NCBI GenBank assembly: GCA_014871385.1
Contig: CM026427.1
Span: forward strand, 7,073,909 to 7,137,908
Source: Ceratodon purpureus
Taxonomy: Eukaryota > Streptophyta > Bryopsida > Pseudoditrichales > Ditrichaceae
Length of the DNA stretch: 64,000 nt
Direction: 5' to 3'
Notes under the pieces: generated by a model
Database searches by the model: none
Seen by the model: only the letters and a program-made list of their open reading frames with translations
Told to the model about the DNA's origin: nothing
Position numbers and translations under genes: made by a program
Shown: piece by piece, positions 1 through 64,000 of the stretch
Layout of the letters: every line of letters begins with the position of its first letter
Position numbering within the stretch: the stretch's first letter is position 1

Positions 1-433
1 AACAAACTGGAAATGCAAAGCTCTTGACTGCTTACAAAAATCCAATACAGATTCCTCGTTAGAGACTGTACCCACAGTGACTCACAAGCGATCCCACACT
101 GAAGTTCAAGCGACAGGCAACACACAGTCAACCACATATGACTCAAACGCAACCCCAAGCATAAGAAGCACTTCAAGCAAAACCAAAGCACAATATATAT
201 CACTTGCAGGGTAAAAACTGAATCAATTGATACCTACGACAGTTCCTCCTTAGTTTGATATCGAACAAGAACTGAAATGCAAAGCTCTTGACATCATCCA
301 AATGACTCCAGGTGTCTCACTTTACTTTCTATATCACTACAAGGGAATAGTTCAAATATACTCACCTCGGATCCGAGGACACACCCTGCGGGGACGCACA
401 GTTTCACAAAAAAAAAGAAAACACTGTGGAACC

Positions 434-456
434 GCAAGCCTCCAAGTGAGGCTTGC
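434..456. repeat. Conserved-stem hairpin, one of four copies
   Basis: A 9-bp perfect stem GCAAGCCTC / GAGGCTTGC with a 5-base loop. Further copies lie at 702-724, 1030-1052 and 3034-3056. The stem is identical in all four, while the loop varies (CAAGT, CACGT, CAAGT, CACTT). Each copy follows a palindrome unit by roughly 55 to 70 bases, so palindrome and hairpin travel as one module. Confidence 0.75.
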
Positions 457-552
457 ACAAACAAAAAACTAAACAGCAAGTCCTTGCCTGCATCAGCAGG
501 TACTTTCTCTCGTGCTCACAGGTCAAGCGTATAGCTCAGTCTCACCAAAAAA

Positions 553-735
553 AAAAAAGACAAGAGTCTCCAGCACTGGGCTGGAGATCATTGCTCAATA
601 AAAGTGAATTGAGATGAGGGCAAAGGGGCACCCCTCGGATCCGAGGCATGGGTCCGGGGTGCCTCCTAACCTCACTTTTCCCATGCACATACTCAAAAAC
701 AGCAAGCCTCCACGTGAGGCTTGCACAAACAAGAA
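553..735. repeat. About 180-bp unit duplicated at 2889-3070
   Basis: This stretch and 2889-3070 are near-identical by eye. Both run from a CTCCAGC/GCTGGAG-type hairpin through the type-A palindrome to the GCAAGCCTC hairpin and an A-rich tail. They are the most recent duplicate pair in the array, separated by about 2.2 kb of more diverged units. Confidence 0.75.
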
Positions 736-2627
736 AATTAAACAGCAAGTAATCAGATTGAAATCAACAAGCTGAATCCAACTAACCTCAAAGGTCAAGC
801 ACAAGCTCCGCAAAACGAACATGGAAATTAACACAAAGCCTTCCCATGCATCCAGCAAGCTGTAACAACAGCGACGCAAAACCAACGAAGAAGCGACTCA
901 AACACAAAGCCCAGGAAGATATCCACGAAGTGCAAATCAGGGAATATTTAGAATATTCTCACCTCGGATCCGAGGACACACCCTGCGGGTACGCACAGTT
1001 TCGCAAAAAAAATAAAATACTCTGAAACCGCAAGCCTCCAAGTGAGGCTTGCACGTACAAAAAGCTATCAAGTACTTGAATATGAACCATAGCCATACGG
1101 TATCTTGGTCAAAACTTTGCACAGATACGCATTTGAGTTAAATCACCAATCTAATATTCACATAACTGAACTAACAATATACATAGATGTCAAAAATAGA
1201 GAACCTGATCTGACAAACAAAAGTGCTTCATCAGGAAGGCAAATCCAGCAAACTACACAATAAAAAATAAAATAGAAATTAAATCGGAATGAAGGAAGCA
1301 AGAGGGATACCATCGAAGAAGCCAACTCAAAAGTCAAGAGCAAAAGAGCTCACACTAACTGGGTAAAAAACAGAGAATGCTGCCTGCATGTAGCAGGTAG
1401 CACCTGACATACATGATCGCAGGAGCTCGATCAGAGCTCGTCCGTAGCTCACAAGTGAAAACAAAGTAAAAAATGCCGTGACTCCAGCTCTACTCGACTC
1501 GAGCTTAGAAAATAAAATTTAATCAATTTAAAACTCCAGCATGAAGCTGGAGCTCAAGGGTGCAAAAAAGCAAAGCAAATTGCTCAGGCCGGGGCACCCC
1601 TCGGATCCGAGGTATGGACCAGGGGTGCTACCAAACCTCACTTTTTTAAGATACTTGACAAATTTATCAAAACATTACATACACTACAAGTCCAAGATGC
1701 ATCAAACCACTAAGCAACAGGCACCGCTCGAACTAAGCAATTAAACTAAAAAATAATTGAGACTCCAGCACGAAGCTGGAGCTCAAGGTCAGAAAAAAGC
1801 GAAGTAGATTGCTTAGGTCAAGGCACCCCTCGGATCCGAGGGATGGTCCAGGGGTGCCGAGGTCGTTCACGTTTTTTGGAACAGTGTGAGAGAACTTGGA
1901 AGTCTTGGTGAGAGGCATAGACAAAAAAAAAAAAAAAACGAGGAAAATGCTCCCTGCTTCAGCATGCAGCAGTTGACATTCATGATCGGAGGAGCTCGAC
2001 GAAAGCTCAACCATAGCACACAAGTGAATCAAATTAAAAATGCCGTGACTCCAGCTGCTTGCTGGAGCTCACGGTTCAATAAAAGCAAAACTGTAAGGTG
2101 ACGCCAAGGCACCCCTCGGATCCGAGGGATGGTCCAGGGGTGCCGAGGTTGTTCATTTCTGGCGCACATGTACAAGAAGACACCAATCCTAAGTGAGAGC
2201 CACACACAGAATTGGAAAAAAATAAAGAGCACGCACCCTGCATCCAGCAGGCAGCAGCTGACCTTCATGATCGGAGGAGCCCGACCAGAGCTCGACCATA
2301 GCAACCAGCGAATAAACCATGGAACAAACCAGGGAACAAACCGGGGAATATTTCAAATATACTCACCTCGGATCCGAGGACACACCCTGCGGGTACGCAG
2401 TCTCACCAAACACTTTTGCCAAAAGTTTCAGAACTACTCGGTATCTAGATTGCAATAAGAGCACAACCCAGCGGATTGGTAAACACATATTACAGATCAA
2501 CACTATATTTTTGTGCATCTATGAGCGTGACTACGAGCAATGCATATTGCAACATAAGTGGAAACAGAGCCTTGTCAATGGTTAGAAATTAAAAATGTAG
2601 AGAATCGCTCATATTCATCCATGGCGC

Positions 2628-2771
2628 TACCAAGTGCATACCAATCAGCACTGCTACAATCGTTACCAAGTGCATACCAATCAGCACTGCTACAATTGTT
2701 ACCAAGTGCATACCAATCAGCACTGCTACAATCGTTACCAAGTGCATACCAATCAGCACTGCTACAGAGTT
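2628..2771. repeat. 36-bp tandem repeat, four units
   Basis: Four head-to-tail 36-bp units begin TACCAAGTGCATACCAATCA at 2628, 2664, 2700 and 2736; the last one diverges at its end. They differ at only one or two bases. Because 36 is a multiple of three, frames stay open on both strands, which accounts for the short ORFs here. There are no spacers, so this is a minisatellite and not a CRISPR array. Confidence 0.9.
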
Positions 2772-3214
2772 GCTTTTTTGACATTCTATGCATGTAATAA
2801 AGCAAAATGAAGAAACAAGTCGAAGAGATTCATGATACATGACTGCAGGATTGGCAAAAGTTCAGTCTCAGCAAACATGGAAATAAAAAAAACAAGAGTC
2901 TCGAGCACTGGGCTGGAGATCATTGCTCAATAAAACTGAATTGAGTTGAGGGCAAAGGGGCACCCCTCGGATCCGAGGCATGGGTCCGGGGTGCCTCCTT
3001 TGCTCACTTTTTCCATACACATACTCAAAAACCGCAAGCCTCCACTTGAGGCTTGCACAAACAAAAAAACTAAAACAGGAAGGCACAAAAACAGAATGCG
3101 AAATCCACTGAGTACTAGATGTAGGAAGTATGGACAGTGAGTTAGTGGCTGAGGAGACGGACACTTTGATCTCAAACATAATACCAGTAATTAATAGTCT
3201 TCAACATTGGGTTC

Positions 3215-6200
3215 CTATGCACATACCTCCTTGATAAATCCATCGCCGTTAGCTGGATTGGCGATTGCAATAAACCGTTCCAATCGTGTCAATAATGAGG
3301 TTTTTATCACTTTAACCGCCTTCTTATTAGCTGTAAGGAGCTCAGAGGGACTTCCTTCCCGGTCTTCTCCCAATCCAGTTATCAAGGAGTCTTTGTATGC
3401 TCGAATTGCCTCCTCTTGAGCGGCGAAAATCTCCCTCTATATTCATGCAATTTTATATAGTTAGTTTTTGAATATTTACATTATGAGAGAACGCGGCTAG
3501 GATAATTAATTTAACTTGCTTACCTCGTATAAGAAGTTGATGAATGCATCTACCGTAAGATGATACCATTTCTTGTTTTTGGTTCGTGTCCACTCAATAA
3601 TGCTTGCCTGCAAGTCCTCCTCCTTCACCAAACCTTTCAGTTGGTCAAAGTCCAACAAACCGATCTGTTGGACACGCCTCAACTCATGAGTCCAGTGCTG
3701 CGCCACATGGTCTACCTGATTCTTCCTGAAACACATTACACAGAGATTCATAGATATTTAAAAAAACAAAAATTGACATTGGCAATTCGAGTAAATGGAC
3801 AAGTTCATACAGAATCTACAAAGCATTTATTCGAAATTCTAAAATGTTTGGATTTACTTACTTGTTCCAATTAGTCATGGCGTGCAACATCATATTGCAA
3901 TTTTCCGGTGTGACATTGATAATAACAGAGCGAACAGAAACATGGAATTCTGCATCTTGTTGATGAAGAGCGTTGATGCTCTCAGTCCATGCAATATGCC
4001 GATGATTCCCGTCCCAAACATGGAAGAATCGGTTGGAGAATTTCTCCAACCCCGGAGTAGAAAGCAAGCGCCTCTCAAACTCACGGTCCTCCTTGCGCCA
4101 TAACTCTGACCACGATGCCCTGTCCGTCTCTGTGACATATGACTCTTCCATCCTATAAGTCTTCAACGACAGATAGAAGCATGCCGATGCCCGCCTGTAT
4201 CCACGCGTGAATTCAGCCTTGAGCTTTTGAATGTCGTACTGCAAGGGCTCCCTCACATCCTTCATGGGGATCATTCTGCAGAGTGGCACGTCAATCTCCA
4301 TACCTGGCAGATCCATCGCACTCTGAAGTGCAAGGTGCGAGGTTCCCATCACCTCCCTGCGTAGCATGTTCTCCATTGCTGCCATGCCTCCTAAGCTATT
4401 CTCCATGTCAGCGGTGGTGCAAGGTACCACCTCCATCCCATGCTCGCTGCTCATCTACACACAAGTACATAAAATTAGAGATTCTCAGTGAATTGTATCA
4501 ATGCACGGTTAACATTAATTTCACTCTGGCAAGCAAGGGACCACATCAGGTTCCAAGTTACTATTTAGCACACAAAATCCTAGACTAAGCACTTAAAGTA
4601 TGAGTCTGAAATATTAATTCGATCCATGCTGAGAGAATCTGAATTAGCTAGTCAGACACCTAACATTGGAGAAACTAACTTCACATTCGAAGGTCAGTCC
4701 ATCCCAACTTACTGCGTCCATCTCAGTAGATTCCGCAACTGTGCTCAGGAGCTCCGGGAAAGCAACCGAATCGGAATGACCAGGCAGATTTTTGATATCG
4801 AAACGGTCCTCCCTCGGATTACGAAGCACCTCGACCGCCTGCAAAGAGAGAATGAGAGCTGAACAGAAGATCCAGCGACAAATTCTACCAAACACCCTAC
4901 CTTGACGACAGATCACCGAAACGTTCCAAGAACAGTTCTTTCTACAACACACGACAATGATATTGAGCTCCAGGCAAGTGGAAATTGCAAGCGATGCTTG
5001 AATCCAATGGATTTAACGTTTTCAATCAATAAATATCATGCATGGTATAGCTGAATTCATGCTCGCAATCAAAGGATGACATCAATTTGCAAGTAACCAT
5101 TCAGCTAATTTCAACCTAGACTATTCAGAATTGTCATAAGTCTCAGAAGTCGAGACGAGACATGGGGCTGGAAACTGAATTACCCATAACCAAAACCTGA
5201 CAAGAGTTTATTATCATTTGAATGTCACTCCTACACTCATACACTCATTGAGCAGTGATGTCTGCTTACGGATTACCACAAAACTTCAAGGTATTCCTGA
5301 GTTCTTCTCGATTGCACAAAAGTTACGCAAATATGTCAAGGAGCACTGAATCGAACTTACCTCTTCAAACTGGCTGGAATTCGTTCCTCTGCTCAACACC
5401 TCTGGGACCGCAACGAAGTGGGTGTCTCCCAGAATTTCGAGTTCAGAGTGGTCCTCTCTCAAGCTATCGAGCACCTCGATCCCCTGCGAGACAATAATGA
5501 AATTACCCAACAAGTGCTTCTTACAGATTCCCTGAAATCTTGGACCTAGGGTTTGGGTACTATATGTGAAGCTAATATCGCACTTGGTGATCATAAAAGA
5601 TTCCTAGAATTTGTCCAGACTTGTATGCATTGCAAGAATCATGCCCACCGAAGTAGTTAGGAGGAAGAGAACTTACCTGGTCTTGAGAAAACTCCGTTGA
5701 AGTGAGAGCAGCCGGCTCCTCGCTCAAGCTACCGAGGTCAGCTCGTTCTGCGACTGAGGCGGTACTTCGATGTCTGAACCCCGTACCACCAGTATCTGAG
5801 TCAACCGGGAGGCCCTGCAGTCAATGCACATGCACCATAATTGCGTCACGCCTTCCTATCCAGTCTGCTCGGAAATTACTTGACTGTGACACTATCAAAC
5901 TCACCAACTGCATCTCACTCATGTACGGGAACTCTAAAACGTGAAATTGAATGGCCAAACTAATTCCTTGGAGAAATTGTCCATAGCAAGAGCTTGGGCG
6001 GATTAGACATAATGAAATAATAAATTAAATATGATAAACTTAAAATGCACATAAAGAGAAAAAAGTAGTGAGCAAACAAATAAGTCTGATATACTTGACA
6101 TATAGTAGCCAATTCCTTGATTTTTAGATGGCCAGATTCATCTGATAAACAATCCACTTCAGCAATACGGCTGAGAGCATCCTTCTCCTTGCGTCTCCTC

Positions 6201-6352
6201 TGGTATGTGATCTGCTTGGAATTTCCAAAATGAGATCCTCGCCTTCTCCCTCTACCTCTAGTCCTACATGATCTAGGAGCCCTAGGCACTCTTGTACTAG
6301 GTTCCTCCCCGTCCCTCATGTGTCTCACTAACACGCTCCCGCAAACATACAA
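3215..6352 (-). CDS. ParB/sulfiredoxin-fold-like protein, seven exons (probable transposon accessory gene)
   Basis: Reading GT-AG junctions with consistent phase gives exons 6352-6095, 5814-5677, 5483-5361, 4838-4713, 4454-3862, 3725-3524 and 3436-3215 (or a donor at 3227 leading to a further exon). The product is about 554 residues. The N-terminus is basic (RTRGRGRRRG). Exons 2-4 (46, 41 and 42 codons, all phase 0) look alike, especially exons 3 and 4 (GIEVLDSLRED and AVEVLRNPRED), suggesting exon duplication. Exon 5 carries IDVPLCRMIPMKDVREP and, about 100 residues later, VWDGNHRHIAW. These resemble the two ParB-N/sulfiredoxin boxes (VPL..I.p...R and DGxHRxxA). No helix-turn-helix was recognised. 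It lies 517 bp from a divergent transposase gene, so it may be an accessory protein of that element. The ParB assignment is by motif only. The start is the first ATG of exon 1 and is not certain. Confidence 0.6.
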
Positions 6353-6869
6353 CTAACTGGGAGGATTGTCATGAAATTGATAAGTGAGACGTTCATTGTC
6401 ACTTAGCAGACTATGTGTATCTTCTCCTCTAATCCCTATAACGCCTGTATTGTGAGTGATACCTGTTATGGATGGTGCCAGTATATAAATAAACTATAAT
6501 ATTAGTAAACATTTGAATTATTGCCGCTAGATCCTTCTATGAAGTCCAACATCGATCTGTAAAGAGTATGACATGATATTATGTTTGAATTATGGAGATC
6601 CACTAATTATCGTTTCATGACCTGGACGCAAATTAGAACGTCCAATTTACTATACTGTATCTTGACAAACCCCTATTTAAATTAAAGGTCAATCCTAAAA
6701 GATTAAATTGACGGCTGCTTGTTATATTTGTAGTAGCAAACAATAACCATATTGGCGCTCTCAGCCGCCTAATCACTTTAGTATGTCAGATACTAAGTAA
6801 CTAAATTTTGTGCTCTACAGGTCATGCAATATCCACCTCTACAAATTATTTATTTAAAGAACATGTAAG
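6353..6869. promoter_or_regulatory. Divergent intergenic region of the two-gene element
   Basis: This AT-rich gap separates the two divergent genes. A TATA-like TATATAAATAA lies near 6482 in plus orientation. A CTCTACAG stretch near 6813-6820 could be an acceptor for an upstream exon of the plus-strand gene. No repeat of the BamHI palindrome is present here. Confidence 0.35.
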
Positions 6870-9800
6870 GTGGCAATTTATTTAGCCCCCGACGAACTAT
6901 ATAGTCTCTCCAATGTCTTGGAGTCACAACTCATTGTATTGTTGTATTCCCACTCCACCTCTCCTCCAATGCATGATTGTACTTCTTCCATCTTCTATAG
7001 TACTCTTAGAATAGCCTCTCTGCGAGCTCATGACGGGGGTATTCCATTAGTGATGTCTGTAGGTCCAGACAATAAGGTACTTGTCGAGGAGCGACTGCTT
7101 AGTTTAAGGTTTGGTTTTAGAGCCGGGACCATTTACGTGGAAGAAGAGATCTTCGATGATAATGGAGAGATTCGTGAGTGTATATTTCAAGTTAAGGATA
7201 GTACACCTGATGGTTATGTCTGGAATCTTGGCATTGGAACTTTCAAGGTATATGGGTTATCAGATGCACAGATGTCTGAGTCTACTGTTCTTTTGACCCC
7301 TCCTCCTTCAACGTCTACTGTTCCAGTTCCTGGTCGAGCATCTGTCAAAATAGAACCGAGTGACAATTCAGTGCACTTGTTGAGTGACTCGGATGATGAC
7401 ACTCACAGTGAAATCAAGCTAGGAGATACTAGGTCAAATCCATTCCAGTCTCGGGGGTCTCAGCAGTCAAGTCGTCCATCGCGACAGAGCAGTCGTTCTA
7501 GTATGTCCGCATCATTGTTTACAGGGCGTCCACTTATTCATCCTACTTCCCAGAAAAATAGAAGCGTCTTGTTTGCCATCAGGATGACGGCATCGAGAAG
7601 GGGCTCCCGATCAGAACTGTCGCAGATTGATTTTGACACAATCGACCATGAACAAGTGAAGTATTTACCGCTAGTTTATGACGGAGACAAGATTTTTGAG
7701 CTGCCCCCTTTACCTGAAGGCGTTCCACCTCAATTTGGAGGTGGCATGGACGGGATGAGCAAGCAGTATGATGGCCACACCTGGTGCAAGACCATGACCA
7801 CAAACATCAAGAACGAGTATGGCCTCACATATCGTAAGTCATCCTGTACTGGACATTTAGAATGTCCCAACCGTAGTTGCGATTATATCTGCAGGAATAA
7901 TGGAATGGTAAACAGCACAGAATGGTCAGGTGTAGCCTTCGTACCGTTTTCTGTGGGAGGATCTCCCACCGAGAAATCTACATTAGCATGCAAAGTATGT
8001 AAGACACCTCCAATTTGTCTAGCACTGTGCGAGGCTAGGATCTACCACGTATTATCCGCAGATAAAGATGTTACCCGTGCGGCCATTCATTTAGGACGTC
8101 ACAGACATCCTGTATCTCAAGGTAGATGTCAGGATTCAATGGACGTAATGTTTGAGTGCATTGCTAAGGAGGTTCAGAAGACACCTAACGCCAAGAATTC
8201 TGCTATCGTCTTAGCGGCCAGCAAGCAGTACCTTGCCGATGCTCTGATCCGTCCAACTGCAGGAGGTAGTCATCTTTGAGGAGCATCTATGGATGCTGTA
8301 ATGGACCAATTTGAGACTCTTACATCACCGAATATACGCAATTTTGTTTCTGGCTCGAAGAGGTTTTTTCGCCAAGGAAGAGGAGTGACAGACAGCATCC
8401 TGGAGCTGAAGGACTACTCCAACTTCGATTTTATCCATCGTAATCAATTCCCTGGACAGAACGAAGGCAAGGTATTTCTATTCAAGATGTCCACTGATGG
8501 TCCAGGAAGCGGTGTGGATTTGGTGAAGCGCATGCAGCCCGGAGGCAATCTTCAAGACTGTTGGATCATGTTTGACCATGTCAAGCGCGTAGCTGACTGG
8601 ACCACTATGGCATGCCACGTTTATGACAGTAAGTACTGTAAAGTTCTGACGATTGCCCTTTGTGACATGCAATCCGAAGATGCTGCTGCTCAGGAGTTAT
8701 TTTGGCTTCAGCTTAATGAAGTTATGCGGAAGAACGGCCTTGAAAATACTAATTTCAAAGGATTCCTGGCTGACAACGCTGGAGGCAACTGGCACGCTGT
8801 TCGTAAGGTGTATGGGAACGGCGATCCCAATGATCCAATGGAAGAACGTGAACGCACTTGTCTTTTCCGCTGGACAAAGTGCTTGCAGAGGGCAACTTCC
8901 CGGAACATCTTGCCAAGCTTTCAAGACCAACACAAAGCTTTGTGCAAAGTATGGAAGGACGCAAAGTCCCAGGAGGAAGCAGACGCATAGTACAACGTCA
9001 TCCGCGGGTGGTGGCTTTCGTCAGGCGCCACAACAGAAGAAGGAAGGGGTCATCTAAATGATTGGATGGCTTTCTGGCACTATCGTTACAGACAATGGGG
9101 AGGGTCAATGCAGCTTGTAAGTTGAATTGTCTTTTAATCTTTCATCTAGTATTAGTATACTTGAATTATTTTTTATGATCCTGAAAATGACATCATTTGT
9201 TTCATTTTTTTCCCCAGGATCTTACCCTTGACGAGAGAGCCGACATGCCTTCCTGCAACCTTGCCGAAACGGTCCACAACAGATGGCTTCAACAATCAGG
9301 AAATACAATGACCTGTTTGTACGAGGCAACAGTGGATGATATGATCCGAGCATTCATGCAGATCACAAGTTACCGGTCTTGGCTGAAAGGAGGAAAGGGC
9401 GGTAAAGGTCCGGACAGAGCAGAACTTCGTTTACGCCACGCTCAACGCTCTAGTGACCCCAAGTTGATTGCTGAGGCAGTGAACTCCTACCCGGGAGCGG
9501 AGGATATATTGACGAAGAAAGGAGGCTTGGAAGGTGCAGAGATCTTTGGATCTACAAAACGGAAGTTAGATTTGCCTCCCGGTTCCAGTCATGACTCTCA
9601 TCGTTATGATACAGTGAATTACTCCATTCCTCGTGATGGCACGAGGTCCACCAGAGCACGCATTGAGGAGGCCCTTTCTCAACCTGACTCGGGTGTTCAA
9701 CACACTACTTCAGTGCAGGAGACAGATTGCGACCCCTCTAAGTGGCACATTGCCAGACTGTCCGGCAAGTCTAACCGAAAATGCCAAGCAATGCAGGCTC

Positions 9801-10588
9801 ATACGAATGAGAAGTGTGATACCCGAGTGCGCCGAGGTACACATGGTACGTCTGCTCCTACATATGTAGGCATGAAGAAGGAGTTCAGAATCGATCGTCA
9901 TATTTCTACTGACTTCTGGTTTTGCGCCGATGACATTAATAGATGTGTAAAAGGCACAAAGAAGTCGTTTGTGATCGATTGGCCATCTATCCCGCAGACT
10001 TGGCCTGTGAAAAGGGGCACAAATTTGACCATCAAAGAGATTTTGGCTCTTGAGGAGGCCGGGTTTCAACTCCAACAACGTGGAGTACTATCACCTCGAC
10101 GTCAGTTCTAGGTTGCTGCTAATATGCCGCTTCCAAGGAGTCATTTCCCGGTCCCTGTCGATCCTGATACACACCCGACGACTCGAAACGGATATGCCAT
10201 CAGGAGAAGTTCTGACGTACCTACCTCCGAGCACCGCAACAAGTGGAGCAGCGCGGGTCTCATGAACAAGTATTGGATAACAAGTGTCACATCGATCCCA
10301 TATCCAGGATTTGGCTGTGTCATCTCCTTGAAGAGTCCCAGTGAAACCATATATTGTATCACCATCACGGACTTCCCTGGATGTACTTGCCCCGACTTCA
10401 TGAAAATGACTTCGGAAACCCTTGGCAAAAGAGGCCATTGGAAGTACTGCAAACATGTTTATTATATCTTCCGCTATCTATGTGAGATGGATTACAAGGT
10501 TGATACTTTTATGCACGCCCCTAGCTTCAGCTTCAACGAAGTTATGCGTGTTCTAGAGATGGCCAAAGTTGCTGAACCGCTTGAGTAG
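6870..10588 (+). pseudogene. Mutator-like (MULE) SWIM-type transposase with three in-frame stops
   Basis: Two exons, 6870-9116 and 9218-10588 (GT-AG intron of 101 bp), form one frame of about 1,206 codons. It is broken only by TGA at 8277 and TAG at 8988 and 10109, with no frameshift. Order: a variable N-terminal part; a Ser-rich linker; a Cys-rich region (CTGHLECPNRSCDYIC, then CKVC..CLALC) ending in IHLGRHRHPV, like the HxH of WRKY/GCM1-type zinc fingers; an RNase H-like core with IMFDHVKR and FLADNAGGNWHAVRKVYG carrying candidate catalytic Asp residues; a conserved downstream region; and a SWIM finger (CTC at about 10382 and KYCKH at about 10441). These are MULE/FAR1-type features. The 5' edge is uncertain: the frame opens upstream of the first in-frame ATG (6969), so an earlier exon is likely. 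The stops would cut the product unless read through, so I call it a young pseudogene. Confidence 0.75.
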
Positions 10589-10795
10589 TTTTTTGTATGG
10601 TTAGACTCTGGTATTGAGTGACCAATACAGTTCAAGAATACATTATATGAATAGCGGAATTGATTTGTTTTGGCTTTGAGCTGGATTTGGAATCCGCAGA
10701 ACATAAATAAAGGTCACTTTTTTTTATTTATTGTTCACTTCTCAAATGTGGTCGTGTAAAAATTAAGAAGAAAAATAATGTTTTGGCATATTTTG

Positions 10796-10833
10796 GGAAT
10801 ATTCTCTCCTCGGATCCGAGGAGAGAATATTCC
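10796..10833. repeat. Perfect 38-bp palindrome
   Basis: Each 19-base arm reads GGAATATTCTCTCCTCGGA, and the second half is its exact reverse complement with no spacer. The central 14 bp equal the array palindrome, and the arm matches the type-B context (GAATATTCTCACCTCGG at about 952) with one difference. It lies 208 bp past the transposase stop. Imperfect complementarity continues outward (AAGAAGAAAAATAATGTTTTG against CAAAATATTCTTCTTT). It could be a transposon end, a binding site or a cruciform. Confidence 0.9.
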
Positions 10834-12887
10834 TTTATGACCTCAAAATATTCTTCTTTCAGTTCCGAGACCACGAAAATGATTAAAAAAAAAATCCAAA
10901 AAAATTTGATACCCAATCTGTATGTAACTTAAACAGTTAGATAAACCTTGAAACCACGCTCATTTCATTCATTCCACGGTTATAGGCTCTACTTATTTGG
11001 CATTCATATATACAAGCAAAGTGTCCCAAATCGCTCATCATTGTGTGATAACTCTCAAAAAAACTCAAAAAATATACTAAAAACTCAAATTTTTACAGAG
11101 AAACTGGTTTTTTTTGGGCTCACCGCTCACTGCTCACTGCTCACCGCTCACTACTCACCGCTCACAAGATAGCGTCGCTGCGATTGACTATATGACACAA
11201 TTATTTTTTTTTTCATACAATTATGCCGTGATTGACTTTATGACAAATTATATCGAAGAGAAGTAGACAATGACATTTATAAATATAAATTATATTATGA
11301 ACACAACCTAAATTTCCAAACTTAAGGGATATGATGTTTTAATGTACAACAAGAAAGAAAAATATTTAACTATCTTAGACATCAAGCTGTGTTGTAGTTT
11401 ACATTAAATTTTGATTTATAGTTATTAGTAATGCATGTTATTAAAGAACCAAATTAGTTATAATCACTTTGTGGTTTTTGAAAGATATTTAAACATATAG
11501 CTTGTTTATTTTTAGCACTACAATTGTAAAAACCTTAAAGAAATATTTTTGTTCCATCCATAGTCTAAGTTTGATGAGATTTGTCAAGAATCCAATTTAG
11601 TTATAAATTCAACTTTACTATTTGTAATAATTTCACCTAAATTCAATATTTTTTAAGGTTTGATAGCTAAAGTTATATAAAAGGATTAATTTCTATTAAA
11701 TTTTGTGTGATTCTATATTTTTGTTTGAAAATTCAAATTTTTTCTATAACATATTAATATTGTGATGTCTAATACATATTTTTAGTATCTAATATGTAAT
11801 CTATATATTTTAATCCCTAAAAGTCTTTGCAACTACATTGTGGTCGCAACACTTCTTTGTAGGCTATTTTAAACTCTGGCAATTTTGGAAATTTCTGAAA
11901 TTTTCACTACACATAGCTCTCACCAATGTTTTCTAATGGGGCAAATTTCAAAGCATTCACAAGTTGCCCGTCATTCATAAGGGCAAAAAGTGACAAGAGT
12001 TAATTTCAAAGGTTGGGCACTTGCAAAACAATGGGTCCAATATTTTTCATCCATATAAATTGATGACAATTTTCATCCAATAAACTTTTTTGTCTCACTT
12101 ATTATTTGCATATAAAAGGGTTGTCTTGATTCTTAAAGTCTTCACATCCAAATTACGTTTATCATCCATAATTTTATTTCATCCAAAATATTTTTTCATC
12201 CACATAAGATATTACATCCAATCTTGACAAAATTCATCCACTATCTATGACGTGGCGGGTCCAGCCACTTGACCCTTTATAACAAAAACCTGCCCTTCAA
12301 AATTAAAAAAAACAAAATTTATATACAATTTACACTTGAAAAAATTCCATAAATTTGAGTTTACTTCAATTGCATTCAAATTTTTTGTGATTCTTTCTCT
12401 CATTGACATGAACATATCTACTATTTGGATTTCCAATTGGTCATGTTTACATCGATCTTTTGATAATTTTAAGTTTGGAGAATATAATCAGCTCTTTTTA
12501 TACCAACAAGGATTTTTTCCCCTTTCCAAGCCTGTATGGGGCTCAAACTTTGTAAGTGTACACCTAACTTCTATGCCTACAAGAATTTGATGACCCTTTC
12601 TTGCTCAAATTTCTTTGACAACTTAAGAAGTAGAGTTTTTGGATCTCAAAATTTTGGTATAGTGTTAGAACATAGTAAAAAAAAACTTTTACGTTAAGTT
12701 CAAAAATTATAAGCTTCCAATCATCACAATAGATTCTGCTCAAATTTGGTATAGATATTTTTGGATAAAGTAGATATAAGATCCTACGGTTACATATTCA
12801 ATTTTAAGTCTAAATTTTAAAACAAAAGGTTGCTACTAGTAGAGGCTTGGTTTTGGCATTTTAATCAAACTATATTTCACTTACATA
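10834..12887. other. AT-rich intergenic stretch
   Basis: No gene seen. At 11119-11164 there are about seven degenerate copies of GCTCACCGCTCACTG-like sequence. From 11170 to 12240 the DNA is A/T-rich without an open frame longer than about 60 codons. Around 12020-12240 the phrase TTCATCCA/TTTCATCC recurs. Confidence 0.6.
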
Positions 12888-13086
12888 CAAGGATGTCAGA
12901 ATGGACGGACATGGGCAAAATCTCTGGACATGGACGGACGGATGGACGGACCGGTCGGTCCCGGGAGAAAACCGGACATTGAGGGGAGAAGGAAAATTAC
13001 TAGGTTAATTATTACTTTTTACAACTTACCAAAAGATAAAACTTATTGATGACATGGACAACCAACGCTGACGGAGAATTCCACAT

Positions 13087-13300
13087 ATGCAAAGGGGGGC
13101 ACGAGCGGGTTCAAGAGGGGCGCGAGCGGGTTTAGGGTGGTGCGCGAGCGGGTTCAAGGGGCTCACGAGTGGGAAGCGGAGGGGGGGGGGGGTGCAAGCT
13201 TTTGGGGGGGGGGGGCAAAGCTTCTTAGGAGGGGGGGGGCTAGAGCTTCTGGGAGGGGGGGGGCTAGAGCTTCTGGGAGGGGGGGGGGGGAGGCACGAGG
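13087..13300. repeat. G-rich inverted arm, left
   Basis: Degenerate units with the core GCGAGCGGGTTCAAG, then AGAGCTTCTGGGAGGGGG with long G runs. The reverse complement recurs at 14530-14775 (ACCCGCTCGCGCCC, then AGAAGCTC with a long C run near 14719-14757). The two arms could fold back over a loop of about 1.2 kb. Open frames through here (Gly-rich or Pro-rich) are repeat artefacts. Confidence 0.8.
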
Positions 13301-13470
13301 TTCTGGGTTTAGGGTGATTCTAGTGAAGGGGGCATACACATATTTTTTTTTCCATTCCATTACAAAAACAACAATACAATTTTATTCTCTACAAGAGTAT
13401 ATAGCCGTCGAAAAAAGATTTATTACGATTTTGCAAACGTGTAAACAAGGCCATATAGGCAATCAAATTG

Positions 13471-13731
13471 CTACATATGCAATTCACTATGGTACCACAA
13501 TGTGTATCTAAAACAACTATCGGGAGCTTTGAAGTTGTAAGGGGGACTCATCAAATCATCCACAACTCTTGTAAGTGATAGCCTCATCGTGGAGTCTTCG
13601 TTAAGCAAGCCGTTCAACTTTGTTGAGAATGCAATCATTGACATTGTATCCTTGAAGAGGTCTGGGCATTGTTCGTCTCTCCATATCATCTTTGCCAAAT
13701 AGCCTACCAAAAATGCATTAGATTGCTCCAT
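13471..13731 (-). pseudogene. Exon-like fragment inside the hAT element, weakly kinase C-lobe-like
   Basis: On the minus strand, a TTCCCAG acceptor precedes GATGGAGCAATC and opens an 86-codon frame. The stretch DTMSMIAFSTKLNGLLNEDS followed by TMRLSLTRVVDDLM resembles the end of receptor-like kinase domains (…A..C...dp..RPSM..VV..L). No catalytic motifs are present, since the fragment would cover only the last helices. It may be a host exon captured by the transposon. The resemblance is weak and judged by eye. Confidence 0.35.
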
Positions 13732-14719
13732 CCTGGGAACTCTAAATATTATATTATCCCTTTCTCTTCCAATATTAATGTTTCATCTCTTAATGTTTTG
13801 TGCATACTTCCCTTTGTAATGATTCATTTATTTATTTCTCTTCCAACCTTCTACCATCCCATGCTATTGATTTTATATTATCCCCTTTCTCTTCTAATTT
13901 TAATGTTTTTTTTTTTTTTTTTTTTTTTTTTCATCTCTTCCATTTATTTTTAATTCTATGTTAATTCATTGTTTTTTTCTGGCATACTTCCTTTTTTAAT
14001 TATTTGTTTATTTATTTCTCTTCCAACCTTCTTCCAATCTATACTCTTGATTTTATATTATTCTCTTTCTCTTCCAATATTAAAGTTCGTTTTTATTTTC
14101 ATCTCTTCCATTTATTTTTCATTTTATGTTAAAGTATTCTTTGTTTCTTCCATACTTCTCCGTTTAATTATTCATTCATTTATTTTTATTCCAATCTTCT
14201 TCCATTGTGTACTCTTGATTTTTTTCCCTCCCATTTCTACTTCTATTATTAAAACATATACATGTGATGTGTTGGGTGTTACACTAAGGAAACCTTGGAG
14301 CTTAAAAATCGGACGCAATTAGACGTCAACACTCCATTTGATGTTTTCCCCCCTTTGCATTAAATGTATAAAGATTCTTGACTTGGGGGTATTTTTTTTA
14401 ACTGTTCTTTTTGACATAAAGGTGTAAATTTTTAATGTGGTCTGAAAGGAACATACGTTAACCGAAAAATCCAAAGACTGTCATGCATTCTAAAATTCAA
14501 AAAACAAAGAAGTGGAAACACCCCTCCCTCTCCCGAGTCGAGTCTGGAACCCGTTTGCGCCCCTCCCCCCCCCCCCTCCAACCTGCTTGCGCCCACCTTC
14601 AACCCGCTCGCGCCCCCCCCTCATCCCGTTCGCGCCCCCCTTCAACCCGCTTGCGTCCCCCCGCCTCCCGCTCTGGCCCCCCCTCCGCAGAAGCTCTGGC
14701 CTCCCTCCGTAGAAGCTCG

Positions 14720-14760
<41 letters not shown>

Positions 14761-15028
14761 TTCCCTCGAAACTCGCACACCCCCTCCCCCGGCCATTGGC
14801 GCCCTACCTTCCAGCCCCGTCATCCTCCGTGTCAACTCTGTACCTGGAATATTTGGTGACATGTCAGACGCGTGGCATCCTAGGTGGCCAAGGTAACTTC
14901 CATTTTACCATTTGGACGGTCAACCCTAAGTCTCGGTCAAACGGACCTCCACTGATCCCTAACAGACGGATGAGCGGACCGGACGGTCTTCCGGACAGGG
15001 AGGTCCTATGAATAACCCTGCTTACATA

Positions 15029-15974
15029 GGTTCATTTATAGGAAATTAACTATAATGTACCACATATCAAACTTGAAGATATTTTTACATTAACATATTG
15101 ATATCTTTGATCCATGGTCCATAGTGTTTTTCAATCCTATCAACTTCAACAACAATAATTTTATGACAAAGTAATATGGTTGAGATTTCATTGCTATTTT
15201 TACTTATGATTGTTCAAAAAAAATGATGCTTTTGAATTGAAAGTAAACATGGGCCTTTAAATGTTAACCAGAAGTTAAAACATCCAGATTTCTTGATCAA
15301 CTTTAATAGACTATTTAAAGGCATATGTTTTGTATCTATACACAAAATTCTTTCTTGAACTTTAAAATCCTAGTATTGCAAGAAAACAAAGAATCTTTAA
15401 ATGATTGTAAAGATTTTTAACCTCATACTCTATATTTAAAAGAAAAAGACAAAAACAAATAATCCCCATTATATTACGCGCTTTGGTTTCTTGAATTAGT
15501 AGAATCCATAAAGTTCTAAGTACAAGTTCGGTTTGAGAGAGAGAGAAACTTGGGTCTCCTCTGGAGATCGACGTGAATTAAGTGTCTGTTCGATCTAATC
15601 CTAATTCAAAGCCCACAGGAGAAAGGTATGGAAGTAAAGATCTACTCCCCCCTTTCAAGAGTAGACACTTTAGTCACAAGTAACCAGTCACAAGTAACTA
15701 GTAAACGGACGTATAAGTTAGTTTGCAGTGAAAGTTTGAACACCAAGCCATGAGTTCATTGTTGGTTGGTGGTGGGCGTTTGTCTCATATAACTCGTCCA
15801 TGTTCGAACTCTGATGGACTTGTATGAGCAGATGTGAGGGATGAAGTGGCTTGAGACTGCTGAATGAGCGATTGCAGGCAGGAATTGAATTGTGCCAACC
15901 AACACCCCACCACGCGAGAAGTGACAAGAGACTTAACAACCATATATTAACATCAAATAATGTAGCTCTAGCTA
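15029..15974. other. Intergenic stretch
   Basis: Low-complexity AT-rich DNA with a GAGAGAGAGAGA tract at about 15534. A T-rich run begins at about 15977, the reverse complement of the LINE poly(A). A 73-codon minus-strand frame at 15718-15939 has no recognisable features and is not called as a gene. Confidence 0.5.
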
Positions 15975-17130
15975 CTATTTTTTTTTTTAATTTTTTTTAA
16001 AAATTTTTTTGACTATGGAAGGTCTAATGTTTGGAGTATCAGTTGATGGTTTTCTATTCTACGATTGTGGAGGAGTATAGACATGGCATATTGTATGGCA
16101 ATAGTATTTATGTTTTTAAAGGTGTTTTTGATGGTAGGCATTGGTATTTGAAAATTTTCTTCTAATGATTTCATTGATGGAATGTCTGCAGTTGCTCCGA
16201 CGCCGGCTATAATGACGATAAGAGGATCAACTTTCCATCCTAGGGCAGCAATATTAGTGATTGGTGGATTGTATTTGTTAGTTTTTGCTCCAAATGTTCC
16301 TAGAGATAATCTGTCATTGCAATATGTAAATTCAATAAATTGTGTCATAAGATGGGGCTCTATTTCTATAGGGGGGTCACTTTGGTAACGTAGGCCTTTA
16401 ACACATAAAATGTCTAGTCTAAATCTTGACTTACAATGGCATCTTTGTGTGCCGCATATGCAAAGAGGTAGCGAGTTAGGAACGGTATTTTTTGGGGGTT
16501 TATCATTAAAGGTAGCGGCTTTCATGAGAATAAAACATCGGGATTTTTTTGATGAGACTAGTAATTTTCTAATTTTCCAAACTGCTTTGTTGTGTCTTTT
16601 GACGCAAAGTGGATGTATATGTTATTATTGACATGTGAGTAGTACATGTAACCATGTATCCGGTTCATGTGATCTGCAAATGGGGCATGTGATAGATGGA
16701 AATCTTTGTCCACCAAAAAACATTTGTCTTCGAGCATGGCCCATGTATGTTTCCGTATGGAATTTGACGAGGCATGATTTTTGTTTGTCTGTGATGATTG
16801 GATTTTTCCAAAATTCATTTGAAAGTTCATTATCTACGTTGACTCTACATTTTCCGTCCATTTGCAAATATTGAGAGTTTATATGACCATGATTTCTAAG
16901 TTATTTTCTTTGTCATATTTCTTGATTTGTTTTTATAGAATTCTACCTGGTCCTTTGTCTGGAATATCTATCATAGATGGCCATTCATCTTTTTGGTAGT
17001 AGTATAGGGTAGCATGGGCAAGTTCATATAGATGTTTGGCAGTTCTATACGCTAGGTTGACCCGTGTTTTTGCTAGTTTATCGAATTTTTCGTTATCGTC
17101 AATATTAACGTAGCTTTGACTTTGTATAGT
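15975..17130 (-). mobile_element. 5'-truncated LINE (non-LTR retrotransposon), ORF2 3' end
   Basis: On the minus strand the DNA reads as the C-terminal part of a LINE ORF2 and then an A-rich tail (T runs at 15977-16010 on the plus strand). Upstream coding pieces lie near 17090-16940 (KTRVNLAYRTAKHLYELAHA) and at 16867-16625, which has a zinc-knuckle-like CPICRSHEPDTWLHVLLTC. The last piece, 16525-16013, holds the region FIEFTYCNDRLS and ends INTIAIQYAMSILLHNRRIE. Reverse transcriptase and endonuclease are absent. The frame is interrupted at least twice, so the copy is dead. I recognise the family as LINE-like from the Cys-His knuckle followed by this conserved C-terminal block; the clade is not resolved. 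No target duplication was found. Confidence 0.7.
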
Positions 17131-18619
17131 GTAATAGGTTGTATTCTTTTTTGAAGTAGTTCAACTTTGGGTGGCAGAAAGTGGAGACGAACTAGAGAAA
17201 CGTTGGCTTTTTAAGAGTCTTTGGGAGTGAACTACATTGACTATAAGAAAATATGATGGCCACTTGCTAACAGGACTTGCAGAAGTTCTGGCGTCGAGCT
17301 CGACTCCAAATCAGCAATATTATGCCAGAAATGAGCAGGACTGAAACAAATTTCGCCATTAGGCATTTTTTTGCCAGTTAAATAAACACTACAACCCATC
17401 ATACCATATTTGGTTTTCTATATAATTGCAAATTTCAAAACAATCAACCACTATCTAGGCTACATTTATATGACTTTTCAAAACTGGCAGACACGTTGAA
17501 AATCACCAAAAACAATAATAATAACCACTAGCATTATTTATTGGTCCTTCCAACCACTCATGTATCTAGTCGTATACTATATCAATCAATGCTTCTACTG
17601 GACCTCAAGGTACAATGTACATGTAGACCTTATCTGGGCCAGGTAGATTAGTGGGCCATGCAGGTTGGGCCATGTAGATTAGTGGGCCATGCAGGTTGGT
17701 AGTAGGTACAACAATTAATTACAATGGCAAACATTGTTGCTAAAGAAAACGGGTCTTACTCTTGCCTTCTTTAATAGACATGATAAACAAACATCTTGCT
17801 AAGCAGAAGGAATCTTAATTTTATGGTATGTGAATATTAAAGGTAGTTGAATTACCTGCTTGTCAGCCTTGTCATTGGTCTTTGAATTCCATGTGCATCT
17901 ATGAAAATATACATCTAGGGTTGATTTCTCTTTCTTACATACAAGATCTACAAAAAAATTATGATATTCTTTTAAATCCTTCATCCAATGAATATCAATT
18001 CTTAATCAGGGACGTTGGAATCAGATCTTGCCCACTGCCCCACACATGCAAAAAATCTCTGAAGTGGCAGTCATGGCAGTCATGGGAGTCGTACTGCACA
18101 GAGAACTCATTCTGTAGCCGACCTTAACGTACATGCTACATTATTTCACATGTGGACCAGCTCGTGATACAAAGTTACCAGAAACTTCACATCTACAAGT
18201 AACCACACTTTAACTGTTAGTTTTCCTAAGTAAATTTGACCAACTTGACCAACTTGACCAGGTAAAGGTTGATGCTAAGATGTACACCTACAAAACATAT
18301 TACACAACAATACCTACTAATCTTCACACTAAGAAGATCTGTATTCCCAAAAATGGTCATTTTACTTCATCCTACTTCCAAAACTCATGCTCTCACCAAC
18401 ACCAAGTCACTACCCTCCCATTACATTGGCTCTCCACAGCACACCTCCAGCAGCCTCAACTAGTGCCTCAACTCCTCACTCTCCACCATCACTCTTGCAA
18501 TTTCTCCACCGTCGCCAATCTAGTGTCTTGAAGGTTGTTGCAGTGTAGGTTGTTGCAGCGTCTCCTCACAACACCTAGTGTGACTTGGATAGTGCTGCTA
18601 AAGATCTTTAGTAGCAACG
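17131..18619. other. Intergenic, upstream of the BTB gene
   Basis: A short duplicated phrase TAGTGGGCCATGCAGGTTGG occurs at about 17650 and 17680. A TGACCAACT trinucleotide-like tract lies at about 18238-18260. CT/CA-rich sequence at 18420-18600 probably holds the promoter and 5' leader of the BTB gene. No gene is called here. Confidence 0.5.
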
Positions 18620-20240
18620 ATGAGCTCGAGAGATGAGAGTAAGATCAATTGCTACGGCAATCGATCCACCAGCGATGTAGTGATCTCTTTGGTTAGAAGT
18701 GCTGCCCCCGTTCTAGTTGACGAGAAACCTGCAGCAGGAGAGATGGTTCTGCCGAGTCTGCCTTCTGCTCATGACAAGGGCAAAGGTCCTGTAGAAGAAG
18801 AGCCTACGGCAGACTGCTTGACGACGAAGCGCAAGCGAGACGCAGAGGAGGAGAATAAGGAGGACTGCTCGAAGGAGATTCCGGATACCACCTTGGCGGA
18901 GTTCCATGTTCACAGAAAGCGGCTGTGCCGGAGCAGCCGGTACTTCGAGGCGTGCTTGAGCGAGAGGTGGTCGGGTGGGGAGACCAGTGACGGAGTGCAA
19001 TCTCCGAGGCGCCTATCTCTTGAAGCTCACGTGCCGGTAAAGTATTACAAAGAATGCATCCACTACATGTATGTTCCGTGCTTGGGGGATGTTGACGTTC
19101 GTCAGTGTTTGAAGCTTGTGCGAGCGGCGTTGCAGATAGATTACCAGGCGCTTGTCCAAGAGTGTAGGGACTACTTGGCCGGCATAGAGTGGACGAGCGA
19201 GGACGAGTGGAGGATACGGAGGTGTGCATCGACCTCGCACTTCCCCATCAGTTGTGCAGCGGACGGCCTCTCCTCTCGGCTAGGGTCCAATTTCTCTGCA
19301 AGCATGCGGAAAAATGTGCTTGACCATTATGAGAGTGTGTTATCCGCATACTTCGGGAAAGATGTTCCAGTGAGCTTGTTTACTACCACCTTTCAACGGG
19401 TCGTGAGAGGCCGGTGCCATACTATTTCAGAGGTTTTTTTCGGATTTCTGAATAACAAAATAAAGAAGGGCATCTCGAACGCAGTGGGAACTGCAAAGCT
19501 GAGATCGGAGTGTGCTGATGAAGCTACCGAGGACATGCTTAGCACAGAACGCTACATGCTTCAACTCCTTTTGCTTAACAAGAGGGCCAGAGAGGTGGTA
19601 GAGTATATAGTAGAGGAGTCTGATTTGCACGAGGCCTTGAAAACGAAGCAGTTTACACCTTGGGATATGGATTGGGCGGGGATGATTGATGGCATAATGA
19701 GCGACCTCATTGAAGGGCGTTTGGTGCTCGGAGCATCGACGCGATATAAACTGATCACAAATTATACGTGGTTACTCGTTGTGAGATTCGAACAATATCT
19801 AAGGGCGAGAGAAACTGTAGAGATCTTCTGCAAGTTTATCATGACCTTCCCGCGAGAGGAGCAATTGAAGTTGATGAATCTCGAGGACCTAAGGCGGAAT
19901 GTGGCTTTTTACCATGAAGCGAACGAAATGTGGATCAAGGGCTTCGAATACAAGATTTGTTCGCTCGAGGAGGAGACAAAATATTGTGTAGATTTCCCGG
20001 AGGAGAGCCAATCCATACCATCTGTATCAGGTAAGGGGCGGTTTTCCAGTCGTCTGGTTTTGTTCAATTGTCGATTCTTTGTGGTGGGGCTTAATCATTG
20101 CTTGTTCTGCAGACGCTTCCGGAGATTCCAGACTTTCTGATGATGGAAGTTTTCATTCGCTCGAATTCAACTCCACAGATGGAGCACATCCTGATGCTGG
20201 ATGGCCTGAGGTAGAGGTCACCAGTAGCCATCTCGGTTGA
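18620..20240 (+). CDS. BTB/POZ domain protein, two exons
   Basis: Exons 18620-20030 and 20113-20240 (82-bp GT-AG intron) encode about 512 residues. The BTB domain starts with STSDVVISL near residue 17. It resumes at AEFHVHRKRLCRSSRYFEACL (here as consecutive parts AEFHVHRKRL and CRSSRYFEACL) near residue 92, then CIHYMYVPCLGDVDVRQCLKL and a BACK-like helical part. About 65 charged residues containing KRKRDAEEE are inserted between the first strand and the HRKRL helix. The rest resembles plant BTB proteins of unclear role that have a long C-terminal helical domain. BTB proteins often dimerise or serve as CUL3 adaptors; that role is only inferred. Reading through the intron would add a false basic tail, whereas splicing gives an acidic end (VEVTSSHLG). 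The ATG at 18620 follows an upstream region with stops in frame. Confidence 0.82.
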
Positions 20241-22040
20241 GAAAACCAAGCTGGGCATTTATTTCGCCACACTGTGTTTGTGAGTATCTTGACAAATTTC
20301 ATGACTGCTCTTGCATAGAGATCATTACCACATCAGGCTATGGTGTGAGCTTTCAGGAGATGTCTAACCTTTCATTGCCCTAAGTAGTATTGGAAGACAC
20401 ATTTTCTTTCATTCGAGTTATGGAGTAAATTTCAATCCTCAAGTCGATGCTGAACAGTGCTATCCCCAGTTAAATTTCGGCCGAAATTCCTTGTTGGCCA
20501 TTGACGTGCATATGGTTGCTGCTGATACAAGAAGTTGAGTGGGATCGAGATTTGTTGCGTTGCAGTGATGCTTGCTTAGGTCTTATAACATGAGAGTTGG
20601 TGTGTGTATTCACGATGATCTTGACAATGTTTTCACTAGGCACCTCCAGAAGTTTCTCTTTACTCCTCCGGTGATATTGGGATTCGGCCAGCAACTTGGA
20701 GCTGGTGATTCCCCAGAAGGTTGACAAGATCAAGGTCGTATGCGGCGAAAATCGTGGATATACTGGAAAGCTCGTGGATATTCGTCAAGCAGACAGGGCT
20801 GTGAAGATGGATGCCATGCAAGTGAGGAAGATTTGAGTCATGAGCAGTCTTGGCAAGATTTTCATATTGGCTTGTTAGGGTCTGGTTGGGGTGGTGTAAT
20901 ATCCACCTTTGATGTAAGTTATTTAGGAAGTCCGCTTCTACTTCTTTAACGCTTCGCAACTGCAGTGGAATCAAACATGGATATCTCTTTCTAAATGTAC
21001 TGTTCAGAACAGAGCGTTTTAACCAAGAGAGTAGTGATATATCTCTTGAAGCTTCTGTGTTGACGGCAACGAGTGCTCATCGTTCACATTTGTTTGGTGT
21101 GTACTCGGTTTATATATAAAGTATTGAACAACACTGAAGGATTTGTTGCGGAATGCCCTCACAGCTGTGTAGAACACGTCTAACGATTTCCAGAACGAAT
21201 GCGTGGGATTTATTGCAAAATGCCCCCATAGCGGTGCAGAATGTGACAGAATGCAGAATCACAAATACTGATTGTGCACGTTCATGGAGACAAGAATGAG
21301 AATGTTGCACATGGGATTAGTTATTTCGTTTAACTTGAGCATGTGATTTCCTCTTCTACTTGCGTGTATATTGCACAACTACCATGGTACGATCCACTTG
21401 TGCTCCAGGCTGTGAGAGCGGGGGGTGGCAAGGGGTGAGAGCAAAGTTTACATGGGCATGAGCCCGGTGATGGCGAAACTCTGTCGATGTCCTCGCGCTT
21501 CTGGCTATGGCCGGGTCCCCAGTGGAAGCTCTAGACGAGAGTGGCCACGCACAAGAGCACCAGAGTGGATCCCAACGCATGTGATCCGCTATCCCGCATG
21601 TGAGAAAATCACATTCCTCTCAGAGCATGTGGGGACGAATTGAGGCGTATCGCATCTTTGTTCCTGAGTGAATCAGTGATCACTCTGTTAGAGGAAGATG
21701 CAACAGCAACATAATTCTGAATTGAATTTGAAAACTATGTCATGATCAACTGACTTTTCGACAAGCAATTGTTCATATATATTTCCGAACACAAGGAGTT
21801 TGGACAAAGAAAACACTTTGATTAAATAGACTGATAAGTTGTGATTCTAATTATAAACACTTGTTTTAATTGCAGTCTAACACACCACATAGCTTGTTTG
21901 TCAAGTATTGCATATCTTGACTAGTGTCAGTGTCATTATAAGATGACAAAAGCGATTCTAATTACAAATAGCGACAAATTCCACTACTTCCTCTACTAAT
22001 TGCTTGCATTAACTCTTTGCCGATTTCGCTGCATCCTGCA
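20241..22040. other. 3' flank of the BTB gene and intergenic DNA
   Basis: Probably the BTB 3' UTR followed by unassigned sequence between convergent genes. A duplicated phrase occurs at 21135-21170 and 21208-21240 (GGATTTGTTGCGGAATGCCC and GGGATTTATTGCAAAATGCC). Open frames up to about 100 codons exist on both strands but show no motif or splice logic. Confidence 0.5.
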
Positions 22041-25000
22041 TCATTGGTTGAAGGCGGTAGAGTTTATGCTGTGTGTCAAGACACTCAGCTCATTCACACC
22101 ACTTTGAACGCCTGCCTGCCCAGACGTTGATCCAGAGCCACCAGACCGCACATGCATGAAGAAAATGAATAGGACCCAACTGTGCAGAAGGAATATGTAA
22201 AATGCGGCAAGGGCGCGAGCAGAGCCACTAGTTCGCAAAACTCTGGCGCCCATCAGAAAGACTGAGTCAAGCTGCCGTGCTAATTTGGACCCTGCTGTTT
22301 GATTAAGGATCGTGTCCGGGTCGGTCCCCATGAGAAAGTTTTTATCCTTTGAGCTATAAGGTTTGCTCAAACCATACTCAAGGTCGTCATCGTACGTAGA
22401 CCAATCTGTCGCAGCATTGGCACCTTTGCTGTTGCGCTTTGACGCTCTTGATTGTGCCGCAGACTTTTCAATCCTCAAAGTATTTGAGATTGTCTGCATG
22501 CATCACGACTTTGTCAGTGGGCTTTCCGAAAGGAAAAAAGAGGTTGAAGCCACCTGTAATATGTTCTCAGTGAAAACCCAAAACAATGTGCAAATATCAC
22601 ACCAAGATATAAATGGGCGCACTCTGATGATTCATTTTCTTGCTTCTGCTAATTCTTTACTTACCTCAAGCCGGAAATGAAGGGTGGCTTTCTCAGTTGA
22701 TAGAGCTTCAACCTGCATCCGAGCAAATAGCACGTAGTGCTTACACTGGTTAGGAATCTAGAAGAGACGGAACATGTGAAATAAGGTAAACAGAAGGGGC
22801 TTCCAAAGAATCTCAGAGTGATCATGAACATTAAACTCGGGCATATCATTACCTGAGACTGCTTCTGGATAAGGTGATCTGTGAGCTGGTTTAATCTCGA
22901 TTCTAGCTCAAGTTCCATAACAGAAGGCGTATAATGTGCGTCTCTTGCTAAGAAAATCTTTTCTTCAAGCTGCTTCGCCTGTTGAAAATAAATAATAATT
23001 ACTTTAGGCTCAACAGCTAAATTTCATCACGTACAGCAAAGAACAGACTGAGAGCCATGAGAGGCAAAAAGCTCGTGAGGAGCTTCGTTACGTTGATGTG
23101 CTTTGAGCATTACCAAATACTACATGTTTAACTTCATACCTTATTTTGGTACTGTTCAAGCCTAGCAGTCAGTTCTGCAAAATGTTCCTCAGCAGTTTCA
23201 CGCTCAATTTTAGAATCCTGCAATTCCTGTAACATAAGCATAGCAGAGCGAATACATAAGTCATCGAATTTTCCATGAACTCTTGAAATCTTCAAGGTTG
23301 CCACTGGAATTGAGCACGAAGAAAATTAAAGACAAACTTGCTCTAAATCTAGGTTTAGACAACCACAATCCAAGATCTGAAGAACTAATAGCAGCAAAGT
23401 ATCATCTACTAATAATAAAATGTCAGGTTGATGTAGGTTATTCACCCGCCACCCTGCTTCGTGATGGTCTCAAAATGGTTCCATGGTTCGAGCCAATCTA
23501 ATAGTTAAAAACATAGCGGGTTCCATACCTGGGGCTGGGTTGGTCTAAGACGATATTGGAGGTGCAAGATCTTTCGTTGTAGGTCTGCAGAAAAGTCACG
23601 AGTCAATTTATCATCCAATAACAAGCTATATGGAGATGGCACATAAGACAGATCGGTAGTTCTTAAAGAATCTCTACCAGATAACCAACTTCCATATCAA
23701 AACATAGGGTAACAGCTGCAAGAAGCACTAAGCCCGAGTATGCACCACTGAGCACTGTGTTGTGGTACAAGATGCACAAGAATCTCATAACATGAATTCA
23801 AGCGTCTAGAAATTAGTGGCAGGCTTCAATGATTACCTGATTGAACGATCTCCCTAGCTTCCACCTTGCTACGTGCTAAAGCCACTCTTGCACTCTGTTC
23901 ATGTAAACATTCCACTATTAACCCGAAAGTCTCATAGACGCTGGCTGTCAAAGATATACAGCAAGTATTTAAGATGCGCAGCACCCAGGGTTCAGCACGT
24001 CAGACTTCTCTGGTGCAAGTACACTTTGATTGAAAGAATATACTAGAGTAGAAAACCTGGCACAAAGAGCATACCTCATCTTCCAAATTTCTTTCCGCAG
24101 CAGCAAGTGCTTTTGCCAGCTCATGATTCTTGGCCTGAAACCACAAGTGGACAGGTTAATTGATGTCTTCGAAGGGGGGGGGGGGGGGGGGGGGGGGGGG
24201 AAGCAGAAAGAGAAGTTGAGGAAAGCCATAAAAGAAGGAAATAGAATACTGCTGATTTCAGATGATGGATACATCAATAGAATCAAATGACAGCAGTACC
24301 AACTGAATTCAAATTTAATAATGTTGAATAAAATAATTTGGCATGCCGAAGAGAACAAATAATTTTTTCCATTCTGCAGGATGCAACAGGACTCAAAACT
24401 GTCAAAATCAACCTCAAGTTGAGCTTCTTGAGCAAGTCCTTCACGGCGAGTAACAGCATGACGTTGTCTCTCAACCTCCACTGCCTCAGATACCTCCTTC
24501 ATGGTAAGGTTGAGCTCCTCTGCCTGTAAACATACAATCACATAAGCACCGAAGACGAAGAGACTTTCCAACGTTACATTCTGTGAAAGTCGATAGAACC
24601 AAACGGCAATGTAACCTGACAATTAGAATCGTCAACCATTTAAAATCATATACCATTTCATAACAAACCTGGTGATTTAGTTTCTTCCTTAGCTTCCCAC
24701 AGTCCACTTACCTCCTTGACTTGACGTTCTTCCCATTCAGCTAGAAGTTTCTCTAGATTCTTCTTTTCTTCCTCCAAGTTAGCAACTAACTCCTCACGGT
24801 CTCGTATCGCTGCCCTGGCAGCCTCAAGAGCTGCCTCCCTTGCAGCACGTCGCTCGGCCAGATCCTTTCTTCTCTCCCTCCGGCGTCTCACTCGCTCTTC
24901 ATATTCTGCAAACATCAAATTACACCATGTTCCCATGATCAACAATAAAATCTGACGTTGGAGGTGCAGTGTATGGAGCAACACGAGTTAAAGAGCTCTT

Positions 25001-27673
25001 CAATAAACAGAACGAGGTAGAGATACAAAAATCGAAGAGAAGATGAAAACCTGAATCTGATTCACTCCCACTCCCACTTTGACTCTGCTCTTCACTTCCA
25101 GATAAGCTGGAACCTTCTGAATCTTCACCACTTCCTTCGTCGTCACTATGCCTGCCAGTCTCTGAAAAGGTGAAAAAACAATACCCGATAAGTGCCAAAA
25201 ATGAAGACTAGCAAGAAACAACAAACAATCTGAGTCTCTGCGACTCATCCATTATCCAAATCCAGTGCTCATGATTAAACACAATTGAATTTGCTGTCAA
25301 AGAAATCACGTGGTCATCGAATGAGTTATCACAAATAATTTATTATTCATAAATCTTAAGATATTGAATGATAATTTCAGACCTTGAACTGTCTGAACAG
25401 CATGTGTTAGGACTCCTGTCTCTTCAGCGTTACCACGTTCATCAAGAGCAGACTCTTGGCCACCACTTTCCTGATGGTAACCATCTCCTGCTTCCATTCT
25501 GATTTTTAGCGTCTCTTTCTCATCAGCAAGGGCAACAGCATCACTGTTTGCTAATGTTGGAGCATCTCCTCCCACAATCTCGTCGATAGGGGCAGTGGTT
25601 TGTCCTAGCATCGCGTTAGGGGCATCCTCAACAATGTTTTCTCTTGCACTCACTTCCAGATTTAAATCCTTCAAACCTTCAGGGACAGAGAGCTCTAGTT
25701 CAGTAAATTCTCCATCTTGATTTGCTGGTTGAATGAATGGGTCAGCGGCTATGTCTGTGACATTAGTATGAGTGAGCACTTCCATGAGTTGCTCATTCGG
25801 GTCATGTTCTGCAGTCCCTTCCAAGACCTGTGCACCATAATCAAGTCTCCGAGGCACATTCTCAGCCTGCACACCATTTCAACAGTCAAAGCAAAAGCGT
25901 CAGAGCAGAAACCGAATGAAATCTATCAAGGTGGCACAAAATATGATAAACCTAAAAGAACCACGTGCACCAGTCAAACGGCTTGTTTAAAGGGATTACG
26001 AAAGATTTCGATCTCACCTCCTGAAGATTATCTGCTTTCGGGTGGAATCCAGATGCTCTGACTTCCGCCATGTACTTACTAGGTCCTTTTGTGCGAGAAG
26101 CTTGCACAGAAGATTGGTGTGAGGACCCTGCTCCACCGAGGCTCATTTTGGAGGCTGGTGTAGATTCGTTTGTCTCATGCGAGCTCACATAGACCTTTCC
26201 AGCTAGAATGCAAAGAGTGACGACAGATGTTAGTCACACAATATTCCAATGGCGTTACCAAACGCGGAAACCTCTATAATTAATACTAAACTAACTATTG
26301 CTACGAGTCATCGAACGATGTAGAGCAGGACTATAAGAAAAGGTAGCCGCCACAAAACAAATCTATCTTATATTTTATGTACCTGTGTGAAAAGCTCGCT
26401 GAGACCCGCCTCTGTGAACATTTTGAGCACCCCCGAAGTCGGTGCTACCAACACTGCTAGATGATCGAGTTGCTGATTGAGGTGGCATAAGGTCAGTTGA
26501 TCCCAGAAGTTCAGTCCAATCCCGTTTGCCAAAGTCATCCTCCTTAGCAGGTCCAGGGCCAGCGTCGTTATTTCTCGATCCAGCAGGTGCATGGCTTCGT
26601 TTCGAATGCCGACCTTTCCCATTACCTGCTTACGAGCATTAAACAAAGGTGAGTAAAATAAACCAGTGCGATCTAGAATCTGATCATTTATACAGATTGT
26701 CAGAAACATTCACAAGTAATACTGCAGGAGAGGATAGCCAACCTGATTGGGAAGGTAGGTTCAAGGTCTCTGATCTCGAAGACGACTGTTCCTTCTTTTC
26801 TCCACGACCAACTCTGAGTAGCTCTGGAGTAAGGAGGCTGGTGAGGTCCGAGTTAGGCTTCTCCAACTGCTCCTTTGTAATTGCTGCTTGCTGGTCAATC
26901 TGTCGCATTCCAAAGACGGCGACGCAAGATGCACGCACTCAGTACGTGACATACACAGTTACGGACCAGGTAAAAACTCCAACATTAAAGACAATCGCCG
27001 TAGATCAAAGCGACTGTTACTAGATCTAACATGAAAGGTAACGCCACAGATGGAATATGAAACATACAACCGTGATTGAATCCTAGCGCACTTCATTTCA
27101 GAATATCAAAATTGAGAAGCAACTGCAGCTTACCCTTCTCTCGTAAGGGGATCCTCACACACCGAATTCAACAGTAGATACATCACGTTCCAAAACATCT
27201 CAAAATACAAAATACTACCCTAATCGAACTCTATTTCCCTCGCTGGGGCACCACACGATGAATAAAGAATTCTCGAAGCGAGTCTAGTTATCAGCGAACC
27301 CCAGGAATCAGAACCCTAGAAGCACCAACACAACACAAAAACACTTCCTACTCAGCACATCCCTCCAGACCCCACGTCCCTCCCTTCGCAAGAGCCTCGA
27401 GACGTTAACCTTCGAAACAGACGCGCAAAAACCTAAACACCACCAATGCAACCTCACCAAAATCGAAGAAAGACCTCAAAAAAATCCACCCCGCGTACAC
27501 ACTAAAAGAGAAAACCCAGCTACACATCACCCCCATGAAAGCGAAAACGCGAAATCCGCCACAACCCAAACCAAATGCCGAGTTAAAAGCTTCACCAAAA
27601 CCAGAGATGAATCCGTTACCTGCTGCAGAAGCTGCTCCGCAGCCTTAAGACGCGACGTAAGCCAGCTCGCCAT
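22041..27673 (-). CDS. Golgin-84-like protein (plant golgin candidate 1/2 type), 15 exons
   Basis: Exons at about 27673-27620, 26899-26743, 26625-26383, 26202-26018, 25866-25383, 25161-25051, 24905-24712, 24523-24413, 24134-24075, 23894-23837, 23584-23529, 23226-23140, 22978-22853, 22712-22665 and 22493-22041 keep phase throughout and give about 808 residues. The start MASWLTSRLKAAEQLLQQ and the motif KRDWTELLGS in exon 3 are typical of plant golgin-84. An acidic Ser-rich stretch (GSGEDSEGSSLSGSEEQSQS) precedes a long coiled coil (for example AAREAALEAARAAIRDREEL). The last exon ends with a single hydrophobic anchor (ALAAFYIFLLHSWVLFIFF) near the C-terminus, as in golgin-84, a tail-anchored Golgi tether that acts in vesicle docking. 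The product is longer than the Arabidopsis forms (about 700 residues), mostly through exon 5, which is acidic and probably disordered. It is divergent from the NDK gene. Confidence 0.9.
24176..24200. repeat. Poly-G homopolymer in a golgin intron
   Basis: About 25 consecutive G bases lie in the intron between the 24523-24413 and 24134-24075 exons, just upstream (in transcript order) of the latter's acceptor, where the transcript carries C. The length is likely to be unstable between individuals or to contain assembly error. Confidence 0.85.
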
Positions 27674-28113
27674 GGCAACTCACTCACTCGATCGCAGATC
27701 CAGAGTCTCACATCTGATTTCCAAACACCCCAACCGGAACGAAGCGATTTCCGACGGATTTGCAAACCGCAGACGTGCAAAATCTGTGAAAAAAACGCCC
27801 AGAGTCGATCCCTCAAACGCAGGAACTGGTGTCATAGGATGGGGTCCACTGTTTTGCACGATGTCCGTGAGGGTCAGGGTATGGATTGCATGTTGGATCG
27901 CCATGGATCTTCGGAAACCATTACCCTTACCATGCTTGCAGCACTGGTTTCGACCCGATGACCCATCAAGGGGACATCATCCTGATGCCTGAGCCAGAGC
28001 TATAACCACGCAAACTCATCAACTTTGTCGCCCATCTTCGCCCTCAAGCCCTTCCTCTTGCGCCGCTGCTCTCCCTGCTCTCCTCTGGAGACTGATTTTC
28101 TCCTCACTTCGCC
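27674..28113. promoter_or_regulatory. Bidirectional promoter region, golgin and NDK
   Basis: The two start codons are 440 bp apart and point away from each other, so this gap must hold both leaders and promoters. It is GC-richer than the surrounding intergenic DNA and lacks a clear TATA box. Short pyrimidine stretches (CTCTCCTCTGG near 28078) precede the NDK start. Confidence 0.5.
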
Positions 28114-29569
28114 ATGGCTAACGCCGAGTGCACCTTCATCATGATCAAGCCCGATGGGGTTCAGCGCGGCCTCGTATGTCTTTTTGTTTTCTTAACCCTG
28201 AGTGTTTGGTTTCTGTCGTGTAGTGGGGTTGGGTTGGGTTGGCTGCTCAGGCGTCAGTGGTATCGTTACGTTGATTGATTGTGTTTCATGTTCTGAGGTT
28301 GTTCTCTTTCGATGTGCAGATTGGCGATATCATCTGCCGGTTTGAGAAGAAGGGGTTCTTCCTTAAAGGTGCCTTTCTTTCTCATGGTTGTGCTCTCGCA
28401 GTATTTTTTCCTGGTTGATGCTGGTAGAGTTTTGTAGGCTATGTTGGTTGTTGGAGCGTGTAGAAGGCTGTGAACGGAGACGGTGAAAATAGTTTACGGT
28501 GTCATTGAATAGTGATGTTGAGCTTTGTTCCTATTTCCGGATGTTGTTGTGAGGCGCTTCGTAATGCGAAGCGAAGGGGGATGATGAGAAGTTTTCAAAT
28601 ACCACCGAATGACCATGTGGATTATATAACTCGGCTTTCCCTGATCCCTTCGATTCATGTTATCTCTCTTGCTATTGTAGTGGAGTTTTCGATTATTACA
28701 GTAAAAGGGGAGTGATGAGAAGTTTTCAATACCACTGAACAATGATGTGGATTCTATAACTCGGCTTTCCCTGATCCCTTTACTGCCGCTGACACATAAT
28801 TATGTCAAAGATTTTGACGATATGTGATATCGGGTTTGCGAAAGGGGGTGATGCGAAGTTCGCTAAAATCACTGAACAATGATGTGGATGATATATCAGC
28901 TTTCTCCGGCCCCATTGATTGACATGGCTTCAATGGCTGTATGCAATGGCATAAGTTTCTCTTCGTAATCAAGGTCATATTATCTGGAGAGTTCCATTAT
29001 TTTTGGCTATTTTTCCGATCATCTGATGTCCATCCGTGTTTTGCTGCAGCCATGAAGATGATCCAGGTTGAGCGTGACTTCGCTGAGAAGCACTACTCCG
29101 ATCTCTCCACCAAGCCCTTCTTCTCCTCTTTGGTTGAGTACATCATCTCTGGCCCCGTGGTTGCCATGGTCTGGCAAGGAAAGGGAGTTGTTGCCACCGG
29201 CCGCAAGATCATCGGTGCCACCAACCCAGCTGCTTCTGAGCCTGGAACAATCCGTGGTGACTACTGCATTGAAGTCAGCAGGTATGACATTACTCTTTTC
29301 TCCTTCGACAAGATGTGCTAAGAAACTATACAATCATACTGTGCTGATGTCTGTTTCCGTCTTTGAAGCTCTAAGCAGCCAAAGTTTGGGCTGCATGCAA
29401 TGAGCTTGTTTATCTCAATCTGAACCTTGTTTCACTCTCGGTTCTGCCCAGGAACATCATTCACGGAAGTGACGCTGTTGAGAGTGCCCAGAAGGAGATC
29501 GCCCTCTGGTTCCCCGATGGCATCATCGACTGGCGCAGTGCCAACCACTCCTGGATCTACGAGAACTAG
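28114..29569 (+). CDS. NDK: Nucleoside diphosphate kinase, four exons
   Basis: Exons 28114-28173, 28320-28368, 29050-29281 and 29452-29569 encode 152 residues, the normal length of cytosolic NDK. The enzyme transfers the gamma phosphate from a nucleoside triphosphate to a nucleoside diphosphate through a phospho-histidine. The start [20 protein letters not shown] is the family N-terminus. [17 protein letters not shown] is the conserved core, and NIIHGSD carries the active-site His. The end [13 protein letters not shown] is the usual C-terminus. There is no transit peptide, which points to the cytosolic type. The intron between exons 2 and 3 is long (about 680 bp) and repetitive. All junctions are GT-AG and in phase. 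Confidence 0.95.
28574..28913. repeat. Threefold degenerate repeat in an NDK intron
   Basis: Units at about 28574-28650, 28705-28780 and 28841-28913 share GATGAGAAGTTTTCAA-like and CACTGAACAATGATGTGGAT-like blocks and TATAACTCGGCTTTCCCTGA. The first two are closest; the third is diverged. Period about 130 bp. Confidence 0.8.
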
Positions 29570-31139
29570 ATCATCATCCCTCAAATGCCATAACTGATTT
29601 CGGACAATTTAAAGTCTAGAAACATATGATTTTGATTGACATTTTTGAAAATAGGATTTGTAGCTTATAGTTTTGACATTACATGAGTTTGTGACGAGAG
29701 AGTTGTACTCCTCATTATACTATTTTGATTTCTACTATCTTTTGTCACCTTGCTCAAAGCTTTCAACATGTTTTTCACGCACGGGTTGGAATTAACGTGA
29801 TCTGAAATGAAATAACTTCGTGTGTGAATGATGGCTGAGTGATGCATTATTGTACGAAAACCAGATGCCTGTGGAAGGCGAAACTTCATAATCTGGCAAT
29901 TCATGTGTAGTAAAGCTGACATCAATCCTTTCCCTCTAAGCGTTTGATAGATGGATCTTGTTTTGATAACTTTATCTACCTGCACTGTTCCTGGACCAGC
30001 CACATGGTGATGTTCTCCAGGGTTGGACGATAGTAACAGTGGGAAGAGTGTTTTTATCATGAATTATTTCTGAACCTTTGAAATTTCTCTGCCTTGGAAG
30101 AACTGGAAGGATTCACTCAAATCAATAGAATTCCCAAATCAAACAAATTTGTGACAAATTCTCACTTGTGATAATACGCTAAACTGATCTCTACCAGACC
30201 TTTAACGATTCATATTACTCAAATGACATCGATGGACTATTTTCGTGGGGTATTGCTTGACTTTGGAAGATGTGTACCGGATTACTGTTAGAGAAGTCTG
30301 TTCATTGGTATCGTGAGGTTGGTTGTTGTATGGGTTCTCTACTTGTCATCATGTCAAGTACCTTGAAATCATAGTCAAAATTTTAAAATTGTATTGACGC
30401 GATTGTGAGGTTAGTCCACTAAATCTCCATTAGAATTATGTATCTTTTGATAATTTTTTATTCAAACTATTTAAATTAAAGTTAGATTTCATGAAGGTAT
30501 TTGACCTTATCCTAAATACAACATCTTTAAGACTTGAGAGTATATATTTATTGACAAAACAAAAAACTTAATATCAAGATATCACATTTTCATTAATATG
30601 ATATTTTCACCTTAGGTGTTGTATATAAAAATGATGTTTAATTCTAATTTTTTCATCTTAATTAACTTTATATGAGAGAAAAAAACTTCTTAGGATAAAC
30701 AATGATTTTAAAGAAGAATTTAATAAAAAATAGAAAACAACAAAGTAGTAGCTACAAAATAAAATAAAATTCATTAGACTATACCTTTCTTGAGACAATT
30801 TACAATATTGTGATCAAAAATTGGTACTACTACATATCTTAAACTGACATATTGTACCTTTTCACTAATTGGTACATTCAAATTACTATATACTATGGAC
30901 GACAATATTTACAATAAATCTTAGCAATTCATATCATCAAAAATATCATCTTATACTTTTGGTCTAATGTACCTTGAACATAGATACAAAATACTCAACA
31001 AAAAGAAACTTGATTCATGCTAGTTTCCTTAAAATGGAGTCAAAGTTCTTCTTGGTTCTTTGGTAATACACCATGATGAGTTCCAACAGACCCTTTTGTA
31101 TCTATTGACAACTTATTTATTTTATCCTGTTTTACCTAC
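29570..31139. other. NDK 3' flank and AT-rich intergenic DNA
   Basis: A 3' UTR is expected in the first few hundred bases. From about 30360 the DNA becomes strongly AT-rich. A 131-codon minus-strand frame at 29665-30060 lies antisense to the presumed 3' UTR, has no motif, and is not called as a gene. Confidence 0.5.
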
Positions 31140-31141
31140 TA

Positions 31142-31598
31142 CAGTCCACCCTCTATAAATGTTAACCCTCGGGAGTAGAGAAAAGTTAACATTTATAGAG
31201 GTGTTAACAATTAACAATTATGAAATCACTTTTTGGAGCAATATATAAAATGTTAACATTTATAAATGTAAGCAATTGTACAAAAGCCTTGTGAGAGAAT
31301 TCCATTTATAAAAATGCAAACCCAATCAAAACTTTGTTCAATATCAAGTTGACAAATCACGGTGAAGTATGAATCAATGGGAGAGAATGAAACTGGATGT
31401 GTAATTGTTAGCATCCATATTATGGATGTATATCATCTGTTAACATTCACAAAGTCAAATTTACAAAGAGGGGAGTACCATTTTGTTAACAGTTAACACG
31501 TTTAACATTTGTAGTGTGCAATATGTGGGGAGTAGAAGAAAGTTAACATTTAGAGAGGGTTAACAATTATGAGTGTAACATTTATAGAGGGTGGACTG
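31142..31598. mobile_element. Pogo/Emigrant-like MITE (457 bp)
   Basis: The ends are inverted repeats: CAGTCCACCCTCTATAAATG followed by TTA on the left, and the exact reverse complement on the right. Both ends are flanked by TA (31140-31141 and 31599-31600), the Tc1/mariner/pogo target duplication. The start CAGT…CCTCTATAAAT is like that of the Emigrant/Lemi pogo MITEs of plants. The interior has repeated GTTAACATTTATA blocks and no coding capacity. It lies about 570 bp upstream of the carrier start codon and may contribute promoter sequence. Confidence 0.88.
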
Positions 31599-32163
31599 TA
31601 ACCAGGTACTGGACGAAGAGCACTGGAATCTGCGAGAAATGCGATATCTGGGCACCCCACGTGGCAACCCCAAAGTGCCAGCAAGGACGCCCACAGTGCC
31701 AAGTGGCGTGCGCCCAGTTCGCCAAAACTGGAGCCTTGAGGTGCAGCCCATACGCGGCTCCATGTCCCATGTCACTTCGGAGACCGAATCATCAGCAGCT
31801 CAAGCCTCACGCCAACCTCCTCACTCCTCCCCCACCTCATTTATCTACCCAAATTATCACTGCCGATCCAACATCACACCGCAACAATTTTTCAACTTCT
31901 TCCACTCACAACAGATTTTTCATATTTTTTTCATTAATTTTTTTCGGCTTCTTTCAATCGGTGGTGGTGGTGGTTCAGCTGCTGGTGATTGATTGCATTC
32001 AACCAACTTCAGGAGCTAGTTTTGATTTGCATCCATCAGCGAAGTGGCAGTTTTGTAGCTAGTGTGGAGAGTCTTATCAGGTGTAAACTATTACAAGGAG
32101 GAAGTTGGTTTTGGTGGTTTTATTCAAGTGATCAAGCATCAGTTGCAAGCCGAGAGGAACATT
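31599..32163. promoter_or_regulatory. Promoter and leader region of the carrier gene
   Basis: Between the MITE and the carrier start. CT-rich and T-rich stretches (31810-31960) precede the leader. An in-frame upstream ATG at 32062 would add 34 residues to the carrier. Confidence 0.4.
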
Positions 32164-33633
32164 ATGGCGGAGTATGCAGATGTGAGCTATGGCAAATTGC
32201 TGAAGAAGCAGATGCTGGCGGGAGGGCTGGCGGGGATGCTAGCGGATGCGTGCATGTACCCTATGATGACTGTGAAGTCCAGGCTCATGGTGAGTTTCTT
32301 GTGTGACGGTTTTGTGTGAGAGTTTTAGTTTTGTGGAGTTTTGTGTATGTGTGTTTGAGGATTGTTGTAAGCTTACACTGTTTCTGGACGCGTTTTTCTC
32401 ATTTTAGTTGCTGGAAATCAGGTGCAAGGAGGTGCTAGCAGCAGCGGCACTGCCGCATTGTACATGTACAAGGGTCCTCTGGATGCCATCTACCAGATTG
32501 GCACCAAGGAGGGCATGAGGACGCTCTACAAGGGATTCTCAACTGTGACGCAGATTGCACCAGCTCAGGCGTTGTACATGGCTACATACCAGACTTCGAA
32601 AAGATATCTCCCAGGTAAGGCCGAGTTGATGTTTTAGTTTCCTCTCCGACATGGAGTCAATGCACTGTTGTTCTCTTTGCTTCTGAATGATAGTCATAAG
32701 GGTTGGATGTGGGATATAGGTTTGAGGATTAGGGTTATGGAAGTGTCTCAGTTTTATGAATCGTTTCTTGTTGAATTTTCCTTTGCAGGTGGAATGGACA
32801 ATCCTGTTACACAGTTTGCAGGAGGTGTGCTTGCGACTTTGGTGCAATCATCGGTGATGGTGCCAGTGGAAGTCATCAGACAAAGACAGATGATTCAAAC
32901 TGGAGGAGAAGGCTCATACACGGTAAGTTCACACAGAATCACATGACCTACAATGTGCTCAAAGAGAGTATCACATGCTATGAATCGGTTACACTCTCGC
33001 TTCTTCTTGTACATATCATAATTCTAATTGTGAGTTGGTATTGGCAATGTTTTCAGGGGTCAGTGCATGCTGTGAAGACCATTGTTGCACACGAAGGATT
33101 TGGTGCTTTGTACAGGGGCTTTCTGTTAGCTCAGCTGGTATGGGGACCTTACAACGCTGTGTATCTTCCACTTTGGGAGGCAAACAAGCGTCTCTGTGTC
33201 AGGTTATCTGGCGCTGAATCGGTTGAAAAGCTTGGCGTGCAGTATGAGCTCGGTAGCGCATTCGTGAGTTCAGCATTTGCAGCTGGCCTAACAAATCCCA
33301 TGGTAATCTTTTCACCATAATTAGGTCCCTCTCTGTCACGAATGTGAATTTATCTTTAGGAAGAATTCATGGTTAGTGATGTACGGATTGTTTGTTTGTT
33401 TTGACTCACTTTGGCGTTATTGGGTCGATCAGGACGTTATCAAGACGAGGTTGCAAGTCCAAGGGAAGAAGAAGCAGTACAGCGGTGCTTTGGATGCTGC
33501 GAAAAAGATATACGCTCATGAGGGTTACAGGGGCTTCACAAGTGGAATCACTTCGCGTATGCTCTGGGTTGCCCCCTCGGCAACCATCATGTTCACCACA
33601 TACGACCAGCTCATGAAGCGCTTGAATGTCTAA
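32164..33633 (+). CDS. Mitochondrial carrier (SLC25) family protein, five exons
   Basis: Exons 32164-32289, 32422-32614, 32789-32922, 33057-33302 and 33433-33633 give 299 residues, the standard carrier length. Three repeats are visible, each with the P-x-x-x-[KR] signature: YPMMTVKSRL, VPVEVIRQRQ and NPMDVIKTRLQVQG. GLY-like second halves follow them (RTLYKGFSTV, GALYRGFLLA, YRGFTSGI). The family moves metabolites across the inner mitochondrial membrane through six helices. The substrate cannot be told from the sequence: the first signature is atypical (Met-Met-Thr before Val-Lys), and no well-known subfamily was matched with confidence. The start at 32164 is preferred because carriers rarely have a long N-terminus; the ATG at 32062 is in frame and possible. 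Confidence 0.92.
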
Positions 33634-35224
33634 GTCCAACCACCAGGAACTCATCACAGCAACATATTCAGTTAAATCTTTGGTGATCTTTCGGCACGAA
33701 CAAAATCAAGCAGAACTAGTTTGTGCTATTCACAAACCACTAGGATATCCCTCGAGTTTCAAACATCTCGGACTCGGCTCTTCATTGACAGTGTAATTAC
33801 CAACCTAGTTCACATTCAAGGCAGAATATCAGCCTTTCCTGTGTATATGATGAAGAAAATTTATATACCCTACTTTAGGTTCTCATGGTTCTAGAATTTC
33901 AGAGGTGGAGGTAGAATAGTTCAATTCGGATTCCTGGGAAATCTCCAGCAGATTTGAACTGAAGGTAGCATAGGTAACACATTCTGGTGTCTCTGAGCAT
34001 GAATCTTCCTTGCTCACTGAAATCCCATTTTTGTAATAAAAACACTGATCGTTCGTTCCTCTATCTATCGAGCAGACATTGACAGTTGCAACGAGTTCGG
34101 CAGTGACACAGCTCAAGTAAAACGTTTCCTCTGAGAGTTGGGTCAGGATTGTAATCTCCAGACTCATGAATGAGAAGTCTGTGGCTGGATGATGGAAGAC
34201 CATCATGCCAGTCTCTGGCATCTGTCATGCTCTTTCCTTTTCCGAACAAATGATTCCTCCACTGTCTGATCGGCAGCTCAAAACCCACTGTAAAAGTTTA
34301 GTCCATGTGATGTGGAAACGTCAGTTGCCGTGCCAGCCGATTATGTTGTTCAGAAGTTGTAGGATTTGCAATCTGACGAAGAGGTGTAAGCTTTACTTGA
34401 GCGTATAGAGTATGAATGGATGGGGCACAGCATCTGGACATGCAGGGTGTCGATAGCTTATGTGGAAGTAGACGGTGACTTGAACGTGATTAGAGATTCA
34501 TTTATGTACTAAGTTGGCAATTCTAGCTGTGCATATGTTTCCGTGTGTGGACTAAATCTAGGTTTAGGGTTGTAACTGGAGCATCTAGTACCCAATATGT
34601 TGTTAAATACCGTTCTCGTTTCAGAGAATTGCGCTGAGTTTTTTCTATTTGGGCTTAATAGTGCAGTGTGTGTGTGTACATGAGATTCGGAATCAAAGTA
34701 GATTCGAAATCAATGTTTGATCATCCGCCAGACTACTGGATTGTTTTTCAAGTTCGCTGGGAGTTTGCCTGAACTCGCTAATCGTCGTTGTTGTTTCCTA
34801 GGGTACTCGAGCACAATGTCCTGAGGAAACACTTTGAAGAAATTTCGTTCGAAATCGTCTTCGTCAAGTTTCGGATTGTTGGGAACTTCTGGCAGGTACT
34901 GTTTCTTAATTATGCCTTAGCTGGTTTGAACTCAGTAGGCTCAATGTACTCTGCTTTTGCAAATTCCAATAACTCTTTCTACTTTCGGTGATACCAATCT
35001 TGAGTCCCTTTTCTAGCTTTCACTGCAATCATTCTTATCCTGTCCTTTCGTTATGTAGCCAATGTTGCACAGCTTCTTTAGTTGTACTTAGATTCAAAGT
35101 TTGAGAATGGCCATCAGACTGCTCTGTTTTCGATAATTGGTGCTATGAGTTCTGTCATGTGAAACATGTGTGATCCTACACAGGAATTTCAAAAGAAGAT
35201 ATCGACCCATCAAGGAATAGCAGC
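33634..35224. other. Intergenic between carrier and LOG-like gene
   Basis: Carrier 3' UTR and LOG-like leader. A 112-codon minus-strand frame at 33883-34221 has no motif. A GT microsatellite-like tract (TGTGTGTGTG) lies at about 34668. Nothing else recognised. Confidence 0.5.
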
Positions 35225-36901
35225 ATGAAAATCATGTGCACACACATGAGCAACTTGCGTTTCCTCGCCTCTCTTCACAATGACAAACCCATCTCTGGTT
35301 CAGAGTATCAGATAGGAATTAGTAGACCTGTAAAGTCCTCTCCTCTGCGTTCGATTGCTCCCTTGTCCTCTATCTCTAGCTTTTCAGATCCTGCAAAATG
35401 GCCTCATGTTGCATCAAGCCCACGCACCTTTCTGTTCGCTGTACAAAATCCACAAGCAAATGATGAAGATGGTGGACCTCCTTTGACTGATGAATACTCC
35501 ACACGACAGAGCGCTGATGAGGTGAGATAATCCATTTTAGCTCATGTTCGGTGTCTTATCCATTTTCTGGACTTAGAGTACTTTCGAGCAGCAATTTCTT
35601 AACGTCCAATTTGATTTGAGGGAATTCACTTTGATTTCCGATTAGGATTCTGGCCCTAAAGATGGACCACCACTCGAATCATGCAGGATCTTGCTCCCGC
35701 TTTTCTTTAACTCTGTTCTCTAATTTGGAAGAGGGTAAGGTACACCTTGTAATCCACACTTAGATGACCAAGCTTTAGCGGTTAGCCATGCTGCATTCAC
35801 CCTAACGTGGTTATGACATTATCATTGATGGCAGGTTCGGAAAGAGATACTGGAATGCTACAAGCTTGTTGACAAACTTGGGCGTGGAGCAGTATACATT
35901 GGATCCGCGCGTACAAAAATCGACCACTCCCATTACCTACAAGCCAAGGAGCTTGCGCAAGAAGTAAGCTGCAATAATCTTATATCAAGCTTGTCGATGA
36001 TTCCTGAATTACTAGGTCAGATGTGTTGTAATCGGCTAAGCATCAGTAAATGTGAAGAACATGATATCAAATGTGAAACATCTGGAAACTGGGCTTGCTT
36101 TGGTTCTGTGCATCTCTAATAAATTTTGTTGTCAAGGGTTTAGGGATTATTGAGATGCATGTTCGTAATCCTTGTACATAAGATCCAGAAACCAATTGTG
36201 TACACAGGTGGCTCTTCTTCTCAACTGCACATCATGGACGGGAGCGGGGCCAGGCATGATGGATGCGGCGACGCAAGGGGCGTTGCAAGCCAACAGGCGC
36301 CTGTCGGAGGTTTTAGAATATCAAAGGAGGCTGGCAGTTGGAGCCAGTCCTCTACCCACCCTTACCTTGAAACCGCCACATATCTTACCTGTCGGTGAGG
36401 ACTTTGCTGCAACCTTCTTCCCTGCTTGATTGTTAACAGATAGCTTATACCACATCAATCTTCCTCATTCCCTTGTCAACATGGATTGCTCAAGCCCTAA
36501 TTTCCTGGAGTATGTATTGTTCCAGTTTCTTTTCAGCACGGAAGCATGGTCTTGTTGAGGCGGCGGTGCGCAACAATCTATCTGATCGCACAGCATTCAT
36601 CTGCTTGCCGGGGGGGATCGGAACTCTAGATGAGTTGTTTGAGATTCTTACCCTCATTCAGCTGGACCGCATTGGGTCTTCCTTCCCGGTTCCATTTCTC
36701 TTCCTCAACTACGACGACTTCTATACCAATCTGTTGAGGTTCATGGCAACTTGCAAAGAACATGGGACTGTCCGAGAAGGCGAGTTTGAGAAACTTTGCT
36801 ATGTGAGCACCTCCAACTTGGACGCCCTGGAGTATTTGGCAGATTTTTATGGTATTGCTGAGCATGACCGTCTCTTCCGCCATCGTCTACAAGATTTTTG
36901 A
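35225..36901 (+). CDS. LOG / lysine-decarboxylase-like protein, four exons, with an apparent 1-nt frameshift
   Basis: Exons 35225-35521, 35835-35963, 36208-36394 and 36526-36901. Exon 1 is Ser/Arg-rich like a plastid transit peptide. Exon 3 starts in one frame (WTGAGPGMMDAATQGALQA) and ends in the next (APVGGFRISKEAGSW…YLTCR). That end joins exon 4, FFSARKHGLVEAAVRNN and then LPGGIGTLDELFEIL, the PGGxGTxxE motif of the LOG family. The summed exons are 989 bases; one extra base near 36293 would give 990 and about 329 residues. LOG enzymes release free cytokinin bases by phosphoribohydrolase action. This longer plastid-type branch resembles Arabidopsis At1g50575, whose activity I cannot state. 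The shift is either a real null allele or a base-call error. Confidence 0.8.
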
Positions 36902-37861
36902 AGGCCGACATGACTTCCTGGTCAAGGTCATCCTTGGTTAGCAGCTATGTAGAGCTGAATATCTGAGACCACTAGTGCTGCATATTGAGTGGGCCTCTTC
37001 ATTAATGTACAGTTTGTCTCATTATTGCATTCTTAGCCACCATACCTCTCGAAGAGAAAAATGGCGAGATGGAAACAAAACTTTTTGACTGTGAATACAT
37101 CAATACGAGTTCGTCAACCTGTAATGATTCATTAGGTTGTTTGTTTTCTTCCCAATTCGAGACACGATTGGTGGTACAACTGGCCAATTCAATGCCCCGA
37201 TATCTAACAAAAGCGTGGGAATACTTATAAACATGCTGGGATCCAACATTTTTATAATTCTGCATCAGAAGTCACTCACACCACACGTAAACTAAGGGAA
37301 ATGCAGCACCTCTGAGTACGACCTCTTTATTTCTAATAAGTTCAATCGAGACTCATTCATGATAAAATATGCACACTGCATATAATAGTGTCCCCCAAGT
37401 AAAACCTCCTTTATAAAATCATACTAAAAGTGCAAAAATATTTCCAACCTTCACCTGAATAATGCTGCCACCAGCCGAAGAACACAACAGTAATGCAAAT
37501 AATGGTCTTCCTTCAGGAATCAGCACTCTACACCTAAAGTTGGCTAATATGACTTTCTCTTGCCATAATCAACTCCTCGACCAACATCGTCTTATCTTCG
37601 CTTTCCATGTGCGGACGAAGTAGCAGGCTTGCACTGAGCATGATTTAGAGATGTATCCGCAGCTCCATTGAAGTACAAAAAATTAAAAAAATCTCAGAAT
37701 CCTCTGCAGGTACACCACATGTCATTAGCCGTCTACTAAACATATGACGATCATCTTACAGAACGTCATAAAGCAAAACAGTAAACAAAAATAAGTGTAT
37801 ACCATGTACAGTTATATAAATTCTGACAACGTATCGTAGTTCAGAAGGAGCCGTGCTATAC
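36902..37861. other. Intergenic, converging 3' ends
   Basis: 3' UTRs of the LOG-like gene and the bS21 gene are expected here. A possible last exon of bS21 lies near 37630-37550 (minus strand; reads LLRPHMESEDKTMLVEELI and stops at CTTTAG), but its acceptor is weak. Confidence 0.4.
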
Positions 37862-38701
37862 CTGGCCTGTCTGGCTGTGATCCACTTCAGCTTTGCCCTG
37901 AACGCCTTCTTGGCAATTCGTTTGTCACGCTCCTTCCTTGCCAACACCTTGAGCTCCGACGGCTTCCTATGATATTGTCGCTCTCTAAGCAACTTGATAC
38001 CGTTATCATCTTTCAACCTCCTCTTCATTTTCCGAATTGCCCTCTCTAAGTCGTCATTGGTAACCTCTACCATCACATTACGCACTTGCTGGTTGCCAGC
38101 ACCCAACATACCACCATATTGAGAAACCAGGCCTGCCCTCTGTCCCCAAAGGCCTTGGGAAACACCTAAGCTGTGTGTGGCCGGGCACAAAATACTTCTA
38201 ATTCCGTCTCCTGAGCCTGAGCCACTCTGATTCATGAAGCCCCGGATGACACGATGCACAGCTGAGCTCTTCTCCCCTGCTTAAAACGAAGAAATTCAAC
38301 TGAAAAAGGGGTTGAAAGACAAAGCCAAGTAGACCTTAAGCCAATGAACAAACCCTCTCACAGCCTAGGATTAAACACAACGTAGACACTAGTCACAACC
38401 ACCTTCATCATCCCATCGTAAAGCAGAATTAACCAACAGCGACATATCATCACATCAATTAAAACCACCAAGTCATACCTTCAAAACCTCCCACATTCAA
38501 AGACGCAGGGCTCCCATTGAGACGAGAACCAGCCGTACTCACCACCCTGCACCTCTGCGCTATGCTCCGCTGCAGTGACCACAGATAACTCACCAATCAG
38601 GAAGAAAAAAACAACACTCCTGAAAACATCAACCCCTCAAATTCTCTCAAAACCCTAAACCCCAAAACCCCGAATGCACTCAGTCTCCGCACCAACCTCA
38701 T
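37862..38701 (-). CDS. Ribosomal protein bS21, mitochondrial/organellar type
   Basis: Two exons are clear on the minus strand, 38569-38479 and 38276-37862, joining as GGFE-GEKSSAVHRVIRGFMNQ. The S21 domain reads VEVTNDDLERAIRKMKRRL, then QYHRKPSELKVLARKERDKR and KKAFRAKLKWITARQ, matching bS21 with its very basic C-terminal helices. The N-terminal extension of roughly 90 residues, with SIAQRC and many Ser and Arg residues, suits organellar import. A first exon from the ATG at 38699-38701 (MRLVRRLSAFG) is likely but its donor is not clear. The 3' end is also uncertain: a donor at 37861 (GCCAG-GTATAG) may lead to a short final exon; otherwise the frame runs on to 37756. bS21 sits on the small subunit near the mRNA exit and anti-Shine-Dalgarno region. 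Confidence 0.82.
38650..38658 (-). promoter_or_regulatory. Telo-box motif upstream of the bS21 gene
   Basis: AAACCCTAA on the plus strand here and again at 38797-38805. Telo-boxes are common in promoters and leaders of plant translation genes. Their position at and upstream of the likely start fits that role. Confidence 0.5.
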
Positions 38702-38805
38702 CGCGACTCAAACCCCTGAAGATCAACTCTCTCCCCACACCCCCCGCACGCAATCCTTCCCCTCAATTACACGCCACTCGATCCCAAACTTGCAGAAAAC
38801 CCTAA

Positions 38806-41698
38806 TTCCTCCCCATTCCGATCCCAACCCACCCCAACCCAAACCCCTATCGACATAATCATGTACATCCATGAGACTCCCGCTTGCGGTTCAAGAGGGG
38901 CCACACGGGGAACGAAACTCAACGTCAAGGTCTAAACTCCACAAGAGGTGATGACATGGGAGTGATCAGGCCCACAGGGTTTGAAACTCTGCAGGGTTGG
39001 AGACTTAGAGTGAGATGTTGATGAAGAGATGTGAACCATGTGAGAGAAGTGAGAGAGATGAGAGAGCTGGGGATGGGATGGGTGGGTGGGTGCTCACAAG
39101 AAGTGCCGCCATGGTGGCGTGGTCCGGACGACGCAGACGAGTGGCGATGGTGGCGATGATGGCTGCTCAAGCAAGTGAGCTTGGCAGGCTCTCTCATGCA
39201 GAGCAGCGTCGCGCAGTTTTCTCTGCTTCGCCGCACATGAGGCTTCCGCTGACGGAAAGAGGGTCCCATGCCTACAACCGTCACTGACCTAAAGCCACTA
39301 CCACCTCCTGTACCGTCACTGGACCTAAAGCCACTACTACCTCCTGTACCGTCACTGGATGTGAAGACGAAGAATTCCTGTCTCTTCGGTCGAGAGGCCG
39401 GCGTGAATGAAGTGTCTATTTGTTAAGTAGTTTGCATTTACGTTCTAGGGACATAAGGAAAAAAAAAAATGAATTGGATACTACTGATGTGTATTTAGAT
39501 TATCTAAAAGCTTCCTTAGGTTGGTGGTAATATAACTACCAACAAAACAAGTTCATTAGAAGAAGTTAGAACAACCACAATTTTTTCAATATTTACTAAA
39601 ATGAAGTTATACATTCTCTTGAATATTATATCAATGTCTTTCTATAGATATTAAATTCTTGGTCTAAATCTTGAATGATTCACCATTTGTCAGTTATTTG
39701 AACTTTTAACTCATTTTTTGTTTTATTGCATTTAATATTTTATCTTAATGAACAAACTGTATATTGATGGATATCAAGAAGGGCTTTAAATTCCTATAAT
39801 TTGAAATGCTGTAAGTGTTTGAAGATTCATGAGAGTGGTGATTTAGATGCTAAATTTGGCGAGGTGGTTATTCAATGACATGCTTTACCCACAGAATAGG
39901 GATTCTATACCTATTCAATATACTCAATTATGGGTTTAAAATCTAGATTAAAAATAGTATTCAGGTTTTCTAGCTTTAACATAAAGAGAGTTTTTAAAGC
40001 TTCAGAGAGAGTCTTGAGGTTGGAAATGTAGGCCTACCTGCTCATTCAATCAGCATGATTTACATTTAAATCATCCGTTACTGCACTATGACATACACAT
40101 GCACAAATATCCACCACTTTGGAACTACATTTGTCCAAATCTAAGTGCACAACATCTTTTAAAATATTATTAGCAAATGAAAGCATTTTTTACCACCTCA
40201 ACACCTCAATTAATTGCATACATCACACTTGGACTCTTGAATTGTGTGTTATTTTCCATTCAAAATATCAAAGTTCGGTGATTTCACACTCATGGTGTTT
40301 TCTCAAAGAGTTGATCAATGGTTTTAATCTTCACTAGTGGAAAAACCGTATGGGGCCACCAGCGAATAAACCAAAGAGGTGGTGGACTAGCAGTTTACAC
40401 CAGCTTAATGGTGTACAGCAATACACAGATCATCACTGGTTTTAATCTTATGTCTAGGCCAGGAGTTGGATTACACATAACAGCGATGCAAGCTCAAACA
40501 ATAGCAAACGACATATTTATTAAAATGGCTAGTCCATGGTATCTTGTGCATCATACTATTTGGCTATTTTGTTAAACTTAGTAACGCAAATTGGAATCCT
40601 TATTAGTGCGGGCATGGAAATTAGTCATATTATTGGCTATAGGTAGGCTTGGCAGGCTTGAAAATTTCTCTCATCAAAAGGAATTAAAAACCCTAATAAA
40701 GTGATAAATATAGAAAGAAAATAAATCGAATTGCAGTAAAAGATTGGAGGTTAAAAGCGTGCCTATAAGTAGGCTTGGCAGTCTTGATACCTTATTTTAC
40801 CACTAGTACTTCCTTTAAACAATGTACTTTTCTTTTAACCTCCCATCATATTTTTCATACCATCTTTGGCTTTTAAATTTAGTTGCAAATTTGTCTCATG
40901 GCAACTAAATTTCAAATAAATAACCCAAGTTGACTTTTAAGACTAAATAGTAACTTCAAGATGGTAACTGAATCAGTTATTGCAAAGAATTATCATCTTT
41001 TCTCTTGTAGCTTGAAATTACGATATCAGTCAAAGCCATTTTTGACATTGTTTTATTATTTCCGTGCTATCCTTATAGGAAACAAAGAGTTTGAATCTAG
41101 TTGATTGCTACACAAAACGTCTTGAGAATCGCAGGCTTAAAGACTTCTTTGTATTAATTGCTATTGTGCGGTAGCTCAAGTAAGTAGTCTATTGAAATAG
41201 GCAGATGGATATGTTTGACTCCATCCAATCGACTGGCGACATTGAAATCTTTCTAATAGTTCACCTTAGGGATCTTTCTGCGTCTATTTCATGGAGGAAC
41301 CGAAGCAGGTCTTAAAGAGGTCCCGTTTGATAGAACGTTGGGCTCGTTGAGAGGGAAGTACATAGCTTAAATCCAACACTATTAACAAAGTATTTTTCTT
41401 TGACTACATGTTTGCTCATAACAGACTGTACGTGTCTAATATTTGGTCATCTTGAAATATTAGTTTCATGACACATTGAGGCTTTGTAATGTGTGAAGCT
41501 TGTTGTTTATGGCTTTTTGAAGCGTTGTGTCATGCATAGTTGTACATGATTAAATGAATATAATAATGTTGCTGAAGAAGTAGGATAATAGAAGGGGGTA
41601 TTATTTAGGTTTTGTGGATATTGATATAAATATTTGATATTCATTCACTAAAATTTATTTATACCTTGGAAGAATTCTATGGTTCTATTGGACTTATA

Positions 41699-41700
<2 letters not shown>
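38806..41700. other. Intergenic, mostly AT-rich
   Basis: At 39288-39359 there are two copies of a 36-bp unit beginning CCTAAAGCCACTACCACCTC. Frames at 38925-39287 on both strands look like chance frames in a GC-richer patch. A short phrase TAGGCTTGGCAGGCTTGA occurs at 40646 and, with one change, 40771. No gene recognised. Confidence 0.5.

Positions 41701-41701
<1 letters not shown>

Positions 41702-41751
<50 letters not shown>
41702..41751. repeat. (AT)n microsatellite
   Basis: About 50 bases of alternating A and T with one TTT interruption. The neighbouring minus-strand frame encoding Ile-Tyr repeats is an artefact of it. Confidence 0.95.
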
Positions 41752-44700
41752 CTATGAATAAATTGTAAATAGATTCTACTTTCCATAAGTTCTTCATGTC
41801 TAACAATATTTTTATATAATATTCTATCATATACAACTACACATAATACAAAGCCCGAAAGTCCTATGAAAATTTGGCTTCAACAACAATTTTATTTTAC
41901 ATTTAGTTAAATAATTTTATTTTCCAAAAATTGAAGTAAAAGATGATGTTACAAAAGTAAGTAATTACTCCATTTCACTCATTATAATTGTTTTGTATCA
42001 TTTTTATTATTTTCTAATGATTTTTAATTTTGTTACAGTTTTTTATCTTTTTACTGTCATGTTATTGTTTTTATTTATTTATAATTGTTTTTGCATTTTT
42101 CATGTTTTGACACCGTTTCTACTGTTTTAAAATTGTTTTTACTTTTTGTAATTATTTTTATTTTTTTATTTAATTTTGTTTTTTGTTTTTTGTTTATATT
42201 GTGCATAATTATTTTAACTATTGTACTTAATAGATTTTACTTTTTGGCATAATCGTTTTGATTTTTTATTGAATTGTTTTTACTCTTTTTAGAAGATTTT
42301 TTTGTTATAATAATTGACTTTCAATTATTTGACTTACTTTCAATTATTTTTTCAAATTGTTAATGATTGTTCTTCATTGTTCTTCACTGTTTTAGACTGG
42401 TTTTCATTGATTTTCAATGTTTTGGTTTGATTTTCACTATTTTAAACGGCTCTTCTCTTTTTCCACAGTTTTAACTATTTTGGCTGTTTTGTTAATTGTC
42501 ATATTGTTGTGTTTTTCTGACTTTTTATATCATGGATTCTATTTATCTTTGGTATTTTTTGTTATTTTGTTGTTTTGTATATATCATGCATAATTCTAAT
42601 GTGCATTGTTTTTCATGGAACAGAGAGCCAGGAAAAGAAACTATAGTGTTTTCTTAAACTCCATCAAACAAATGGAGCCACATAATTTTTAGAACCTAAG
42701 TGTTGGAGTTTCAACAACCTGATATGGAGTAGAGAGAGGTTGGCTTTGAAATATCACAAAGATTATGACTACAGTTATAATTGACTTATAGAGGAAAGAT
42801 TCTTGCTCAATGTCCTTTCGGTCTTTGAATCTTCAATAAGCCTTTAATCAGCTTCCTATTAGCCTATCTTGTTATGACTTAAGGGGATCTAGGGTCAAGG
42901 AGGCGATAAGAAACCACAAGACACGGGACGGGTAGAACGGGCGGCAGACTACGAGCTGAACCGTCCGTGAATATGGATCATAAATTTTCAAATTCACAGT
43001 TTAGTGGTACCAACCCAGTTTCATTATGAAAACGACATAAAATTTAACCATGTGGGCCTTTAACCCCACTTTGTTGCCCACGACAATCAATGAGGTGAGG
43101 CCATGAACATAATGTGAGGCGAAACCCGCAACAAAGTTTACAATGCAAAAATTGACAATAAAAAATGACGTGAAATCGCAGATCTAATTTCCAATTTTAT
43201 AACCATACTTACAACGAGGTTTACAATGCAAAATTCACAATGAGCCTCCTAATCAGGCTATGAACAATAAAGCCACGTGCCCGCAACATATGATATGTCT
43301 TTGCAATATAAATCTTCACATGACTTTTGAAGTCTTCAAGTCTTCCAATCTTTAATTCGGACATCCTTTAAAATAGCAGTACGAAAACAGTCACTGAAAA
43401 TGTTCTAGAGCTTCACAGTTATAAGTACTAGCTCTTCTGAAAGATAAGACAGTTTACTACAATGTTTTAAATTTTCATTTGAAATAAAGATACTGTTCAT
43501 AAGATATGAACTTTGAAATATTCTTATCAAAATCTTAAGCGGTAGTGTATACTATTCCACCTATTTGCTTATAACTCAAGATTTACGGATGTTATCTACA
43601 AGTGTGATAGCTCTATGGAAAGCTAACAACAAGTTCTACACTTCCTCTAAAGTTTACTTTGCTTCAACAAAAATTGCAAATATTAAAGAGGTACAAAATC
43701 TTTGTTCGTCATTTATGGCAAATGCACGCCACTCAAATGTTCACAAAACATTCATAAAGCTTCAAATTAAGTAAAATTAATTTGTAAAGAAGTGTATCAT
43801 CATCATGTTAATTCTACTCATTTTTGTATTCAAAATCTTTGCACACAATATACAGAAATCTAATTTAAGCGATAGTTCTCTTCAGAACAACATACATCAC
43901 AAAACTAAACAACGCCAAATTGGAATTCGATTGTATACTTATAATTCCTCAAGGAACAAATGTAAATTGAAGGTAAACAATGAAGAACATATGAAATGCT
44001 CACCTTAGAGGTTCTTCTTGGGAGTAAAAACTAAAATGATAATTGATAAATATCGGAAGAAAGGATGTGATATTCTTAATTGTATTAAGATTGTAGTGAA
44101 GGTTTAGAAAGTCTTTGATTATAAAGAAATGCCAAAAAAAATTTAACTTTGAAGAAGCTTTGGCTAATTTCACGGAATTAGTGTCTTCTTGTATTATACA
44201 ATGTAGAAAAAAAATTATTGGCGTAGTATTGCAGAATGGACTTCCAGAAGATGAACCGTTTTCTTTAGAAAGAAATGCATCAAGACTATGAGGGTTTGAT
44301 GGTTATCTGGAAAGATCACTAGATAAATTATCAGATTAATAAAAATTATTAAATGACATTATTCGAAAACATTTGGAAGGTATTAAATTTTTAGCTTTGA
44401 ATTTTTCTTTTTTAGTTGTTACATTGAAGTTTTTTACCATCTTTTTACCACGTTTAACCACACAGATTTTATCATGTATATTTTTTTTACTTGTTTTTTA
44501 CATATGTTCATCCAATAGTGGAGAGGTAAAGAATTCCTAAAGAGAGAAAGTAGTCTAAAATCGCAAATGGGTTTGAGTTGGAGCTTGTAGTCGATGGATT
44601 TGTGAAGGAACTGTCAAAGCAATTGCAAAAGTATTTTCCAAATACTTACAAAAACCTTTATAACTTATAAAAAAAATCCAAGCAGGCTTAGTATGATGAG

Positions 44701-44824
44701 TGATATTCCATCTTAACATTACTAACACGACGTCTCTGCAAATAATAAACACAAAGTATTAGAAAACTCAAATCATAAACTAAGTATATCAAGTAAATTT
44801 AAATTAAATAAAACTCATACGTAC
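41752..44824. other. AT-rich intergenic, no gene seen
   Basis: From 41990 to 42600 the plus strand is a T-rich low-complexity stretch built from TTGTTTTTA/TTTTCATTGTTTT phrases. The remainder is AT-rich with short frames only. Confidence 0.6.
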
Positions 44825-45005
44825 CGCTGTTTCTCTTACCAACAATTGTCTCAAGTTGGCAATCTCTTTCGTCAGATTGTTGACTTTTGCATCATTTTTG
44901 CTTCGAATGTTTGTGGGTTGAACTTGAAACTTCTCTGCAACACCATCGAGGGAGGTAGGTATGCCTTCAACGTGAATTCGAGCCATATCCACCATATCCA
45001 TGTTC
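44825..45005 (-). CDS. Orphan exon candidate with coiled-coil residues
   Basis: On the minus strand a strong acceptor (TTTATTTTTTGTGCAG) and donor (CAGCG-GTACGT) bound a 181-bp open segment reading MARIHVEGIPTSLDGVAEKF and later KVNNLTKEIANLRQLLVRET, which has a heptad-like pattern. No neighbouring exons were convincingly identified (a weak one starts near 44739). It lies 300 bp from the pogo element, so it may be part of a gene that was split or lost. I do not recognise the protein. Confidence 0.3.
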
Positions 45006-45652
45006 CTGCACAAAAAATAAACATAATCTGTAAATAACTAAGGGAAGAAAAACTAGTGAAGAAAAAGTAAATAACTGTCAGCTCAGCCCAATATTACTGA
45101 GAATTTTGCTAGTTTGCCAGATATTGATAAGGATTTTGGAATTTGATTTTATTACATGGGTTTTAAGAAAACACTGTATAAAATTTTGGTCTTTAAGCTA
45201 AAGGAGTGTTTTTAATGCCAGAGTGTTGAATGTATAAGCAATTTAGACACGGTACAATGTTGTGATTTAAAGTGAATGTTGTTTATAATAAGACAAAAAG
45301 AGAGATTGGATACCGTACTTTAGGGTCAGCTTCATCACCCCTGGGGCGAATAATTAATTAACTTCCAAGTTTTGACGTCCGCCACTAAAAAAAGTAATTT
45401 TCAAAATTTCGACTTTTTAAAAAAAAAATTACTGTAAGTTCGACTTTCATCCAGAAATTGATGAAGTTTTGTTAATTCGCCATCTTGTTTTGAAAGAGAC
45501 AGCCGACTTTTCAATTAACTACCAGTATCCCTAAGCGTCCATTTTCCTTTGCTTAACCGACCCTAATTTCACTGTTTTCCATGGAGTTTGCTTGTGCAAG
45601 TAGTTGTTTGCCAACGTTCTTTTGTGTGTTTTAGCTTGAGAGTTATAGGTTT

Positions 45653-47661
45653 TTGATTTGGATGATTGAGAGTACCACCATGGCAAAGCAGCAGCTTTTG
45701 AGCAATATGTTCACCATTATAGACAAAGAGGAAAGGGAGGATAGAGTTGAGCGTGAGTTTGCACAGCTGCATGTGAAGATGGAGTTGGAGCAATCAAAGA
45801 AGAAAGAAGTTGAAAAACGACCGGTGGGTAGGCCCAGGATGCGAATTGAAGCTGTACTTCTTCCAACCAAGGAGGAGAAAGCAAAGGCAACACCAAGCAC
45901 TACAAAGACTAGGGGGCGATATACAAACTGGTTCGTTCCATCTCTTTGGGATCCTATTTACTCAGCTGTAAGTCACCACAGAAGTCTTGGTCATGCTCTA
46001 AGATATTTGCAAGTGAAGTACAAACTCCCTGGTCAAAACAAGAGTGTGTATGACAAATTGACTAGAGGGTCCTTGAGAGAGTGGTTCACTAAAACGGGGG
46101 AATTAAAAGAAGGCACAAAACAAGCAATCTTCAAAGAAACAGCAGTGTTTACAGGTGGTGCTCAACATTCCTATGTTTTATCTAAACATCATGAGTTAGA
46201 GGAGGAGATTATCACTTTGCTAAAGGCACATCGTGAGGCAGGTCAACCTTTGTTTGCAACTTCAGTGAGGACTTTGATTCGAACCCTAATTCAGAAAAGA
46301 GAACCTAACCTTCTGGATTTCCAAAGTCCAAACGGCTTTAGAGTTTCTTTAGAATGGACAAGGGATTTTGTGAGAACAAACCTAGATTGGAGCTTTAGAA
46401 AAAGCATAGGTGCAGCAAGAAAGCTTCCAGCAGATTGGGAACAACAGGGTTTAAACATGGCACATCGGACTGCTTACCTTGTCAAAGCTCACTCCATTCC
46501 ACCTGAGTTGGTAGTCAATACAGATCAAACCGGGATACACTTGGTACCAACCGGAGGGACCCGCACTTGGGCAGAAAAGGGCTCTAAGCATGTACAAGTG
46601 CTTGGCATGGAGGATAAAAGGCAAATTACTGCCACTTTATCCTCCTCAGCTGCTGGACAATTATTACCTCTACAGATTGTTTTTACAGGGACAACTGAGC
46701 GGTCCCTACCTCCTCGAAATGCTGGAAGGTTAATGTGTGAAGAAGCAGGCTGGCATTTGACATTCTCTGCAAATCATTGGAGTAACTTGACAACATGCAA
46801 ACAATTCGTGGAGGCAGTTTTACAACCATACAGAAGAAAGCAAGTGGAAGCAATGGGGTTAGACTCAAATTCAAAGCTTGTTTGGATCTTGGACTGTTGG
46901 AGTGTGCACATTTCGCAGGAGTTTATGTCCTGGCTGAAGGTAACACATGTGGAAATCCTTCTTATCTTTGTCCCTGCGAATTGCACAAGTATTTTTCAAC
47001 CTGCAGATGTGATATTACAACGTCCTTTCAAGCATGGATTTCGACAGCAATTCGACCAGTACACAAGTGAGACTCTGGGTCAGCAGATTGACGAGAAAGA
47101 ACTTCAAGACGTGAAGTTGGAGACTAAAATTTCGGTGCTAAAACCTCTAATCTGTGGATGGTTATGGCATGCATGGCAACATATCAACAAGCCAAGCATG
47201 ATACAGAAAGGCTGGTCTATGTGTCGTTTAGATCAAGCTTTTGAACCAACATTTCAAACAGCAGGAATGGAAGAACACATGAAGAGTTCTTTGTTTAAAG
47301 AAGTGGTGGATGCCGAGCAAGATTCCAGAGAAAAAGAAGATGATATAGATCCAGATCTAACTGTTGAACTTGTAATGGAGAGAAACTTGTGCAGTGTTGC
47401 AAATGTCACAGCAGAAAACAGAAGATCTACAGTTGCTAACATGAAGGATCAGGCAAGAAAAAGGTATGTCCAATCATTCATACACTTCAAGTTGATTTCA
47501 GATCTCAATTCTCGAAATACAAAATGTTAGAATGCAAAAATTCTAAACCTTACCAACACTTCTGCCCTCTATCTTTTTTGACCAGAAACCTGCACAGCAA
47601 TGGCGAAACAAGCAATCAGCAAGGTGGGAAGGGAAAACGAGCCAGGGCAAACAAACAATAG
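45653..47661 (+). CDS. Pogo-type DDE transposase, two exons
   Basis: Exons 45653-47463 and 47586-47661 (122-bp GT-AG intron) give about 628 residues; the join makes the end GGKGKRARANKQ, a likely nuclear signal. An acidic/basic coiled N-terminus holds KRPVGRPRM, an AT-hook. A helix-turn-helix DNA-binding part follows (HALRYLQVKYKLPG…KLTRGSLREWF). The DDE core shows VVNTDQTGIHLVP (first Asp), WILDCWSVHISQEF (second Asp) and PANCTSIFQPADVI (third Asp). By my count 37 residues lie between the second and third Asp. This is the DDE_1 (pogo/Tigger/jerky) fold. No stop or frameshift interrupts it. Several ATGs lie near the start (45653, 45662, 45680); the third has the better context (ACCATGG). Confidence 0.92.
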
Positions 47662-48212
47662 ATTTTGGAAAAGGAACAGGTCGGTGAGTGTGGATCTCAC
47701 CTCTGGTAGACTCTCCACTTCGTCTTTGATGCGATTCTTCAACGCAAGGCACCTTCAGCTCAAATTTTTTTGGTACCCACAGTGGCAACCTTCATGGTCC
47801 AGCAGCGACCTTCATTCTGCGGCAGCCTTCATGCTGCCTTAAACAGCGGCAACCTTCAACAGCGGCGGCCTTCATGCTGCATTAGCAAAGGAAACTCGGA
47901 GTTAACTCAAAGGAAGACTCAACACGGAATTAACTCAAAGAAAGACTAAGCTCTGGGAAAGGAAAACAACGGAATTGCTAAGCATTTCGGAGCGTACCAT
48001 GTGTTAAGTAAGCAGGACGATGCTGCAGCATCGAACCCCAGCGAACCAGCAACCCTCAACAAAGAAACCTTCACCACAAACCCTCAACCCTCCACCCTGA
48101 AACTCCAGCGCACACTCCACCGGCAGCAGTCACTCAGGTGATGGTCGTCGTTGCAGAGAACTCGCAGGTTCAGCAGCGGCACTCCGCCCGCTCCTCCAGA
48201 TCGTCCCCTGCA

Positions 48213-48460
48213 GGCTCTTCGGCAGGCTCTTCGGCAGGCTCTTCGGCAGATCTTCACCGCTGCAGGCCCCTCGGCAGATCTCCTCCACCCTCGGCAGACC
48301 CCCTCCACCCTCGGCAGACCCCCTCCACCCTCGGCAGACCCCCTCCACCCTCGGCAGACCCCCTCCTCACTCGGCAGACCACCTCCTCACTCGGCAGACC
48401 ACCTCCTCACTCGGCAGACCCCTCCCTCACTCGGCAGACCCCTCCCTCACTCGGCAGACC
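48213..48460. repeat. 12-bp and 20-bp minisatellites inside the pogo element
   Basis: Three copies of GGCTCTTCGGCA (48213-48248) are followed by ten registers of a 20-bp unit, typically CCCTCCACCCTCGGCAGACC (48261-48460). The unit drifts to CTCCTCAC and CCTCCCTCAC variants toward the right. A 20-bp period shifts frame each unit, so the Pro/Ser/Gly-rich open frames across it are not a gene. Upstream (47760-47880) phrases with CAACCTTCA and GGCCTTCATGCTGC also repeat. Confidence 0.9.
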
Positions 48461-48905
48461 TGCTCTCCCACTTGAACCCGTGGATCTGATGTGCGACGCT
48501 GCTGCATTGTGAGTTCTAACTTATACAATGGAATTAGCCCGTTGAAACTTGAGATAAGCTTGAGATAAACTTGTGGTCTGCGACGAGATCCACTTTCTGT
48601 GGGTGGTGCCAGGCTTGCCTCGCTCTAAATTTGAGTTTGACTTTGCATGTGTCTTAAAAAGGGATTCAGTTTGTCAGTGCCAGCTTTTGCTTCATGATGG
48701 TAGCTTATTTTCTAGAATGCAAGGGGCTCGTGAGATAACTCCAAACATTTTTTATATTCAGTTTTTGAGTTGGATTTTAAGATATTTCGTCATTTCTCTA
48801 AATGAATTTCCTGGTTTTCCGGCAAATTGACACAATAATTTTTAAAAAATTCCGACATTTTTGTTTTGAATTATTTTCTAAGGAAGCTGACCCTAAAGTA
48901 CGGTA

Positions 48906-51042
48906 TACACAAGTTGCTTGAGTTCTTTCTCAAACTGAGTACGTGTATCAACATCCCTGTCTGATTAGCACACGCTCTGCAACGGCAAATTGATAACGGT
49001 GACCTTTGGTGACGAGAAAAGAACGTTCAAGAAGAATGCATTACATTTGTCAGTGTTGAATTCTATGGCACGTATGTTTCCTCCACGTGGAGTGTTGTTG
49101 CGTGCTGGCGATGATGGACATGCTGGACTTGGACCTGTAGTTTTATGGCAGGAGGATGTTTATACCAAAATGAAGATAGTTGATGGGGGCAACAAAAAGA
49201 AAACAAACATAGATTTAAAATAGGACAAGATTTAGATTTAAGGTAGAACAAGATTTAGAATAGATGTAGATTTAGAGTAGATTATATTGTATTTTACATT
49301 TTATTTATATATAATCTATTATATATTTATGGATTATCTCTAGTATTATATTTGTATATAATCCACTATATATTTTATGAATCATCTTTAATATTATGTT
49401 ATTACACTTCTTTGACTATTTATTAGTCTATAATTAAAGAAATCATATACAAAGATTAGAGGTAGAACAATCACTTACAACAAGTTGCAGTAGTAAATAG
49501 AAGGTGCAATAAAAGTGTTAAAACAAAATCAAAGCATAAAATTATTTCTCATCCAAAATTATAAGTCAGCATGAATTGCATTCAACTGAGAAGAAATTAC
49601 AATCCACAAAACAACATTAGCAATGGTAAAAATGTAAAAAAAAATTGGAATCACAAAACAAGGCAATATAAGGATTTGAATCAAAATTCAGCTTATTGCC
49701 GGTTTTCGCTCTCTACTTACTTAAGCTTATTAGGCTCCGTAATTATTGTACTCTTAAAACGTAAAAATAAATTACACTTAGGAAATTAGATGCAAACTTG
49801 AACTCGGAGCACCACAATGTGTTAATTGTGGTGCCTTTGAACCATACATTATCTGTAGAATTACTATTACACAACATTTTACTTTCATAATTTTGATTTG
49901 AAAAGTAAAAGGATATTTTGGTATACATTGAATTTTTAAAAGTAAAACGGTCCTCAAGTGGAAATGTGATTCATTTAAAAGTAAATTAGAAGTACTATTA
50001 AAAGTATAATTAAAAGTGTAATGGATAGCATAATTAGATGTATAAAATTAAATTAGAAGTATAATAAATTTTGAGGAGAATGCAACTGTTATTTTCAACA
50101 AGTTATTCCTCTTTGAACTTTAAACCCTATTCGAGACCATTTCTTTTGAGGTGTCTAGTGCCATGACATGTATTGAAGCGCCTCATAAGATATCATAGAA
50201 AGCTCGAAGCTATTTTTGAGACTGACATCTATACAAACATCATCGCTCTGAAAGTGACCTCGTAATCGAGGTTCAATTTCCAAATAAAATATTCCTTCAA
50301 ATAGAATTCAAGAAAGATGAAATAAATATAAGAATCAAAGTTAGCATAAATGAAATAGAATTGTTTTCAAAGAATAGAGAATATACAATATGAACTTTGC
50401 ATTGAATCAAGTATTTACATAGACATGAAGCAAATTTCTTAGATTTATTACTCTCAACATTAAATACTGTACACATTTCGCGAAACCATCTAATTATAAC
50501 ATGCATAAAGAATAATGAAGGTATTTAAAAGGTGTATACAAGATTTATTAAAGGTCTATTAAAGGTATATAGGATGTATAGAAAAGTTGTATACATGTAA
50601 TATAAAAGTTGCATGAAAGGTGTATAAAGTTGTATAAAAGACATATAAAAGGTGTATAAAAGGTGTATAAAAGTGTATTTGTCATGTATAAATAAATTAA
50701 AAATAAATCTTTACGTATGTAAATTTCTTTATCTTTGTGAACATTTCTTTACCATGTCCAAAGAATACATTTTTTGTCCAAAGATGATTTATCTCTTTTA
50801 TTTGTTTCTTTTCCTTTCAATGAAACTGATTTTTCCTAATTCCTTCAAGTTTCTTTTTTCATCCTTAGATGTTTAATCACCATTACATTATGCCATCATG
50901 GCATTTTCAAGTTTTCAGGAAGTCATACTGTGTACTAAGCTGCCAACATAACGTGGACTGGCCATTTAAATGAATATGCCTCTAGCAACAAAACATCACG
51001 CAATTGTAAACAGATCAAGGAATACACAAGATCAATATTTGT
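48906..51042. other. AT-rich intergenic with a possible gene fragment
   Basis: At 48967-49223 a TGATTAG acceptor-like site precedes a frame reading KLITVTFGDEKRTFKKNALH, then VLWQEDVYTKMKI. It is unrecognised and lacks other exons. At 50517-50690 there are about a dozen degenerate copies of AAAGGTGTAT. The rest shows nothing. Confidence 0.45.
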
Positions 51043-51419
51043 TTGTCTGCAGGATCAGGATGTGAGAAAATAATAAGTTGTGCTGCCAGGCGCATGGTGC
51101 AAATGCCGAGCCAATTGCAAGATATTCCTGTTTATAATCACCGCGGTAATGAAGCATTGGTTGAAGGAGGTGTGGATCTAGAAAATGATAATTATCTGAA
51201 TCACAAATATTTTCTAATGGTCCCTGTGCTCAGAAGACCTGATTGTATTGATTGTGAAGGAGATGTGCACAAGTTTGTGAGTGATAATATTGCACTAACT
51301 ACGGCTCAACTATCATCAGGATTGGCCATTTTAATGAATATGACCATTATGGTACCATCAGCCTATGACAAGCTTCACCGAAGGAGAGACCAAGCGAGAT
51401 TGAGAGCAGCTGCACATGG
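51043..51419 (+). CDS. Hypothetical exon-like open frame
   Basis: The frame follows a TTTGTCTGCAG acceptor-like site. It reads CAARRMVQMPSQLQDIPVYN, later YLNHKYFLMVPVLRRPDC, and ends near DKLHRRRDQARLRAAAHG. Residue use looks protein-like up to about 51420; beyond that it runs antisense to the S1 gene and is probably spurious. I recognise no family. It could be an exon remnant of a lost gene. Confidence 0.3.
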
Positions 51420-51422
51420 CTG

Positions 51423-51866
51423 TCATGGATTGAGCCATCCAGATTCAAACACAGGCAGCTTTTCTCTGGTGTCACTAGTCATGCGGAAGAAGCCCTCCTT
51501 CGCCACACTCCACACACAGTGCGTGCAAGGTTGATGATCACTGTCATAAGAAGAAAATAGTTTGTAATCTACCCACACACGTAAGTTCTTTGTAATTTTG
51601 CGCTGAGAATCCCATATGAAGCTGCAGTAATAGAGAGTTCGACCCCAGATGCTGGGAGTGAACCCCCACGCAAAGGTTTGAGTTGCCACGAGTGTCTTCT
51701 CTCCGAAGTCCTCGTCCCCTGACTTGCAATGCACTCGGATTGGGTCTCCAACGTCGTTGATGATTTTCACGCTGGCTTGGCTGGCGATGGCTATGGTGGC
51801 CGACTCCATCATGAGAAGGAGCATTATCAGATATATTGCTGATGAGATTATTGCAACCTTCGCCAT
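51423..51866 (-). CDS. S1-family secreted protein (plant self-incompatibility protein S1 homologue)
   Basis: A single-exon frame of 147 residues. Residues 1-29 form a signal peptide (AIYLIMLLLMMESATIAIAS). The mature part shows the S1 pattern: VKIINDVGDPIRVHCKSGDE with Cys47, FAWGFTPSIWGRTLYYC with Cys81, and CTHCVWSVAKEG with Cys114 and Cys117. The four Cys residues are expected to form disulfides. Length and domain order match plant SPH proteins (about 130-150 residues). In poppy the S1 protein is a pistil ligand; in plants without flowers the role is unknown. The start at 51866 is the first ATG before the hydrophobic stretch. No TATA box is obvious upstream. Confidence 0.88.
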   Translation of the reverse strand: MAKVAIISSAIYLIMLLLMMESATIAIASQASVKIINDVGDPIRVHCKSGDEDFGEKTLVATQTFAWGFTPSIWGRTLYYCSFIWDSQRKITKNLRVWVDYKLFSSYDSDHQPCTHCVWSVAKEGFFRMTSDTREKLPVFESGWLNP

Positions 51867-53808
51867 GTATATCCTCTGATCGTGTATAGACGAGCTCGTG
51901 CTAGCTTACTCAGACGAAGCACTCTCGGGTCACCCCTCTATATGCTTTGTATCATTACAAAAGTTGCTGAATGATCCTGTGAAGTTTTCAAGGGTTATAG
52001 AAGTGCCCATAATTTTCATCCCTTTAGAGTGAAAGTCTGGCATCAACCAGGTCTAAGGATAAGGCAGGGCCACTTCGTGAACTCGATCGTCACCTAATAG
52101 TGAAATTTGATTATGACGGAATGAGACCATCCGTCTTTTGGCTTCCACTCAACCATTTTCCAGGTGTTATGGAACCAAAGGACCTTGACTCCCAAGAATG
52201 AGTGGATTCGCATATGCGGTATCCTTCAAAGAACACTCGCGTGATTCTTTTGATCCCACTTTGCCAAGGGGTGGAAGCTGCTCTTGACTCTTGTTGAGAG
52301 TCCTTGAGATTCTTTCATTCGGTTGAAGGTGGATTTAACAGTAAACTGAAAGCTTGTTTCAATCTCTCGCATCTGTTGATTGGAATGGTGAAGTAGCTGT
52401 TTTGGTCCTGAGATTTCAACATACTAAAGGTATTGCAGGCCCGTCAATTTCTCTCGTGCTGTGGCAGCAAGACCGAAGTTTCAGATGCCGAATGTAAAGT
52501 TTCTAGTAAAATTCAGATACAGATTGTAACCATTACTAAGATATTGATTCTGGACATCTCCGGCCAATATTTTCTAGAGTACAAATGTGGGCCTCCCAGA
52601 AATCAGCTGGTACTGCATAGTTCAGATACTTGACGTTGAGCAATATCATCACGTATTAGCATGCACTGTAAGGAAAACTGATACGTACGTGTAGCAGGTG
52701 AGGCCCTTAGACATCCAGTCGACATATCGAATATCCATATTCATGGAATATCTCACCATGTGGAAAGCGAAACATTCCTGCAACCACACATTGCCTGTGT
52801 CAGCCTTGAAATCCCCAAAACTGAAAACAGCTTAGAAACAATTCGAATATTTACGAATGCACTATTTGCCAGAATTTGATCACCAAGTTGAGGACTAAAA
52901 ATCCATCCGAATAACTCTTGAAACGTTAAGGTAATGTCAATTACACAACCTTCCAAGCAAGGCTGCTCTTGTGGCTGAAGTGACTACGTCATGGTGACCC
53001 AGATCTTCATTTTAGTTCAAAAAGGGCCACTGTCAACTAGTGATGAGGCTTGAACTGATGCTGCAATTCATGTCACTGATTACTCAAAGTTGTGATTATA
53101 TGCATGAACAGGATCTGTGTTCTTTAGTACAATGATGGGGATCTTGTGGAAATGGTTTGCAGTTGGACAAGAAGGCACAAAATTCGAGAAGAAGGTCTCT
53201 GACTTTGGATCAGATCGAGTATGAGAAGGTAGCAATGTCTTCTAGATTAATAGGTACTGTGCAAGATAAAAGTAGTCTAGACGTAGGAAGTGGAGCTGTA
53301 AACGAATCTTTTGCAAGTTTGAATACACATCGATTACAGAAAACCAGATTGAGCATTGTTCCAAGCATAGGCAACAGCATCGAACGTGCTTCTCCTTTAT
53401 TCCAAAGTAGGTTACAATTGAAATCAATAATATAATTACAATGCGTTTCTTATCTGTTTTGAAACACTTGAATGAAACATGATTCAGACTTCCTTTGAGG
53501 CACGTTTCGAGAAAATGGTCTTGAAACTTATTACAGGCGTTCGAGGAAGTGTAAGTTCCGGAGCTATTGGGCGAACTCGATTAAAAGCTTAAACAATATT
53601 AAGCAGTTGTCTCCTATATCAGTTATAAGCTGGTACTGGAGGTTACAATTTCACACTATTTCATGTCAACTCACAATCGATTGTGAACTTTGGAAAAAAT
53701 CTCTCATGTTGTAAGAGACGCAGCTTCATCATCAATACCTTAACCCCGTTCAGTAGGCCAGTATTGATTCAGTACTGCAGTAATGATTGTTCCTGTTGTT
53801 TGGCATGA
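51867..53808. other. Intergenic with scattered exon-like pieces
   Basis: Weak exon-like segments with AG/GT borders lie at 52438-52490 (plus, ARQFLSCCGSKTEVSDAE) and 53160-53228 (plus, LDKKAQNSRRRSLTLDQIEY followed by EK). They do not join into a recognisable gene. Otherwise nothing seen. Confidence 0.35.
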
Positions 53809-53822
53809 ATATATCCACATTG

Positions 53823-54134
53823 TCGATGGCGAGAATTCGTTCCTACCTGTGGGATTCCATCATCGAATACGGCAGGATCGAATGGGGTAAAACCCTGCTC
53901 AAATACAAACGTGCAAAGACTCCCGAGAAGGCTCAAAGTGTTCTGGAGGGCTTCGATGCCACTTGGACAATTAGGAATCTTTTTTGTATTAGAACTGGTT
54001 TGACTGTTGTGTGGCACCCTATGCCTTGTGACAGTCCCATTATTTTTTGGTAGCTTTGTCCCCGGTGTCTTGTCTCCGTGGGTTTGTACTCTACTTTCTG
54101 CAATGGAAATCCTTTGCGTCAAAAAAAAATAAAA
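53823..54134 (+). mobile_element. 5'-truncated LINE tail with 14-bp target duplication
   Basis: AATATATCCACATT lies directly on both sides (53809-53822 and 54135-54148). The insert starts in an open frame (ARIRSYLWDSIIEYGRIEW, then KRAKTPEKAQSVLEGFDATW) that stops at about 54050, followed by a short 3' UTR and an A-rich end (54120-54134). Poly(A) plus a duplication of this length marks target-primed reverse transcription. The protein would be the end of a LINE ORF2; the clade was not identified, and it differs from the 16-kb copy. Confidence 0.8.
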
Positions 54135-57100
54135 AATATATCCACATTTCAGGAAGTCATTCCAGAAGTGCATTCAGTTCTTCCGCAAGAATATACCCAC
54201 ATTTTAGGAAGTCATTGCTGAAGTGCATTCTATAGAGTCCACTCGATGCGACTCGTTCGGGGATTAGGAATATTCGACAAGGGCGGAGAAGCTTTCTCAA
54301 AAGGAGTTCGCCGGGTAAAGATCTAGAGATTTGCGAACCGTCCTAATAATTAGAACCACAGCGTGGTTACATAAACTTACAACTGGGTAGTTAGTATCAC
54401 TATTCTTATTTTATTAAAAGTGGCACTGTAGCATAACAAGAGCTGCCATATGCGTATACATCATAACCTCCAAACAGGTAGATAATTACCTCGACAACCT
54501 TGCAAATATCTGTGATGACTAAGATCTGAAATTCGAAGTCTGAAGTTACGTGAGTCTGCAAGTCTTTGATCCGAGAATGTCTATGCTTGATTCCAGGCAA
54601 CTGGAAAGGATATTAATCGCATCGCTAATTGGATGCGTATATGCAAGTGAATGTGGGAATTTCTAAGTATGTTCACTCTTTAATAGCATCAAGTTGTATA
54701 CAGTACTCTTGAGAAGATTGCGTGGTTTCAAATGTTGGCGAACCTTGCAGTGCCTTCGACGTCAAGATGCATTGTGTGCACATCACGAATAATTGAAAAC
54801 ATAGTCACGGTGTCGTAGATCGAACACCTATCAGATATTTGTAATTTCTGTCAATCACACCGAATATCAAAGCACGGTGTAAGCCTCCGAGTGCTCTATT
54901 ACTGGAGGTCAATGGATTCCGACGAGCAAGTTTGGCTGCCATGAGTCCATGACTTCAGTGAGCACAGTATAACAATTCCTAAATCCATATATTCAAACTT
55001 TCTATGGTTAGTCACTAGGATAAATAGTCGCCGCCGAGTTTACACAATTAGCACAGTGAGCGAATAGACTCCTTATATTCCTGGGAGCATTCCATCCAGG
55101 AAGCGCGTAGCCAGAAGCAAGACTTTCCCTCACTCGCATCCGAAATTTCCTCCATGGGAATACGATTTTTCACAGAAATCTGAGATTCAATACTAGTGGG
55201 TCATAAAGAATAATAAAATACATGGTAACCTGTCGTGTAGGTATCAGTCACATGAAATAAAACTATTAATAGGACAACACTCATACCAACTTCGGTGCTA
55301 CTTTACCACGCACAAGCGCCATGCTTGCCTCACTGCCCCAAACAAAAGTTACACAGAAGCTGCCTTCTTGGCAAGAGCAAGTGCCCAAATTCTCAGACCG
55401 ACAGAAAGTTGTTTTCTGCTCTGATTTGCAGTACACGCCGTGTTGGAGCGTCCCTGCCCGGGCTCGGTTCATTAATTTGGAGGACGCGTCTTTTCGGTTC
55501 CTGCCCAAAACGCTCCCGGTATCCACGGGCCCGTGGCTCCCATCTTCAGGGATCGGTACCAATTTGGTGCTAGATTGTCCCTATGATCCTATCCAGTTGA
55601 GCTTCCACTCGATTAGAGCACTGTTTTGAGGCCACATGCGAAACAGAGCCCTCGTGCGGCTGTAGCAACTGACTTTGCTTGTGACCACTGAGAAAAAAAA
55701 TGGTTGCATAATCATCTACCTAGTCAGAGAAAGATTCTGGTGAAAGTTTGGCTGATCCCACATCCATGTCAAAGCCTTTCTAATTTTTTTTGTTGAAAGG
55801 TGGGATGGTGATCATATCAACCGAAAAAAAAAAGGACATCAAACCTGGGTCCATAGAAAGGATAGCCATTTCAGTACGGGAGGGAAAGAACTTACACTTA
55901 TGGGGTAGTGCAGATCCCCGAGCAAAAAGGCTCTTTAAAAGCCCAGATGGGAATAAGCTCCTTTACCGAAACCTTTCGATGTTCAGATGATTCTGGTTGA
56001 TTGGCAGATATCTTACTACAAATCTGAAGTGGTGAGGGGAATGTGATCCTGAGAGCTGTACCCCCAACAAACTCCTGATTCCTGCTGGTCATCTGGAGAA
56101 GAGTTAACTTACTCCCATGTCCTAAGAGCTGCTGTAGAGTCAGTAGATAGTACGCCATGTCCATCAGCTGTAGACGGGATCTGTCTGCACGCAGTACAGT
56201 TTTGGCATGAGAAAAGCCTGCCATTGGGTGCACATTAGTCATCTGCCATTAGTGTGAACAACTGAAACCTGTACAGTACAGTCATTTGAATATTCAAGCC
56301 TCCATTTTTATATACACATAAATATACATAAAATATTGGTGGTAATATTTCTTTTTCACTATAGGATCGAGCACAGTAGTTAATTATTGTGAATATCAAT
56401 TCGTAAGCTAAGTGTATTGGGGGTTAATGATACGTGAACATGATAACTCACAGGAGGGTTAAGGTTTGTGATTACAATGACTTAGTCGCACTCAAAAGTA
56501 GACGCTAAACAGCTTCTCCAACTTCTGAACTGGCCGCTGACCTAATTTTCAGAAAGTCACATGAACATAGTTAGTAATGCAAAAAACGTGGGCTGTCATT
56601 CATAAATTGGTTCTCACATAGAGAAAGCTATCTGTGAAGATGTTCTTCGAATGAAAACGTGCTTTGCCAGGCTCCCAAGTTGATCAAAACCTGCCAAATC
56701 ATCAGCGACGAAGTACTACTATGGTTGCCACTAACTGGGAGAAATATCTCCTTCATCACTTGTAATCCCTTGAACTTGCACACAGAATCTTCAACATGTC
56801 CGGACACGAAATTATGCTACAGTAGTTATGTGAGTTCTCAGAGCCTTCACTAAGTTAACCAGGTTTCGAAACACAATCACCAAATTTTGGAGTGGCTTCT
56901 ATCGACTAGGATTAATAGAATAAAATAAGATTAGACGCGTAATGAGTACCGTCACCAGTTTAATGTCAAAGGTTAGTGCAACTGGGTCTACTGTAGTGTA
57001 CACTACACTGAAATCTTGGCGTGTTAAGAGCAGTACCTCTCAAGGTGCTGATGCCCCTTCTGGCTATGTCGCCGAAATAGCAAATATGCTGAGAAAACGG

Positions 57101-57319
57101 CCGTGAAAAGACTTCATCCTCCCAGCTTCACCTTTGTTTAAGTATCCAGCTACCAGACTCGCATTCTCACTCCACTCCTCCTTCACCACCTCGCACCAGC
57201 TCCTCTCTCGACCGCATGAGATAGGTAGCGTAGAAGGTTTCTTTTGCGAAGTGTAGATCAGGGATACTCTTGCAGTGCGGATTTCAGATTGGGAGGGGTA
57301 GTCACTAGACAGGATCGAG
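54135..57319. other. Intergenic, upstream of glutamate decarboxylase
   Basis: A block of about 50 bases is tandemly duplicated at 54135-54175 and 54189-54230 (TATCCACATTTCAGGAAGTC and TACCCACATTTTAGGAAGTC). Frames at 55281-55629 on both strands have no motifs. Sequence at 57150-57319 probably contains the decarboxylase promoter and leader. Confidence 0.5.
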
Positions 57320-59561
57320 ATGGCGCTCACGACAGTGAAGAGCATGAAGCAGCGGGGGGGAGACACCCTCGATTCTATGTTTGCTTCCCGATATGTGCAG
57401 TGCGAGCTTCCCAAGTGAGTCGCGAAATTTATGTTCTCTTATGATCAGCTATCTGTCAAGCTTCGTTTCGCTCTCCAATCCCGATCCATGGTGGATGAAG
57501 CTCTGAAGTCTTACAATATTTGAAAAACAGGGGATGTTTCTGATCGGAGCTTTTTGTTAGTATTCTAAATTTCCACTCTTCGTTTGTTCTTGCATTGTTA
57601 AGTTTGCTGATGGAGATGTTGGCATGTCACCATTGCTGCGTGTGAAGGTTTGAGATGCCCGAGTTTGAAACGCCCAAGGATGCGGCGTACCAGATCATCA
57701 GCGACGAGCTCATGTTGGATGGCAACCCTCGCTTGAACTTGGCGTCGTTTGTGACCACATGGATGGAGCCCGAGTGTGACAAGCTCATCATGTCTGCTCT
57801 CAATAAGAACTACATTGACATGGACGAGTACCCCATCACCACTGAGCTTCAGGTTGGGATCTTTCAGTTTCTTGCGACATGCCGGAGTTGTGGCCGTTAC
57901 GTTCTGTGCATCTGTAACTCCTCGGATCGTAACTGATCTGATAGTACGAGCAGAGAAATGAACCCCAACATTCGGTGCTTAAGTTGGAAGTTTCGTAATT
58001 TACCGAATCCCCCCATTCTTGGATCTCGATCTTCAATTAACTGAGACGGCGTTTCTTATTCGCAGGACCGATGCGTGAACATGATTGCACGGTTGTTCAA
58101 TGCTCCAATTGAGGAAGGTGAACAAGCCGTCGGGGCAGGAACTGTTGGTTCCTCGGAGGCTATCATGCTCGCTGGTCTCGCATTCAAGAGAAAGTGGCAG
58201 AATGAGCGAAAAGCAGCGGGATTACCTTGGGATAAGCCTAACATGGTCACCGGCGCTAATGTTCAGGTAAGACTTCAGTAAAACGATCATCAGTGTTCAG
58301 AAACATCTCCCTCCCTCATCCTTACCCCGTAACTCTTTCCAACATTGACAATCACTATCTTCGTTTCACTAGGTCTGCTGGGAAAAATTCGCGAGATACT
58401 TCGAAGTAGAGCTCCGGGAGGTGAAGCTCAAAGAAGACTACTACATTTTGGACCCAGCCAAAGCCGTCGAACTCTGTGACGAGAACACTATCTGTGTGTG
58501 CGCCATCCTTGGATCAACTTACAACGGCGAGTTCGAAGATGTGCAGATGCTGAATGACCTCCTGGAGAAAAAGAACGCCGAGAAGGGGTACATATCCCAA
58601 ACATTTCCAACAGTACTCTTTAGCTCTGCTGATGTCTACTCCTATTGTGATGACCTCCCTGTTTTCCTTCGTCGATTGCTAACAAGCTGCTAATCCATTC
58701 AGATGGCACATTCCCATTCACGTCGATGCTGCGAGCGGAGGCTTCATCGCCCCATTCCTGTACCCCGACATCGTGTGGGACTTCCGCCTCCCGCTCGTGA
58801 AGAGCATCAACGTAAGCGGCCACAAGTACGGGCTCGTGTACGCCGGCATCGGCTGGGTGATCTGGAGGAACAAGGAGGATCTGCCGGAGGAGCTGGTCTT
58901 CCATGTGAACTACCTCGGCGCCGACCAGCCGACGTTCACATTGAACTTCTCCAAGGGCGCAAGCCAAGTCATCGCGCAGTACTACCAGCTGATCCGCCTG
59001 GGCTTCCAGGGCTACAAGAGCATCATGGCCAACTGCGCGATGAACGCCAAGACGCTCACCACTGCCATCGAGGGCATCGGCCGGTTCAAGATCCTGTCCA
59101 AGGAGATCGGCGTGCCCGTCGTCGCCTTCTCGCTCCTAGACAGCTCCGACCACGACGAGTTCGAAATCTCCGACGGCCTCCGCCGCTACGGCTGGACCGT
59201 CCCGGCCTACACCATGGCGCCAGACGCACAGCACGTAACGCTCCTCCGCGTCGTGGTACGAGAGGATTTCAGTCGGTCGCTAGCGGATCGCCTGGTGACT
59301 GACATCAAGCGCGTGTTGGCCACTCTCGACTCTCGCCCTTCCAAGCTCATCCAAGCTGTGACGGAGGCTGTGCAGCAGGAGAACAAGGAGATGACGTCCA
59401 CCCCCGACGCCGTGACTGTGGCGGAGGTCAAGGACACCGCCGCGTTCAAGGAAGTCGTGCACGGGCGCAAGAAGGGCCACCACGGCGGTCACCACCACAG
59501 CCACAGTCGAGGCCACGCCCGCAAGAAACACGCCCTCCACAAGTCGAACGGCGTTTGCTAG
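57320..59561 (+). CDS. GAD: Glutamate decarboxylase, plant calmodulin-binding type, five exons
   Basis: Exons 57320-57414, 57648-57852, 58066-58266, 58373-58587 and 58703-59561 give 524 residues. The enzyme converts glutamate to GABA and CO2 using pyridoxal phosphate in the cytosol. Visible landmarks: the plant N-terminus ([20 protein letters not shown]), [53 protein letters not shown], and [19 protein letters not shown], whose Lys binds the cofactor. The C-terminal extension after about residue 440 is the expected calmodulin-binding zone and ends KSNGVC, like other plant GADs. Odd here is a His-rich run ([19 protein letters not shown]) before that end. Exon 5 is GC-rich with strong C/G third positions, unlike exons 1-4. 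Confidence 0.96.
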
Positions 59562-61513
59562 AGCCCACCGTCGCTGCAATTTTTACAAGCCGATGGATTA
59601 GTGTACAAACAGACTATAGAACTGAAACTTACCTATACTTCAACTGCATCTAGATTGTGGATATCGTCGACGACGCATCGGCCAATTGCGGTAGCGTCAT
59701 CGCGCGATTAAGGAATACATTTGCCATTGTAATTGGCACCTCTTGAACGCATTTCAATCTCTGGAACAAGCCATCTTCTTCTTGCATCTAGTAATTGTTC
59801 CGGTAACTCATCGATACCTCACATATCGATCAGCGGGGTTTGCTAGTCTAGCACATCGTTGCATTTCAGACAATACCTTCAGATCAGATTGTGGAGAGAT
59901 GCTTGATTGTATGGTTAGTTCATATGCTGCAAATGTCTAGAATCCATTTTCATTGCTTGTGCAGGCCATCTTGTTGCATCCTGTTCCAATTCATCTCCAC
60001 GCAGTGACAGAATAAGGGAATTGCCATCCGGGGAGTGCAAAGAGTATAGGGAAACCATGAATGTGTTCGCAAATTGGAGAGGAAGTGTTGGGTCTTGGGA
60101 TTAGAATTTTTGGACACATGAGCAATTCTACACTAATTTTGAAGTGAAGGTGTTGTGGACATCTAATCTAAACTATAGACTTACCCAAAAGAAAGAGAAG
60201 AAACACTTACATAACACTTGTCAATGTTTCCATCTCATTGGTTCCAGTGACGTTGTGGTCAAGTTTAGGTTCACTCCCAATCACTTTGAGGTGAAATTAG
60301 AGGAGGCAGGAATGGGTCTTTGGCAGTTTTACCTTAAATCCTTCATGTGTCTCAAATGGCTAGAATCCATTCTGATTGCTTGCGCACGCCATCTTGTTGC
60401 ATCGTGTTCCAATTCATCTCCACTGCAGTGACAGTATCGTATGGTTTTCACAAGTGGGACGGATTCTGTATGTTAAAAAACCACATCAATTTTTTAGAAA
60501 CAGAGTTGTTGAAAAGAATTGCGAAGAATCATTCTTGTACGAGTAAATCATTCTTGCGAAGAATTGCATAAGTGTTGGCCTCCTTGACTGGATTTCATTT
60601 TGGACATATTCTTCGGATGTTCAGCCAACTGCGTTACATGATTGTGTGATTAAATTATGTATTAGCAGATGTGGTATTATACAGGCCACAATTTATTCTT
60701 TCGATCGGTGTTTATTCAAATCAGTAATGTTTTGCAATCAATCTACTGGGCTCACTTCAAAGGTAATCTTTGCATAACAGTGGCTGACTCGGGCAGTAGG
60801 GAAGTATTCGAGAAATCAGACGGATGTTCACCAAAATTGTAATCCTTGGAACAGTCCTAATAATCCTATAAATTTGAAAGTGTTGGATATTTAAGAAATT
60901 AAAGGTGCAAGAAAATAGTTGAAACATTCATCTAAATGAGTAAATAAAATACAATATTTTTTTAAAAACAACTTGTTTTTAAACTTAAAAAATTAAACAA
61001 CCTTAAGATTTGTGATTAATTATCTTAAAAATAAAAATCCATAAATAGTCATGATAAAATCACATACATTTTATAAACATCATGGGCTCCAGGGTCTAAT
61101 TTTTTTCTTACTAAGACCACATTACCATCCGAAGAATATGACCATACTTATGATGGAATTTGTTGTAGTAGCCTGGGTGAGAGCGCATCACAGTATAAAT
61201 AAAGGGAAGTAATTAGAAGTATTTTATCAATTATTCAAAAATCAACATATTTCATATAAAAATTAAATGTCACAGTCTCATTCAAACTGATAACTTAATT
61301 TATATTTTTTGGACAATAATCATCTTCGTTGATTTAGAATGTAACTTTCAAAACCTGATCAGTTTTCTATTTTTTTTAAAACTTCATTTTATTTTATTTT
61401 AATGGATGAATACTCTATTAGCTCCATCTCACATATTTTTGTAATTTTAACAATAATAAAATCAATACAATTCTCTTTTTTAATTCAATTATTTACATAA
61501 ATGAAATTGTATA
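59562..61513. other. 3' flank of GAD and intergenic DNA
   Basis: A phrase around AATCCATTYTSATTGCTTG followed by GCCATCTTGTTGCATC and AATTCATCTCCAC occurs at 59941-60002 and again at 60364-60422, an old local duplication of about 60 bp or more. From about 60850 the DNA is AT-rich and empty. Confidence 0.5.
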
Positions 61514-61660
61514 CTGTACCTTGGGGGCTCCTGTATCAAATAATTAATTGGTTTCAATTTTTTAAGTTTGGCACTAAAAAAAGCAATTTTTTAAAAATCA
61601 ACTTTTTAGGACATAAACAACGTTAAGTTTGATTTTCATCCACAGTTTCAAAAATCTCAA
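61514..61660. mobile_element. Diverged single terminus of a pogo-like element
   Basis: After TA (61512-61513), CTGTACCTTGGGGGCTCCTG aligns with the left end of the 45-kb pogo element. Shared interior phrases include AATAATTAATT, GCCACTAAAAAAAG/GGCACTAAAAAAAG and GACTTTCATCCA/GATTTTCATCCA in the same order. No matching right end was found nearby, so it is a fragment or a much-decayed relative. Confidence 0.65.
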
Positions 61661-63241
61661 ATTTAAAGGAGAGTTATAGTACGTAGATTTTATGAAATCA
61701 ATGAACTTGTAAAAAAAAAGGCACAAAATGAATTTGTGTCAGCTGATTTAAAATAGTATTCAAATAGTCAATTTTATACATTCAATTCATCATCAAGACA
61801 CTTATTGTGGATAATATGACTTAATACTATGGATAGAACTTCAGATTGAATGTCCTTTAAGTCTTCAACTTGAAAAATGGCATAATAATTATCAAGATAT
61901 GAAAGTTATTTGTAAGGGCATACGGTATTTGACTTGGATATGATGAATTTTGATTTAACATAATTTTATATATTCACTACAAATAAGAACATGGTAATCT
62001 CTCTACATTTGACATGTAAGAGCTTAGTGGTCTCTAAACACAATCAAATTATATTTGAATGATGGAATGAAAGCTCTATGAAGTTCCTTGTAACCTTATT
62101 GGTTTCGAGATTTTAACCATGAAATTTTGGCAAAATAATATTTAAATCTAAATCCTATTTGATTATTTTCCAATTCATTAGATTATAAATCCTACCTAAC
62201 AGCTAAATGTTAATATAATTGTATTTTCATATTACAATGTTATTTAATGTTGTAAGTTTTAAAAATCTGAATTTTATGCCCTCTAAGTTAATCTATATTT
62301 CTCTACTTATAAAGATCAATTGAATTTTCTAGAAGAATGTACGATTTTATTATACAAATTTTTATTTGAAATTGCAATATGATATTGAAGTAATAAATTA
62401 AATTATCATATTAACACTTAATCATATCATTTAATACATCAATTTCAAATGATTGGAAATTGACAAGTTAGATAGAATAAAGTTTCCAATACATTTGTTT
62501 TGCCTTTAGCGTTATTTTCATGAATGAAAGAATCATACATGGATACATTGTAAATAAGTTATATTTTATTGCTATAGAAATACAACTAAATTACAAAATT
62601 ATATCATAACAAAAAATCCATAGATATTTACATGTAAAATACATATGATTATGCTAGGATAAAGTCAACGTTTTTCAGAAAATTATTCAATTATTCACAT
62701 TTCAAATAATTATTTTGATATGAGTTACCTTAGCAAGAGAAACATAATATTTTTGACCTCCAAACAATTATTTATTCATTCTTAAAAAGTATGATTTTTT
62801 TCCTCCAAAAAGTGAACTTATTAAATTGGGTGTTTATGAGGAAATCCATAGCAAACATATTTATTTCTTTATTTGATAAATTTTTTATTTTTCTGATTTT
62901 TATTAGAAAATAAACTTTTAGTCAAACCATCTTCTCGGCTACGGGGTGTTTGATCCAATATTTATGAATTGTGTTGTAATATAAAAGTGAAAAATAATAG
63001 AACTTCTCAAAGAATATATAAAAAGTATGTACTTTTCACGTTGTTCAATAATTTCATGACAAAACTAAACTAATTATTCATATTAATAAAGTACTCCTGA
63101 TAAATATACATTTCACTTATACTAGTAGATCTGCTTCCCGAATATAAACCACACACCAGGTACATGCAAGAATCATCCCCGAAACCGAGAAATGCATCCG
63201 AATGTTTCATCCATTTCCGAAGTATGCGTCCAAGGCCTACT
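61661..63241. other. AT-rich intergenic, nothing recognised
   Basis: Uniformly A/T-rich sequence with no open frame above about 60 codons, no clear repeat ends and no splice-bounded segment. Confidence 0.6.
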
Positions 63242-63275
63242 CCTAACCCTAACCCTAAACCTAACCCTAATCCTA
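63242..63275. repeat. Short interstitial telomere-like tract
   Basis: Five consecutive CCTAAC/CCCTAA-type units, mostly 6-base with one 7-base CCCTAAA unit as in plant telomeres. Too short and internal to be a chromosome end in this window; it could be promoter telo-box sequence or a scar of break repair. Confidence 0.8.
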
Positions 63276-64000
63276 TCAATCAGAGCCGCACTTCCGATGA
63301 GATGGAATGCTCGTACTCTCATACAAAGGCCGTGTCTCCCTCTCTCTGAAAATCACTCGCCAATCTTGTTCAGCATCGATCGTCTGGGGTTCTTTAGGAC
63401 CGGCTTTCATTTTCTGCCGTGTCTGCCTCCGGACCTCTCCAGATTTGGCATGGCTTGTTACCAAGCTTCGGTGGATTTCGAGGTTAGCTTGTTGGAAACA
63501 CCGTAGGCCTCGTAACAAGTCATGCCGAAGCTGGGGATGTCCGTCGTGCCTTATGAGTGTGTTCGTTTAACAGATTAACGAGTGTCGTATTGGGGAGGTT
63601 TTGTGTCTGGGGTCCTCTTGGTTCGTTTCATGCAGCTATGACGAAAAACCTGGCAAACAGACTGATTTGCTATTTGCAATGACGTTTACCCAATTGTAGT
63701 CAAATTCTGAGCTGCCTTTTCTTTGGTGTTTTTCTTGATGGCGTACCGTGCGTCGGACCGTTGTTTGCTTCTGCAGGCCATTGCTGTGATAAGTTCTTTT
63801 TCGGGGTTTCGGTATAAGTGATTTCGAGGAGTTGAGTTTGCGGAAGGGTGTTTTTTAATCGGCGACTGACTTTTGATCATTCTTGTTGCTAGACTTACGG
63901 TAGATGTTGATCTTGCTCTGTTTTAGTCAATGAACAATACGTGTCTTTCATGTTTTTTTTGGATTGTAGGATCTCTGATTCGAGTATCCTCTGTATGTTT
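63276..64000. other. GC-richer window end, no gene called
   Basis: Base composition rises compared with the preceding 2 kb and several 60-100-codon frames overlap on both strands, which may mean a leader of a gene beyond the window. CGTAGGCCTCGTAACAAGTC at about 63501-63520 stands out, but I could not assign an RNA or protein. Confidence 0.35.

Follow-up and report, generated by a model that had tools for sequence, protein, structure and literature searches.

A large two-gene transposon of the moss Ceratodon purpureus with a MULE-like transposase, a probable ParB-like/methyltransferase gene and its own palindromic sites

The closest described system is Sola1-1_Ec32, a transposon of Ectocarpus that encodes a 1104-aa protein in which a ParB-like part is fused to a methyltransferase. 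The authors suggest that proteins of this kind bind to the transposon that encodes them and mark it, and they attribute the algal cases to Iyer 2011 and Petroll 2025 (PMC12477816). The transposase of Sola1-1_Ec32 is named Sola1 and is set apart, by name, from the MULE-like transposase of the moss element described here; unlike for the moss family, the sections that deal with Sola1-1_Ec32 mention no cognate palindrome arrays (PMC12477816). A preliminary description of our locus had known of no ParB-like partner, which was wrong because the Ectocarpus protein had been published. In Arabidopsis, VANDAL elements likewise combine a transposon with an accessory protein, VANC, and carry short, family-specific motifs that are tandemly repeated in non-coding DNA, introns included, as the moss elements do (PMC5735166). 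Compared by description, VANC is an anti-silencing protein that the text cited does not describe as ParB-like or as a methylase, and the VANDAL motifs are not presented as palindromes, whereas the moss sites are palindromic (PMC5735166). Anti-silencing has been shown for VANC, but for the moss family we only infer it (PMC5735166). Retrotransposons with cytosine methyltransferases also have their own DNA-modifying enzyme aboard; these are other enzymes in other classes of element, and no ParB-like part is mentioned in the text cited (PMC5890265).

Against this background, the MULE-like partner, the moss host and the family-specific palindrome arrays, which are a candidate recognition site, look new. 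Bacterial ParB/parS systems combine a ParB-type protein with a short palindromic site. In contrast to these, no segregation role is suggested here, and the likeness to ParB is at the motif level only.

We analysed a 64-kb stretch of the C. purpureus genome (the window; contig CM026427.1, positions 7,073,909 to 7,137,908). A DNA transposon of 15,087 bp (genome C7:7070002-7085088; Table 1), present in many copies, reaches into it with its right 11,180 bp. The left 3,907 bp (C7:7070002-7073908) are upstream of the window, within locus L046. The preliminary description had drawn the unit from 340 to 10833, with palindromes as its outer flanks. These limits were too narrow. The true ends are at C7:7070002 and window position 11180, which rules out the palindromes as element ends; those on the left are internal to the element, most likely in an intron.

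The terminal inverted repeats are short (GCTATCTTGTGAGCGG at each end in copies of family A, the family of the window element), and the 10-bp target duplication of the window copy is perfect. Ten of 12 family A copies had perfect 10-bp target duplications, one had a duplication with one mismatch, and one could not be judged. The one family B copy that was read, by eye, also had a 10-bp duplication. Related families or subfamilies B, C and D have the same gene order as the window element. For family D, no left end was recognised in the genome pieces examined.

Table 1. Features of the transposon in the window. L046 coordinates refer to the locus that contains the left part of the element.
Feature	Position	Strand	Remarks
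Transposon, right 11,180 bp	1..11180	.	ends common to copies; 10-bp target duplication
Putative 3,351-bp intron between ParB-like and methyltransferase exons	1..3226 (window part)	-	extends to L046:3876
Palindrome core CTCGGATCCGAG	366..377	.	
Palindrome core CTCGGATCCGAG	634..645	.	
Palindrome core CTCGGATCCGAG	963..974	.	
Palindrome core CTCGGATCCGAG	1600..1611	.	
Palindrome core CTCGGATCCGAG	1829..1840	.	
Palindrome core CTCGGATCCGAG	2115..2126	.	
Palindrome core CTCGGATCCGAG	2367..2378	.	
Palindrome core CTCGGATCCGAG	2966..2977	.	
Last exon before palindrome intron	3227..3436	-	ends PANGDGFIKE, then GTATGT; phase 0
ParB-like/methylase gene, exon past ParB-like core	3524..3725	-	
ParB/sulfiredoxin-like core exon	3862..4454	-	VWDGNHRHIAW; motif level only, no HMM match
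ParB-like/methylase gene, short exon	4713..4838	-	
ParB-like/methylase gene, short exon	5361..5483	-	similar to next exon (4713..4838)
ParB-like/methylase gene, short exon	5677..5814	-	AG/GT borders, phase 0
ParB-like/methylase gene, first recognised exon	6095..6319	-	basic region, ATG at 6319
Transposase exon 1	6969..9116	+	C and HxH motifs, DDE-like core, by eye
Transposase exon 2	9218..10588	+	CxC..CxH (SWIM-like) motif close to its end
38-bp perfect palindrome	10796..10833	.	core CTCGGATCCGAG at 10809; past transposase 3' end, before right terminus
Right terminus CACCGCTCACAAGATAGCGTCGCTG	11156..11180	+	left partner CGGGAATGCTATCTTGTGAGCGG at L046:94
Right copy of 10-bp target site duplication CGATTGACTA	11181..11190	+	left copy at L046:84-93

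The two genes belong to one mobile unit. This had been proposed in the preliminary description, together with a search for other loci with adjacent genes, shared ends and target duplications of 8-11 bp. Such loci exist, and the first refutation named there, that the genes never occur together elsewhere, does not apply. A divergent ParB-like exon was present within 8 kb at 114 of the 150 transposase places scored, and complete copies had common ends and 10-bp target duplications. In addition, at 74 of 78 methylase places a ParB-like exon lay no more than 20 kb upstream in the same orientation. The assigned start codons of the two window genes are about 650 bp apart, replacing the 517-bp spacer given earlier. 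The window copy has seven in-frame stops and is therefore dead; that is, it is ruled out as an active element. In its transposase, in-frame stops are at 8277 (TGA) and 8988 (TAG) in exon 1, a frame that is open in other copies, and at 10109 (TAG) in exon 2.

The transposase has MULE-like features. The CxC..CxH motif aligns across the transposases of families A, B and D, which have diverged to 40% identity. MULE / MuDR elements make target site duplications of 8-11 bp, a range that includes the 10-bp duplications found here, and the terminal inverted repeats expected of such elements are present. The MULE label is not confirmed by Pfam: the MULE domain PF10551 had no match at E<=10 in the A, B and D transposases. 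PF10551 was found at at least 93 places in the same genome when 150 of 384 candidates were scored; among the matches listed, the closest lay 33 kb from a transposase place. A profile-profile comparison of the transposase with five MULE frames from this genome aligned a D...CxFH stretch and was not significant (E 0.35). The SWIM profile PF04434 matched in family D alone, at E 0.54 and with 10.3 bits, below its cut-off of 19.6 bits. The transposase frame and its CxC..CxH motif are present as described initially.

The divergent gene had been recognised in part. Its multiple minus-strand exons and DGNHR box are present as first described; the methyltransferase part had been missed. 'ParB-like' here denotes a resemblance at the motif level without profile support. 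The ParB-like part, including the window exon, had no relevant match in Pfam, NCBIfam or PHROGs, and no Pfam family matched at E<=10. Among the window frames, Pfam matches were weak and confined to two unrelated exons. Searched at E<=10, the ParB_N profile PF02195 had no match anywhere in the genome but was positive in 11 of 14 control genomes, and PDB profile searches with the ParB-like part gave chance-level matches only. We took as chance a PHROGs match of the family D ParB-like frame (E 8.2) and virion-protein matches of the window ParB-like part by tblastn in phages (best E 0.04); the family D part had no match in phages. No relatives were found in prokaryote contigs (genome_contigs) searched with the ParB-like alignment or in viral contigs (viral_contigs) searched with the methylase, ParB-like and transposase alignments.

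The ParB-like gene runs left beyond the window into exons for an N6/N4 amino DNA methyltransferase, recognised only when DNA left of the window was added. With full joined exons, an open copy from family A matched PF01555 with E=6.8e-9 and 36.4 bits, above the curated cut-off of 26.7 bits. Family D also exceeded this cut-off (31.7 bits) and family B fell below it (22.1 bits). PDB profile matches of the methylase part included DpnA (2.3e-6) and CcrM (5e-4). In phages, tblastn with the methylase gave weak matches (best E 7e-4 among the best 10 of 289 records), and no ParB-like neighbour was annotated at the two phage methylase regions inspected. The catalytic motif of N6_N4 DNA methyltransferases is a DPPY-type motif IV. 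The methylase may not be catalytic, because this motif is DVPE in families A and B, and the usual FxGxG of motif I is missing in all four sequences compared; motif IV is DQPF in family D and DQPY at locus L083.

The window contains nine exact copies of CCTCGGATCCGAGG. The initial observation of eight copies on the left and a 38-bp form on the right, and nowhere else, was correct: elsewhere in the 64 kb the 12-bp core was absent, even with one mismatch (0.03 expected). Genome-wide, CTCGGATCCGAG occurs 1,882 times, compared to 8 for a reversed control. In the window element and seven pieces not selected for presence of the site, 64 cores were exact, none had one mismatch and two had two mismatches. 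The arms flanking the core vary between copies yet remain complementary. None of the sites lies in an assigned exon (0/9 in the window element, 0/19 in family B). The first 50 of the 1,882 places fall into 13 clusters on contig C1, whose positions we checked by eye against those of the genes listed. Seven clusters are beside gene matches and one is beside a decayed methylase remnant; the other five have no listed gene beside them, so that palindromes without either gene, named earlier as evidence against a mobile unit, do occur in part. Some copies have very few sites: one on C2 with open frames has a single site in its intron stretch and another at the right.

We favor, with a probability of roughly 0.6, a large two-gene transposon whose ParB-methylase protein would bind its own palindromes and might control its own chromatin or expression. 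On the left, one strand carries exons with ParB/sulfiredoxin-like motifs and then those of an N6/N4 amino-methyltransferase domain; the divergent transposase on the right, with MULE-like features, would cut at the terminal repeats. The ParB-like and methyltransferase exons would make one protein, and this would bind TCGGnnCCGA sites in each family's own non-coding DNA, candidate sites that are often arrayed in the intron of the ParB-methylase gene itself. Less firmly, marking or occupying these sites may control the chromatin or expression of the element, as with VANC of VANDAL elements. The copies with very few sites, the palindrome clusters away from listed genes, the lack of a ParB profile match and the altered methylase motifs count against this reading.

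It is possible, but unlikely, that the palindromes are subterminal binding sites for the transposase and not sites for the ParB-methylase. A site or site pair lies between the transposase 3' end and the right terminus in families A and B (two sites in both B copies seen). Family B has six further sites in the stretch that separates the methylase from the left end, such that 8/19 lie outside the genes, towards one end or the other, and family D has two perfect sites in a transposase intron. However, the intron joining the ParB-like and methylase halves holds 8/9 sites in the window element and 9/19 in family B, kilobases from the termini, and the terminal repeats themselves contain no palindrome site.

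The ParB-like and methyltransferase exons probably encode one fused protein. The GT/AG borders between them are in compatible phase, the start of the first methylase exon is conserved, and a fused 1104-aa protein is published; we favor fusion for these reasons. We consider it quite unlikely that there are two separate genes, with the palindrome region as promoter of the second. A conserved Met (EM..EKLQ) near the methylase start in families A, B, C and D could serve this arrangement, but in all four the residues preceding it are also kept, the exon opening I..H[FYW].{6,7}EM right after the AG. In addition, a phase-0 GT donor closes the upstream exon in A, B and locus L091, the end at 3227 resembling those of subfamily B and L091, and the fused protein is reported for another transposon (PMC12477816).

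That the arrays are a neutral satellite or foldback expansion in an intron, with no bound protein, is distinctly improbable. Array unit length does vary between copies (about 255, 86, 392, 126 and 96 bp), arrays at C1:1206k and C1:3988k are symmetric, and the constancy of the core inside arrays could partly reflect homogenisation. Against this, A and B, with 48% identity between their ParB-like exons, share an unchanged 12-bp core while units and arms vary, and in more distant families the core is related but distinct. The sites of families A to D are all TCGGnnCCGA, with CTCGGATCCGAA in family C and TTCGGTACCGAA in family D (322 occurrences versus 23 for the control). Finally, a passively captured passenger is a highly improbable role for the ParB-methylase gene: many copies have stops in it, but many others have open frames, and its order with the transposase is the same in A, B and D despite the divergence of the transposases.

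We infer self-marking or anti-silencing as the function of the ParB-methylase protein. A more specific version, which we regard as tentative and somewhat doubtful, is that, in a clade of eukaryotic transposons, a ParB-type reader joined to an amino-methyltransferase has changed in step with its palindrome arrays (CTCGGATCCGAG, CTCGGATCCGAA, TTCGGTACCGAA). Each family would then recognise and mark only itself, a self/non-self system that would let a transposon of a land plant escape silencing.

For a few algal transposons, an accessory protein of the ParB-methylase type has already been published (PMC12477816). In the moss, a candidate target is now visible in the form of multi-copy, family-specific palindromes, and the published suggestion of binding and marking is therefore directly testable. 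If true, VANC would be joined by a second example of a transposon that controls its own epigenetic state in a sequence-specific way, here with a bacterial-type domain and perhaps with marks other than 5mC.

We found that the transposase gene and the divergent ParB-like gene belong to one mobile unit, as the preliminary description had proposed. The window corresponds to C7:7073909-7137908. The genome (362.5 Mb, 151 contigs) was searched by tblastn with the transposase core (window 8280-8990) and the ParB-like exon (window 3858-4454), and for each query 150 places were scored among ~2,000 candidates. At 114 of the 150 transposase places scored, a ParB-like place was present within 8 kb, divergent and on the 5' side of the transposase. 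One place had a ParB-like place close by in another orientation, 16 had a divergent ParB-like exon at 8-48 kb, and 19 had no listed ParB-like place inside 60 kb. Counted in reverse, 115 of the 150 ParB-like places scored were within 8 kb of a transposase. The chance expectation for pairing within 8 kb was 1.5, with a maximum of 6 (random placement, 200 trials). The 16 widely spaced pairs (the usual distance is 3-5.5 kb) were all in the same orientation; they may be nested insertions or very large cargo-carrying elements.

Copies of the element have common ends and are flanked by 10-bp target duplications. In a DNA search using the right end as query, 29 of 39 other scored copies broke off at the identical base on the right, 6 ran on for ~30 bases and 4 broke off earlier; the pattern at the left end was similar. 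The left terminus is CGGGAATGCTATCTTGTGAGCGG, with the variant CAGGAATG in some copies, and the right terminus, reverse-complemented, is CAGCGACGCTATCTTGTGAGCGG. Target duplications were inspected in 12 copies: the window copy, one copy on contig C2, and ten drawn from the pairs for which both ends were listed. The 10-bp duplication was perfect in ten copies (in one case as read by eye) and had one mismatch in another; for the remaining copy, the fetched piece did not reach the right end. For two more copies, on C5 and C3, the right ends alone were inspected. The features first described (nine palindromes, a transposase frame and a divergent multi-exon gene) were all confirmed. The extent originally given was too small, and the palindromes, taken at first for flanking arrays, are instead internal to the element.

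Position and extent of the element in the window
Feature	Location	Extent	Basis
Window element	C7:7070002-7085088	15,087 bp (3,907 bp upstream of the window, then window 1-11180)	Shared ends, target duplication

The window copy is dead. Stops are present in its transposase at 8277, 8988 and 10109, and its methylase part has four; other copies of the family contain open frames. Against Pfam, the transposase was not called MULE and its SWIM match was under the cut-off. The label ParB-like is based on the pattern IPLCRM..VR..L / VWDGNHR, which we take to be ParB/sulfiredoxin-like, and on a published analogue. Profiles in Pfam, NCBIfam and PHROGs gave nothing relevant for ParB, and a search of the whole genome with PF02195 (ParB) found no place at E<=10. 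Elsewhere in the window, a 631-aa open frame (45635-47530) resembles, by eye, a pogo/Tc1-type DDE transposase.

The ParB-like and methylase exons are probably a single fused gene, judging from predicted exon borders that are GT/AG with compatible phases. The last ParB-side exon ends in PANGDGFIKE in the window (family A), KNGEGFIRE in the related family B and PANGKFFLTE in the fetched piece L091, each directly followed by GT. The first methylase-side exon starts with I..H[FYW].{6,7}EM immediately after AG in A, B and the related groups C and D alike. PMC12477816 already reports a gene of this kind in an Ectocarpus transposon.

In a copy on C2, the DNA corresponding to that left of the window carries a 557-aa open frame in the same orientation as the ParB-like gene. 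This frame alone matched Pfam N6_N4_Mtase (E=0.0018), and the joined exons (687 aa) matched at 6.8e-9 (36.4 bits vs a cut-off of 26.7). A profile of four methylase sequences matched the adenine methyltransferases DpnA (2.3e-6) and CcrM (5e-4) in PDB. At 74 of 78 listed methylase places, a ParB-like exon was located upstream, in the same orientation and no more than 20 kb away; three more had one in that orientation at 20-50 kb, and one had none. At 61 of the 78 places, a divergent transposase completed a triple. Among 32 listed PF01555 places in the genome, 28 had a family-D transposase in divergent orientation no more than 40 kb away (26 of these 28 no more than 12 kb away), two were of the window's family, and two were unpaired. 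Motif IV is DQPF in D. It is DVPE in A and B, and catalytic activity of the family A methylase is therefore uncertain. A similar methylase at C8:9595300-9596800 (piece L083) has the motif DQPY and no listed family-D transposase within 40 kb; it could be a family member, a solo gene or a host gene. Many copies in a ~86%-identical methylase group have exactly one TGA inside the match. If this is one common position, it could reflect a retained intron, recoding or common decay.

Across the genome, the 12-bp palindrome core CTCGGATCCGAG was counted 1,882 times, compared to 8 for the same word backwards; the 14-bp form was counted 381 times. In the window element and in seven pieces chosen without regard to the site, there were 64 exact cores, none with one mismatch, two with two and eight with three; the reversed control gave one with two mismatches and eight with three. 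Arms beyond the core vary among copies yet stay complementary (58 distinct sites). The first position out was complementary in 56 sites vs 12 in a shifted control, with this position fixed in those sites that came from loci fetched by the 14-mer. The fourth was complementary in 51 of 58 vs 7, and complementarity was down to the control level at 15 bases.

Eight of the nine sites in the window element are inside a putative 3,351-bp intron that separates the ParB-like exons from the methylase exons. None is in the coding exons, whose share of the element is 48%; the probability of this is 0.003 if sites are independent, which arrayed sites are not. A 36-bp tandem repeat (window 2628-2766; 3.9 copies, 98%) lies within the same intron. 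One B element has 9 of 19 sites in the corresponding intron, six from the methylase to the left end, two from the transposase to the right end, two elsewhere, and none in assigned exons. Array units are ~255, 86, 392, 126 and 96 bp long, and some copies have few sites.

The preliminary description had stated that palindromes dispersed without either gene would count against a single unit. We compared the first 50 listed core places on C1, which form 13 clusters, by eye with listed genes: seven clusters adjoined gene hits, one adjoined a decayed methylase remnant, and five had no adjoining listed gene. One 3.5-kb stretch (C1:3987037-3990546; pieces L009 and L013) matches its own reverse complement at 98.8% identity and contains seven cores, with no listed element gene close by. 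It may be a derivative of the foldback type or may result from the assembly.

Related families have the same organization. Family B (transposase 68% and ParB-like ~50% identical to the window family by tblastn) has the same gene order and core with different arms; the single copy examined has a 10-bp target duplication, TCTATCAAGT, as read by eye. In subfamily C (C2:18545200-18546600) there are ten TCGGATCCGA sites, of which nine read CTCGGATCCGAA; eight of the ten are a short distance upstream of the first methylase exon and two a short distance downstream. Family D (C1:818600-839600; transposase 40% and ParB-like exon 39% identity) also has the methylase and the same gene order. Its site is GTTCGGTACCGAAC or GTTCGGTGCCGAAC, and four of these are between the ParB-like and first methylase exons. 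The right end of D, AGAGGGAGGCTATGACATGAGCGGTGAGCG, is similar to the A and B right ends; the left end of D could not be located in the fetched pieces. TTCGGTACCGAA occurs 322 times vs 23 for the control. Arrays of TTCGGTACCGAA at C1:9855037-9858176, C2:889190-892614 and C2:9658574-9659521, mostly with ~117 bp spacing, are not beside listed family-D transposases and may represent additional families of this type. The site in each of the four groups A-D contains TCGGnnCCGA. In L091, which adjoins a D-like transposase, no exact match to TCGGnnCCGA was present; L091 contains GTTCGGTGCAGAAC instead.

The most likely working model is that the transposase moves the element and that the ParB-methylase protein would recognise, and mark or occupy, the TCGGnnCCGA palindromes of its own family. 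The palindromes are candidate recognition sites, internal and family-specific in sequence. As described in PMC5735166, VANC of Arabidopsis VANDAL elements is an element-encoded anti-silencing protein that binds motif arrays, and these arrays are also intronic and differ between families. The likeness is in the arrays, including intronic ones, and in their family specificity; binding and anti-silencing are shown for VANC and proposed for the ParB-methylase protein. By analogy, the ParB-methylase protein may have an anti-silencing role.
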